Shown: piece by piece, positions 1 to 64,000 of the stretch | Numbering within the stretch: position 1 is the stretch's first letter | How the letters are laid out: each line of letters starts with the position of its first letter | From: Hydractinia symbiolongicarpus | Taxonomy: Eukaryota; Cnidaria; Hydrozoa; Anthoathecata; Hydractiniidae | Reading direction: 5' to 3' | Length of the DNA stretch: 64,000 nt | NCBI RefSeq assembly: GCF_029227915.1 | Contig: NC_079876.1 | Span: 29,981,828-30,045,827 of the forward strand | Notes under the pieces: model-generated | What the model was told of the DNA's origin: nothing | The model's input: the letters and a program-made list of their open reading frames with translations, nothing else | The model's database searches: none | Made by a program: the position numbers and the translations under genes

Positions 1-2
1 AG

Positions 3-1458
3 GAAAACAACGAAGAGCGTGTACGTATGGCGCAAAAGCTTGTTGATGAGGTGATGTCGAAAAAGAAAAAAATGAAAACAAAGTCACCGTTCCGTCGAAA
101 ATTTAAAAATGAGCGTTATAAAAACTCGACAACCTCAATACCAGTCCGTGAAACGCGTGCAAGTCGCATTAGAAGAACTGCACTCATTTCTGACGTATTA
201 AATACGACGAAATTACGTCAGGAGACGTCACGACGTAAGTTAAAAAGTAAGACTAAAGAACGCCGCAAGGAATCTGTCGGTTCAAATTTTGCTGACGTTG
301 TATTTCCTAATCAAAGTATGGATTGTCGAAGTACCGCTGGCCGAAGTAGCCGGATGTCGGTGGAAGCACATGAGTTTGTTACCAAGGTTACATACGACAG
401 ATATCAAGATAAACTAACAAAACGACTTCGGCAAACCGTAAAGCAATACGATTCTCCGGATTATATCGATTACGTCACTAATGACGGTAGAAGAACCCAA
501 AATAGTCTTAATGTTAACGAAGCACGAAATAGTAGCCTTTCAAAGTAAGTATATGGGCGAGAACTTTATTCCCGGGGTCTTATTTCACTTTTTGATGACA
601 TAAAGATAGCAAAACAAAAAAAAAAGGTGTTGACTGTGACAATACAGTTTAATGTACTCTGGAGTAACGAATAATGGAGCCCCGATTGTTAATTTTTCAC
701 CTTTCACTCAACCCCCACATTTTTCTAACCTCAATATTATTAAAATGAGAAATGAATTTAACTCATTTAAAAATTCAAACTGTTTACTTCTGCGTATAAT
801 GAAGTTAAAAACAACATATTAGAATATGTGAAGACAATTAAGAATGATGTCACACAAGTGGTACGTCATTTAACTGAAACACGCAATCATGAAAACTTTA
901 TAACACCCTTTCCGCCATCCCTGATTCATTTAATAGAATATTTCATCATGGAAAATATTTTTATATTTTTTGTAGATTTTCATACAAGTCTGCTCTGGAT
1001 ACGAGACCAAAACGATACGATGCGAATTCCATCGATATTCACATTGGGTTGAACGCCAACCAGTCTAGTGCGTCTCTCCAGTCTAGTGTTGATAACACTG
1101 AAGTGAAAAACATTCTACAAAAATATGGTCTTCACGTCGATGAGGGATTATTTGGTGGAAAATCAGAAACCTCGAATTTGTTGGTATGTTTGTTCTGTTT
1201 TAGAGTAAACTGAAGTCCTATGCCTGTCTGCCTTGAATAGGTTTGCTTAATGAGGCGTGCGATAACATATGTTCCCTCATCTGTCTGTAGAAAGCATTAT
1301 GAAACTTAATCGCTAACAGAGATTCGTGTTCCACTATACTATACATTTTGTTTCAGGCGGAGGTGGAGTTTGCGTTGTTAGACGAGAATAGTGAAGCAAG
1401 TCCAACCACACTCGATACTATCGATTGGAATGAAGTCGATAAAATACTAAACGAATAA
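3..1458 (+). CDS. C-terminal part of an unrecognised basic protein (three exons, 5' end off-window)
   Basis: The reading frame is open from the first base of the window, so the Met at 27 is probably internal. Exons are 3-544 (donor GTAAGT at 545), 976-1183 (acceptor TGTAG before 976, donor GTATGT) and 1357-1458 (acceptor TTTCAG, stop TAA 1456-1458). The phases join exactly: 2 bases carried over, then phase 0. The first part is very rich in Lys, Arg and Ser and looks intrinsically disordered. The last 100 residues are more acidic, with a possible amphipathic helix KNILQKYGLHVDE and a tail ending DWNEVDKILNE. There is no signal peptide or membrane segment. AATAAA-like sites follow at about 1453 and 1480. 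I do not recognise the family. A nuclear or cytoskeletal protein would fit the composition, but that is a guess. Confidence 0.72.
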
Positions 1459-2239
1459 AAATAACTTCCGTCTTTGTAAATAAATATATTCTATTTTGAT
1501 TGTTTTTAATTTTTTCTAAATTATCCTAATGGAATAGATATTCCCAAAGAAATATATGCCGCAAATTTTTGCACTTATCGAAAAATACTTTATTTGCCAT
1601 TGGCTCTGATAAATATGACTGTGGCGAAACGTCTATCTATTTATTGAATAGTTGAAAGTTTAACCTTGGTTAGAAATTTAGTAATCCTTAAAAAAAAGTT
1701 TAGAATAAAAACATTAGACACGCTAAATAATGATATAGACAGTGTCCATTCGCGAAATTTATTGACACTATCCATTCCCGAGATTAAATTCTCGCCAAAT
1801 CTAAAACAATTTAAAATTTCTGCGAAATCGCGAAAATTAATTATTGCGGGACGATTCATCCTCACATTTTTATCTTTCAGTGGTGAACCGTTAAATCCCT
1901 CGAAATAAGAATTGACTTTGAAAATAAAAATAAGTTTTATAAAATGTGATATTTTACACTTAAAATATATCTACGTAATATTTATCTACACACTAATAAA
2001 TAATTATCAAAATGACTAAAAATAATATTTGTAAAATAAAAACCATTTTGCAAATGCAAATTAATCAACACTACGTGAAAAAAATAATTTATCAAACCTC
2101 CTTGACTCCACAGACTTGATTTAGTTTAAAAATAAAAATCAAGAATTTGCTTCCTGTTACTTTACTGTAGCAGGAATTTACGGTTTTACGTTTATTTTCT
2201 AGTAAAATTGCTGCAAAATTATTGAAACAAAAATAAAAC
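1459..2239. other. 3' UTR and intergenic AT-rich spacer
   Basis: This holds the presumed 3' UTR and polyadenylation signals of the preceding gene (AATAAA-like at about 1480), then AT-rich sequence. Short ORFs here on both strands overlap each other, show no family resemblance and are most likely chance. Confidence 0.5.
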
Positions 2240-2796
2240 AAGAAGCCCTGCGGCTTAAAGATTTCCGCCATTAGATATAATCTGAAAAAAGATATAAAAT
2301 CGTGACATACATGTCACGATGTTATAGCTATAATACATTATCTTTCACAAAAAATATCCAGCCTCAACAATTCCTCTTTAAATTAAAATTCATTGATAAT
2401 TAATTAGTTCTGCTGAATATAGCTTTAGTCTACGTGCTTACAAAATTGTAGTACAGAAGGAAATGACGTAATTATATAACATCAAAGATGGCGCATTATA
2501 AGACGATCTTCATAATGCTACACTGCACGAGCTTTAACTTTCGATTATAAACTTTAAAATAAAGTATTGTTCATTGGATAATAAAACAATTTGTTGCTCT
2601 GTTAGGATTCTTATTGGCCTAAAACTCATTTTAGCCTCGTTCTCAGAAAAAAATCTGTCAAAACGAGGATTTAAGCTTTAGCCTGGATAAGTTTTAGGCG
2701 TCCATGCTCTGGGCTGTCTTTATTTATCTATCTATCTATCTATCTCTCTCTCTATCTTCCCACGCGATATTAAAGATTCCGCCTTCGCCGGCGGAT
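2240..2796 (-). mobile_element. Non-autonomous Helentron-like (HINE-type) element, copy A
   Basis: The left edge AGAAGCCCTGCGGCTTAAAG can form a small hairpin (GCC..GGC) and runs into GATTTCCGCC. The right edge ends in CGCCGGCGGAT. The same arrangement recurs at 11071-11869 and 17593-18391. The terminal motifs also match the two larger elements at 44270 and 47795 when read on the minus strand. Internally it holds a long block shared with the 11-kb copy (for example the stretch around CAGCCTCAACAATTCCTC) and a TATC/TC microsatellite near the right end (about 2721-2756). It lies just downstream of the ctns-1 stop codon. The Helentron assignment is an inference from the terminal architecture. 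A MITE is the alternative. Confidence 0.55.
2721..2756. repeat. TATC/TC microsatellite
   Basis: Five or so TATC units grade into TC repeats inside the element at 2240-2796. The related copies at 11.8 and 18.3 kb keep only two units, so this is a length-variable internal microsatellite. Confidence 0.8.
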
Positions 2797-2877
2797 ATAA
2801 AAAAAATTACTGGAAAACTTTAAGAACATGCTTCGGGTTTGATGATTCTGTTCTTGGAATGAGTTGATCGTGATAAA

Positions 2878-5800
2878 TCATGCTACAGCATTAACAGATG
2901 GATCAGTTTGTTCTTCAACGATAGATTCATATTCTGTATTTTTACGATATAAAACATAATGTTGAACGATAAACAAAATATCGAAAAGAATGGAGAAAAA
3001 ACCAAGACCAAATTTCGTAAAATCTCCAAATATTGAGTTCCATTCATCTAGAAAAGGATTATCACAACATTATTCTAAATGGACAAATATGTTCCAGCAA
3101 AGTAGCTACTAAGATTTATAATTATTTGGTAGAAATACAACTAATCAAAAAACAGAGTTTGAAATGAACCACCTATCCATTAAGCGTTTGTGTCCATGGA
3201 AGGAACTCGTTATAAATTCAAAACTGTTGTTCTAGCAGGATCTAATCAATGTTTACGACTCCTTTTTTATCGCTTGTTTTAAATTCTATTTTTCGTAATT
3301 GAAAAAGGCATCTACATAACATATACGTACTGTTATTGTATGCTAGAAGAAACATTTGAATAAGACTAAACGAACCACCAGTGATATCTGACAACACACT
3401 ACCAATACTCCATCCTACAGTTGATTTACGTCGAAAATTCATATACGCCTAAAAAAGAAGCATGTGTGGGGGAGGTTATTTCAAAATTCGGCGGACACCT
3501 CTATATAACGGACATCATTTCAAGGTCCCGATTGACATTACCCCCTGGAACTGACATCTCTACAGCGGACAGACTTAAGAATGGGTCATCCAAAACAAAT
3601 TTTTGTAAAGAATTTGTTTATATTTACTTAAGACAATGTTCTATTCTTTAATTTTTATATGTTATCCTTCAGCCAGTTTATGGCTTTCTCAGGGCCATAA
3701 AAACGAAAATTTGCAGGGATTTCCAGGCCCTATACTTCCGCGGTTAACGCGTTTCGCAGTCATTATAATATCCATAGAGCAATAAGGGAAGAAATATAAA
3801 CACGACTTTAGATATATTTTTAGACGCATGACCAACCACCATATAGATATTAAATTGTCTTTGCAAAGAAAATATCTCATGTAAGTCTTGAGCTTGTTTT
3901 AGTTTTAAAGAAAAGTAGCATAACTTTAATATATTGTCTTTCTTCTCCCAAAACCAGTCTCTTGATACACCTTTCGGTCGATTTCAATACGCCCTAATAG
4001 CTCCGGGATGGGCTTTAAAGAAGTTCGGCTAATTTTGGGAAGAACCTCTATGTAGTGGACACCTCTTTATAGCGGACACTTTTTTGAGGTTCCGATGGTG
4101 TCCGTTATAGAGAGGTTTCGCTGTATTATATTATAATTTGTTACTTTTCCTTTGTGATACAAAAATCGGCTTAATTTTCCAAACTTAAGTCATACAACGA
4201 TGTTGTTCCACTAATTGGAGAGTATACTGTACACACTGCGCGGTTCATAAAAAATTGTAATGTCAGGTGCGCCTTATAGGGGCGGCGGTTGTGCGCAAGC
4301 TAAAAATAAATTAGTCAACTTTTTGTGCTTTAATAAAAAAACATGCAGCATGATTTATGAAAATATCCGCCAACAATTTAATGGCGTTTTTCACAGGACG
4401 GTATATTTGGAGGGCGGCATTTATTTAAAGGAAAACGCTTAAAATCAAATTGTTGAAAGACAAACGTATATCTTAAGTCTACCCAAACAATAAGTAGACA
4501 TGAAGTGTTGTGCAAAAATTACCTGTGGTACATATTTGATAAGCGTGACACCAAGTTTGATGTATGAGAAAAAATTTAAATAAGTTAACCACGTGATTTT
4601 GGATAAAATAGCAGGAACCAATGAACACGCTGCAAATAACCAGGCTATTATCATTAAGATGATACAAATGATGGAAATTCTTTGTGTTCCACGCTAAAAT
4701 GCAAGACGAGAGATATGAAAAATATATCGAGAGCGCATAAAACAAGGTTGAAAATATGAACAAAATTTATTTATGGAGGAGGTTACACCCAAGGGCGTAT
4801 ACCATAAGGTAGAAAATACTGTATAACTTTCTTTTTATTAAAAACCATAACCTTGAACAAAATGTAACTTAATTTTTTTAAAGATATTTTAATGTGTGTC
4901 TTTTTTAACTACTTTGTCAACTATCAGTTAATACCCTAATCAATTTTTAAACAAAATGAAGGCTGAATATTGCACGGCTATTTTTCTTTAACTAAGGTGA
5001 CACCTAATTTTGCGCACGAAATATTTGATGTACAAAAAACCATGGTCTTTATAAAATGGAACACAACAACAACAACAACAAAAATATAATATAATATACA
5101 ATAAAAATTGAAATACCTTACATCGTAAATAAAACATTGAGATATGGTAATGATAGTAAACAGAAGAGAATGGAGAGCAAAGAAGACATCATTCGGTTGC
5201 ACGGGAATAACAGAACCGCCATATTTGGCAAAATATTCATCCTAAAGTGAAACACAAATGAATGTAATCTTTTATTATATCTACTTTCTATCAGCATCTA
5301 CATAATCCCATTTAAAGATGTGTTGCTGTTACCTTCAAAAAAAATTTTAATACTTTTAATAACCTGATAGAATTTAAGAAAAGAATTTATTAAGAATTTC
5401 CACACCCAGGGTTGAATTCACGCAGCCCAGCATAAAAAGAGTGTAAAGGGTTTAAAAGAGGGCGCGACATTACAAAACGATGAGTTGATAAAAATTGGCT
5501 GGCATCTTTGAAATAACACAAAATTAGTTTTTATGATTTCAGATAACTGGATTTAGATTCGTCTTTAAATCTCAATTTGGCGAATTTTAACAATTACAGT
5601 GAAATATTTTATTTTCGACACAGTAAAACAACAAAACAGACAGGTGATACGGATTCTTCTTTTTTTATATAAATTTTTCTCCTTCCCTTGCAACCGCCTT
5701 ATATTTTTATGAGTACATGACTTGAACATTTCCGTCCAGCTTATTATTACATCTTTTTAGTTTTGTTTTTATATATTATAGCCACCTAGCTAATTTTTTT

Positions 5801-8800
5801 ATATAAGATGTAGAAATATAACCAAATATTTATTTTCCCAATTACAAATTTCTTTTTTTACCTCAAATTTGGGTCAAAAATTGGAAACTTTTACTGCAAG
5901 AGCTTTTCATTTTGAAACCTTTTAACAGACACCAAAAATAATTTTGGAAAAAATATTTTAGAAAGTAATCACCAGAAGAGGTTATCAGACACCAAGTAGC
6001 TATATTGCAACTTTGGTGGCATTAATCAAAAAAACTATATGTTGTACCTGTATTGATGTCACCCGAAACAGACCAACATTGAAAACAGAATAAGCAAGAT
6101 AACCAGTAATATTATAACACAGCAAATCGAAACTTAATCCGACAACACTGAAATAAGAAAACACAGTCAATGATTAATAACGCAATGTAATGACCAATGA
6201 TAACCAGAAGTTAACCTTTCATATTCGCTAAAACATTTTGTAAAGTGAACTTGACAAAATATAATATTGGAGCTGAATACACCTTCTTAAATCTTATCTG
6301 GATTCAAACCAGACAAATAGCTTTTGAGTAGATTGAGATACAGACTGCTTGGGTTGAATTCTTAGCCACAAAGTATACACCCAACATTCAAAAAAGTAAA
6401 AAATAGTTCAATTACCTTTTTCGTTTGTAATTCATTATAACCTAAAATTGAGACTTGTTATAGTGTTAGTACCTGCTTCAATTTCACATGTTATCTTCAA
6501 TCTCGTACAGCAACAAATAAAACCCTGGGTAAACACACAAAGCAGATGAAACTGTCCTGTATGGTATGCTTCATTTATCATTGAATAATATAAATATTAT
6601 CATGTCATGAGCTCACTTGTCCATGACAATGATAATATCTATATTCTTCAATGATAATGACTGAACAGATAAGTGGTAATATTTTTTTTTAACTGCTTTA
6701 TTTAGTCAGAAGCAAGAAAAAAGAATAGGCAAGAAAGTATGCCATTCTGTTCCACCTTCAACACCTCCTTGTTTAGTAGTCATCTACAGTGTTTTTCTCA
6801 TCTTAACTTAACAAAATCTGTTTACAATCTGTTTTACAATTTCTTGTAGATGGAGTCACTGTAACAAAGTTAACTGTTTACCTGTGGGTAACAAGCCACT
6901 GACCATGCAAGGAAATATATCCATCCAATTACACTGATCACTGAGTTCAAAGTGAAAGAGTGAACAACTAATATATGCACTCGATCATGCTTCTTGCTGA
7001 AAAAAATATGATGCAATTTCGGATACAACAAACATCACTTTTATCCCTGTTGCAAAAATTATTAGTAAAAAAAGTCTTGTTAACATATACAATCTATTTG
7101 AATTGAAATTGTTGGAATTTTTAAGATTTATGTCTTATTAATAAACTGATAAATACTATTAACAATTTTCACTTTTAATTTCATTAATCACAAACATAAA
7201 TTGGGAAAAATGAGTTACATATTAAATGAGAACATGTCAAAAAACACTCATACTTTAAAATCAACTCTGATGAATTAAATTTGACATCTATATATGTATC
7301 ACCAACATTGTTTCCATACACATAAACAACTCTTGGTTTTGTGTCATCTTGAGGGGTAAACAAAATCTAAAATAACATTGGTAAATTACTTTTTTCCTGT
7401 TAGCCAACATCAGCCAAGACAAGACAGTATATATATATAAAGTAAAAAAAAATACTGGCAATTCAAAAAAGCTGAACCAAAAAAGGTAAGTTGGTTATAA
7501 AACAAGTATAGTTCGAAAAGTACACTGTTTTTAGCATTCTAAACATGATTACCTTTTCAGTAAGGGGATAAGCTATGTTAGAATCAGAACTAACCAGTGT
7601 TACATAGACTTCTTCAGAGATGGGTGCACTACAAAAAGAACAACAATGGATTTACCAGTACATAAAAACTAACTTCTAGCTTCTACATAAAAGAATAAGT
7701 ATATAATGTAAACTTATTTCTAATTATGTTTTGTATCCTAACAAATTTTTCGGCTGCGTATATACCTACCTTAAACGAATTGTAAATATGGTAACATGAA
7801 ACTCTAATGCAACTGTTTTACAGTCTGTTATGATAAGATCAACTTCTATAAAAAATAAAGGAATTAGCAAGATCTTTGTGTATTATAATTAGTACTAGTC
7901 GTTAAGGCAAGTGGAAAATCCACTTAGCCTGAAGAACAATAAAAATAAAAAAATCTGTCATTTGAATTTTAATGACGCAAACAATGCCCCTTCCCTACAG
8001 AAATGTGTTGAGCTTGAAAGGCTGACCAAGATAATGCATATGATCGTGCACTTTCAACCAACAATTAAGGAGATATAAGGGTATAAAAATTATGCTATTA
8101 TACAATTTTCTTAAAAAAAATTTGTTCAGCTGCCAGCTCTATTGTTAAGCTTTAGAGGCTGATCAAGAAAATGTATAGGATCATGTACTTTTACGAAAGG
8201 TTGAAGAGATATTGGGGTTTAATGGTATTTTGATGACGTCATCAATCCGTCTGTTTCAAAATGGGTGAAATGACCCAGCTTTCAGGAATATACCCTTACT
8301 TTGGTCCTTGGTGGCCCCTAGTTACCCACGAGGAAGATTACATCAGTTATGTTCAGCTGTTTCCAAGATATGAGACTTTAAACATACAGTGCAATGCAAT
8401 GACTTTGCTATATTAAAAAAAGGTTTTGACGTCAGTCTAAATACTTTGATGTCGTGTCATAACAAATAGGCAGTTAACAAATAAGACATACTTTTTAGGG
8501 TGACTTCAAAGAAAATTTTGGTGACCTCAAAGTAAAATGAACACATCCACTATGTCCGTGACAGACAATTCATGTTATTATATAAGATTTTATATATCAA
8601 ATTTCACCACATTTCACTACAAAGGGGCTGATACACGATCAACCTTAATTAGGATATTTTCTCCCAATTAAATGAATGTGTATTTGTTCACACATTTAGT
8701 TTAAGTAAATATTTAGTTTGTGTGTGTGTACATTCAAAAAAAAAATTTTATATCAATCACAAGAAACAGATCATTATGGGGCCTGCTCAAGGAACATTTT

Positions 8801-10022
8801 TTCAAGTGTTTTATTTATTCCCAGGTTGGAATGTCGGCAATTGATTTACAGAATCAAACTTATGATGATATAATTTCCCATAGTTAGCAAAACTTCCCTT
8901 ATGGTATATCTTGAAAACCACTCTGAGACGATTTTTTTGCTATTTAAAAAAACAAAGTCCTAAAAAATATAAGTTTTACAAATTTTGCTTTTTCTAAATG
9001 TCAAATCAAATACATCTAAACAAGGTCATAAAAAAAAAACAATAGGCATGCACACTCATTCCTGTGGGTAGAAAATGTAAACAACAGACCACAGTAGTCC
9101 AACCCAATAAAGCCATTAAAAACTTTTTGCTTCTAAAATATGAATTTCATATAAATTTTAATTTATTAGTATGTACAAAGTTTAAACATTGGCAACAATT
9201 TACAACACAAATGCTATCTTTTCAAACATAACACTACAACATTATTAACAATGTTGTTCTATGTTGTTTTGAATATCACAACAGAGATTAGTTTGCTACA
9301 ATCCTTTTCGTAAATTTTTGGAAAATGGCAGTTTTTTACCTATTTTTGCGATGACATTGCCTGCAACAGTTCTGCTTTGGCAGATGTGTAGGACGGCTGA
9401 GGAGCGTTAAATATACTATGGCCGCATTGCAAAACAATTAAAGTGACAGACCGTAAACCACCAGGAAATCGAGGAAATAGACCATGTTCACATCAGTAAG
9501 AAATATCAAACTTTGATGGTCAAACCAAAAAACATAAGGACAAAGAAACCAATCAACTTGAAACAACATTTTTTTAAACATTTTTTTTTTCATGTGTATA
9601 ACTTATTCTTTTAATGTCGAGCAGTGGTATTGGAAGGCTGTTTTTTTATATCATTTATTTTATAAATAGCTGTAATAAAATCTGACAAAAAAATAAATTG
9701 TAAGTATGACGACAAAATAGCACCTTACATTCTTATCGAAAAAATTTAAACAAGTCTTTTGATTAGATCGACTCGTTTAAATTTAAACCAAAACTCCTGA
9801 GTTAGGAGTTTTGAGATTTAAAAAAAAATATGCAAATCTTTTCGTGTTGCCCTGACTAAAAGGCAGTTCTGAACTGAATGTCTCTCCAGTGACAGAATTC
9901 TTCCCAACTCGTTGGTGTCATTCTGCTGTAAAAAAGTTCATAAAATAAGAAGCTAGACAATCGTGTTACTCACTTCCATTTACTGCAGAGATCGCAGCTA
10001 ACAGTAGTAACACTCTCTTCAT
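2878..10022 (-). CDS. ctns: Cystinosin, lysosomal cystine/H+ symporter (copy 1)
   Basis: Eleven exons, all with GT..AG borders and matching phases: 9974-10022, 7770-7845, 7553-7628, 7254-7366, 6882-6996, 6416-6441, 6048-6147, 5122-5241, 4523-4693, 3331-3448, 2878-3047. Together they give 1134 bases, or 377 aa (human about 367). Exon 1 encodes a cleavable signal peptide ([16 protein letters not shown]). Exons 2-5 give a luminal domain with an N-S-S sequon, then seven membrane segments. PQ-loop 1 ([19 protein letters not shown]) spans exons 5-7. PQ-loop 2 ([19 protein letters not shown]) spans exons 9-10, followed by SDITGGSFS with the family's conserved acidic residue. The tail carries YESI, a tyrosine-type lysosomal sorting motif in the position of the human GYDQL. 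Cystinosin proteins export cystine from lysosomes coupled to protons. The gene is intact and paralogous to the copy at 19083-26768. A TCACGTGA box lies 105 bp upstream of the ATG. Confidence 0.93.
3470..4123. mobile_element. Tigger/mariner-like MITE remnant in ctns-1 intron 10
   Basis: The right end reads GTCCGTTATAGAGAGGTTTC then GCTG before a TA. In reverse complement this gives CAGCGAAACCTCTCTATAAC, a typical Tigger-type terminus with TA target. Subterminal copies of the GGACACCTCTATA motif occur at about 3492 and 4056. The left terminus is not clearly preserved, so that boundary is approximate. No transposase is visible inside. Confidence 0.5.
5065..5086 (+). repeat. AAC microsatellite in ctns-1 intron 8
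   Basis: About seven AAC units just downstream (in gene orientation) of exon 8. It is too short to say more. Confidence 0.75.
6575..6657. repeat. Imperfect inverted repeat (hairpin) in ctns-1 intron 5
   Basis: The left arm starts TTATCATTGAA and runs to GTCATG. The right arm runs from CATGACAATGATAAT to TTCAATGATAA. The arms are about 35 bases with a loop of under 15 bases and a few mismatches. It may be a small foldback element. It has no equivalent at this position in ctns-2. Confidence 0.7.
7880..8640. repeat. Dispersed-repeat fragments in ctns-1 intron 1
   Basis: A block beginning ACTAGTCGTTAAGGC resembles the ACTAGTCGTTAGCC termini at 55.85 and 56.28 kb. The following stretch, with TGATGACGTCATCAATCC, a CCTAGTTACC motif and 'TTTCCAAG', resembles intron 1 of ctns-2 at 24.05-24.25 kb. 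It carries no ORF. These are probably diverged copies of one non-autonomous family. Boundaries are not resolved. Confidence 0.4.
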
Positions 10023-10126
10023 CTTAAGTTCAACTTGTTAGAACCAGTTACCATTGCCAAGGCCAAGTTACAGCCTGGCTAGGAAGCCAAAAAAAGAAAA
10101 TACTGATTTATTGAATCACGCTTTGC

Positions 10127-10134
10127 TCACGTGA
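10127..10134. promoter_or_regulatory. CLEAR-like palindrome TCACGTGA upstream of ctns-1
   Basis: The perfect palindrome TCACGTGA lies 105 bp upstream of the ctns-1 ATG. It matches the core of the CLEAR element bound by TFEB/MiT factors, which in vertebrates drives lysosomal genes. The paralogue ctns-2 has the same octamer at 26889-26896, 121 bp before its ATG. Promoter function is inferred from this conserved placement. Confidence 0.6.
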
Positions 10135-11070
10135 AAAGACTTTGTTATTATTGTTGTTTGGGTATATGGAGCGCAAAACCGACAAGAAAACCCTGGTGAT
10201 TTTCACCTTCGCCCCTGGTACTAGAGCACTCGCATCCCTATCCCCAGATTATTACGGAGCGGCCGGCCAACAACCAAGCTCTTCCTCCGGATTCTTTTTC
10301 TCTTTTTGACAATTTCGGACGGCGTCTTTAGGACGAGATTGGTCAAAAACAAGATTAAAAAAAGCGAAATTAAGCTCTGGCACAAAGCTGATTTGGAGTT
10401 AGGGCTGTTTTTTCCGCTATAAATTGGTAAACCTGTTGTGCTAGAGCGGAAAATACAGTCAAATGATAACGAGCCTTTTATGGTATAGGCGAGAAAAACC
10501 GATAAATTACCGGAAGTATTAAAAGCTTAAGAAAGATAAGCAGGAATTTTTTATTACTTGTGTCTATATCGCCTAGTTAATTAAACTTTCTTCGAGGATA
10601 TTAAAATAAAAAATTACGCTAGGTCTCCTGGCTAACTGCTCAGTGGATCCTGGTATCTTTTAACGTTCATTAGTTCTCGAGATACTTGTCTTCAAAGTTG
10701 CGCTACTTATGCGAAATTATGACGTCATGAATTAGCTCTGAAACATGTAATTGCTGTTCTTAAATTCCAAACGTTCATGTTCAAAACGCCAAACTGTTAA
10801 ATACAACACCCTCTAGCTAGTTCATGATGTCATGCATAACTAGTGAAACTTCTAAGTCCAATTTCTTAAGAACAAATGAAGAATTTTCAAAAAATATGTA
10901 CAATTTCCTAGACAACTTTTCAAACTCTTTCATATGAAATTAACTTGTTTTTTCGCGAGAGGTAAACTTTAAAAATAAATTTAATGTCGTCTTCGGGAAC
11001 AAAAAACAACAATGACGACGTCATCTTTGGAATTACATTTTGGCTACTTTCAAGTTCCATCAAGGGTAAG

Positions 11071-11869
11071 AAGAAGCCCTGTGGCTTAAAGATTTCCGCC
11101 ATTAGCAATGTCTGAAACAGTACTGAACTTTACAGAGGAGTAGGTAATATGGGGGAACAATATCATTGAATATTCTAAAATTTTAACTTCATTTCTCCAC
11201 GAGAACAATTTTAAAAGAAAAATAATAAACCTGAAAATTGATGAACAATAAAAACAAATTAAGAACAACACCAAGGCTGGAAGTTTATCGATTTTCTCTT
11301 TTTCTCTGAAAAACAACTTGAAAAATATCTTTTAAGGTGATAGCAATTTTTATTTACATAATCAGGTACGAAAGGTTATGTTCAGACTTCATATTCTTAT
11401 TTTTTCTTTTATAACACACTTTTATAATACATTATTTTTCACCAAAAATATTCAGCCTCAACAATTCCTCTTTAAATTAAAATTCATAAAGAATTAATTA
11501 GTTCTGCTGAATATAGTTTAAGTCTACGGGCTTGCAAAATTGTGCAAAAGGAAATTACGTAATTATTAAAGGAAAACGTTAATAACATCAAAGATGGCGC
11601 ATTATAAGACGATCTTCATTATGCGACACTGCACGACCTTTAACTTTCGATAGCATATAAACTATAAAAGTATTGTTCATTGGATAATAAAACAATTTGT
11701 TGCACTGTTAGAATTCTTATTGGCTTAAAACTCATTTAAGCCTCGTTCTTGGGAAAAATGTCAAAACGAGGATTTAGGCTTTAGCCTGGATAAGTTTTGG
11801 GCGTCCAGCCTAGCTGCGCTTTCTCTATCTATCTCAGGCGATTTTAAACATTCTTCGCTGGCGGAAATC
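11071..11869 (-). mobile_element. Helentron-like (HINE-type) element, copy B, inside R1
   Basis: Left edge AAGAAGCCCTGTGGCTTAAA with the GCC..GGC hairpin, then GATTTCCGCC. Right edge GCTGGCGGAAATC. The terminal GATTTCCGCC/GGCGGAAATC forms subterminal inverted repeats. The interior matches the element at 2240-2796 over several hundred bases and is longer by about 240 bases. Because it lies inside the recent duplication it is copied at 17593-18391. Confidence 0.6.
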
Positions 11870-12784
11870 AAAAATAAGTAATGTTTCATACAAAAATTGT
11901 GATATTTTTTTACGCATAAAAATATAAATAACATACATTATGGTGATGTAACAAAATTAACAATATTAAATCTAGAGACTATTTTAACATATATCGAAGA
12001 CTTTTGCAGAACTCATAGTTATGAGACTTTTTAACCCTTACTCTAAAGGACGGGAATTGGCGTGGCAGCAGGGGCGAAATACTGATATACCATCTATTTG
12101 CCATAGCTCGTGACAACTTAAACTCGTGATATCAAAAGAAAATTAAAATTTTCCATTCACCAACATATAAGTTCGCCAGAATTTCAGAAAATCTACCATA
12201 GTAATCCATGCCTCGTCATTATGGCTCCGGTTCTTGTTTGAATCGAAAGCAAAATTCATCGCGCGCCAAATGAGTCTTATTTTTACGCCCCGCCTAAACC
12301 GCCCTCCGCCAATTTTATAAAGTACAACGTTAACCTCTGACTTATAAGTTCGCCATATGACGTGTAAGTTCGCCATATCGTTTTTATGTAAATTCTGACT
12401 AAAAATCGACATATTCCATAAATAATAGACTTATTTCATGTTCTCGTGAGCTCCATGATGTATTTAAATCATTATTAGCAATTTTTTGTGGGTGGCGAAC
12501 TTAAAAGTACCACGCGTGATTGTAATTGACCGAGCCAGATTGACCAATAAGAAGGTTTATATATATATAATCGAACAATTTCGGTAAGTAGAATATTCGA
12601 AAATCTATTTCGCGGCAAATTTGTTCTTCTGTCTTCTTTTTGTTCTTCTAGAAAACTTATGCGGACGTGTCTACGAAAGAGAAAAAAGAAGTACAATATT
12701 CGTGTGGTATAATTTTTTTTACTAAATTATTATTATTTTTTTAAAAATTTGTATTTGTATATTATTGTCTGCCAATTTTTAGAC

Positions 12785-14548
12785 ATGGCTCCAAAGTATA
12801 TGAAATGGTCTGAAGAAGAGATGGTGAATGCTGTGAGTGCAGTGTTAGATGACGGCATGTCAATTTCTGAGGCGTCAAGAGTTTTTGATATCCCACGAAA
12901 AACGTTATCGGACAAAGTCCATAACAACCATCCTTTAAAATCAGGACGGCAAACTGAGCTAACGGCAGATGAGGAAAAAAGCTTGGTGGCGTACATCAAA
13001 TACATGTCGAATCATGCTTTCCCCCTGACCATTCCTATGATAAAGTCATTCGCATGGAACATTGTAAAGAGGTCAGGAAGGGAAAGTAGATTTAATGTTG
13101 AGAATGGTCCTGGGAAAACTTGGTGGAACGAGTTCCGTAAACGCCATTTAAGTGATGTAGCAATTAGAAAGCCAGATTTGCTGGACAGAGGAAGGGCGAG
13201 GATGGCAAATCCTGTTGTTATAAACAGACACTTTTTGACTTTGGGAAACCTTTTGAAAAGTGAGAATTTAATGGACAAGCCTGGAACAATATTTAATGTA
13301 GATGAATCGGGGATGAATTTAGAGTTGAGGAAGGGAAAGGTTGTCATTGATCGAAGCCAGAAACATGCGTATTCGCAAGGTAAAGGGTCGCGGGAACACG
13401 TCACTGTTAATTGCTGTGTTTCTCCAGGCGGACTGATGATTCCACCTTTTATTATTTATGAGAAGTCTTTTCCAAGCGGAAACTACTCTGCCAATGGCCC
13501 CACTGATGCTCTATATGGCAAATCCGACAATGGATATATGGACGAAGACCTGTTCTTCAAGTGGTTTACTCGTTTATTTGTTCCAAAAACTAAACACGTG
13601 GGGAAAAGAATCTTGATAATTGATGGCCACGGATCCCACATCAACCTCAATTTAATAGATGCTGCTAGGGAGAACCAAGTTATCTTGTATTGCCTCCCCC
13701 CTCACACAACTCATGTGCTTCAGCCATTGGATGTTGGATTGTATGGTCCACTCAAGACATACTTCAGCAGAATTAGGTTGGGCGTCACGAGAAATGTTAC
13801 GATTTCCAAAACTGAATTTTCTGCTGTTTTTAAGCTGGCGTACGAGGAAACCTTTAGCTACGCTCGCATCCTTTCATCATTTCGGTCATGTGGCATATAC
13901 CCGTTCAACCCACTGGCCATAAATTTAAAACGTTTAATGCCATCTACTACGTCAACTGTACCGCCAACTACATCGTCAACTCTACTGCCACCTGTACCGT
14001 CAATGACATCGTCAACTCTACCGCTACCTGTACCGCCAACTGCATTGTCAACTCTACCGCCACCTTTACCGTCAATTGCTTCGTCGACTTTTCCGCCACC
14101 TGTACCGTCAATTGCATCGTCAACTCTATCGCCAACTGCATCATCAAATGTACCATCAACATCGTCGTCACCAACAGCTGCATCTTTCCCAGGAACTTTG
14201 AACAGTCTTCCGGGTGGATCGATATCTTCAATGCCATCAGCAAACCGACTACCTGCTGCTTTCCAAAATATGGATCCAAATATAATCGATCTATTTATCA
14301 CGCCGATTCTGGAGCCTGAAAAAAAAGAAAAGAACAGTAGAATTGTCACTAAAGAAAGAATCATCACTTCCGACGAGCATCGTGCAAAACTGGAAGAAAA
14401 GAGCAGATTAAAAAGAGAACTTGAAGAAGCTAAAGAGAAACGTAAATTGGAGAGGGAAAGAAAAAAGAAGGAGAGAGAAACAACAACAAAAAGCCAAAGA
14501 GCGAAATGCGAAAAAAAGAAAAACCTCCCCAATCGAGGCTTCTACTGA
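12785..14548 (+). CDS. pogo-like DDE transposase (main frame)
   Basis: I start at the ATG of MAPKYMKW (12785), because the preceding 12 residues look like leader noise. Residues 5-50 form a psq-type helix-turn-helix (SEEEMVNAVSAVLDDG, then SISEASRVFDIPRKTLSDKV). A CENP-B-like second DNA-binding region follows. The DDE_1 catalytic core has FNVDESG (D173), IDGHGSH (D280) and LQPLD (D316), so spacing is DD35D, as in pogo/Tigger/jerky families. Residues about 385-470 are a Pro/Ser/Thr-rich stretch built from imperfect tandem repeats, and a charged coiled-coil-like Glu/Lys region follows. The frame ends at 14548. The neighbouring frame carries a zinc-finger tail, so the natural protein was probably longer. 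The element may still bind DNA, but activity is uncertain. Confidence 0.85.
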   Translation: MAPKYMKWSEEEMVNAVSAVLDDGMSISEASRVFDIPRKTLSDKVHNNHPLKSGRQTELTADEEKSLVAYIKYMSNHAFPLTIPMIKSFAWNIVKRSGRESRFNVENGPGKTWWNEFRKRHLSDVAIRKPDLLDRGRARMANPVVINRHFLTLGNLLKSENLMDKPGTIFNVDESGMNLELRKGKVVIDRSQKHAYSQGKGSREHVTVNCCVSPGGLMIPPFIIYEKSFPSGNYSANGPTDALYGKSDNGYMDEDLFFKWFTRLFVPKTKHVGKRILIIDGHGSHINLNLIDAARENQVILYCLPPHTTHVLQPLDVGLYGPLKTYFSRIRLGVTRNVTISKTEFSAVFKLAYEETFSYARILSSFRSCGIYPFNPLAINLKRLMPSTTSTVPPTTSSTLLPPVPSMTSSTLPLPVPPTALSTLPPPLPSIASSTFPPPVPSIASSTLSPTASSNVPSTSSSPTAASFPGTLNSLPGGSISSMPSANRLPAAFQNMDPNIIDLFITPILEPEKKEKNSRIVTKERIITSDEHRAKLEEKSRLKRELEEAKEKRKLERERKKKERETTTKSQRAKCEKKKNLPNRGFY

Positions 14549-14906
14549 TCAATTGCCAACACGGAAAAGTAGTCGAACAAAAAAAGTTGATTATGCTAAT
14601 CTATTGAAGCAACTTCGGCAAGGGTTCAATGATGATGAAGATGAAGATGACGATGGCAACAACAGTGATGATGGTAGTATCAGTACAAGCAGCGAAAGTG
14701 TTGTTTTGGAAAGTTCGGAAGATGAATCCGATGTTTGTAACATTTGCAAGCGCGGTTTCCCTAAAGGTTTGAAGAAACAAACTGTCTCCTGGATTCTTTG
14801 CGCTAAATGCAGTTGTTGGATGCACGATGTTTGCGAAGATGTGTCCGTAAAAAAATTACCAGAGAGTGAGGATTATATTTGTAAAGCTTGTTCTTTTAAA
14901 ACATAA
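14421..14906 (+). pseudogene. Frameshifted C-terminal tail of the transposase with PHD-like zinc finger
   Basis: This frame overlaps the end of the main transposase frame by 128 bases. It continues the same Lys/Glu-rich helix (KERNAKKRKTSP), then an acidic Asp/Ser run, then a zinc finger. The finger has CNIC, a CAKC-SCWMH segment, C, and a final CKAC, in the PHD-like C-C-C-C-H-C order found at the C-terminus of many DDE_1-family proteins. The A-rich run at 14510-14524 is a likely site for a one-base indel that separated the two frames. A short intron or programmed shift is possible but less likely. The frame ends in TAA at 14904-14906. Confidence 0.65.
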
Positions 14907-16495
14907 AAGTCTTAAAGTGAATTTTTTTTGTCATTTATCTTTGCTCCAACCAACTATTAACTATCTACTATACCATTGCTTGTATCGTAGGCTTATCCTA
15001 AATTTTTGTAACCAAACTCTTAGCAAACAAACACCAAACAGATCTAAAAGTTTTTAAAACTAGATTGGTGAAAAAGAGGGTAATAGAGTGGAAAAGGCTT
15101 TGTAGTAACCAAAAAAAATCTGAAATTTTAGTAATTTTCGCACGAAAATTCTCATTACTTCAGGAGCTGATTAAATAATGATAGCTATCAATAAGAATGT
15201 TTTGAATGGCAGTAAAGCAGACTAAAATATGTTAAAAATATAAAATAACACTTTTTAGGTGAAATATAAGGCCTCACAATAAAAAAACATCCCTGGCGAA
15301 CTTATAAGACCGTCGCGCAACTTCTCAAAAGTAGTAAAAATGCACAGTTAGCAGAAATGGCCTATTCCGCTTCATGTCGGAATATACACAGAGTCAAAAA
15401 TACCTTACAGGGTCGCCGTACCGTCACAGGTCACAACAAAATCGCCAGATATGAAGTTTGGTTTGTTGAGGAGTTGTGGTTCAGAAAAGTTTGAAGCTGG
15501 CGAACTTACCAGCCTGGCGAATTTATACGACTTGACGCTAAACAAGGTCATAAAAAAAGAACAATAGGCATGCACACTCATTCCTGTGGGTAGAAAATGT
15601 AAACAACAGACCACAGTAGTCCAACCCAATAAAGCCATTAAAAACTTTTTGCTTCTAAAATATGAATTTCATATAAATTTTAATTTATTAGTATGTACAA
15701 AGTTTAAACATTGGCAACAATTTACAACACAAATGCTATCTTTTCAAACATAACACTACAACATTATTAACAATGTTGTTCTATGTTGTTTTGAATATCA
15801 CAACAGAGATTAGTTTGCTACAATCCTTTTCGTAAATTTTTGGAAAATGGCAGTTTTTTACCCATTTTTGCGATAACATTGCCTGCAACAGTTCTGCTTT
15901 GGCAGATGTGTAGGACGGCTGAGGAGCGTTAAATATACTATGGCCGCATTGCAAAACAATTAAAGTGACAGACCGTAAACCACCAGGAAATCGAGGAAAT
16001 AGACCATGTTCACATCAGTAAGAAATATCAAACTTTGATGGTCAAACCAAAAAACATAAGGACGAAGAAACCAATCAACTTGAAACAACATTTTTTTAAA
16101 CATTTTTTTTTTCATGTGTATAACTTATTCTTTTAATGTCGAGCAGTGGTATTGGAAGGCTGTTTTTTTATATCATTTATTTTATAAATAGCTGTAATAA
16201 AATCTGACAAAAAAATAAATTGTAAGTATGACGACAAAATAGCACCTTACATTCTTATCGAAAAAATTTAAACAAGTCTTTTGATTAGATCGACTCGTTT
16301 AAATTTAAACCAAAACTCCTGAGTTAGGAGTTTTGAGATTTAAAAAAAAATATGCAAATCTTTTCGTGTTGCCCTGACTAAAAGGCAGTTCTGAACTGAA
16401 TGTCTCTCCAGTGACAGAATTCTTCCCAACTCGTTGGTGTCATTCTGCTGTAAAAAAGTTCATAAAATAAGAAGCTAGACAATCGTGTTACTCAC

Positions 16496-16544
16496 TTCCA
16501 TTTACTGCAGAGATCGCAGGTAACAGTAGTAACACTCTCTTCAT
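16496..16544 (-). pseudogene. Orphan duplicate of ctns signal-peptide exon
   Basis: Exact counterpart of ctns-1 exon 1 within R2. It keeps the ATG, the open 49-base frame and the GTGAGT donor. One change (C at 9998 to G at 16520) replaces Ala9 by Pro in the hydrophobic core of the signal peptide ([16 protein letters not shown]). Transcription from the R2 promoter toward lower coordinates could still splice this exon to ctns-1 exon 2. That would skip the transposon and R1 exon 1 within one long intron. It is therefore either dead or an alternative first exon. The proline may weaken the signal sequence. Confidence 0.7.
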
Positions 16545-16648
16545 CTTAAGTTCAACTTGTTAGAACCAGTTACCATTGCCAAGGCCAAGTTACAGCCTGG
16601 CTAGGAAGCCAAAAAAAGAAAATACTGATTTATTGAATCACGCTTTGC

Positions 16649-16656
16649 TCACGTGA
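16649..16656. promoter_or_regulatory. CLEAR-like palindrome TCACGTGA in R2
   Basis: Copy of the 10127-10134 site carried along by the duplication, 105 bp upstream of the orphan exon's ATG and unchanged. Confidence 0.5.
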
Positions 16657-17592
16657 AAAGACTTTGTTATTATTGTTGTTTGGGTATATGGAGCGCAAAA
16701 CCGACAAGAAAACCCTGGTGATTTTCACCTTCGCCCCTGGTACTAGAGCACCCGCATCCCTATCCCCAGATTATTACGGAGCGGCCGGCCAACAACCAAG
16801 CTCTTCCTCCGGATTCTTTTTCTCTTTTTGACAATTTCGGACGGCGTCTTTAGGACGAGATTGGTCAAAAACAAGATTAAAAAAAGCGAAATTAAGCTCT
16901 GGCACAAAGCTGATTTGGAGTTAGGGCTGTTTTTTCCGCTATAAATTGGTAAACCTGTTGTGCTAGAGCGGAAAATACAGTCAAATGATAACGAGCCTTT
17001 TATGGTATAGGCGAGAAAAACCGATAAATTACCGGAAGTATTAAAAGCTTAAGAAAGATAAGCAGGAATTTTTTATTACTTGTGTCTATATCGCCTAGTT
17101 AATTAAACTTTCTTCGAGGATATTAAAATAAAAAATTACGCTAGGTCTCCTGGCTAACTGCTCAGTGGATCCTGGTATCTTTTAACGTTCATTAGTTCTC
17201 GAGATACTTGTCTTCAAAGTTGCGCTACTTATGCGAAATTATGACGTCATGAATTAGCTCTGAAACATGTAATTGCTGTTCTTAAATTCCAAACGTTCAT
17301 GTTCAAAACGCCAAACTGTTAAATACAACACCCTCTAGCTAGTTCATGATGTCATGCATAACTAGTGAAACTTCTAAGTCCAATTTCTTAAGAACAAATG
17401 AAGAATTTTCAAAAAATATGTACAATTTCCTAGACAACTTTTCAAACTCTTTCATATGAAATTAACTTGTTTTTTCGCGAGAGGTAAACTTTAAAAATAA
17501 ATTTAATGTCGTCTTCGGGAACAAAAAACAACAATGACGACGTCATCTTTGGAATTACATTTTGGCTACTTTCAAGTTCCATCAAGGGTAAG

Positions 17593-18391
17593 AAGAAGCC
17601 CTGTGGCTTAAAGATTTCCGCCATTAGCAATGTCTGAAACAGTACTGAACTTTACAGAGGAGTAGGTAATATGGGGGAACAATATCATTGAATATTCTAA
17701 AATTTTAACTTCATTTCTCCACGAGAACAATTTTAAAAGAAAAATAATAAACCTGAAAATTGATGAACAATAAAAACAAATTAAGAACAACACCAAGGCT
17801 GGAAGTTTATCGATTTTCTCTTTTTCTCTGAAAAACAACTTGAAAAATATCTTTTAAGGTGATAGCAATTTTTATTTACATAATCAGGTACGAAAGGTTA
17901 TGTTCAGACTTCATATTCTTATTTTTTCTTTTATAACACACTTTTATAATACATTATTTTTCACCAAAAATATTCAGCCTCAACAATTCCTCTTTAAATT
18001 AAAATTCATAAAGAATTAATTAGTTCTGCTGAATATAGTTTAAGTCTACGGGCTTGCAAAATTGTGCAAAAGGAAATTACGTAATTATTAAAGGAAAACG
18101 TTAATAACATCAAAGATGGCGCATTATAAGACGATCTTCATTATGCGACACTGCACGACCTTTAACTTTCGATAGCATATAAACTATAAAAGTATTGTTC
18201 ATTGGATAATAAAACAATTTGTTGCACTGTTAGAATTCTTATTGGCTTAAAACTCATTTAAGCCTCGTTCTTGGGAAAAATGTCAAAACGAGGATTTAGG
18301 CTTTAGCCTGGATAAGTTTTGGGCGTCCAGCCTAGCTGCGCTTTCTCTATCTATCTCAGGCGATTTTAAACATTCTTCGCTGGCGGAAATC
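17593..18391 (-). mobile_element. Helentron-like element, copy C, inside R2
   Basis: Duplicate of the 11071-11869 element, carried along in the segmental duplication rather than by separate transposition. The flanks are identical too. Confidence 0.6.
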
Positions 18392-18689
18392 AAAAATAAG
18401 TAATGTTTCATACAAAAATTGTGATATTTTTTTACGCATAAAAATATAAATAACATACATTATAGTGATGTAACAAAATTAACAATATTAAATCTAGAGA
18501 CTATTTTAACATATATCGAAGACTTTTGCAGAACTCATAGTTATGAGACTTTTTAACCCTTACTCTAAAGGACGGGAATTGGCGTGGCAGCAGGGGCGAA
18601 ATACTGATATACCATCTATTTGCCATAGCTCGTGACAACTTAAACTCGTGATATCAAAAGAAAATTAAAATTTTCCATTCACCAACATA

Positions 18690-19082
18690 GCAGGTGGCCA
18701 GAAATCGGGTTCAAATTCGAAAGATTCTCCACAAAAGCGTTAGAATTTTCGGGTTTTACGGAATAAATTGCGGAGTTTAAGGGTTGATGCATTTATAGTT
18801 ACGTTCTACTAAAAACTCCATATTTCAACATAGATTCATTTGCAAGGTGTTGTTCTTCTACTTTGAGGGTGTAGTCAAATTGAAAATATTATCGAAATAC
18901 TAAGATTTAAGAATTAAAGATAGAAGTAAGAAGGTCTCCACATATAAGGTTTTTTGTCAATGAAAAGAGTGCTGGGCTTGCAGTTGCTAACGAGTCTTCT
19001 TTAGATGCGTTAGTAAACTTTGTACTCAGTTCCCCGATGGAGAGTTTACTGAAATTGGTTGCTAAACGTTGACCGTGATAAA
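18690..19082. other. Intergenic spacer downstream of ctns-2
   Basis: Unduplicated sequence between R2 and the ctns-2 stop codon. It would hold the ctns-2 3' UTR (minus strand). I see no ORF or recognisable element. Confidence 0.4.
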
Positions 19083-22000
19083 TCATGCCACAGCGTTAAC
19101 AGATGGATCAGTTTGTTCATCTTCAACGATAGATTCATATTCTGTATTTTTACGATATAAAACATAATGTTGAACGATAAACAAAATATCGAAAAGAATG
19201 GAGAAAAAACCAAGACCAAATTTCGTAAAATCTCCAAATATTGAGTTCCACTCATCTAGAAAAGAATATTAAAGAAGGAATATTATCACAACATTATTGT
19301 ATTAAAAAATGAAATAAAGAAAAAAAGAAACAGAAGATCACAATATTCACTTTAGGAACATTCATTTCTAATTAAAATTTTTCTAATCAACATCCACTGA
19401 AGGCAGTAAAACTTGATGAGTTTGCTATAAATTCAGAATTGTCTGGCGCACACGAATCAATGCATTCAAATTCTATTTTCAAAATGTAAATAAATAAACA
19501 AATACGTACTGTTATTGTATGCTAGAAGAAACATTTGAATAAGACTAAACGAACCACCAGTGAAATCTAACAACACATTACCAATACTCCATCCTACAGT
19601 TGATTTACGTCTAAAATTCATATACGCCTAAAAAAAGAAGTACACATGTGGAGGAGAAACTGTTTACCCGTGGTTTATTTAGTTATTGATACACTGATGA
19701 TATCACATTGAACCAGCCGTTTTTTGACACAATTTTAGGAAATTTTAAGATAACACAGATCGAAAATACTCAGATTTTACATCGACAACAATAAGTAGAC
19801 ATGAAGTGTTGTGTAAAAATTACCTGTGGTACATATTTGATGAGCGTGACACCAAGTTTGATATATGAGAAAAAATCTAAGTAAGTTAACCACGTAATTT
19901 TTGATAAAACAGCAGGAACCAATGAACAGGCTGCAAATAACCAGGCTATTATCACTAAGATGATACAAATGATGGAAATTCTTTGTGTTCCACGCTAAAA
20001 TGTAAGGCGAGAAATATGACACAAAATATGTTGCACCCGAGGGCTTCAAACACATTTAGACTGTTACATGAAAACTCCAAATAAATCAACTATCAAGTTC
20101 TGATAGATGAGAAATACAACCATACTGAACTCTCAGCATATGCAACAATATAACAACTTACATCATAAATAAAACACTGAGATATGGTGATGATAGTTAA
20201 CAGAACAGCATGAAGAGCAAAGAAGACATCATTTGGTTGCACGGGAATAACAGAACCGCCATATTTAGCAAAATATTCATCCTAAATCGGAGGAAAAATA
20301 AAAAAGTAATTTTTCATCATATTTTTATGTTTAAACCGTCAGCATGAAACAATCATTTTAAAATAATATTTCTTTTTGCTATTCTGCAAACTTTTAAATA
20401 CATTCATGCTCCTTATTTTAGCTATTCTTTACAAATGTTCAGAAACCACGCAGTTCTTCCTAACATTTTGATTTTTTAAATTTTGCATCAAGGTGGCAGT
20501 AAACCTTTTCTAGCTGTATTTCCGGAGAATATCAACATTCAACTTTGACTCATTATCTAAATTGCTGAGTCAGTAGAAATTACTAGTTAACATGTACGGT
20601 ATAAATTGCCTTTATGATCCCCAAATTTTTACAAACACATAATTTTCATTTTCTAATAAAATGAACTTTAACGTAACCTAGTTGACAGGGTGTGCGGAGT
20701 TTTTCTGTTCATTCATATATTTGTATTTTTTGAAAAATTAATGGGTAGCATTCTCTGTTGCACCAATTAAAAGAAAATTATCCATAGTAAAAATATTTCC
20801 GCACACCATATCATAACTGTACCATTTCACAAACTTATCTGAAAAATTTCGAGCGAAACAAAAGAATTTTATAATATAAAAAACATGGATATATATTTTG
20901 AAGTTAACCCTTAATAACTATATAGGTAAAAAAAAAAAATTAAAAGAGTTACTGCTACCTGGACTTTTTCTTAAATTATTTTTATTGCGGGGACGACACA
21001 TTGTTTTTTTTGCTTGGTGCAGCAAAATAAGGTTGCAACTGTATTATATTTTACTTTTTTAGCACATTTAGCACATCACATTTCACAATTTTCGTTATAA
21101 TTCTACAATATGTACCTGTATTGATGTTACCCAAAACAGACCAACATTGAAAAATGAATAAGCAAGAAAACCAGTCAAATTATAACAAAGAAAATCAAAA
21201 TTCAATCCAACAACGCTAAAAGAAATGGTACAAGTAATAAATAACAGAGAAGATAGAAAAAAAAGAGATTATCAAGCCTATGAAATGTTGTTTAAATGCA
21301 AGTGGAAAACAGGTGGAAAGCAGGCGAAGTAAGGCGAAAACAGGCGAAATAAGGCGAAAACAGGCGAAATAAGGCGAAAGCAGGTGAAAGAAGGCGAAAG
21401 CAGGTGAAAGAAGGCGAAAGGAGGCGAAAACACCTAAGTTACCTTTTTCTTTTGTAATTCACATATACCTAAAACAATTAAAACAAATATTTCAATCACT
21501 TATTAAACTTGCTGTAAATTCTAAGCTTTAAATCATGTATACAAAATTTTCTTAGAATATTATATAAAAAATATAAAAATAGAATTACTGAAATACAGAA
21601 TTACAGAATTTCCTTAAGGTAGAAAAATAGTGCAAAATTAATTATCCTTGTATTAGCAAACTTAAATTCCACATTTTGTAAACAAGGAAGAACATTCGCA
21701 GTCTTTTGCTTAGCATTTTATGTTATTTTAACATAAACAAAAACTGTGTTATATCACAATGCTAATTCTGCACAAATTCTCATTGTTCAATTTGCAAACT
21801 TAGATTCTACAATCTTCTCTCCTGTCAAGAATTTCTTCTCTTAAGGTATAAGATAACTATTTACGCAGTTGTGGTAACTAAATTGGTTGTTACCTGTGGA
21901 TAAAACGACACTGACCATGCAAGGAAATATATCCATCCAATTACACTGATCACTGAGTTCAAAGTGAGAGAGTGAACAACTAATATATGCACTCGATCAT

Positions 22001-25000
22001 GCTTCTTGCTGAAAAAAATCATCAATATTACACAAATATGTAGCGAAACTTTCTATGTCTGCAGATGTGTGCTGCAACATGAACATTTATAAAGACAAAG
22101 GTTTCTCCTCATCTTTTTCCACCATTATCTTTTTTAATCATATTTATTTTTATTATTATGGTCCCTAGGTAATTATATTCAATTGATTATTATCAAAAAA
22201 TCATGTATGTTATTCAATGTGATTCTGATGATATACTTAAAATAATTGGTTGCCTTTCTTAACACAAATTTGCATCAAAACACACTACTTTAAAACTTGA
22301 GCTCAGATGAAATATATATACAACCAGAGAACAAATTAAATAAATGCATATTTTTTTTCAAATTTCAACTGTCAATTGGACTGTCACCAGATCAATACCG
22401 GCACTCTAAAACACTTTAACATGTTTTCTCCTCTTAGATTCATCAAAGCCATCGCAAAAAAGTAAAAGAAAAAGGGAATTGAGAACTTTGGCCCATGGTC
22501 TACATTCCTGTAAATTAAAAAAAAATCAAGATTGAAAAAAATAGGTCCTACATTGTTTGAAATAATTACAAAAACATACTTCAAAATTAACTCAGATGAA
22601 TTAAATTTAGCGTCAATATATGTATCACCAACATTGTTTCCATACACCAGAATTACTCTTGGTTTTGTGTCATCTTGAGGTGTGAACAAAATCTTTAAAA
22701 AACATAGCATACATACATGCAAAGTGATTGCAAAAAAACTCACAATATTGACTTACAGTAACAAGTCTTTTTAATAACTTATAATAAGCCAAAATTAAAC
22801 TTGCACATAAAAAATGAAATGTAATAACCTTTTCAGTAAGTGGGTATGCTATATCATGATCAGAACTAACAAGTGTTACATTTACATCTTTCAATATTGG
22901 TGCGCTGTAAAAAGAAAAAATATTTTCTATAATTAGCTACAAATATGCAAATAAATAGCATAGATTATTTAAACTAAATTTATAATGGCATTTACATCAA
23001 CATTTACAATGGCATAGTATTTTTGTTAGCAAGGTTGGCAGTGGCAAATAAGTGTATAACAGATGTACAATTCTAAGAAGAAGCGTAGGGTGCCTATTTC
23101 TTACAAAGCATATAAAACAAATTCCAACCATGTTAACTAAAATTTTACCATCATGTTTTTTACTTTGCTGCCATTGGAAAGAAAATTCAAATTTAAAGTT
23201 TTCTTACAAAAGCAAAAAATAAGGTTTAATTAGTTAAAAATTAAAAGCAAAATTTAATAAGTGTATCCCTACCTTAAACGAATTGTAAACATGGTAACAT
23301 GAAACTCCAATGCAACTGTTTCACAGTCTGTTAGGATAAGATCAACTTCTAAAATTAAAACGTTCATTTTTAAAATTCTACAACCACAGGGTAACAGAAT
23401 TGCAGCTAGCATTTGGATGTGAATGTTGTGCCAAAAATTTTAGTGAATTGATCCATGGTAAAACCTACTCCATTAAAAAAAATGATCACAGAAAAATAAT
23501 CTTGATGATGTCAGTAGTAGTCCTGTCCTTATGCAAAGGATTTTTTTGAGAAATCTGTTAATCCATTGCTACTATTGCGCAAAACACTAATAAAATAATG
23601 TATATATATAGGAGTTTTGATGTATGTATAGCGAGAGACAAGCCTTCCCCCCACTTTTTGCTAAATAATATTTTCGTAAGAAGCAGGATCGAAATATCCG
23701 TTTTACGTGTTTTAGGACTCTAAATGCGTTGGCTTCCAGAGGCTTCGCCCCTGGTCCCCACCAGGGGGCTTACAGCGCCCCTGGACCCCTGCTGTTTCTG
23801 CAGCTTGCTTCGCTCATTGATTGTCACAAAAATCTCAAAATCTCCCACTAGGCCTAAGCCCCCCACTTTGAAAATTGTGGCGCCGCCCCTGGTAGCAGTT
23901 TTAATCGGTAGTTAAGAATGTATAATGGTTTATCATTTTTGCTGACACCACCAATGTCCAAAAAAGGTTTCTAAAAAATTGTTTATCTGTTTCTTTTTTT
24001 TGGAGAGCTTGAAACACTGATTAATTATTATTCAACCATTTGTTGTGCTCCTGGAAAATGGTTAAAAAGATATTGGGTTTTTTTAAGACATTATCAACCT
24101 GTTTGTTCTGAAATGGTTAGTCGACCAAGCTTTAGAAAATGGTTTAATTCTGGTCCCAGGTGGTCCCTAGTTACCTGTGTAGTGGGTGATTTTCAGCCAT
24201 TTCCAAGTTATTTTACTTCAAACTCACAAGTGCAACATAATGCCTTCACTAATCTATATAATAATCTATACAATCTATATAATAATATAGATTAGTGAAG
24301 CCATTGTGTAGTGTGCGTGTCTGTTGGTCTGTCTGTAACAGCCAAAGTGGACGTGTTTATTTTCCCTTGATGTAGCCAAAAAAGTTATGTTTAATTTGAT
24401 AATTGACAAATTTAACGTCGTAACGTCAAAACACTAATTTAACGTCAATATCTTATATTAAATTAAAGAAGCCATTACAATGCACTTAAAACTTTGAGGC
24501 CAAATAACTTAGAAACAAAGTGATGACGTCAGTCATTTTTCATCGCATGGGTAGGGACCACCTGGGATCAATTTGAGTAATTTAAGTTTCTGTGTTCAAG
24601 GAATTCTTTTCAGAATGGACGGGCTGATGACGTCATTAAAGAACATTTAAACTTTAATCAGGCTTGGACAAGAATGGCATGCGATCGCATGCGCACGCCT
24701 CTGCACACGCCATTATTGTTTTTGGCATATGTATGATTGAGAAAGTATTTTAGTGTGTTTTCAAAAGGTGGGGAGGATTTAACCAGTGAACCCGAAACAC
24801 TGGAGACTGCAAAAGCCTTTAAACATATAAAACAAAATAAGCACGTTTCGTACCTACATCTCCCCTATTATAACTTTAAAAATTAGAAATCGTAACATGC
24901 AAAATAACGAGATAATTCGAATATAATCTGTCTCTTTTAATTAAACTTAGTTCAGCATCTATTTCGTTTTGTTTTTATCTGCCATGTGCCATCATGAAAG

Positions 25001-26768
25001 TTTTGTAATCATGATCACACTTACCACAAGTAGTAAATGTGTCAGGCACCGTTAAGAAACAAAGTAAGGCTGCGCATTTTATAAGCCAATTAAATCGAAA
25101 AAATGTTGTTCCTAAAGAATACTTAAAACAAAGTTTTTAAGTTTGTGCTATTATTATTTTCGTTTTCAAATAAAAAAAAATCAACTTTAAAATTCATTCA
25201 GAAAATTTACCTACATTTTAACAAAATTTATAATATTTAATTCATTTTATTATGAAACATCTCTGAGTGAGAGCATTCGAACTGAGAACATTAATGGCTT
25301 GTGCTTGAAAATAATTGTGTGTATGTTTCGCCTGTAAGTGCAGTTTTGCATACTTGCTTCATCCGTGCTACGTCAGCGTTCACCTCCACATTAAATAAGA
25401 ACCGCATGGCTGGATTTCTTGTGTAAGAGCTGGTTACCAACAACGAAGGGGCCAGACAATAGAGATTCATGTCTATGGAGTTCTTTAAACTAAATCAGGA
25501 GTCGGTGAATTAGCTAGGATTGTCAGGTTGCCTATAAACAGGCTTGTTTCTGAATTACTAAGTAGCGTTGGTGTTTAGGGTTCACCACATTTCTGTCCAT
25601 CCCGCATCAATTGTGAGATAAAGAAATTCAGATGTCCTACTTCTGTACAGTTTTTGGATGATAGAAAAAAATATTTAGGGCGTGTACTATGCACGCCTAA
25701 CTTCACTTTATGACGTGCAGTCTGTTGCACCAGCCAACAAGATTTTGCCGTGTGATACCCTGCACGCCAGATATTTTACTCCTGTTCAAGCCTGATAATA
25801 TTTCTGCAACCATTTGTTAAAAGTACATTTATTTTCTTTATCAGTGTTTCAAGATCTATACAATGAATGCAACGGATAGACAATCTTTTTTGGAAATGCA
25901 TTGCTGACATAAGCAAACCATCTAGTGATAATAATATATTGTTGCCAAATATAGTTTTTTTTTTTTTTTGTTCTATTATTTAATATACACATGCATTCTA
26001 CCTCCAGTAGCATTTTTGTGTCTAGGAAATTCACTGTCATCCTTTAAATTTCCAGCTATGTTCAGATTTATTCCAGAGAGAGAGATAGAGATGTGCATAC
26101 TTTACATTGCTAGCCTCACAAATATTGAGGGTTATACCATGTCTATTATTTCCAGGAGGGGCCATGGCTTAGATGGGGAGTCCCAGAGTATTTAATGCTC
26201 ATTTTGGGCAAGGCAGACCCAATTAGGGTCGCGCTCTACCAGACAACTCGCTGCAACATCCAACGGCCCACACATTGTGCCATCTCCCCAATTTCCCTCA
26301 CATGGCTTGGGCTTATTGGGGTAGCAACAACAAAGGATTCTTCAAAAGATAAAAGTAAGTTTCACTTTTGTTTCGCGTTTTATTTACTTTTTTCCATGTT
26401 TATTTACATTTAGTGCCACCATATATAAACTTTAAACACAGTTGCTATGGTTAGCGGGCAATATCATGAAATATTACCCGCTATGAGGTAAGTTCTAACC
26501 AATCACATTGTGCGATTTACGAAAATATCGATGCCACCCCCCCTTTACCCGGGTAATAAATTGTATAATCACCACATGTGTATGATTTTCTTTTAAGATA
26601 ATTAAGGTGTGAAAAATCAACAAACAGGGAAGTAAGTCTTTTTGCTCTAGTCGGTTCCTAAAAATGCAGCAAGCTAACAAAACAACACAAAACAAGTTAC
26701 TTACTTCCATTTACAACAGAAATAGCGGCTAGCAGTAGCAACGCATAAACGCCACATGTTCTTGTCAT
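19083..26768 (-). CDS. ctns: Cystinosin, lysosomal cystine/H+ symporter (copy 2)
   Basis: Eleven exons with the same phases as copy 1: 26705-26768, 23273-23348, 22829-22904, 22580-22692, 21894-22008, 21443-21468, 21116-21215, 20162-20281, 19824-19994, 19510-19627, 19083-19255. They total 1152 bases, 383 aa, with no internal stop. Exon lengths equal copy 1 except exon 1 (+15 bases, a longer signal peptide starting [17 protein letters not shown]) and exon 11 (+3, an extra Asp in the tail). PQ-loop motifs, the conserved acidic residue after PQ-loop 2 and the YESI sorting motif are all kept. Exon 3 uses a GTTATT donor where copy 1 has GTAATC. Exon 6 reads VYVNYKRK rather than VIMNYKRK. Introns are not alignable over most of their length, so this duplication is much older than R1/R2. 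The exon length conservation argues that both genes are functional. Confidence 0.92.
21307..21433 (+). repeat. AGGCGAAA minisatellite in ctns-2 intron 6
   Basis: Roughly a dozen short units of the type AGGCGAAA/AGGTGAAA alternate with AAT, AC or GC joiners, giving a ~20-bp higher period (AAACAGGCGAAATAAGGCG). It ends about 10 bases downstream of exon 6's donor in genomic coordinates (gene orientation: just inside the intron). It is absent from the corresponding ctns-1 intron. Confidence 0.85.
23640..23900 (+). repeat. GC-richer dispersed repeat in ctns-2 intron 1
   Basis: An island of higher GC in an AT-rich intron, with CCCCACCAGGGGGC, CGCCCCTGGACCCC and GGCGCCGCCCCTGG, and a short chance ORF. 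The composition differs sharply from its surroundings, which suggests a transposon fragment. Family not identified. Confidence 0.4.
24040..24680. repeat. Head-to-head inverted repeats with AT-rich palindrome
   Basis: At 24246-24300 a near-perfect palindrome runs from TTCACTAATCTATATAA to TATAGATTAGTGAA. Either side of it lies related sequence in opposite orientation: about 24050-24240 reads with GGTGGTCCCTAGTTACC, and about 24480-24660 reads with GGGTAGGGACCACC and TGACGTCAT. This looks like two copies of one non-autonomous family facing each other, or a foldback element. Confidence 0.55.
24655..25797. mobile_element. TIR element in ctns-2 intron 1
   Basis: The left end TAATCAGGCTTGGACAAGA pairs with a right end whose reverse complement is ATTATCAGGCTTGAACAGGA. 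Inside, about 24880-25560 matches, in inverted orientation, the block at 55330-56740 inside the CTDSPL2 intron (for example ATTTCTTGTGTAAGAGCTGG against its reverse complement with a few changes). No transposase ORF, so non-autonomous. Confidence 0.55.
26084..26240 (+). mobile_element. SINE body fragment (headless)
   Basis: Contains TCACAAATATTGAGGG, GGAGGGGCCATGGC and TTAATGCTCATTTTG. The same series occurs in reverse complement at 27615-27770. The tRNA-like head present in that copy is missing here, so this is a 5'-truncated insertion in ctns-2 intron 1. Confidence 0.65.
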
Positions 26769-26888
26769 TTTTAACTTTTTAAATTGTATTTATAGGTATA
26801 GCTGATACACTTTGTTAGTTAGCTAGAGTTACAGACTTATATATTTCATTTCCCTCTCCTAGCTTTCGTTGAGTTGATCAGACCGAAC

Positions 26889-26896
26889 TCACGTGA
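26889..26896. promoter_or_regulatory. CLEAR-like palindrome TCACGTGA upstream of ctns-2
   Basis: Same octamer as upstream of ctns-1, here 121 bp before the ATG at 26768. The flanking promoter sequence is otherwise diverged between the paralogues, which makes the shared site more notable. Confidence 0.6.
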
Positions 26897-27614
26897 TAAG
26901 GTTTGTTGTTATTTGTTCAATCGGATCCATTTTTTGAAAAACTGTCCGCGGAATAAAACAACCGGTTTTCATTTACTCTAGAATAATTTAATGCCACTAC
27001 AGTTGTAAGACAATGTTATTTGGCGACTAAAATCATGATTTTAGCTATTTTGGCAATATCAAGCTTTATTTAAAGAAAAATATATTTAAATTTAGCATAA
27101 ACGTTATAATATAATACTTTTACATAAAAATAATTTAGAACTTGTGGAAACACTACCAAAAAACGGATGCATTGCTATGAAAAAACGGGGCTTAGGCAAT
27201 AAATGAAAGTACTTTGCTGGGGGGACTTCACCCACTTCTTCGAAATAGAAAGCGTACCAGTTGTTGTCGACTGATCGACGAGTGGAGATTAGCGTTGTTT
27301 GACTTGCTACATCAAGCTAAATGGTAGGTTATCATTTCAAATTTGATTTTGCATGGATATTTAGATGTGCATTATAACACCAAAACCGACTTCCGCCAGG
27401 CACCATAACTAGACTAAACTTTAGAATACAATACACCTTTACGATAATTCGGGAAAACTAACACTTCATCGCAGCTTATTTTACGATCAGAGGAGGTAAA
27501 CATCACACTTTTATAAGAGTTTATTAAGGAGAAAACACGTTTTTTCGTAATAACTTTTCTTGCCGCGTTTTGTTTTTAATGAAAAGTACACATAAGTTGT
27601 ATCTTATTATTAGG
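26897..27614. other. Intergenic sequence upstream of ctns-2
   Basis: AT-rich sequence with no ORF or element that I can identify. It would contain any distal ctns-2 promoter elements. Confidence 0.4.
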
Positions 27615-27840
27615 GCTTTAATTGGGTCTGCGTAGCTCAAAATGAGCATTAAATACTCTAGGACTCTCCATCTACGCCATGGCCCCTCCTGGAAATAATA
27701 GACAGGGTATATCCCTCGATATTTGTGAGGCTAGCCATGTAACATATGCACATCTATCTATCTATCTGTCAAGACGAATCGAACCCCGGTCACCCGGCAC
27801 AGAGTACGAGAGCTATAACCACTAATCTACGACGCCACAA
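27615..27840 (-). mobile_element. tRNA-derived SINE with A and B boxes
   Basis: Read on the minus strand, the head has an A-box-like TAGATTAGTGGTTATAGC (27812-27829). About 35 bases later comes a B-box-like GGGGTTCGATTCGTC (27773-27789), then a short TATC microsatellite (about 27747-27770) and the body shared with 26084-26240. The acceptor-stem halves do not pair well, so this is a SINE promoter head, not a tRNA gene. Confidence 0.7.
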
Positions 27841-28959
27841 TTAAAGTTTCCTGAAAATTTGAAAGAAATTGATATGACAGAAGTTAAAAAACTGGAGAAA
27901 ACATGCTTTCGTCTCTAACAAACTCTCATAAAAACACGATTTTTACCTCCTTTTTTTCCGATAATGTAAAACAATGCCCCCCCCCCCCCTCTGTCTGTCC
28001 CTGTATGTTGCTGTGTCGTTTGGGAGAAAGAACTTCTGGACTTCTTTTTAATATGATATACAATTTTTTCAATTATTATTATGAATCGAACGGCACCACA
28101 ATATTTCTGTAGCCTGAATGATTTTAGTTAGTGATAATTACTTAACTTTCTGAAAGTCACATGTAATAATGTTGTAGTCACAATTAATGAGAGCAGCTTA
28201 AACAAAACCAAAGTTATTGTTATATAAAAATTTTACAACAAAATTACGTTGCCAATTTTTTGTCGACGCGATACGGTTTCTTCGCATTTTACGTCGGCAG
28301 TGCCAAATGTTGACGCTAATTTTAAGTATTCAGAAGGTGTTATCTACTTATTGTTTACATCTAAAAAGAAAAAAAACGTGTTTTCCAATGTAAGCAAGTT
28401 AATAAAGCACACTGAAATAAGTTTAACCATACAACTTGGCCTAATTAAATTGTCTAGGTCACTTGGTAACGTGGATTGAACCTTGACATCGGAGCATAAA
28501 ACTTTGCCACCATATCAACATGACGCTGATGTGTATTATGCTGCTATTCTGTAAAATATACATTAATACCCAATCAAAACAAATGACGGACTTAAAAAGC
28601 TATAATGTTAAAGAACAAAATGTGTCAATAATAAGCGAGAAGGTTATTTCGATTGGAATAAAAGAGAAAGTTACTTAGGCATGACAGAAACTTGTTATCA
28701 GCGGAAAAAATGTGATGATAATTTGGAGCATTATTTACAGTTATCAGTTGATATTTAATTAACAATTAAGGAAGTATAAATGTGTTACAGCTGAATTCTA
28801 CTTCCATTTTTGTAAATTAAGGGCGTAATATTTAACCTGACAACCCTTCTGGCGTAATAATTACCATCCCTCACTACTTCAAATTTTGTTTCATTAAAAA
28901 ACGTATTGTTGTGATTTGCCGGGCATAATCCTGGTTAAGTGACAATTGAAGATTCTCTG
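27841..28959. other. Intergenic sequence without recognised gene
   Basis: AT-rich. It holds a C homopolymer (about 27977-27990) and short ORFs (for example 28249-28479) with no domain or family resemblance. I see no supportable gene. Confidence 0.4.
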
Positions 28960-29415
28960 AGCCGTTAAGGGGTAGTATTTGTTGAAGCAAGAATGTGTTA
29001 TCCGCAAAACCTCAACAAAGTGATAGTGGGACGTTAAACGAACTTTAGGGATGATAATGGTGTTGTGTATAAGATTTGTATTGTTGGTAAGAACTAGATC
29101 AAGAATGTTGTCTTAAATATGTGTAGGTTCAGTGACAATTTGAAGGTTTAATTCTTCCATAAGTTCTTTTAAGGATTCAATTATTTGTTTTTCGCCAAAG
29201 GTTGCACCAGTACTTGGAGAACAGTCTGGCCAACGAGTGTGTGGTAGGTTAAAATTTCTGCCCAATATAATGTCAGGAGTAGGAGTAATGTCACTAAATA
29301 GCTTTTTCAGCTGATCGATAACAGGTGCAAATTGCAGGTTGGTTGATATATGTTTTCCAATTTGATCATCTGCTTGTCTGTACACTGCAGCTAAAATTTG
29401 TACTGCTTGAGTGAA
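28960..29415 (-). pseudogene. LINE fragment: AP-endonuclease domain
   Basis: A minus-strand frame (29113-29385) contains PDIILGRNFNLPHTRWPD, the endonuclease core in which the usual GGDFN has become GRNFN. It then reads VTEPTHI followed by a stop. Past the stop the same frame continues DNILDLVLTNN, another endonuclease hallmark of jockey/CR1-type LINEs. Upstream the frame extends to AVYRQADD. No ORF1, RT or 3' tail is nearby, so this is an isolated, decayed piece. Confidence 0.75.
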
Positions 29416-29936
29416 TGCTCAATACTTCAAATGTCGTTGCTGTATCAGATTGAAGATATATTGCAACACCATCTGTTGCTTATCTGCGATTTTCTTTTCT
29501 TCAGGAACTTTCTGCGCGAAACATTTTCTTTACTTGATATCAACTCTTCGTCTTTCACTTCACAAGTGATTGTTTTTTCTCCAATTTTGCAAAACAAGTA
29601 AAAAATGTAAGTAAGTTTAAAACAGGTTGTTAGATTTTAGTTAACTTTCATTGACACATATCAGTCTTGTCAATAATGGATAGGTGCGTGTGTGGCAAAT
29701 AACAAGCCTAAATGTCTTTAATTAGTCTGCCTGTTGTTTTAAACAAATATTCACATGTAATGTAAATTGGGAGTGTTATGGTAACATAAAAAAAAGTTTT
29801 AAAAAATGCAAATTTTTCTTTTTATTATATAATCATTTCGATTTATTTATATACTTTTATATTTGAAAAGAAATCTTGATCTGTTTTTTACTTGTCTTTT
29901 ATTTTATTTTCTAGTTGTGGAATTAATAATATTACT
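29416..29936 (+). other. Upstream region and 5' UTR exon start of SMCR8
   Basis: No coding sequence is seen upstream. A pyrimidine tract ending TTTTCTAG (to 29914) sits 22 bases before the SMCR8 ATG. The coding exon therefore probably begins at 29915 as an internal exon, with at least one untranslated exon upstream that I could not place. Confidence 0.5.
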
Positions 29937-32900
29937 ATGAAAACAGCCAATGACTTTATATCACAACTAGTGGATGATGGGTACCCATCACAACCCTGGC
30001 CATCTTCCACATTTGAAAATGACTTCATTCTGTTGTCAGAATTTTCAGAAATGGTTGGACCAAAACCAATTTTCACAATTCCGATGCAGCAAAATTCAAA
30101 ATTTGATTTAAATGAGTTTGCTGTACGAATAATGTCTGTAGATTGTGTGTCGATAATGCAAACCACTGATTTTTCAAGTTTCAACATTGCTGGTGATATT
30201 CAGGTAATTTTGGTTTTGTAAACATTCTTAATGAGCACCAACCAATAAACAATTAGAAGCTGGCGAAACAGCTCTCTTTACAGGCTAGTTTCCATTGGTA
30301 CAATATATTGTGCAAAATAAATTGTAGAGATATAACCACAAGATGTACAATATATTGTGACTTCAAAGGTCACATTTCTTTTAAAAATAAAATCAGTTTG
30401 ATTTGAAGTATAACTAGTAGCAGGTTTCTATTAAGCCAATTTTAAAAGAATTAAAAGTATCTTTTGTTTTCTTTGCATTTAAGCATTATCAAAACAGAAG
30501 TGTAAACTATTTATATCCTTCTTGTATATAATTGTGCAGAATTGTACACTAGTTCTACAATGTACAATATAACGTACAATTTGCATGTAAATTGTGTAAA
30601 ATGTCTTCATCGACATTTCTAATCCTGTTCAAATGACATTTTTATATTTTTATTTTTATATTTTATTTTTTCATATATTTTCAGGCAATTTTGTGCTTTT
30701 AAAACACTAACAGAATTCTTTTACAATCCTCCCTTTTGTTGCTATGCAGGTTGTACTAACAGAATTCCTTTGCAATCATTTTGTTGCTTTGCAGGATGCA
30801 CTAACAAAATTCCTTTGCAATCATTTTGTTGCTTTGCAGGTTGTACTAACAAAATTCCTTTGCAATCATTTTGTTGCTTTGCAGGTTGTACTAACAGAAT
30901 TCCTTTGCAATCATTTTGTTGCTTTGCAGGTTGTACTAACAGAATTCCTTTGCAATCATTTTGTTGCTTTGCAGGTTGTACTAACAGAATTCCTTTGCAA
31001 TCATTTTGTTGCTTTGCAGGATGCACTAACAAAATTCCTTTGCAATCATTTTGTTGCTTTGCAGGTTGTACTAACAGAATTCCTTTGCAATCATTTTGTT
31101 GCTTTGCAGGTTGTACTAACAGAATTCCTTTGCAATCATTTTGTTGCTTTGCAGGTCGTACTAACAGAATTCCTTTACAATCCTCTCTTTTGTTGCTTTG
31201 CAGGTTGTACTAACAGAATTCCTTTGCAATCATTTTGTTGCTTTGCAGGTTGTACTAACAGAATCCCTTTGCAATCATTTTGTTGCTTTGCAGGATGCAC
31301 TAACAAAATTCCTTTGCAATCATTTTGTTGCTTTGCAGGATGCACTAACAAAATTCCTTTGCAATCATTTTGTTGCTTTGCAGGTTGTACTAACAGAATC
31401 CCTTTGCAATCATTTTGTTGCTTTGCAGGATGCACTAACAAAATTCCTTTGCAATCATTTTGTTGCTTTGCAGGTTGTACTAACAGAATCCCTTTGCAAT
31501 CCTCTCTTTTGTTGCTTTGCAGGTTGTACTAACAGAATTCCTTTGCAATCATTTTGTTGCTTTGCAGGTTGTACTAACAGAATCCCTTTGCAATCCTCTC
31601 TTTTGTTGCTTTGCAGGATGCACTAACAAAATTCCTTTGCAATCATTTTGTTGCTTTGCAGGTTGTACTAACAGAATCCCTTTGCAATCATTTTGTTGCT
31701 TTGCAGGATGCACTAACAAAATTCCTTTGCAATCATTTTGTTGCTTTGCAGGATGCACTAACAAAATTCCTTTGCAATCATTTTGTTGCTTTGCAGGTTG
31801 TACTAACAGAATCCCTTTGCAATCATTTTGTTGCTTTGCAGGATGCACTAACAAAATTCCTTTGCAATCATTTTGTTGCTTTGCAGGTTGTACTAACAGA
31901 ATCCCTTTGCAATCCTCTCTTTTGTTGCTTTGCAGGTTGTACTAACAGAATTCCTTTGCAATCATTTTGTTGCTTTGCAGGTTGTACTAACAGAATCCCT
32001 TTGCAATCCTCTCTTTTGTTGCTTTGCAGGATGCACTAACAAAATTCCTTTGCAATCATTTTGTTGCTTTGCAGGTTGTACTAACAGAATTCCTTTGCAA
32101 TCCTCTCTTTTGTTGCTTTGCAGGTTGTACTAACAGAATCCCTTTGCAATCATTTTGTTGCTTTGCAGGATGTACTAACAGAATTCCTTTGCAATCATTT
32201 TGTTGCTTTGCAGGTTGTACTAACAGAATTCCTTTGCAATCCTCCATTTTTTTGTTTTGTAGGTTGTACTAACAGAATCAAAAGAAGGTGCTGTTGCTTA
32301 CGTACACCATTTTGTTCTTTACGATATTTGCGCACGTGGCTTTGTTCGTCCATACTGTCTGGCGTACATCACTCGAAATTATACTGAACTGATGGCGAAA
32401 TTCAACGATCTGTTAGGATACTTTCAAACTGTTTCGTCTTTATACCACTTCGGTAATACTCTGAATTTCCTCCTTGATCTGTCGCTACGGATGCAACATT
32501 TGACAGAGCTTAAAGATGCCTTACAATGCAGCACGAAAGATATTTGCATTGATGGTAAGACTCTCACACAATCACAGAAAGAAAGCATCTCCCTAGCATC
32601 ATTAGATGAATCTATGCAACAATTGAAAGAACTAACTTCAATCTTCAAAGCTTATTGCGAGCGGGATATGTTTCAAGAACATCGTGATATTTTTCGACAA
32701 AGGTATGAAGAGATTCTCAACTGTAGCGTAGACACGACGGAATCAAGTGAAACAGACTCCTGCGCAGTGGATGAAGGCATTCCACAAGAAGATGGGTTTC
32801 AACTTGATATTGAGGGTGACGGCATTACCATAGAACCCAAGTCCGCTCACCATGTGCCATCTGATGTTGTGTCTTCCATATTAGGTGAGTGGTTTTCCAT

Positions 32901-34724
32901 ATTTGGCGAGTGATTTTCCATATGAGGCGAGTGATTTCTGTCTTTCTGTTTGAAAATATTAAAAATACAACACGATGGTGTTTGCATAGAATTCTTTTTT
33001 AAATTCTTTTCAGACTGGAATAACATTTTGATAAATGCCTTAAAGGTTTACTAAAGTTTTAAATTTTCACCTGGCGTTCATTTTAAGGGCGTTTATTTTT
33101 AAACAAGGGCGGATTTTTTTGCCAAAAAAACTATTCTGTAGCAGTTAGTGAGAGATGCCTTTTACGACTAACCAAAAATATTTCGAAAGCATTCTATTTG
33201 GATATGATACACCTATTGTCAAAGACGTAAATTATCCCGAGTTAATATTTAGCAAGAGAAAAATTTACTTATTTATTTTTAGGGAAGAAATATGACAAAC
33301 CCCTTCGAAATTTAAACACACTTTGTGACGTGACATTTGATCCTGGAATTGAGATGCTTAAGTATTGTTTAGACTCGATTACTCACGAAGAGTATTCAAA
33401 ACATACTTCGCCTTCTCTAAATGGTACATTCAACCAAGCGTCTAAACTGCAGTTTGGTATGTTTGAGTTTTCTGTGACGCCCTTCTCTTCCGCTCACCGC
33501 GGTTGTGATTTGCATACCAAGGAAACAGCATGTCAGTCTTCTTTACAAAACCTATTGCTTGTGAAAGCTGGGTACGAGCTTCGCGAATCTAACGCTTCAA
33601 ACAAAGTGGATATCATCAAACTTGACTCGGTAGACGGCACACAAAAAGTGACGATGAATATCAACAATTCTTTCCTATCTGATTTAAAAATAACAAATAT
33701 ACCCTCTCCTGTACATAGTTCGTCAAAGTTGCCGGTCCGATTAGATTCTTACGTCAATATACCGTCAGTGACGTCCGATGTAGCGCTTGACGTGCATTCA
33801 TCGACGTCACAACAAAGTAGCACCGTTAATATCAGTGCAAACCAGAGCGAAGGTTCACCAGACTCTTTTAAAGATGCGTTAGAACATTTTTCCAGCAAGA
33901 GTTCCACGCCTGATTCGCTTTTCACAAAAATTGAATTCAACCGTTGCAGTAGTGTCATAAGCACCGCGAGCAGTTTTTCAAATACTTCCGAACATTTGAA
34001 GTATTCTAAAGTTTCGTTATTGTCTTTACGAAAGAAATATTCGTTTCTTCCTCATGCCGTGTTTTCGTTGTTCATTGGTCGTCCCTTGATCGTACTTGGT
34101 GAAGAGAAGCATATGAAGAACATAAAACGGATTATATACGGATTTGCTAACTTTCTTGTTACAAGTGACCACGCGGTGAGGAAAATCATTCCATGGTCAA
34201 CGGAGATGATTAAATTGGAAGAAATGGAGAAAGTTGGATTGTGTGGCTTAATGAAAAGTAACAGCGGTATTTCAAACTCTTTAAAACCTTATGTATCAAT
34301 AATAGATTATGAAAACCAAACATTGGTTGCTCCTGTCTATACCGGTAAATTTCTGGCAGATATGTTCGAGACAAGTAAACATTTTACGACAGAACATGTC
34401 TATAGGAGATATGTGCATCAGATATTTTCACAAATCATGAACATTGTTTATGTACAGTTCACGGCGAAATATGCACAGTCCGGTAAATACGGCGTAGCGA
34501 ATATATACGGCTTGCGCTTATATGGTGATATACATATGATGCAGGGAAAGTTATTAGCAGGCGATTTATTGATATTGCGAGAATTGGTTGAAAGACTTCG
34601 AGAGCAAGTGATGAGTGCTGTGTGTAATGAAGGAGATTTAGAGATGATTGTAACGGCTGCAAGAAAGACCATCAAGTTGAATACACTTAAGTCTTCACTT
34701 TTTGTCAACAAAAATAAGAAGTGA
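29937..34724 (+). CDS. SMCR8: SMCR8, DENN-family partner of C9orf72
   Basis: Three coding exons, 29937-30203, 32263-32884 and 33283-34724, join in phase to 2331 bases (776 aa; human about 937). The N-terminal longin/uDENN part has FILLSEFSEMVGPKPIFTIP and RIMSVD. Exon 2 opens VVLTESKEGAVAYVHHFVLY, then DICARGFVRPYC. The Arg in that motif (R114 here) aligns with the proposed GAP arginine finger of human SMCR8 (R147). The middle is Ser/Thr-rich and disordered. The C-terminal DENN part has HAVFSLFIGRPLIVLGE and ends shortly after the helical region, with stop at 34722. SMCR8 forms a complex with C9orf72 and WDR41 that acts on small GTPases at lysosomes and in autophagy. Odd feature: the 2.06-kb first coding intron ends in a tandem array of splice-acceptor copies. 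Confidence 0.92.
30684..32262 (+). repeat. Tandem array of 33 duplicated 3' splice sites in SMCR8 intron
   Basis: From 30750 there are 33 head-to-tail units, 26 of 45 bp and seven of 49 bp (those starting 31155, 31474, 31568, 31887, 31981, 32075, 32214). A decayed unit precedes them from 30684. Each unit runs GTTGTACTAACAGAAT, CCTTTGCAATC, then a T-rich tract and TTTGCAG. The first 16 bases equal the first 16 bases of exon 2 (from 32263). The unit is therefore a duplication across the intron/exon border. A second unit type has GATGCACTAACAAAAT. Units 12-20 (31249-31661) and 21-29 (31662-32074) form a 413-bp higher-order duplication. Two frames of the 45-bp unit are open, so long spurious ORFs appear on both strands. 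Confidence 0.97.
32214..32263 (+). promoter_or_regulatory. Presumed functional branch point and 3' splice site of SMCR8 exon 2
   Basis: The last unit has TACTAAC at 32218-32224 and a longer T tract than any other unit (CCATTTTTTTGTTTTGTAG). The AG at 32261-32262 is followed by GTT of exon 2. It is the only acceptor ending TAG rather than CAG. Only this site continues the conserved SMCR8 frame. The branch A at 32223 is 39 bases from the AG, and the only intervening AG lies too close to the branch to be used normally. Confidence 0.75.
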
Positions 34725-36845
34725 AGATATGACCGTTGAAATTTTTGTGTGAAACATTTATAAGCACTGTAATATATCAGCACTTTTCACTACCTTAAAA
34801 TTTCTTTGTGTGATAAAAGGAAAACTACTATTTCGGAATATTCTTTTCAACCTTGTTTCAGTTGTTTGTTTTTGTTGTTGTTGATGTTGTTATTGTTGGA
34901 TTTCCGTGTAAGAAAGTATTCTGATTAAAGTTGATAGTGAGAATTGCAACCTCACTTATGAATATGTATTCGCAGAAAAATATACAAAATATAGCTGCAT
35001 CATTACAAAAAAATTATTTGTTCCATTTTTGTATTCGGCTTTATTTTTAGTACCCCATTTGATGTCTACAAACAAGTATTTTTAAGAATTGGAGTGTAAT
35101 ATATTTTTATACGAATTTTAAACTGAAGTAAAATTATATTTTTAATCGTTTTTTAAAATAATGTTATGTTTCAAATAAATTGCTTGTTTAAAATATGCAT
35201 TCTCACTCATCTGTTGACTTATTTCAGTATGGTTATTATTTGTTACAGCGTACTGTTAGCACTATACTAGCATTAAATTGCAAAAAAGAACAGAAGTAAG
35301 AAATAAGCTGAGGGTTAACTTGTGGTTGGCGACAAATCTTATCATTTTGTGACATCAAGCTAAATATTTATATTCTTATAGATATAGAGGTCTTATAGAT
35401 GTTTTATAGACCTAGAGCTGTGCTGCGAAAACCTGGTGTTAAACTGTTCACTCAACCTCGTCCCCAGGAGGTTAGCTGTGAAGTAACCGCTAGCGGCTTT
35501 GGTATAGGCAACAAACCCTGGGTACGAGGATGCTGTTCACTGTGTCTTCAACATTAGATTAGCCAGTAGGCCCAGCACATTTTTTCCTACTACTAGAAAA
35601 TCGAAATAGTTGGCGGGAAAAGTTACGCAGGGTCTCAAACAATTTTTTCTGCGGTGAGAATACTGACCGCGCTTTTTAATTATTTAATTCTATTGTTCTT
35701 TGCTCCGCGTGGTCAACATCGGGAAATCCTTTGTTTTACTCGCCCAAACAAATATAATTAATTCCTAAATTATTTAAGAGGGTAAGATGTAACCACGCCA
35801 ACTGTGTGCTTATTGGTTGATTGTAATTCGAGTTTTGCTATAAGGTAGATTTGAAATTAGGCGTTTTACTCTGACATTTGACTTGTTACCAATACTAAAC
35901 TCGCCGTGACTTCGGTTATTATTTTTAACGGTGGTAATACCTCTTTTTTGCAATGTTATGCATCGTCTTGTTTTTGTCTTCAACATTTTCGGTATAAATC
36001 TTTTGTCAGGTTTAATGATTTTTGCTGTTTTCTTGTACAAATGCTTCGTAACTATCCGGTGTTTGTATATTGAAAGCTTTTAATATAAAATTCCCAAGAA
36101 GGCTTATCTGATATAGTTACCACGACTAAACGCTGATTGTCTGTTTAAAATCAGAGCAGACAAAAGGTCAACAAGGTACAAACAAGAAATTCTATTAACG
36201 AACAATTACTTTTGTATGCTAAATCTGCTCCTTTTTACGTACGTAAGCTATATTCCAAAATAGTTGCACGAAGTATAGCTTTAAGTTTTTTGGCAGTAAA
36301 ATAAACTACACGGCTGCTTCAGAATATTCACAAGTATGTACACAGTACAAGGGGTAAAAGTTGTTAAATATTACTGGTATTTACTTACTATTAAGAAGTT
36401 AAAAAAATTCATTGTTGTTGCTGTCTAGACTTTATGTGTTGTATTGTTATAGCTGTGCTTTATCCAAAAAGTTTAGAACTCTTTGTAAAAAAAAGAATGA
36501 TTTACAGACGAGGTGAGATTTTGATTAAACTATCAATAAATATGAATAACTTTTCTGTTCGTCCATCATCTCGATGTTTGAGTAAGTTCTTAAAATCAAG
36601 ACGTACCATTTCAGTAATTCCTTGTCAAATAAGTTTAAACTCTGTAAAAGCATATGCACGTAGAGTTTTAAGGAGAAGTGTAAAAATCACAAAAATTCAG
36701 ATACAGTACAAAATTCAGTACAAAAAACTTAAATTTTACAGTGCATATTTTTTTCACTTGCTTCTATACTTTTGTACTACGTTCATTTTTTACTACAACA
36801 AAATCCAGTAAACCTTCTGTATTCATTCATTTCGCCTGTTAGGCA
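34725..36845. other. SMCR8 3' UTR and intergenic spacer
   Basis: The 3' UTR probably runs to the AATAAA at about 35175. Around 35440-35530 there is a repeat with CCTCGTCCCCAGG and CCCTGGGTACGAGG in inverted orientation, related to motifs at 52.4 and 58.03 kb. The remainder is AT-rich with chance ORFs (for example 36434-36811, no family resemblance). Confidence 0.45.
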
Positions 36846-37132
36846 TAAGGGGGATTTACACAAAGCGAATTGAACGGCGATGGTAATTCGCTTTTTAATT
36901 TTCACGACAAAATAAATTAGGCGCCAAATTTATTGTTTACATTAGTTAGCCGCGTTCTGATTGGTCAAAAACTACCTGCGAAACCTTTAACCAGGAAAAA
37001 GTAGGAACTGTTTCTACTTTTCAGCGAAGCGAATATTTCGATACACAATCAAAACAAACAAGACTGCGCATGCTCAGATACAATTCGCCGTCGAATTCGC
37101 CGTTCAATTCGCTTCGTGAAAATCCCCCTTTA
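36846..37132. mobile_element. MITE with ~33-bp terminal inverted repeats
   Basis: The left end TAAGGGGGATTTACACAAAG continues CGAATTGAACGGCGA. The right end in reverse complement is TAAAGGGGGATTTTCACGAA, continuing GCGAATTGAACGGCGA. The arms differ at only a few positions over about 33 bases. The element is 287 bp with no coding capacity. Near-identity of the arms suggests fairly recent insertion. Confidence 0.85.
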
Positions 37133-37429
37133 AGCTGAGAAGAAATAATGTGGTCTCCATTCTGCATTCGTTCATGACTACTAAATAAAATGTATTATAT
37201 TAGAAAGCTTATATATTTACTCTTCCTCGATCCCTCCACGGACGTCAAGATCAAAAAATATAATCTTTTAAGCACGAGTTTTTATTGTGTTAAGTATTTC
37301 TATAAAATCCAAGCAAACACACACTTTTCTACAATAAAAAGAAAAATAGGAATGACTGATAACTAATAATGTATAGATACAACTAGACATCAAATCTACC
37401 TTTTTTAAAAACAAACATGTTGACATTTT
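37133..37429 (+). other. Spacer upstream of the glycosyltransferase
   Basis: AT-rich sequence between the MITE and the glycosyltransferase start. No clear TATA box or other element recognised. Confidence 0.35.
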
Positions 37430-38559
37430 ATGTTGAAACTAAAAGTTATACGCACAATGTACACAAAAACGAAACAAACAATAATCTTAATAATAGTGGC
37501 GTTGTACATGATTGTTTTTATTATGTTGCTACAACACGCCATAACCGATCACAAAGTACAAAACATCGGTGCAACTATCAAAGAAAATCACAAACTACTA
37601 CCAAATGATTTATCTATAGAAAGAATTTGTCGGAAAATTTACGGCAAAATAGCCATCGTGTCGGCTGTAACTGCTGGTAACTACGTCAGAGATACCGTCA
37701 ATAATGCAGTACAATCAGTCAGGTGTTACGCTAAGTTGAAACGCTATGATTTGCTTCTAATCCAAGAAGAAAAGGATGGTACTTATACAGGGTTGAATGG
37801 GTGGACGATTCCCAAACAATGTCTTCAAAAAGATGTCGGTCTAGCAAAGAAACGACATTGTTTTGTTGCTCAGTTACTCTATTATTACGATTATATTGTT
37901 CATTTGGACGCAGATACTGGTGTTGTGAACGCTCGGCATTGTTTTGAAGAGTACATCACACCTGGAATTGATGTATTTCTTTTAGAAAGGATCCACTCGG
38001 GTGAAATACAATCTGGAAATTATATAGTGAAAAATTCCACATACGCTCGAAATTTCTTGATGGATTCCTATAGGCGCATGGTTGATCCAAAAAAGGTCGA
38101 AAACGCCGAGTTAGTATTCGAGTTTCATTCTCGTGTTTTAATAAAGCAGGTATAATCAAATGCCAGCAAAATTATACATATTTTAACTATGTCAGATGCG
38201 TTAAAAGGACCATGAATGGGCAAATGGTGTTTAAAAACTTTAAAGTGTACAGAAGAGCTCACGGGTTTGTTAGAGATGCGTGGGCAAGTAATTTTTTTTG
38301 GTCTGAAAAAGACTTCTTATTGCATGCAATAAAATATAAGGACGATGTTTTGTTTACAAAAAAAATATCATCTGTAGATTGCTCCAATAGCACTTGGTTG
38401 CCAGTAAAAACATCATTGTTTGCTAATCTAAATCTTATGAAAAGTATATGGAAAATTTTTGATAGAGGTGTACCAAACTACAAATTTGGAATTGAACACG
38501 CCGACATAGCAGATTGTTGGCCGTATTGTCCAGAAAACATAACACAACCTTTAGGTTGA
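37430..38559 (+). pseudogene. DUF273-like type II membrane glycosyltransferase with frameshift
   Basis: The first frame (37430-38155) starts MLKLKV (MYTKTK at 37457 is an alternative) with a membrane anchor TIILIIVALYMIVFIMLL at about residues 19-36. A luminal domain follows with YDYIVHLDADTGVVNARHCF (D160 and D162 form the DxD metal site), EIQSGNYIVKN and YARNFLMDSYRR. That order is characteristic of DUF273 (PF03314) proteins. The frame ends soon after HSRVLIKQV. Another frame, open from about 38130, carries the rest: IIKCQQNYTYFNYVRCVKR, then FKNFKVYRRAHGFVRDAW to the stop at 38559. The shift lies about 38130-38155. The conserved DNGALH-type motif expected there is not recognisable. A 43-base intron (GTATAA..TCAG) does not restore the frame. 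Pseudogene is most likely, sequence error possible. Confidence 0.68.
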
Positions 38560-38959
38560 AGAATAATTGAATTATCACATCATGTTATGAAAATGTAGTT
38601 CTGCTGCTGTTTATGGAAATGCTAGATATAAATAATGCATTGTATTATTAGGTTTTTTGTTCTTAGTAGCCTTGAAATAAATACTCTTTTAACATTTTCA
38701 TTAAATTTTAGTCTGTGTCCAAAATTAAATTTTTAGCGCAAAAAGTTATAGAGACGAGAGAAAATTTTTTTATTTAATTCAAATGTTTTCTGACAAAATT
38801 TAAGTTTAATTTGTGAACAATTGACCTACCCAGGCCGTCGACACTGAAGTATGACCCATTCTCCCTGACTTTTGATGTCCAGGTGAGGTCTTATAAAATG
38901 ACTTATGCCCGTCCGTTATCAGCTTTTTTAAAACTGAATTATTAGTTTTTTAGATAGAG

Positions 38960-39990
38960 AACAATAGACCCTCGAATTTGACGAAGTGAGTTTTTTTACC
39001 GCCTTAAAAATAGAAAATAAGCCAAAAATACTTCTTTTATGAAAGGATTTGGTCATTAGTTTTTTCTGATTTTCCAGACATCTAAGGCGAGGCCAAACCA
39101 GTCCAACATTTCATCCAACATGCAATTTTTGTGATGTTGGATGGTCTGAGTCACTTCAAAATTTTGAAAGAAGAAGAAAAAATCGTGTTGGACGATGTTG
39201 GATGAAGTTTGATCGCTGTCAAACACTTCATCCAACATTTTCGGCAAGATCAAAGGAATTCTTCATCTAAGTTGCGTGAATTTTCATGTTGGATTGGTTT
39301 GGTGGTACTTTTCATCCAACATAAAAACCCCGTGAATTTCGAACATTTTTGAATGGAATGTTTTTAATTTGATATCAGATGGGATATTTCAATAAGGAGG
39401 AAATCGAAATCCCTGACATCCATCTGAAACATTTCCCAAAATCCGAACCTGTCTTCGATCTTCAATTTTTTAATGATGTTACTAAAATATCCATTTTGTT
39501 CCCTCCTCTTTATCCACTCTCTTGTTTTTCCGCGGGTTGGTTTTCATCGTCTGAATCGACGAGTTCGTTCAGCAACATAAGCAGCACTACAGAATTCCTT
39601 CCGTCCGCAATTTTGTTTTTCAGGAATGAACACTTTATCGTTCGAATGTTTTTAAAAGCAGTCCCACAAACCTAAAATTTTGCTTTATCCAACATGCATT
39701 TTTTAACATTTCATCCCTCATAGGAAAAAAATGTTGGATGAACTGTTGGATTGGTTTGCCCCCGCCTTTACAGGGAACAATAGATCTTCCAATGCGACGA
39801 AGTTTTCAGGAAAATGGGGTGTTTATGCGTAAAATGAACAAAAAGACATTTTTAAGGATTGCACCATGAGCATTTTATTTTTTCACAGGGAACAATAAAC
39901 CCTTTAATGTGACGAAGTCAGTTTTTTAAGGGTTTTTTTTCTGCTCAAAATGGCGATTTGTGGGCAAAATGAGTCAAAACGTTTTAAGAT
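38960..39990 (+). repeat. ~119-bp degenerate tandem repeat split by a TIR element
   Basis: The motif GAACAATAGACCCTCGAATT (and variants) followed by TGACGAAGT recurs at about 38960, 39776 and 39896. The last two are about 119 bases apart. The first is separated from them by the insertion at 39083-39770. Copies are diverged. Confidence 0.6.
39083..39770. mobile_element. TIR element with TTCATCCAACAT subterminal repeats
   Basis: Left end TAAGGCGAGGCCAAACCAGT, and right end in reverse complement TAAAGGCGGGGGCAAACCAA. Inside both ends ATCCAACAT and ATGTTGGAT occur repeatedly (about ten times in total), as subterminal transposase-binding repeats do in hAT or CACTA elements. A relative with the same subterminal motif lies at 61926-62276. 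No transposase is recognised. The interior ORF at 39379-39675 has no clear homology. Confidence 0.7.
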
Positions 39991-40643
39991 ATGGATTCAT
40001 TTTCAAACTTTTAAACTGAGGATTGGATTAAGGATACAGTAACCCCCTGAGGCACAAACTCAGCATATTTAAAATATCTCCTCTGCTCGCTATATTAACC
40101 CTAACAAATATATATATTCTGAAAGCCAAAAAATCATCTCTAGAGTGATGATAAAGTATTTCTATAAAAAAAATCCAAAAAGGAGAAAAAAAAATTTATA
40201 CAAAAATTCACCCTTCAAAGACCTTTGCTTTCACCTGCAAGAATCATGGTTACACCCACTTAAACCTTATAAATAATTAATAACTCATGAATATTTTATT
40301 TAAATTAAAGGTAAAGTATTTTCGTAGAACTATGGATCTAGTTATTGTTAAACAGACAACAGGATAACATAACATAACAGGATAAAAACGAAAAAAATGT
40401 GGAAATAAATTATAAAGGTATAGATGATAAATAATAATATATTTGTATAGAATATTAAAGTGTGAATGTTTCCTATGTTATATGTAGAGATGCAATTTTT
40501 TATTCGTTCTGCACAACTCTCTTTAATTATTATACAGATTAAATAACGTGCTACCCTTGTTTAAAATGTGTTCTTCATATTCTAAAAAGCTTCCTCCAAG
40601 GTGAGAGCTATTCTACGATTGATGCGGCCATCACTTATACGTA
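39771..40643. other. Intergenic AT-rich spacer
   Basis: Apart from the repeat copies listed above (to about 39990), I see only AT-rich sequence and a short repeated AACATAACAGGATAA at about 40365. No gene. Confidence 0.4.
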
Positions 40644-42629
40644 CAGTTGACTCTATCTAATTCGATTTTCCAGGGGGATAAATTCTTTTATCTAGCTAGA
40701 GAGAGATTCGAATTAGGGAGTGTCTTTTTAATTCAAGTTTTTAGGCGGCAAAGTGGAAAAAATCAAACTACAGGGGGAATCTTTGTAAACTCGCAAAAAG
40801 GAAGAAGACATACATTTTTAAAATGAACAGTGCAGAACGAATATTTTTGCAAGGATCTTTTAAGATCTGTCGAAATAGTCATCAATATTTAACTGTTTTT
40901 TATTCAGCATACTTTCTAAATCAACTGTTTACATCTTTTAATGTAACCATTGAATCGTTTCTAAAGTGGGAAAAAATACACTGTAATCTTCTAATGTTAA
41001 TACATCTTTGATGGCTTTGCGAGTGGTAATTCGTTTGGTTCATCGTCATCTGATTAGTCATCACTGGAGTCCACAAAATTCCCACTTACGGATGTTTGTA
41101 AATCCATGTCCACCAGTTCTTCGTCTGTCATTCGATAATAATCCACCATAATCCACCATTCGATAATCCACTCTTTATTTTTTCTCTCACGATGTTTTCC
41201 TTTACTTCCAAGTCAGTAAACGGATCAACTTTATCATTTAGCGCTCTTTCCACAATCTCGCTTGGTATTTTGGCTTTTTTGAAACAGTTGGTGAAAGAAG
41301 AGCTTTAAACAACACTGTCGCAGCAGTTAGATTTGAAAATTTAGGAAGCTCATTGTTCTTCTCCAAATTTAGGATCTGTTTTTTCACTGCAAAAAAAATA
41401 TATTTCGCCTTGAGGGATTGAATATCTTGATCCATTGGTTGCTTGATTGAAGTGGTGTTGGTAGGAAGAAAGATTAGCCCCACCCACTGCAAACCGGACA
41501 TCTCAGAATGAGCAGGGCAGTTACCGATAACCAAAGCAATTTTCTCCCGCTAGCACCAAACTTGCGATCAAGTTCCTTTACCCATTCTTACCCAACAGTT
41601 CGGAATTCATCCAACATTTTTTTGAGCGGCATGGGATGTTTTTAAGGCCTTTGAAGCAACATCTGCAATATTTTACTGGAAGCATTTCCTGTTGTTATTT
41701 CAGTTAAGCGAACCTTGCTACTAACACATTTTTTTTTGTAAAATAATATGTCCGCCAACATATATTTTTAGCAGGTGGCGCCGGGACAAGAGTGTTAGTA
41801 AAGTTGTTTCTAACCATGGAAACAACACGGATGCTTTTATTATGGGTCATCATTTTATACAAGGACATTATAGACTTAAGAATCGAAAGTTCCATGTCGA
41901 ATGGAGTTTTCAGTTAAAAAAAAGAACATGGTTATTCTGAAGGAACGACTACCTAAACTGTTGGAAATATTATTTTAATAAAACATAACGCATTTTAAGC
42001 TCTTTTCCATTTCTCTAGCCATCCTTATGAAGTTTGAAAATTTTCGACGTTTAGTTTCTTTTTAAAGAAGACCGTTGATTAGGACATTTTTTGATCGCAT
42101 TTCTTTGAACCATTGGAAAACAGCTTGTTTAACTTGATCGTACTTGTCTGTGTTTTTTTTTTTTTTTTGGTAGAAGCTTTTTAAAAAGCCTTAAGAATTT
42201 TGGATTTTTTTTTCTAAGTGGACACAGCTTTTTGTGGAACTTCAAACAACAATGAAACTTCTTTGTTGGTTTTTCCCTTGTCAAGTTCCAGCAAGGTTTT
42301 TTATTTTAACTCTAAACTTTTACTTTTTTTGTACTCGTTTTTTCAGTATAGCAGCCATTTACTTGAGTTAGAATGCCTTAGGTTTTACAAAATTTACTTT
42401 GAAAATGCAATTTCAAAACATTCAAATGAACAAAAATTCTAAATTCGAAATATGGTTCCAAACTGTGGTTAAGAGACCTTTTTGCACTCAAGAAATCGAA
42501 TAAGAGAGAGACTTTCTCCGATATGGACCTGAAATCTAAATCTAAATAAATAGTGACGGTGATTTTGAATTTGATTGAATTGGAGAGAGTATCAAATGAT
42601 GGCGATTCGAATTATAAAGAGTTTTACTG
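40644..42629 (-). mobile_element. Decayed Tigger element
   Basis: Left terminus CAGTTGACTCTATCTAATTC and right terminus in reverse complement CAGTAAAACTCTTTATAATT are typical Tigger ends. Both are flanked by TA (40642-40643 and 42630-42631). The 1986-bp length suits an autonomous element that has lost some sequence. It contains a broken transposase on the minus strand. Confidence 0.8.
41040..41620 (-). pseudogene. Tigger transposase remnant (DDE_1 domain)
   Basis: The minus-strand frame 41238-41534 reads VIGNCPAHSEM, then LIFLPTNTTSIKQPMDQDIQ. This is the second catalytic motif (the usual D of IDNCPAH has become G-N) and the third (PMDQ) of Tigger/CENP-B-type transposases. Upstream, in another frame, is KELDRKFGASGRKIA, which normally precedes it. 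The N-terminal HTH and the first catalytic Asp are not recognisable, and stops interrupt the frame. Confidence 0.8.
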
Positions 42630-44269
42630 TATTTAAAACAAGCGTAAGATTTTCAGATAAAATCAGTCATAAACAAGAAAACTGGAGAGTTTTAGCATGT
42701 TACAGTTTTTATATAAAGGCTGATTCACACTTGCGATGCGAACGCTAGCGCAAACGCAAGCGCAAGAAAGAGACCTTCTAAGCAAGCATAAAGGCAAACA
42801 TAAGTTTGACGCAAAACATCAAAAAGTTTTTATATTCTTACGTTCGCGTCTGTGCTTACAACATTATTTCTGCAGTGTGAACATTAAGAAAGTAAAAAAA
42901 CAATTTTTAAAGCGGCTTTAGGATGATTGGTTTACTATCAATATTTCCACTGCGTGGTTAATTCTATTTTCTTTCCATTTCTTTTTTCTTAGGTGTAAAT
43001 AGCAAAAAAACGTTCATTGCTACCCATAAGAAGCGCGGCGCACAAAGTGGTCTGGTGTAGGTAAAAATAAACAAAATCAACTGGAAGACCAAAAAACGTG
43101 AAACAAAAGCAGTAAGAACCGAGTATACGTTCTTAACATTACATGATATCCATTAGTTCTATCTCATAAAAATTTTGATTGACAGCTATGTTTGTAGCCA
43201 AAATCACCATAAAATAAGCATTTACATCGACTGTCTAATCGGTTACTTTTATGCTGTATAATGATCATAAAATTTACATGACTTTTGTCAATATGGTAAT
43301 TTATAAAGAAAATAACTAGTTTGATCTTTGGGACCAGTAAAAATTGTGGGAGGGGGTGTTGTATAGGCAACATTCAAAATAAAATCCCACTTTGCCGATT
43401 GCCAATGTTGTTGTCTCTCAATTATTTATGAAAACAAAAAAGTAGGAGAGGGTACGGCCTCTTGCTGATCCTGGTTTTATGAATATGACAGTACCATGTA
43501 AAAGTATATCCTGTTAACGTTGTATTAAAATGGTATGGTCTTTACGTAACATGAGTGTAGCGACATTGTTGACTAAAAACTTTTAAAACGCAGTTCTGCT
43601 AAGTAACAACAATTAAGAATTCTAATAAGATGTAGCAAAGTTGTTAAATGTGACGATACGTTGTGTATCGATGTATCTTCACAAGCCCACTTGAGTGTAA
43701 ACAAAACATTCGCACAGAAACTTTGTAATCCTCACTCACATGAGTTAGTTATCGGGGAAAGAAATACAAATCAATCTATTAATTTTTCAAAGAATTTATA
43801 AAACAAATGTGAAAAAAAATTGGATAATAAACAATCAAATATGCAAAGAAAATTAAAAAATTCTATTTTTTGACAGTCTTAAATTAAAACGTTAACTGGA
43901 AGCTTTTTTTGTATTTTATGGTAAGTGAAGTCTTGTTAATATCAACAAGACTTCTGAGTCAACATGTCGTTTTTCGTCTCATCAACTCGTTTGAAAACAA
44001 ACTTCATGAATTTATACTACGACATTTTTTCTCTAGATGAATGAGTCTAGATGAGTATAGGTTAGGTTAGGTTATAGGTATATTTCGCCGTTATATAAAT
44101 GTTACAGGTTAAAATATCTTGTAATATAGCAAAAAGAAGGGCAAAAAAAAGGCACAAATTGCCTTATCACTAAGCCCCGTTGTTAAGCAAAAGGAAAGAG
44201 AGAGTTAAAATAATACTTAATATAATAAAGCAATATTTTAACTATATATATTCCATAAAAAGACTAGTT
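42630..44269. other. Intergenic AT-rich spacer
   Basis: A possible small MITE lies at about 42722-42882 (ATTCACACTTGCGATGCGAA opposite GCAGTGTGAAC), with weak arms. Around 44056 there are three TTAGG units in ordinary sequence. No gene recognised. Confidence 0.4.
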
Positions 44270-45333
44270 GAATTTCCGCGCCCGAAGGCGTAGGAAATTC
44301 TTTAAAACCGTCGTTTTTTTCTTTCGGAGCATTTTTTGAGAAAAAATCGACCCTGGGATTTCACGTTGGTCCGTCACAGATGTAAACTTCGTACCCAAGC
44401 TCCTTAACTACTGGGAAGTCTAGTATTGACGCCTCAGGCCAAAATTGGTATTTGTTTTCGACAAAATTTGGCACAGTTAACAAATAAAGTATGCTGAACA
44501 TGATGGTGACATCAAAATTTTGATTTCTTGTTACCTAAATGTCATTTTAGGCCAAAATTGGTCCAAAAATTAAAACTACTTTATTTTTGACAAATTTTGG
44601 CACAATTAACAAAAAAAGTATGGTGAACATGATGGTGACATCAAAATTTCGGTTTTTTGCCACCTTAAATGTCATTTTAGGCCAAAATTGGTCCAAAAAT
44701 TAAAACTACTTCATTTTCAACAAAAATTGGCAAAGTTAACAAAAAAAGTATGCTGAACATAATGGTGACATCAAAATTTTGATTTTTGTCACCCAAATGC
44801 CATTTTAGACCAAAATTGGTCCAAAAATTAAAACCACTTCATTTTCGGCTAAATCTGGCACGGTTAACAAATAAAGTATGCTGAAAATGATGATGGTACA
44901 AAAGTTTGATTTTTTGTCACCTAAATGTCATTTCAGGCCAAAATTTATCCAAAAATTAAAACTGCTTTATTTTCGACAAAAATTGACACAGTTAATAAAA
45001 AAAGTATGCTGAAAATGATGGTTACATCAAAATTTTGATTTTTTGTCAACTAATGCCGTTTAAGACCATAAACGTCTCAATCGCAAGACTTTCAACCATG
45101 AATGATAGGCTGTATTTTTTGTTAGCAATTTCTTTTAAAATGTGAGTTTATTATGACACGTTTCGTTTTGTTTGCGTTTGTTGTAAGATATAATGTCACT
45201 GATGGGCTTTATCTTCAGAGGTTCATGCACCAAGCCCCTTCGAATGTTTGGCACAATAACACAACGAATTAGCAGGTTTTCATCAAATATTTTAGTAGCG
45301 CGCGGAAATTCTTAGAGCCCCCAGGGCTTCTTG
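44270..45333 (+). mobile_element. Helentron-like (HINE) element 1 with internal minisatellite
   Basis: Starts GAATTTCCGCGCCCGAAGGC preceded by T. Near the 3' end is GCGCGGAAATTC (inverted copy of the start), then a hairpin AGCCCCCAGGGCT and the terminal CTTCTTG followed by T. In between, five units of about 128 bp (for example AGTATGCTGAACATGATGG once per unit). Subterminal inverted repeats, central tandem repeats, a 3' hairpin and insertion between two Ts are the known layout of Helentron-associated non-autonomous elements. It abuts LINE sequence on its right. Confidence 0.72.
44395..45060 (+). repeat. ~128-bp minisatellite of HINE element 1 (about 5 units)
   Basis: Units contain GGCCAAAATTGGTCCAAAAA, AAGTATGCTGAACATGATGG and TTTTGTCACCTAAATGTC. 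The same unit forms the core of the element at 47795-49628. Confidence 0.88.
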
Positions 45334-45349
45334 TTGAATTTACAAAGGT

Positions 45350-46500
45350 CTATGTGAGAGTGTGCATCTAAAAATATTTACAAATGTCTATAAGATCAGT
45401 CGTTAATAATTTTGTTTTTACATTTTTCTTGAAAATATTTAGAGTTGAGTTTGTTTTAATATCATCAGATAAAAATTTATTCCATAGGTGTATGGTCCCC
45501 TATGTCTAATTCAAAACGGAACACCACACTTTATTAGTTGAAAGAGCGTCATTTTATCGTCGTATGCTATGCATTGTTTTCGGTTAGCTAGTCAAGTAAT
45601 TTGTAAACCAATTCAAATTGTTGTTTTGCACACTTTAAGATTTTAGTTTGGATAAAAGAATATTATGATTTACGGTATCAAAAGTCTTTGAGAGATTAAT
45701 GAATATCCCTAGTGTAAACATCCTTTTATTAAAGGATTTCGATAATTCACTTACCAATTCTATGACTGTAGGTCCGTCGAATGGTGCTTTTGGAAACCAA
45801 ATTGTTTGTCATATAAAATATTATTTTGTACTAGATGGTCGTAGAGACGGTTATACATTATTCTTTCAAGAACCTTCGAGAAACATGGCAATACGGAAAT
45901 AGGTCTATAATTAGTAACATCGGAGTTTTCTCCTGATTTAAATATTGGTGTCACTCTAGCATAGCTATTTTAATTGGTCTGAAAACTGTCCATACTTCAA
46001 GGAAAGACTAAAGATATAGAATAGAGATAATATCGTAACGTCTTTTTACAATATTTACACTAATATCGTCAAGCCGGGGCTTTAGTTTGGTTGTAATGAT
46101 GAAAAAGCACATCGCAATTCTTTTATGGTACGACTCACTCATTAGAGTATCGCAAGTATCTAAGTAAGAGCTGTGTGTTTTTGTGGAAGATGGAATTTTA
46201 GCAGCTAGTTTTGGTCCAACATTGATAAAAAACTCGTTGTATTTGTTAGCAATTTCATCTTCAAGTTCATTTTCAATTATAAGTTGTTTTGGGAATTTCT
46301 CAATGTTGTCTTTGGTTTTGCCAATTATTTTTTTAATAACGCTCCAGGTGTTCTTAGAATTCCCTTTTGATTTCGCTATTTGATCTGCATAATAATTCTT
46401 TTTTGCTCGCTTTTTAAGTTTTTTAAAAATATTTTTATAGTTATTGTATTTGTTTTCATTGGTGTAAGTTTTTTTTTTCAAAAACGCTTCATATAGTCGC
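45350..46500 (-). pseudogene. LINE reverse transcriptase remnant
   Basis: Frame 45760-45954 reads MTPIFKSGENSDVTNYRPIS, then VLPCFSKVLERIMYNRLYDH and QFGFQKHHST, the RT fingers region of jockey/CR1 LINEs. Frame 46008-46481 holds the linker between endonuclease and RT (KNTWSVIKKIIGKT, YNEFFINVGPKLAAKIP). Beyond 45760 degenerate DTVNHNILLSKLK and CGVP..GPYTYGI can be followed to about 45480. The FADD catalytic box is not intact. Confidence 0.82.
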
Positions 46501-46599
46501 TGCTTCTTTTTAAATGATTTATGAGACCTTTAGTAAACCATGGGTTTTCTAAAGTGCTTGTCTTTATACTTCCTTTTTTTAGGAAATGATTTCTCATAA

Positions 46600-47055
46600 A
46601 GGTTAATAAACATGCGCAAAAAAAACATCGTACGCGCCATTTATATTTTTAGTTTCACTTACCAGCTCCCAGTTTGCTTCTAAAAGAGATTGTCGAAACT
46701 TTTCTATGGAACATTCATTGATCTCTCGCTTAAAACTTGTCGGGGCAGATAACTTATCAGGGAGAGACTCATCAGATAGTAAGAAGGTCGGGAAATGATC
46801 AGATACATCAGTTTCAATCACTTCAGTTTGATATTCGTTGTTATGAAAATTATTTGTGATTATGTTATCAATTATGGTATCAGATTTCAAAGTTACTCTC
46901 GTAGGTTTGGTAGTTGTTGGAATAAGATTATGTTGAAGGAGCGTATCTACAAATGTTTTTACGTCATTATTTGATGTATATTCAAGAAGGTTTAAATTTA
47001 GATCTCCGGCAATGTAAATGTGCTTATTTAAGTGATCTAGTTTAGTGAGGTGTGA
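46600..47055 (-). pseudogene. LINE endonuclease, C-terminal part
   Basis: IYIAGDLNLNLLEY (catalytic GDxN), TLKSDTIIDNIITNN and TDVSDHFPTFLL (the SDH catalytic motif) lie on the minus strand. The N-terminal half of the same domain is at 50163-50706 beyond the inserted element. Confidence 0.8.
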
Positions 47056-47794
47056 TTTAAAGCTTACCTCCCGAGAAAAATTAAGTTGACCTAAATTGGC
47101 TCATATTCATACGTGATTTACGAATATAAAGTTTATTTTCCTTAATTCGCACTTATAAGTTAATAATGCCTATTCAAAGATTCAAAAATTCACCTCCGAC
47201 ACGAGGTAAAACATCCGCAATGTTGTTTTATAAATTTCTTCACCTTGAGTGCTCTGACGTCACCTGTTAGAAGATCGTAAATCATCTTCCGCATTGAAAT
47301 TTTTTACTCAAACTTTAATAGTGAAATTCGTTGGTAATGAGTATGTTTACCCCCGTGAAAATATCAGGAAACTTTGAAAATGAATACTAACTTCGGTTGA
47401 GAAATCATCATTCAATTGCAATACCGAGAAGCTGTGACGCAAAAAAAGAAAAAAAGAGCGACAGGGAAAATGTTGTAGAATTTCAATTTGAGCAGGCGAA
47501 ATACTAGACCAAGCACTGACTCGGATTTCAGTTGGGAGAGCTGTGATGAGGATACTATTCAAGAAGAAGTCGTGTTGCTGTTGCTGTAAGGACGTGGTGC
47601 AAGTGTGGAAAGTATAAGATAATGACGAGCGAAGCGGAGTGTCGTTGCTATTGCGAGTTAGAATCCGCGAATATTTTTAATTTGATCAGTGAGTTTTGAT
47701 ATGTAAACGTATTCGAATTAGATAATAGCGCACGAGTTCGATGAATGACGATAGAAATGAAAAAATCTTCTAACCTTCTTCTTTTTGTTTTCTT

Positions 47795-49628
47795 GAATTT
47801 CCGCGCCCGAAGGCGTAGGAAATTCTTTAAAACCGTCGTTTTTTCTTTCGGAGCATTTTTTGAGAAAAAATCGACCCTGGGATTTCACGTTGGTCCGTCA
47901 CAGATGTAAACTTCGTACTCAAGCTCCTTAACTACTGAGAAGTCTAGTATTGATGCTTCAGGCCAAAATTGGTATTTGTTTTCGACAAAATTTGACACAG
48001 TTAACAAAAAAAGTATGCTGAACATAATGGTGACATAATAATTTTGATTTTTGTCACCTAAATGTCATTTTAGGCCAAAATTGGTCCAAAAATTAGAACT
48101 ACTTTTTATTTTCAACAAAATTTGGCACAGTAAACAAATAAAGTATGCTGAACATGATGGTGACATCAAAATTTTGATTTCTTGTTACCTAAATGTTATT
48201 TTAAGCCAAAATTGGTCTTAAAATTAAAACTACTTTATTTTTGACAAATTTTGGCACAATTAACAAAAAAAGTATGCTGAACATGATGGTGACATCAAAA
48301 TTTTGATTTCTTCTTACCTAAATGTCATTTCAGGCCAAAATTGGTCCAAAAATTAAAACTACTTTATTTTTAACAAAATTTGGCACAGTAAACAAATAAA
48401 GTATGCTAAACATGATGGTGACATTAAAATTTTGATTTCTTGTTACCTAATTGTCATTTTAGGCCAAAATTGGTCCAAAAATTAAAACTACTTCATTTTC
48501 AACAAAAATTGGCAAAGTTAACAAAAAAAGTATGCTGAACATAATGGTGACATCAAAATTTTGATTTTTGTCACCTAAATGTCATTTTAGGCCAAAATTG
48601 GTCGAAAAATTAGAACTACTTTATTTTCAACAAAATTTGGCACAGTAAACAAATAAAGTATGCTGAACATGATGGTGACATCAAAATTTTGATTTCTTGT
48701 TACCTAAATGTCATTTTAGGCCAAAATTGGTCTTAAAATTAAAACTACTTTATTTTTGACAAATTTTGGCACAATTAACAAAAAAAGTATGCTGAACATG
48801 ATGATGACATCAAAATTTTGATTTCTTCTTACCTAAATGTCATTTTAGGCCAAAATTGGTCCAAAAATTAAAACTACTTTATTTTTAACAAAATTTGGCA
48901 CAGTAAACAAATAAAGTATGCTAAACATGATGGTGACATCAAAATTTTGATTTCTTGTTACCTAAATGTCATTTTAGGGCAAAATTGGTCCAAAAATTAA
49001 AACTACTTTATTTTCAACAAAAATTGGCAAAGTTAACAAAAAAGTATGCTGAACATAATGTTTACATCAAAATTTTGATTTTTGTCACCTACATGCTATT
49101 TTAGGCTAAAGTTGGTCCAAAAATTAAAACCACTTCATTTTCGGCTAAATCTGGCACAGTTAACAAATAAAGTATGCTGAAAATGATGATGGTACAAAAG
49201 TTTGGTTTTTGTCACCTAAATGTCATTTCAGGCCAAAATTTATCCTAAAATTAAAACTGCTTTATTTTCGACAAAAATTGACACAGTTAATAAAAAAAGT
49301 ATGCTGAAAATGATGGTCACATCAAAATTTTGATTTTTTGTCAACTAATGCCGTTTAAGACCATAAACGTTTTAATCGCAAGACTTTCAACCATGAATGA
49401 TAGGCTGTATTTTTTGTTAGCAATTTCTTTTAAAATGTGAGTTTATTATGACACGTTTCGTTTTGTTTGCGTTTGTTCTAAGATATAATGTCACTGATGG
49501 GCTTTATCTTCAGAGGTTCATGCACCAAACCCCTTCGAATGTTTGGCACAATAACACAACGAATTAGCAGGTTTTCATCAAATATTTTGGTAGCGCTCGG
49601 AAATTCTTAGAGCCCCCAGGGCTTCTTG
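47795..49628 (+). mobile_element. Helentron-like (HINE) element 2 with internal minisatellite
   Basis: Same start (GAATTTCCGCGCCCGAAGGC) and same end (CGGAAATTCTTAGAGCCCCC, then AGGGCTTCTTG) as element 1, again between Ts. It is longer (1834 against 1064 bp) because the minisatellite has eleven rather than five units. It lies inside the TIR element, so it is the youngest of the three nested insertions. Confidence 0.75.
47960..49360 (+). repeat. ~129-bp minisatellite of HINE element 2 (11 units)
   Basis: The AGTATGCT landmark recurs at about 48011, 48142, 48271, 48400, 48529, 48657, 48786, 48915, 49043, 49171 and 49298. Spacing is 127-131 bases. Alternating unit subtypes (CAGTAAACAAATAAAG versus AATTAACAAAAAAAG) suggest amplification in pairs or larger blocks. 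Confidence 0.92.
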
Positions 49629-50162
49629 TTTTATTTCAAACTCAGTTCTAAAGTCAAAGAACTCGGAAGTAAAATGAGCTTCGTAGATCTTAAAATTCTT
49701 TGGAAGCGTTCCTCTCTCTTGATCAGTTTGATCCATATAGTTCGTTGTTTTGGATCTTTGGGAAAGTTGAAAAAAAATACACCTTGTTTCTTTTGGTGGT
49801 TAAGACAACTAGGTAAGTGGGCAAGAAGCCATTTTACTATTTAAAAAAAGGATTCGTCCTTATTCATCAACGTGTGGAACTTTTTTTTACAAATCACATC
49901 ACATCACATCCGCAAAGTTTCGCCTCTCATCCCGGGGGTCCGAATGTGAGCTTCTAACTAGTGACGTCAGGCGCATAATAATACTCTTAAATGCTCACTT
50001 GCAAAATGGCGAACAAGTGAGGTGAAGGCTTAAAAACATGAGGTAAACATTGTCTGGTTTCTTGAATACTGTAGTGATTTTAATAAAATAAACGTTAAAT
50101 TGTTTTTTCTGAAGATGTTATGAATCGATTTAGGTCAACTTGATTTTTCTCGGGAGGTAAGC

Positions 50163-50706
50163 TTTAAAGTGTCGTTTAAATTCTTTGAAGATTCCAGCAG
50201 GTTTTCTATACATAACAGTTACAATTATATTTCTAGTGTTTTTGTTTATAAGTTCAACGATTAATGATTCACAGTCGTCAGTATTTATACTCAAGTTACT
50301 TCTTTATTTATAATTAATAGAGTTGTGTATATTGAGACATGTACCACCACCAGTCCTATTTTCTGAACGTGGTTGATGTATTGACTTATAACTCGGAATG
50401 TTAAAATTTGAATTCGTTACCGTGTTCCTTGAGCCAGGTTTCTGTTACACAAATGATTTTGAAATTAAATTTAAGGTTGCATAACATTGTTTTCAGATTT
50501 TCGAAGTTTTTGCTTATACTTCTTGTGTTAATGTTAAGCAATGAAAATTTGTTTTTACATTTTGCAAGATGAGTTTTTGCTTCAATCGGAGAAAAATTAG
50601 TAGTTTCAATTTTTAGATTTTTAAAATAATTCAAATCTGGATCAGTCATGTCGTTCAATGTTAAGTTAGAATTATATATATCGAAAAAAGATGCGTTATC
50701 ATCCAT
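50163..50706 (-). pseudogene. LINE ORF2 start: endonuclease N-terminal half
   Basis: The frame 50401-50706 starts MDDNASFFDIYN and contains FSLLNINTRSISKNFENLKT and IICVTETWLKEHGNEF (catalytic ETWL). Downstream on the strand: RSENRTGGGTCLNI, a stop, then NIIVTVMYRKPAG up to the insertion point. Confidence 0.82.
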
Positions 50707-50756
50707 TTTTATGTTAAGTTGTTATACTATGTTAAAATAAAAAATAAAAAAATGAG

Positions 50757-51555
50757 TTAGTTTTCGCCTGTATTCTTCTCTTTGAATTCTTTTGTGATCA
50801 GTCTATCATAAACAATTCGCGAGAATTTTCCGTTTTCCCTGTCTTTTTTCATTTGTACTCTCAATTCCTTTCTTATTTCCTTTGTTGTATCTGAAAAATC
50901 ATCATTAATGTAGATGTTCGTGTCCTTTAATCTGATAGCATATTTTAATATTAAGAGTTTGTCTTTGTAATTCAGTAATTTAAATATTATTCTCCATGGT
51001 CTAGCGTTATCTTGTGCTGTATATGGTCCCATTCTTTCAATGTCTATGTCTTTTGTGATGATTAATCGATTTTTAAACAACATCTGTACCTTGTCTTCGA
51101 TTTCCTCCGAATTCTCTCCCTCTGTTTCACCAATCCCATCTAGCTATACGAAAATTGTGTCGACGATTTCTGTTTTCTAGTGTTCGTATTTTGTGTTTCA
51201 GTTCTGTTTGTTTTTCTACGTACATTTTTTCTTGTGTTACTCGTTGCTGTTCGTTTGTTTGTTTAATCCCTTCAATCTTTTCGTTTAATGCTTTATCCAT
51301 GTCCTTTATTTTGTCATCAATTAACCCTTGCGTAAATTCAAGGCTTGTTTTACATTCACCAACCGTTGATTCCATTTCCTTTTGTTTCTTTTCTATTAGT
51401 TCGATTCTTTCATTAAAACTTTCTACTTGCTCTGTCAGTTTTTCAATTTTTTCAGTTACAATTTTTGCGTTGCTTGCAATTATTTAACAATGGCTGTTCT
51501 TGAATCTCAAACTTTTTTCATGAGTTCGGTTATCTCTTCAATTGATGCCATTATG
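50757..51555 (-). pseudogene. LINE ORF1 remnant (coiled coil plus L1-ORF1p-like domain)
   Basis: The start ATG near 51552 gives MASIEEITELMKKV and a stop. Frame 51127-51375 is a coiled coil (KIKDMDKALNEKIEGIKQ) ending with a basic RRHNFRI motif. Frame 50757-51083 has DNARPWRIIFKLLNYKDKLL, resembling the RPRxIxVRF...K motif of L1-type ORF1p (Transposase_22). Frames are broken between these parts. Confidence 0.65.
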
Positions 51556-51600
51556 ATTAAAAAATTTAAATTAAATTAAACCAAAGATTACAACAAAAAT

Positions 51601-53726
51601 ATTTTTAATTTCACTAGAAAAATTCTTCAGCTCAAAAAAAATATAACAAATATTTGTCAAGCTCTAGTCCTTTGTTTCAAAACTGAGACCATTGTTTTCA
51701 ATTCACAAGAATGAATACCGTAAACATAGAGATATTATTAAAAGAGTATCTCCGTGCCGTATATAAGAACAAAACATTTATTTTTTTTTAAAAATCGCTC
51801 ATTTTAAAAAACGTACAGTAGCAAAATGTTTGTGTGACATCGGTCTCGAAAAAATATTCACCATCATGAACCCCACAAAATATTTCGTGTCGTTGAATCG
51901 CAAAAGTAAGCCAAAAAATTAATTAGTCTCCATACATAACGTAGTTTTAACGAAGTTCTCTCTCATGGTGAAGTGCAGCCATTTTCTGCAGTAAGATCAT
52001 CCTTGATCAGGAAATGTATCTTTCCCGTTGTTGCTTTTAAGGGCTCTTTCATGGTCTAAGAAAATCGACATTTTATTGACGTTGCGCATGAAAATAGCCA
52101 TGCAAGTTGCAATAAGATTACAACCTTGTCAGTTGTTGCTCCAGCGCTCTGCTCACGCTTTGGATTATTTGGTATTGATATGCGATTACCTGGAAGACGA
52201 ATATGCTTACGAATTGCATAGGGTTAATCCTTGTCTTATTATTATTAATTTCGACTATGAATTCTGCATAACAGACCGCAGTATTGTAATTCTCACTGCA
52301 AAATTCTGTCTCCTCCATTCCAGCTTATCTGCTGAGGATTTATTGATGAAACCACTGTACAAACAGTTCAGGGTTGTATTCACCCTCGTCCCCAGGGTTT
52401 TTTGACTTTTTGATATGAAGAAGACAAAAAACCCTGGGGATGAGGGTGGGGTGTATTAGCTGTTCGATCAGACGTCGTGGTAGAAAATTATCTTTAGTCA
52501 GACAAGGAGTTTTTTAAAGTAAATTTACATATAAAATTAGTAAACGCAGCACGGAATGCTACGTGATAAATATTCCATTTAAAATTCAAAAAACTTAGGT
52601 AGAAATATTCTAACCTTTACATGTCTTTCCTATTTTTAAAATCAAATTGTTTAAGTTATTTGAGCTATTTTAAGACCTTGAAGAAATAATTAGCACCTGT
52701 GTCTATCGCGAAAGTTATTTAACTCGGGGTTTATTCGAAGGTTGGGGCTTATTTGTCAGAAATTGTTTTAGGGTGGGGATCTTATTGGAAGGCGGAGGGC
52801 TAATCTAGTATTTATATCCCATCAGGCTTTCTTGTTCTTTCTTGGATTATTATAAGATCTGAAATCACTGTGAACGAGGTTCGTCTTTTTTCATTTCATG
52901 ATATCATTGACAGCAGAATGGAAATGGTTTATTTCAGTACTTATCACACCTGCTCGTTGAAACGAGATGTTGTAAATAAAAAAATGTGACAAAAATATAT
53001 TATCATGAACTGAAGAACCCGCAGCGTTACTGCAGTAAAAAGTATACGAACTAAAGAGTCTTTATTATTAATAAAAAATAAAAAGATAATGAAAATATAT
53101 AAATGATTAATGTTTGAGTTATAAGTAAAGATTTATTATTCACAGAAATAAAAAAAAGAAAAAGAAAGATGACTATTTTCTGGTCGTATTTTTTTGTCAA
53201 GGAATTTACAATTAATTTTTTTGCAATTTTTTTATTCGCTTCTGAAGCATGCTTTTTATAGAAGACGGTTTATGATAATAGGCTTCATAACTTTATAAAC
53301 AATCTTTTATCATGTGCGCATACAAAATCAAAGACCGCTGGTCAAGCCGGAACTGAGCGACATGGCTATTTTACTGACCCGTTGCATTAAAAACAGAGAA
53401 TCCTAAGCATTATTCGTAAATTTGAATCTTTGATAAGATTGGAAACATATTCAAATGCTTCAAATTAAGTTGCAATGATCTTGTGTAAATTTTAGGATGT
53501 TACCAACAATATTGGCAGTCCGTAAATTTCTTGTTTGATTTATTCCAGAGCATCAGCACTAGCCTGTACAGTCAGTAGATTATGCAATAAAAATGAACAT
53601 ATGTTTACAGTTTTTCGAATTTTTAATGAACACGAACAACATGGTTGGTGTGAATATAGTAACACAAAGCAAATTATTATCCTTGTATGTAAGAGTATTT
53701 TAATTTTAAACTTTGAATATTAATTT
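51601..53726. other. Intergenic sequence upstream of the CTD phosphatase gene
   Basis: AT-rich with scattered repeats, including GGGGTTTATTCGAAGG-type sequence about 52720-52800 and a foldback at 52378-52451. The 52028-52405 ORF has no recognisable domain. An untranslated first exon of the phosphatase gene may lie near 53550 (pyrimidine tract ending TTCCAG), but this is unsupported. Confidence 0.4.
52378..52451. repeat. Short foldback (hairpin) repeat
   Basis: CACCCTCGTCCCCAGGGTTT opposite AAACCCTGGGGATGAGGGTG, with a short spacer. Related half-sites occur near 35.45 and 58.03 kb, so this is a small dispersed family. Confidence 0.8.
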
Positions 53727-56700
53727 ATGTTTGGCAATATGCCTGTGAAAAGAACGTCCAGTACACGTGTTTTGAAACGGTCGCTTAAAAGTACAGAATC
53801 GTGCCAAGAAAATCAAATTTTATCAACTTTTAAAAGTTTGTTATGGTCAGAAAGTGATGAAAAAAAGGTAAAACTTGACATGAACGGGAATCAGGAGGAC
53901 TTTGAGAGTAAATATCTTTCTTCTTCGACTCCAGAATTTTCCGTACCGTTTAAGAAAAAGTCTTTTGGGAAAAATGGTTTAACAGTTTCAACAGAATGCA
54001 CTGGATTTCTAGATGATAGTGATTTAGATTCAGATTGTGGGTCCCCAAATGACTCAGAAAATGACTCCAACCAAAGTAAATCTTTCTTTGGAACTTTATT
54101 TTCACCAGTTTTTTCATTTTTTAAAAGTGATGATGATTCTAAGTGTGATACTGCTTTGAAATCATACATAAAAGATGAACACTCATCTTACTTGACAGAT
54201 GACTCATCTAATTCTGATTCAGAACAAGAAAAAGATTTTACTGCTGTTTACAATTATAGTACGCTACGTCACCCATGTGACAAAACAAATGCTGAACCGT
54301 CAAATAATTCTGAAGATTTTAATCCATATCACTTTATAAAACATATTCCACCACCTTCCTCTGAATTACGAAGAACAGTTTTACCATTGCCAACAAGACG
54401 TACACCTCGAATGTCCTTGGTACTTGACTTGGACGAGACTTTAGTACATTGTAGTTTAACACAGATTGAGAGATACAATTTAACATTTGAAGTTTTATAT
54501 GAAAATGATGTTTATCAAGTCTATGTACGGAAGAGGCCTTATTTGTATGAATTTTTAGAAAAGGTTTCAAAGTTATATGAGGTTATATTATTCACTGCAT
54601 CAAAGAGAGTTTATGCTGAAAAGTTACTAAACATTATAGATCCTAAAAGACAGTTTTTTCGACATCGTCTTTTTCGAGAACATTGTGTTAATGTGCAAGG
54701 GAATTATATCAAAGATCTGACAATACTAGGTATGTTTTTTGTTATATATATATATACACATGTTTTGTGATTTTACTGACAAAGGAATAGGATTACATCA
54801 CTAGCGCCTGAATGCAAACATTGTTTTAGTCAGAAATTTCAAAACAGTTTTGCATTGTAAAGCATTGTAGAAATAGGGGCACTGATGAGCTGCATGCACC
54901 GTAAAAAGTGTGAGTTTTTTTGGGCAACATCAGCTTTTTCAAAAAAATTTTAGAGTTACAAGAAAATTTAAAAAAATTATTTAGTGTATCTTGGAACCTT
55001 GAAACTTAAAGGGAACCCGGGGTATAAAATGATGTTGGACTTATATTATAGAGCTTAAAAAGTTAGCTAACAAGTCTTTTAAATTTTTTAAAAAGCTCTT
55101 TTCGTTCTCAAGATATTCACATCTAAAGAATTTCAGATTTAATTATGCTGCATGAATTAGGATGTCATATTTCAGCAGCCCTTGAAATAAATTTTTTTTA
55201 AATGTCCGCCACATCTCCAGCTTGGTCACACATGTCTGTAGCTCGTTTCGAACTTTCGTCGGACAAAACTTCCTATAGATTTATGTCTTGGTCGGACACT
55301 TTTAGATCTCAGAATTATTGAATAGTCCTTTTAATCCATAAGCAAGCTTATTCATAGCCAACCTGACCATCCTAGCTAATGCACTGACTCCTGTCTTCGT
55401 CATTGGTAACCAGGTCTCACACAAGAAATCCACCCATGCGGTTCTTAACTAATGCGGAGGTAAACGCCGACGGAGCACGGATGAAGCAAGTCTGCAAAAC
55501 TGAACTTACAGGCGGAACAGACATTATATCATGGATTTAATTGTAGATAATTTCTTCATTTGACAAAACGATTGAAAACCATAGCAGGTCCCATGTAATT
55601 GATTTTTTTCTTTATGCCGCAAGTGTTATTTTTATTCAAACAATTTTAAAAACGAAACCCAAGTGGGGTATTGTTTTTTTTCTTGTTAAAATGTAGCTGA
55701 ACTTTCTGAATGAATTTTGAAGTTTTATTTGAGCCACATGGATAAAGATTTTTTTTAATTTGAAAACGAAGCATATTATTTCCCATTTGCTTGTGATGAG
55801 TTTACAAATAATAATAATAATAATAATACAAACTTAACTTAATCTATTTTATACTAGTCGTTAGCATCATCATCATCATCATTCTCGGCTTAACGTCCGT
55901 TTTCCATGCTAGCATGGGTTGGACGGGGTATATTAATGACCCTCTTCCAATCTGATCTAGACTGTGTTAGATCTAAACTCAACTTCCTCTCTATCAAGTC
56001 TGTCCTTATAACCTCCTGCCAAGTCTTTCTCGGTCTGCCTCTGGGCTTTGCCCCAGGAACTATCAAGTCTCTACACTTTCTTACCCAATTATCCTCCTCC
56101 ATTCTTTCCAAGTGCCCCAGTGGAAAAATCCATGGGTTCGCCTGTCCTTTATATTTATCCGTTGCAACAAAGTGGATAAAAATATATCGCATTTGATATT
56201 CGTGTTTCCGTAACATCATTTTCTAACTCAGCGAAGGGGTCCGCGCAGAGACAGACAGACGACGGCTATTATTATAGAGACTAGTCGTTAGCCTGTGGAA
56301 AAATCCACGGGTTCGCCCGTCCTTTAAATTTACCCGTGGCAACAAAGTGGATAAAAATATATTGCATTTGATATTCATGTTTCCGTAGCACGGTTTTTTA
56401 ACTCAGCGGGGGGTCCGCGCAGAGACAGACAAAATACAGCTATTATTAAAGAGATGTTTCAAGTTTTCTTTAGCGACGGCATTTTTTTGTGATTTAATTG
56501 GCTTATTAAAATGCGCAGCCTTACCTTGTTTTTTAACGGAGCCGCCCAACAGATTTTTTATTTGTGGTATGTGTGATCATGATTAAGAAACTTCCATGAT
56601 GGCACATGTCAGATGAAAACAAAACGAAAGAGATGCGGAACGAAGATTGATCAAAAGATACAACATTATATTTGAATTATCTCATCATTTTTGCATTGAT

Positions 56701-57644
56701 TTTCGTCAGACATATTTGCACCTGGGTCGGACAATGTCCGATGTTTGACCGCTTTTTCGAGGGCTGTTTCAGTAATATCAAATTTGGACATTTTCTTTTA
56801 TCAGTAATTTTGAACCTGTTAAGGGGTGTCCATTAAACTTTATCAATGCATAGATATTGTAAAGGTTAATTGAGTAACATAATTTTTTTTGCCAAAATGA
56901 CACTAGCTTGTTCGTCCCAGGCCTCTTATTTTTTTACTGACGACTCAATAACTCGAGATCTGCAACTTGGTTTGAAATCAAATTTTGTGGGTAAGCTTGT
57001 ATAAGCCCTATACGTTTATAAAGGGCTTATACAGAATTTGCACCCACATTACTAGAAACTTGTGCAGCATGCATAGTGTTTTTCATTTAACATTTTTTAT
57101 GTGTAATGTTTTCTAATAAATTGAAAATGTCTACTTGCTTGGTTTGACCGTAATTGTGGTAATCAGCTTTGTTACCTGACTTATATAAATGTAAATATGC
57201 AAGATAAAAACTGAAAATAAGAAAGTGTGTAAAAGAACAGAAAAGGAAGCACTGCTATCTTTATCATTGCTGTGTTCAACGCTTGTGTTGGTAACTTTTT
57301 TTCGCCTTTATTATTGGCAGTGTTCAACTCCCTGATTTTAAACTGTTTTTATAACAGATATAAGCTCCTTAAAATGCGAAGCGTAATAGTATGAATTTTT
57401 CAATTGAGTGTATATTCACGTTTTAGGCCGCGACTTAAAACGAACGATGATTGTGGACAATTCTCCTCACGCATTTGCTTACCACATATCAAATGGAATT
57501 CCCATCGAATCATGGTTCATTGACGAAAACGACTGTGAATTGCTGGAGCTTTTACCGTTTTTAGAAAAGCTTGCAGAAGTTGATGAAGATGTGCGTCCAC
57601 ATATACGAGATCGATATCGTCTTCATGAGTTGCTCCCTCCATAA
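53727..57644 (+). CDS. CTDSPL2: CTD small phosphatase-like protein 2 (HAD/FCP1-SCP family)
   Basis: Two coding exons, 53727-54729 (donor GTATGT) and 57427-57644 (acceptor TTTTAG), join in phase to 1221 bases (406 aa; human about 466). An in-frame TAA lies just upstream (53721). The second ATG (53739, MPVKRTSS) has a better context and may be the true start. The N-terminal half is Ser/Asp-rich and disordered, but keeps [12 protein letters not shown] and [13 protein letters not shown], both typical of CTDSPL2. The NIF domain has [12 protein letters not shown] (D234 and D236, the DxDxT nucleophile), [22 protein letters not shown] and [14 protein letters not shown]. Exon 2 has [10 protein letters not shown] and NGIPIESWF, and ends [10 protein letters not shown]. 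This family dephosphorylates Ser/Thr, for example on the RNA polymerase II CTD or Smads. The substrate here is unknown. All catalytic motifs are intact. Confidence 0.93.
55863..56115 (-). mobile_element. 5'-truncated LINE 3' tail inserted into a MITE
   Basis: Minus strand: [19 protein letters not shown], then [20 protein letters not shown] and SRSDWKRVI, the typical C-terminal end of RT ORFs. A short 3' UTR ending in a GATGATGATG tail (55863-55885) follows. It sits between ACTAGTCGTTAGC and GTGGAAAAATCC, which are contiguous in the intact MITE next door (56280). Confidence 0.78.
56112..56460 (+). mobile_element. Two tandem copies of an ACTAGTCGTTAGCC MITE
   Basis: 56112-56279 and 56280-56450 share GTGGAAAAATCCA, GGGTTCGCC, CAACAAAGTGGATAAAAATA, GTTTCCGTA and GGTCCGCGCAGAGACAGACA in the same order and are mostly identical. 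The first copy's left end is displaced to 55853-55862 by the LINE insertion. Confidence 0.75.
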
Positions 57645-59639
57645 GTGTATTCTTATATATTTCTTTGACAAAAGACAAAAAAAAGTTCTGTTCTTTTATG
57701 TGTGGATATTGTATATAGATTTTTTTAAACAGGTTACTTCCTGTTTTTAAGAGAAAAGTTTATTTATTTTGTTTAAGTCAAAAATTCTTTGTTATATTTA
57801 TATGTTATGTTTATGTCTATTGTGACAGTCTTACGAAATGAAGTGGGGAGTTTTTCTTGGAGCCCCTATTTCTCTTTTTTTTCGTCAAGTTTTTTACATT
57901 TCGTTATAGCGTTCTATGTGAAGCTTTAGTTTCATAGCATCCAAACACGTAACACATACGTTGGATCAACCTTTTCCTAGTGCCACTTGGGATAAAACCA
58001 TCTATGATGCCAAAAAGCGAAAGATTTAGCCTGGGTACGAGGTTGATATTGGATTTGCTCTGTTTAACGAGCATTTTTTGCTATGTGACAAAATTAAGTT
58101 CAAATTTTGTTGCATTATATTTACTCCCATACTTAGCACCCGCCCACACCCCGCCCTTTTTATCGCCCTTTTTACCGCACTTTTCTAACCGCAACCAAAC
58201 TCACGCTTTAATGATTTCATTGTTTGTTGGATATATTTTGTTATTTTTACCTTCCTAGTTTATCAAGCTGTTTTATTTTCTTAAAAACGTTTATTTTGTT
58301 GAAGTACAAATACTCTTAATTTTACGTTTTTGTCTTGATATACTGAGCTATGGGAAACTAAGCCCTAGCAATTTAACAAAAACTACGTCGACAAAAAATT
58401 GCCGATGCAAATTAAAATTGCCTCGGCAACTCTAAGCAAATAATTTTTCTATCGTTTTAATGCGATTCAGAAATGTGTAAAATGGTCGTTCGCATGTAAC
58501 AACTAATTTGACAATACTTTCGCGTGTGATTGCATTTTTTCTTTTTCGACTTGGCTGAGCTATTCATATTTTTTATTGCTGGAGACAAGTGGGCGACGTT
58601 TAAACTATTGGACCACCATCACGAGAACCGAACGCCTGAAGTAGTGGCTCTATCAGTCTTAACCTTCTTGTCTCCTACAGGCGAATTTAAAATGGAGTGT
58701 GTTGATGATTACGTTTGTTCATTCGCAATAAAGAATTTTTTAAGACATCGAAATTTAAGCGAGGGAATTTTTTGCCAATGTTGCGTTAATTGACAAAAGC
58801 ATATCAAATTCACGAGCAAACAAAAACAAACATCCCATCCATTCAACATTTCCAAAATATGTAACAGCTTTTAAACGAACAAAAAAACGGACACAAAACA
58901 ATCAGTGAGAGATGTGTTGAAGGCATATTTAGCTCTTTTGTTGTGCTCTCGACTGTTCCTGAATCGAAATTAACTACTTAAAATAAAGTCAAAAACTTCC
59001 TGAGGCAAACAAGATTACATCGGTAGCATATACCGCTTGCCGAGGTAAATTGCAAGAGCTGAATCCTTTTTTGGATTTTAGTTTATTTTTTTTAGGATCA
59101 CCCTGCTAATTAATCGTGACTTGAATACTCTGAAACGTTTTACTGTATAACTGATTGACTGGTGTTATTGTTTTAGCTGTCTCTCCATAAATCGCGAAAA
59201 ATGCGATTTTAATCCACTAAAACCTGGACAAGCATAGGAACAGGAATTTCAGAAAATTTATTCGAGATTTTGGCTGACAGAATTATTTTTTATTATTTTT
59301 TAGTATTATTAATCTTAGGCGGAATACGTGGAAGATTGCATCCTTACCACACGTACCCCAACATGTTGATTACCAGCACTAAATCAGTTAATGTAGAATC
59401 AACATATATACACAATACTGTCCGTTTTTTCGGCGTTACAATACGACATAATTCTCAACTAAATATAGATTTAACAGTTCAATTTTCTCTGCTTTTAGTT
59501 GTTTTTCAGCAATTTCGGATTTCATTTAACCCACGATGAATTGTAGGAGAGCGGAATTTAATTTCACACATCTGTAGAAATGTTTGATTTAGTATGGGCT
59601 GCATTCTGTCATGGTGGTAACGAAAGGTTGAAAGGGACG
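57645..59639. other. CTDSPL2 3' UTR and intergenic sequence
   Basis: The 3' UTR begins at 57645, but no canonical AATAAA could be placed confidently. A GCCTGGGTACGAGGTTG repeat motif occurs at 58028. ORFs at 57980, 58530 and 59270 have no family resemblance, no splice support and low-complexity Phe-rich translations. I do not call them genes. Confidence 0.45.
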
Positions 59640-61640
59640 CGATTAGTATCAAAATCAAAGCCACCACAAATAGCGCGTTAGTGTGATCAAACCAAACGGT
59701 TTTCTTGTTTTGTTTTAATGCAAGATGCAATCATAAAACTTTGGATGTTTTTTTCTTCTTCAATAAGACCCGCAAGTCTTGAATAAAATGATTTGCATTC
59801 AATCTCCATACCACCATTCACACTGAACACCAATAGAGAGAAACTACCATGTTCCACTTGAAGGACTCGCTCATTATAATGGCCTTTCTTCTCCATTTCG
59901 TTTTTCACATTTCCGCATTGCTTCATTGTTTGTTGTTTGTATCGTGAAGCAATCAGATCAAATACCCTAATATCTGAATACGTTTTCTGACCTTCCACCC
60001 AAAAACCATTCGCATCCACGTCTAATCGTGCACTGTTTCCATTGCGTGGTATGTTGCTTTAAAAACTTCACCGAGAAATGCAGTGAGCATAGGTTCGACT
60101 TCCACGTCTTTGCAAACTTTATTCTCAAATTTCGCTGTGAGGTCCCCAAATTCATTGTGACGTTGACTAATGAAACCACCTTTTTTGCAAGACATGGAAT
60201 GTTGCACACCAAACCATGGATATACGATCAAGCAAATCGCCACAAACGCATTGGAAGAAAAGTTCGGGACTGCCCAATTATTTTGATAGCATCCAAAAAT
60301 TCCAATTTGCTCAGCGTATAACCATGTTCCACCAACATCCTGGTTCTTGAATAATATCGTCTTGTCTCTTCTGCTCCTTATTCATTAAGTTATAAATTTC
60401 CTCTAATTTACGTTGATTAGATTCTCTTTTCACTTTTTTGATCTCTGCTTTGATGTTTTGTTTTTCTTCGTCAGGTTGATCAAACAATTTTTTTTGTATC
60501 TATCACTGACTGTATTAGCTTTTTTGTAAATTTTTTCGAACTGTTATATTCTATTATTGGCCTAACACATACTTCTTCAAATTCAATACCATCCCATCTT
60601 ACAGGTAGTGCAAGTAAATCTCTTTCCATGTCGGAGCATTGATGTGAACCAGTTAAAACAAGGATGAAACTGTACCTGATTACATCTTCCACCGGCTGTA
60701 ATTTTGTGGATAGATCAGGAATCGTTCTGAGGAAATACGTGATTTTTCCACGAAAACCATGACATAGGCTGAATACGCATCTTGCAGTTGCATTTCTGCA
60801 ATTTTGAAATAAGCTCAAGTTCTTTGGTTTATCTAGAAACAAGTTCGTCGACATATTCGTTTTCGTATATTCCTGGCTGCCAATAACTGCAGCTAAATGA
60901 TATTTGCCAGTTGACGTTATATTCACATTTGTAAAAGAAAATAAAGTTTTCGCTTCTTTAATTTTTCTTCTTTCACCACAATGTAAGATTTGGATGGCTT
61001 TAAATAATAACAATATTTCAGTCCAAAATCAATCAACCTTATCCACCAATCGTGAAGATCTTTTATAGAAATGCACCAATCAAATGTAATAAGTGGAACC
61101 AAACCAAGAGCATACGAGCCATCGCTGTTGTGTCTCCTTGTGTCGTACCCTCCCTAGACAAAAGCACTTATTCACCAATTATGAATAGACGTGTTAGCAT
61201 GCTGTAACAATTGTATACAAACGTCGAAATAGCTGGACAAATATACCGAACGTTATGTAACATTGCCTTCCGATTAAATGCGTTTTCAGCATCAACCATC
61301 AGGATAATTTCACAATAATCTAATTGAAACACATCGTGCATCGCATGAATAGCAGCCTCTACATCACCCGCTACATTATTGTAAACCACCAGTAGCTTTT
61401 CGAACATCTTCCTTCACAACCTCTGTAACTACCTTTCCTGCAATTGACCATGCGTTGTTATAAAAAAGTAATTTGATCTCCTGTTCGTTGCTGCAATTTA
61501 GGAGCAAAAAGGGCGCAAGGCTGGGTTTGGTGCGTAATGAGGGGTTACTGCAGATATTGACAAGTGTTTCTTTTCTCTCTCTCCTGCCTGTGTTAAATCT
61601 AAGTTGAGGTTGGGGTTGAGGTAGTTTCTCCCTCTTTCTC
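59640..61640 (-). pseudogene. Decayed reverse-transcriptase retroelement
   Basis: Minus-strand blocks in order. 61168-61407: VEAAIHAMHDVFQLDYCEII and LMVDAENAFNRKAMLHNVRY, an RT palm with the catalytic-type VDAENAFN. Next a degenerate QGD region near 61150. 60480-61013: AAVIGSQEY, ARCVFSLCHGFRGKITYFLR, VIRYSFILVLTGSHQCSDME, LLALPVRWDGIEF. 60022-60243: WFGVQHSMSCKKGGFISQRH, a conserved cysteine-containing domain. 59687-60019: GFWVEGQKTYSDIRVFDLIA, YNERVLQVEHGSFSLLVFSV, GGMEIECKSFYSRLA. The whole series is a family of RT proteins I associate with cnidarian genomes, with a possible nuclease-like C-terminal domain. Frames change at least four times, so it is dead. Confidence 0.75.
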
Positions 61641-61925
61641 TGTTGATTCCTCAGATGAAATTTTTTTTTATAAAGTAAAGTGTCTCTACTTTTACAGCAC
61701 CGATAACTGTTCTTTTATCGTAATGGATCCAGTTGCTTTTGTATAACTCGTCCGTACTCTGACCGCTTTTGGTTTTTGTATCTACATTAAGCCGTGTATT
61801 TTTGTTTTCACGAAAGCATTCGTCGTTTTAAACTCTGTAACAATTTCGCTGTACCCCATCTTCTTCAAGTCGCGTGTTAAATAATTAGAAAGGTATATTT
61901 GCGATAAACAGCGTTTAGATTCTAG
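61641..61925. other. Flank of the retroelement
   Basis: No gene seen. It may include the decayed 5' part of the retroelement. Confidence 0.3.
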
Positions 61926-62276
61926 CATCTAACATTTCATCCAACATCATAAATTTTTGATGTTGGATGCATTTGAGTTAAACCAAAATTTCTTAAAAAT
62001 AAAAAAAGAAGAAAAAAATCATTTTGGATGATGTTGGATGATGTTGAATGAAGTTTGATCTCGGGAATCCAATAACTTGTTTAAAACCGTGATAGCTGCA
62101 AGGTCCTCCATGGTAATAACTAAAATAAATGAACACATCATGTTGGATGAAACGTGTTGGATGAAGCAACTCAAATGCAAATTTCGAATTTTCGAAAATC
62201 GAACAAATTTTTATAACATCATCCAACATTCGAACAAAAATGTTCGATGAAATGTTGGATGCATTTGAGCCGGCCT
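61926..62276. mobile_element. Element rich in ATCCAACAT/ATGTTGGAT repeats
   Basis: The left part has CATCTAACATTTCATCCAAC and ATGTTGGATGCATTTGAG. The right part has CATCATCCAACATTCGAAC and GAAATGTTGGATGCATTTGA. The motif is shared with the TIR element at 39083-39770 but the termini differ. It is probably a non-autonomous relative. Ends are approximate. Confidence 0.55.
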
Positions 62277-64000
62277 TATTAAATCCACGTTCGCCCGGTC
62301 CTTTATTCAACGAATTTTGTTTGTCTTGCTATTGTGGTACCATTTTGCACAGAGATAGAAAGACCATGGCTTCATTATTCTTCCCTAATCTTACAGAATG
62401 AGAGGAAAGACAATTAATAAAAACTCTCTTCGGTGATAATTTCGTGCGTATCGTTTGACTCCGGGGATTTACGTTATATATATAAAATATATAATGGATA
62501 GGGTATATATAAATGAAAACTGGTAAAACGTAAAGCATGATATTATTAAAATGCGTTCTTTTATTACTTCTTTAAAACTTTAACTTTCTCTACACCAGTC
62601 GAGTAACAATCGGAGATCAAGAACTACTTTTTCATTCCTATTTATACCTTACTTGCCTTGAGTAACCAGACCAACCAACTTAGGACTCGTTTTTTCCATA
62701 ACAGTAAAGAAACTCGATTCCCGCTCTTCTGCGAACAGCGGGAAACCGTGAGACTGGTAAGCATATTGCAATTTCATGGCCTGCATACATTGTTTTTTAA
62801 ACTAGCGCATGCTTACTTCTTAAACAAACCAGAAAAAAAGAAATCTTAATTTAAGCGCAGCTGATTAATGGGTAAGATGAAACTCTGGACATAAATTTAG
62901 GAGGGCGGAACTTCGCAACATTGTGCCCAGGATACAAGAGAAAGAAAGGAATTTCCAAACCAGTTCTATATAAGTAGACAGGACTTACGTTACTTTGCTG
63001 AATCCAAAATCTTTAACGATACTAATTTTTGCCGACGTTAGCAAGCCCCTATTTCCCATTGCTTGGGAAAAAATATTTTACTCTAAAATTTAGCATAAAA
63101 GGCTTTATCGTGAAATTTTGTTGTTGTTGTTGTGGTAACTGTTGTTATTGGGATCCTTCAAAGACAATCGGGGCATTTAAATCCAGGTATACTTGACCAG
63201 GGATTGAAGCCCCGACCGCACTAGAAACGAGCGATCTACTAAAAACGAACAATCTATTAGTTATTAAAACGTCTATAAGCAAGAAAACCTCTCATAAAAA
63301 TGCATCTCGTACAATTGTGCGCCACGGAACAACAATGCCAAACTGAGGACACCACAGTATTTAAAACAAAAATTTGTTCTATGATAGTTATATACAATAT
63401 AAACAGTATATAAAAATTAATTCATCAAAATAAACCAACAAAACTATAGGCAATAACTTATTCGTCTCCCCCACTGTGTATATTTTAAAAGGATGAAAAA
63501 CTACATTCAGTTTGTTAGTTAACTTGCAAAAGATATTATGAAAGTTAAACTCCATGTTAAGAAGAAAATAATCACTGAGATGGAGTAGTTCTTAATCAGC
63601 TTTTGAATGTTCTTTCCAGATCTCTTCTGGGTTGTTTAGCATATAGAAATGAGCCAAAAATCCAACTTAGGTAAAATTGTTTTCAGCCTAGCTTCAATGG
63701 GGTATGTTTGCTTAATCAGGGGATTCCAACTTGATGTTCGATCTCGGTAAAATATTTCATCTGATCCAACTGAAGACGACGCTTTTACATGACGCACACC
63801 CACGCAGTACTCGACTCATATATATAAAATATGCGACCCCATTGCACTTTCGTGGTGTCCGTCGTCGTAACTTTTGATTGACGTCGCACGAGAACTTGTA
63901 CGGCTTGACGGCTGCCGACTAAATACTGACACGGGAGGTCCTGTCACCGATGACGGGTAGCTTTGAAGTGATGAGATGTAGCTAGCGGGAGGGTGGCAGC
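62277..64000. other. Terminal region without recognised gene
   Basis: Starts with a fragment related to the GTTCGCCCG MITE of 56.3 kb. It then holds an AT-rich TATATA tract (about 62475-62515), a TTG microsatellite (about 63119-63135) and a segment near 63150-63240 with some SINE-like character (GGGATTGAAGCCCCG). No coding exon recognised. Confidence 0.4.
63817..63831 (+). promoter_or_regulatory. Possible TATA box
   Basis: CATATATATAAAATATG is followed by a sharp rise in GC and CpG toward the window end, as would precede a transcription start. No coding sequence follows within the window, so this is only a candidate. Confidence 0.2.

Follow-up and report, generated by a model that had tools for sequence, protein, structure and literature searches.

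Minisatellites whose units act as splice sites have a precedent in the human IFI6 (6-16) gene, where units reportedly of 12 nt lie over the end of exon 2. This minisatellite is described as supplying several splice donors and as having more than one of them in use (Turri et al., 1995, NAR 23:1854, as cited in PMC4526556). A duplication at an intron/exon border has been reported from the potato RdRp gene, in which a single tandem duplication across intron 1 and exon 2 gave rise to an additional intron whose donor is GTAAG, as shown by RNA-Seq (PMC4974935). Serial acceptors have also been placed in competition experimentally. In globin pre-mRNA with a duplicated 3' splice site, the upstream copy being followed by 14, 55 or 205 exon bases, splicing is reported to the distal site only and to be very inefficient (PMC5389562). 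The same article describes that, when a strong 3' site is duplicated, some RNAs bear two U2AF35 and two U2 snRNPs, that splicing is poor, and that a decoy oligonucleotide raised it several-fold (PMC5389562).

The window analysed here, a 64-kb stretch (64,000 nucleotides) of Hydractinia symbiolongicarpus DNA with 33.7% G+C, encodes animal genes, and one of them, SMCR8, carries an array of acceptors at the end of its first intron. As in the published description of IFI6, where more than one site is used, this is a minisatellite whose units are potential splice sites. The two differ in that the IFI6 donors are described as giving slightly different proteins, whereas the SMCR8 acceptors have their own branch points and offer no productive alternative. 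By this analogy, the SMCR8 array is the acceptor counterpart of the IFI6 donor minisatellite. The likeness to potato RdRp, as reported, lies in a duplicated segment that reaches from the 3' part of an intron into the beginning of the next exon and copies the branch site, tract and AG. In potato, however, one duplication made a new intron, while in SMCR8 there are 33 copies with no good donor, which extend an existing intron and are known from DNA alone. The constructs of Reed and Maniatis employed in PMC5389562 share with SMCR8 the serial acceptors and the short exon piece (14 nt) after the upstream one, but they had two sites and were assayed in vitro, whereas SMCR8 has 34 in a natural gene. 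NAGNAG tandem acceptors are likewise adjacent alternative acceptors; as described, they lie 3 nt apart (PMC3250501), in contrast to 45-49 nt in SMCR8, where each has its own branch point. A minisatellite of DDX3Y was rejected as a parallel, being described in connection with transcription start and the 5' UTR rather than with repeated splice sites (PMC3039753). No natural long acceptor array was found among the titles and abstract beginnings listed from the open-licence literature. Given the accounts of the IFI6 donor minisatellite (PMC4526556) and the potato border duplication (PMC4974935), the original prediction went too far in holding that no such case had been described.

The SMCR8 exons (Table 1) together make 776 codons, and the second intron is 398 bp long. 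The gene had been named SMCR8 from the outset, and homology upholds this. The best PDB match of the translation is the human-type SMCR8 entry 6lt0 (E 6.5e-48), aligned in two stretches in the N-terminal and C-terminal parts (residues 19-251 and 488-685). Pfam returned Folliculin alone, just under its cut-off (22.3 vs 23.3 bits). Five relatives were found at E<=0.001 in a large protein database (7995 scored candidates); among these candidates, the closest is P0001, of 777 aa and 95% identical, and the nearest relative that bears a name is a Clytia smcr8a-like protein (P0003) with 39% identity over 100%.

Table 1. Features of the SMCR8 locus, in positions of the window.
Feature	Position	Strand	Remarks
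SMCR8 exon 1, coding part	29937..30203	+	ATG at 29937; donor CAG/GTAATT after 30203; phase 0
SMCR8 intron 1, 2059 bp	30204..32262	+	acceptor array makes up nearly three quarters of its length
Decayed left edge of array	30684..30749	+	unit 0, possible stump, and TTTTCAG acceptor ending at 30684
Array units 1-32	30750..32213	+	26 x 45 bp, 6 x 49 bp
Exact 461-bp direct repeat, 413-bp offset	31217..32090	+	31217-31677 and 31630-32090; 9-unit block copied once
Array unit 33 (terminal), 49 bp	32214..32262	+	ends TAG; only acceptor yielding full-length SMCR8
SMCR8 exon 2, 622 bp	32263..32884	+	units' exon part derives from its first 16 bases
Three 21-bp tandem copies over exon 2 donor	32874..32937	+	donor AG/GTGAGT after 32884; GC-type copies after 32905 and 32926
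SMCR8 exon 3 to stop codon	33283..34724	+	

A script searching for G[AT][TC]G[TC]ACTAAC returned 34 starts from 30750 to 32263, the last of which is the true exon start. The 33 consecutive units between them fill 30750-32262 (26 of 45 bp and 7 of 49 bp, 1513 bp in all). TRF reported the same array, as 33.7 copies of 45 bp with 90% matches and a score of 2467. The 33 tandem units of 45 or 49 bp first proposed are confirmed. Units 1-32 are laid out as a copy of the exon 2 start with YACTAAC, a T-rich tract, and TTTGCAG. The notion that the units repeat the first 16 bases of exon 2 is exact for 20 of the 33 (nine of which match to base 17) and too strict for the other 13, which differ at one to three bases. 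Two further details needed correction: a GTT start, assumed for every unit, is present in only 21 (11 begin with GAT and one with GTC), and the last acceptor is TAG rather than CAG.

On the left, the array fades into a decayed unit 0 (30701-30749, with its acceptor at 30749), whose consensus score of 72 compares with a best value of 32 in 500 shuffles. The segment 30684-30717, which covers a possible stump and the start of unit 0, scored 28, a value reached by one of 500 shuffles; 30684-30700 may represent what is left of a further unit, a weaker case than unit 0. Divergence from the 49-bp consensus is greatest at the two ends of the array, with 9 differences in the left-edge unit and 5 in the terminal one, as would be expected of an array homogenised from within. 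Apart from the 45/49 difference (columns 28-33), substitutions in units 1-32 are confined to columns 2-23. The array is in these respects a minisatellite, with head-to-tail units of at least 7 bp, homogenised, and with the edge units most divergent. Motif conservation in the units was considered as a sign of selection and rejected, as it represents about seven independent events, which are too few.

Nine unit types follow each other in the order ABCAAABAADAEBBEBFAFBEBBEBFAFBGEHI, in which the block EBBEBFAFB stands twice in succession. Units 12-20 and 21-29 form an exact 413-bp repeat, with 461 bp of total identity; this block copy is either very recent or an effect of assembly. It seems quite improbable that assembly error created the array or its copy number. 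Exact internal repeats such as this one of 461 bp are prone to being collapsed or copied by assemblers, but the doubt falls mainly on the 413-bp block. Errors would hardly produce nine unit types in an order that is for the most part not periodic, edges that are graded, and a left unit that has decayed.

Thirty-four array acceptors were counted (30749, 30794 and onwards to 32262), in agreement with the expected run of about 34 consecutive 3' splice sites, and TTTTCAG at 30684 comes in addition. All 33 units contain YACTAAC and YAG, and the branch A precedes the G of the next acceptor by 35 nt in 26 cases and by 39 nt in 8. Each unit is a complete acceptor module, as predicted, and the array presents potential tandem alternative 3' splice sites, each of which has an AG, a tract and a suitably spaced branch point. 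YACTAAC occurs 35 times within 30690-32300 (24 TACTAAC and 11 CACTAAC) and only twice on the same strand in the rest of the 64 kb; the CACTAAC-type units number 10 of 33. The branch-point motif is itself coding sequence, GTA CTA ACA (Val-Leu-Thr), and VVLTE is kept in the three closest relatives that cover the site (P0001, P0002 and the Clytia protein P0003), which supports the view that the exon-derived part of the unit supplies the branch point. Units of types A and D-I, 22 of the 33, have a further AG 3 nt after the branch A; an AG so near is reported to be one that can be skipped (PMC1431707).

We joined the donor at 30203 in silico to 35 acceptors, namely 30684, 30749 and the 33 unit ends. 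Every one of the 34 upstream acceptors led to a premature stop, and the full 776-aa protein came from 32262 alone, which is also the only one among all 81 AGs of intron 1 to give it. Translation of 30 of the 34 failing joins ends at the TAA within a YACTAAC copy, because the frame after two 49-bp units reads the branch-point copy as TAC TAA or CAC TAA. Three others (acceptors 32123, 32168 and 32213) run into a TGA in exon 2, which is out of frame past the terminal unit because that unit is 49 bp long, and acceptor 30684 meets a TAA at 30700. The branch-point motif doubles as the stop codon for nearly every wrong acceptor choice. All 34 stops lie 500-2185 nt upstream of the exon 2/3 junction, well beyond the distance of about 50 nt from the last junction that marks a poison acceptor, and the upstream sites are in this sense candidate poison acceptors. 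Such premature stops are a classical setting for nonsense-mediated decay.

These outcomes bear on the earlier suggestion that the array makes many isoforms, which proved unviable at the protein level. SMCR8 proteins with repeated 15-residue inserts (VVLTEFLCNHFVALQ) would be conceivable in that the 45-bp units are open in the frame used, but all 34 upstream choices stop at the distances given above, and since these joins all stop early, the array is no generator of protein isoforms. A search of proteins for the truncated isoform (exon 1 plus array, 244 residues) also gave no such protein among 92 candidates at E<=1, a negative of weak weight because repeats break short-read contigs. We consider a family of insert-bearing isoforms extremely unlikely. 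The array does contain a 262-aa open reading frame, since two of the three unit frames are without stops; as a coding repeat it was rejected, being absent from every relative that covers the exon join.

The other alternative first suggested, exclusive use of the last site, fits the evidence from protein sequences. GDIQ/VVLTE is joined without an insert in three of the five database relatives (P0001, P0002 and Clytia P0003), the crinoid protein P0005 has no insert at the join as judged by eye, and P0004 does not cover it. P0001 reads GDIQ/VVLTESKEG across the join of exons 1 and 2, with the residues of the array absent. Its cluster consists of three contigs, the longest of 2666 bases, and was evidently read from spliced message, because a contig of this length has no room for the two introns (2059 and 398 bp) in addition to 2334 coding bases. 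The source tag of P0001, lgn, presumably refers to the Logan assemblies of public reads. This relative, like those behind P0002 and P0003, may be without the array.

Under equal competition the last site would receive a share of 1/35, and by the same arithmetic half of the output needs a 34-fold advantage; the last site therefore needs a real advantage. Its advantage in sequence is modest. The last acceptor has a T run of 7, where the remaining 33 of the array have 4; its 20-nt tract, at 85% pyrimidine, is equal to that of six other acceptors, and its longest unbroken pyrimidine run is 7, compared with 11 in those six.

RNA structure was rejected as a selector of the last site, as local accessibility does not distinguish it. 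The predicted unpaired probability of the terminal branch point (32218) is 0.042, within the 0.009-0.157 of the other units, and the 12 bases up to each AG are predicted to be paired at all 34 sites, which makes that measure uninformative. A fold of 314 nt gave a z of -1.82, with 3 of 100 shuffles as good. At eight of the nine border types (the other folds differently), the T-rich tract is predicted to pair with the ACTAAC-containing part of the next unit. This hairpin is weakest at the last site, by a small difference (-5.0 vs -5.3 to -7.8 kcal/mol). The strongest predicted hairpins precede the 10 B-type units, with -7.8 kcal/mol at eight sites, a value matched by 13 of 300 shuffles, and -7.2 kcal/mol at the other two (25 of 300), while the commonest border (15 sites, -5.9 kcal/mol) is ordinary, with 59 of 300 shuffles as good. 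Three random changes in an A-type border reached the B value in 140 of 3000 trials, and in 30 of 3000 with the branch core kept. The predicted excess of hairpin strength before B-type over A-type units is no more than suggestive, as a post hoc signal.

We think it likely, on these sequence features, that the array is a tolerated intronic minisatellite derived from a border duplication and that functional mRNA uses the last acceptor. Because each unit consists of the exon start joined to the intron end, the founding event was probably a tandem duplication across the border of intron 1 and exon 2, as had been proposed, which would have taken in about 16 exon and about 33 intron bases. Unit order and homogeneity suggest that the array then grew by unequal exchange or slippage; ordinary tandem-repeat turnover would suffice, and the array need not be called self-propagating. 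The exon part by chance encodes a strong branch point, so that each unit resembles a complete acceptor. Judging from the relative's protein and the reading frame, functional mRNA in this genome would join the donor at 30203 to the last acceptor at 32262. This site may be favoured by the real exon that follows it, with a downstream donor, whereas behind each upstream site intron sequence resumes after no more than about 16 exon bases. Since such a short exon piece resembles that of the constructs described in PMC5389562, the distal acceptor would be expected to be chosen, with reduced efficiency. Use of an upstream site would give frame-shifted or interrupted mRNA, presumably cleared by nonsense-mediated decay, and the price to the gene would be lost output, not wrong protein. 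The array would be tolerated because its terminal site makes functional mRNA.

Recursive splicing offers another path to the last site: an upstream join would rebuild a donor, CAG/GTTGTA, to be spliced again until the last site is reached. AG/GT stands at 22 of the 33 unit borders, but the remaining 11 units start with GA and are unable to serve as donors. Moreover, GTTGTA is a poor donor, and the 10 nt that separate donor and branch A in any one unit are too few. We regard this path as very unlikely, even with the reported potato RdRp case, in which the intron created by a border duplication took its donor from exonic sequence (PMC4974935).

The tolerated minisatellite is compatible with, and not exclusive of, a further reading, in which the array is an active brake that holds several U2AF and U2 at once, so that splicing is stalled or diverted into dead-end transcripts and SMCR8 output falls as copy number rises, in the manner of a rheostat. 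The unproductive outcome of all 34 upstream acceptors would suit a brake, as would the copied 9-unit block, which suggests variable array length, and the poor splicing reported after duplication of a strong 3' site, when U2AF35 and U2 snRNP were each present twice on some of the RNAs (PMC5389562). This two-site result, however, comes from nuclear extract in vitro, and the 10 of 33 units that combine the weaker branch point CACTAAC with a stronger preceding hairpin hint at decay of the upstream sites. We consider a brake possible but unlikely. It is more doubtful still that the locus is a natural spliceosome trap, in which about 34 acceptors would set SMCR8 output by copy number through U2AF/U2 occupancy and the decay of mis-spliced RNA, with units partly escaping by weakened branch points and hairpin-buried AGs.

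Choice among equal 3' sites has previously been studied, in published descriptions, with two engineered sites in extract (e.g., PMC5389562). The SMCR8 locus presents dozens of near-identical acceptors in a natural gene and has a built-in readout, with protein from the last only. It could separate rules that favour the site first transcribed, nearest the donor or nearest a real exon from an effect of too many bound factors. The value of the locus may lie in this natural experiment in 3' site choice, and a regulatory reading is possible.

Exon 2 also carries tandem copies over its donor (Table 1). The gene model uses AG/GTGAGT after 32884, and GC-type copies follow after 32905 and 32926; use of the donor at 32905 would add seven residues in frame, and use of that at 32926 would lead to a stop. 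Tandem arrays at both borders of one exon are a notable coincidence, as a single case. Small TRF arrays make up 1.3% of the window, a figure that includes the donor array and leaves out the acceptor array and two satellites. These satellites occupy 44455-45053 and 47975-49348, roughly 3 kb from each other, and their units of 128-129 bp look similar. A short tandem repeat of 10/20/30 bp (AGGCGAAATA) lies at 21305-21432.

Several other features were observed in the window. Upstream of the acceptor array, intron 1 holds three copies of a GTACAATATATTGTGC-like near-palindrome (30298-30579), perhaps the remnant of a mobile element. A transposase open frame (DDE_1, HTH_psq and HTH_Tnp_Tc5) spans 12785-14545, with internal 12/36-bp repeats at 13939-14160. 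The open reading frame at 53727-54770 is CTD small phosphatase-like (NIF domain). Among the best 120 of 2573 matches its closest protein is 98% identical over 95%, and the nearest of the named cnidarians are Hydra, Rhopilema and Clytia with 44-46%, which, like the Clytia SMCR8, fits a probable medusozoan origin of the DNA. The open reading frame at 37430-38155 matches DUF273 (E 1.4e-24).
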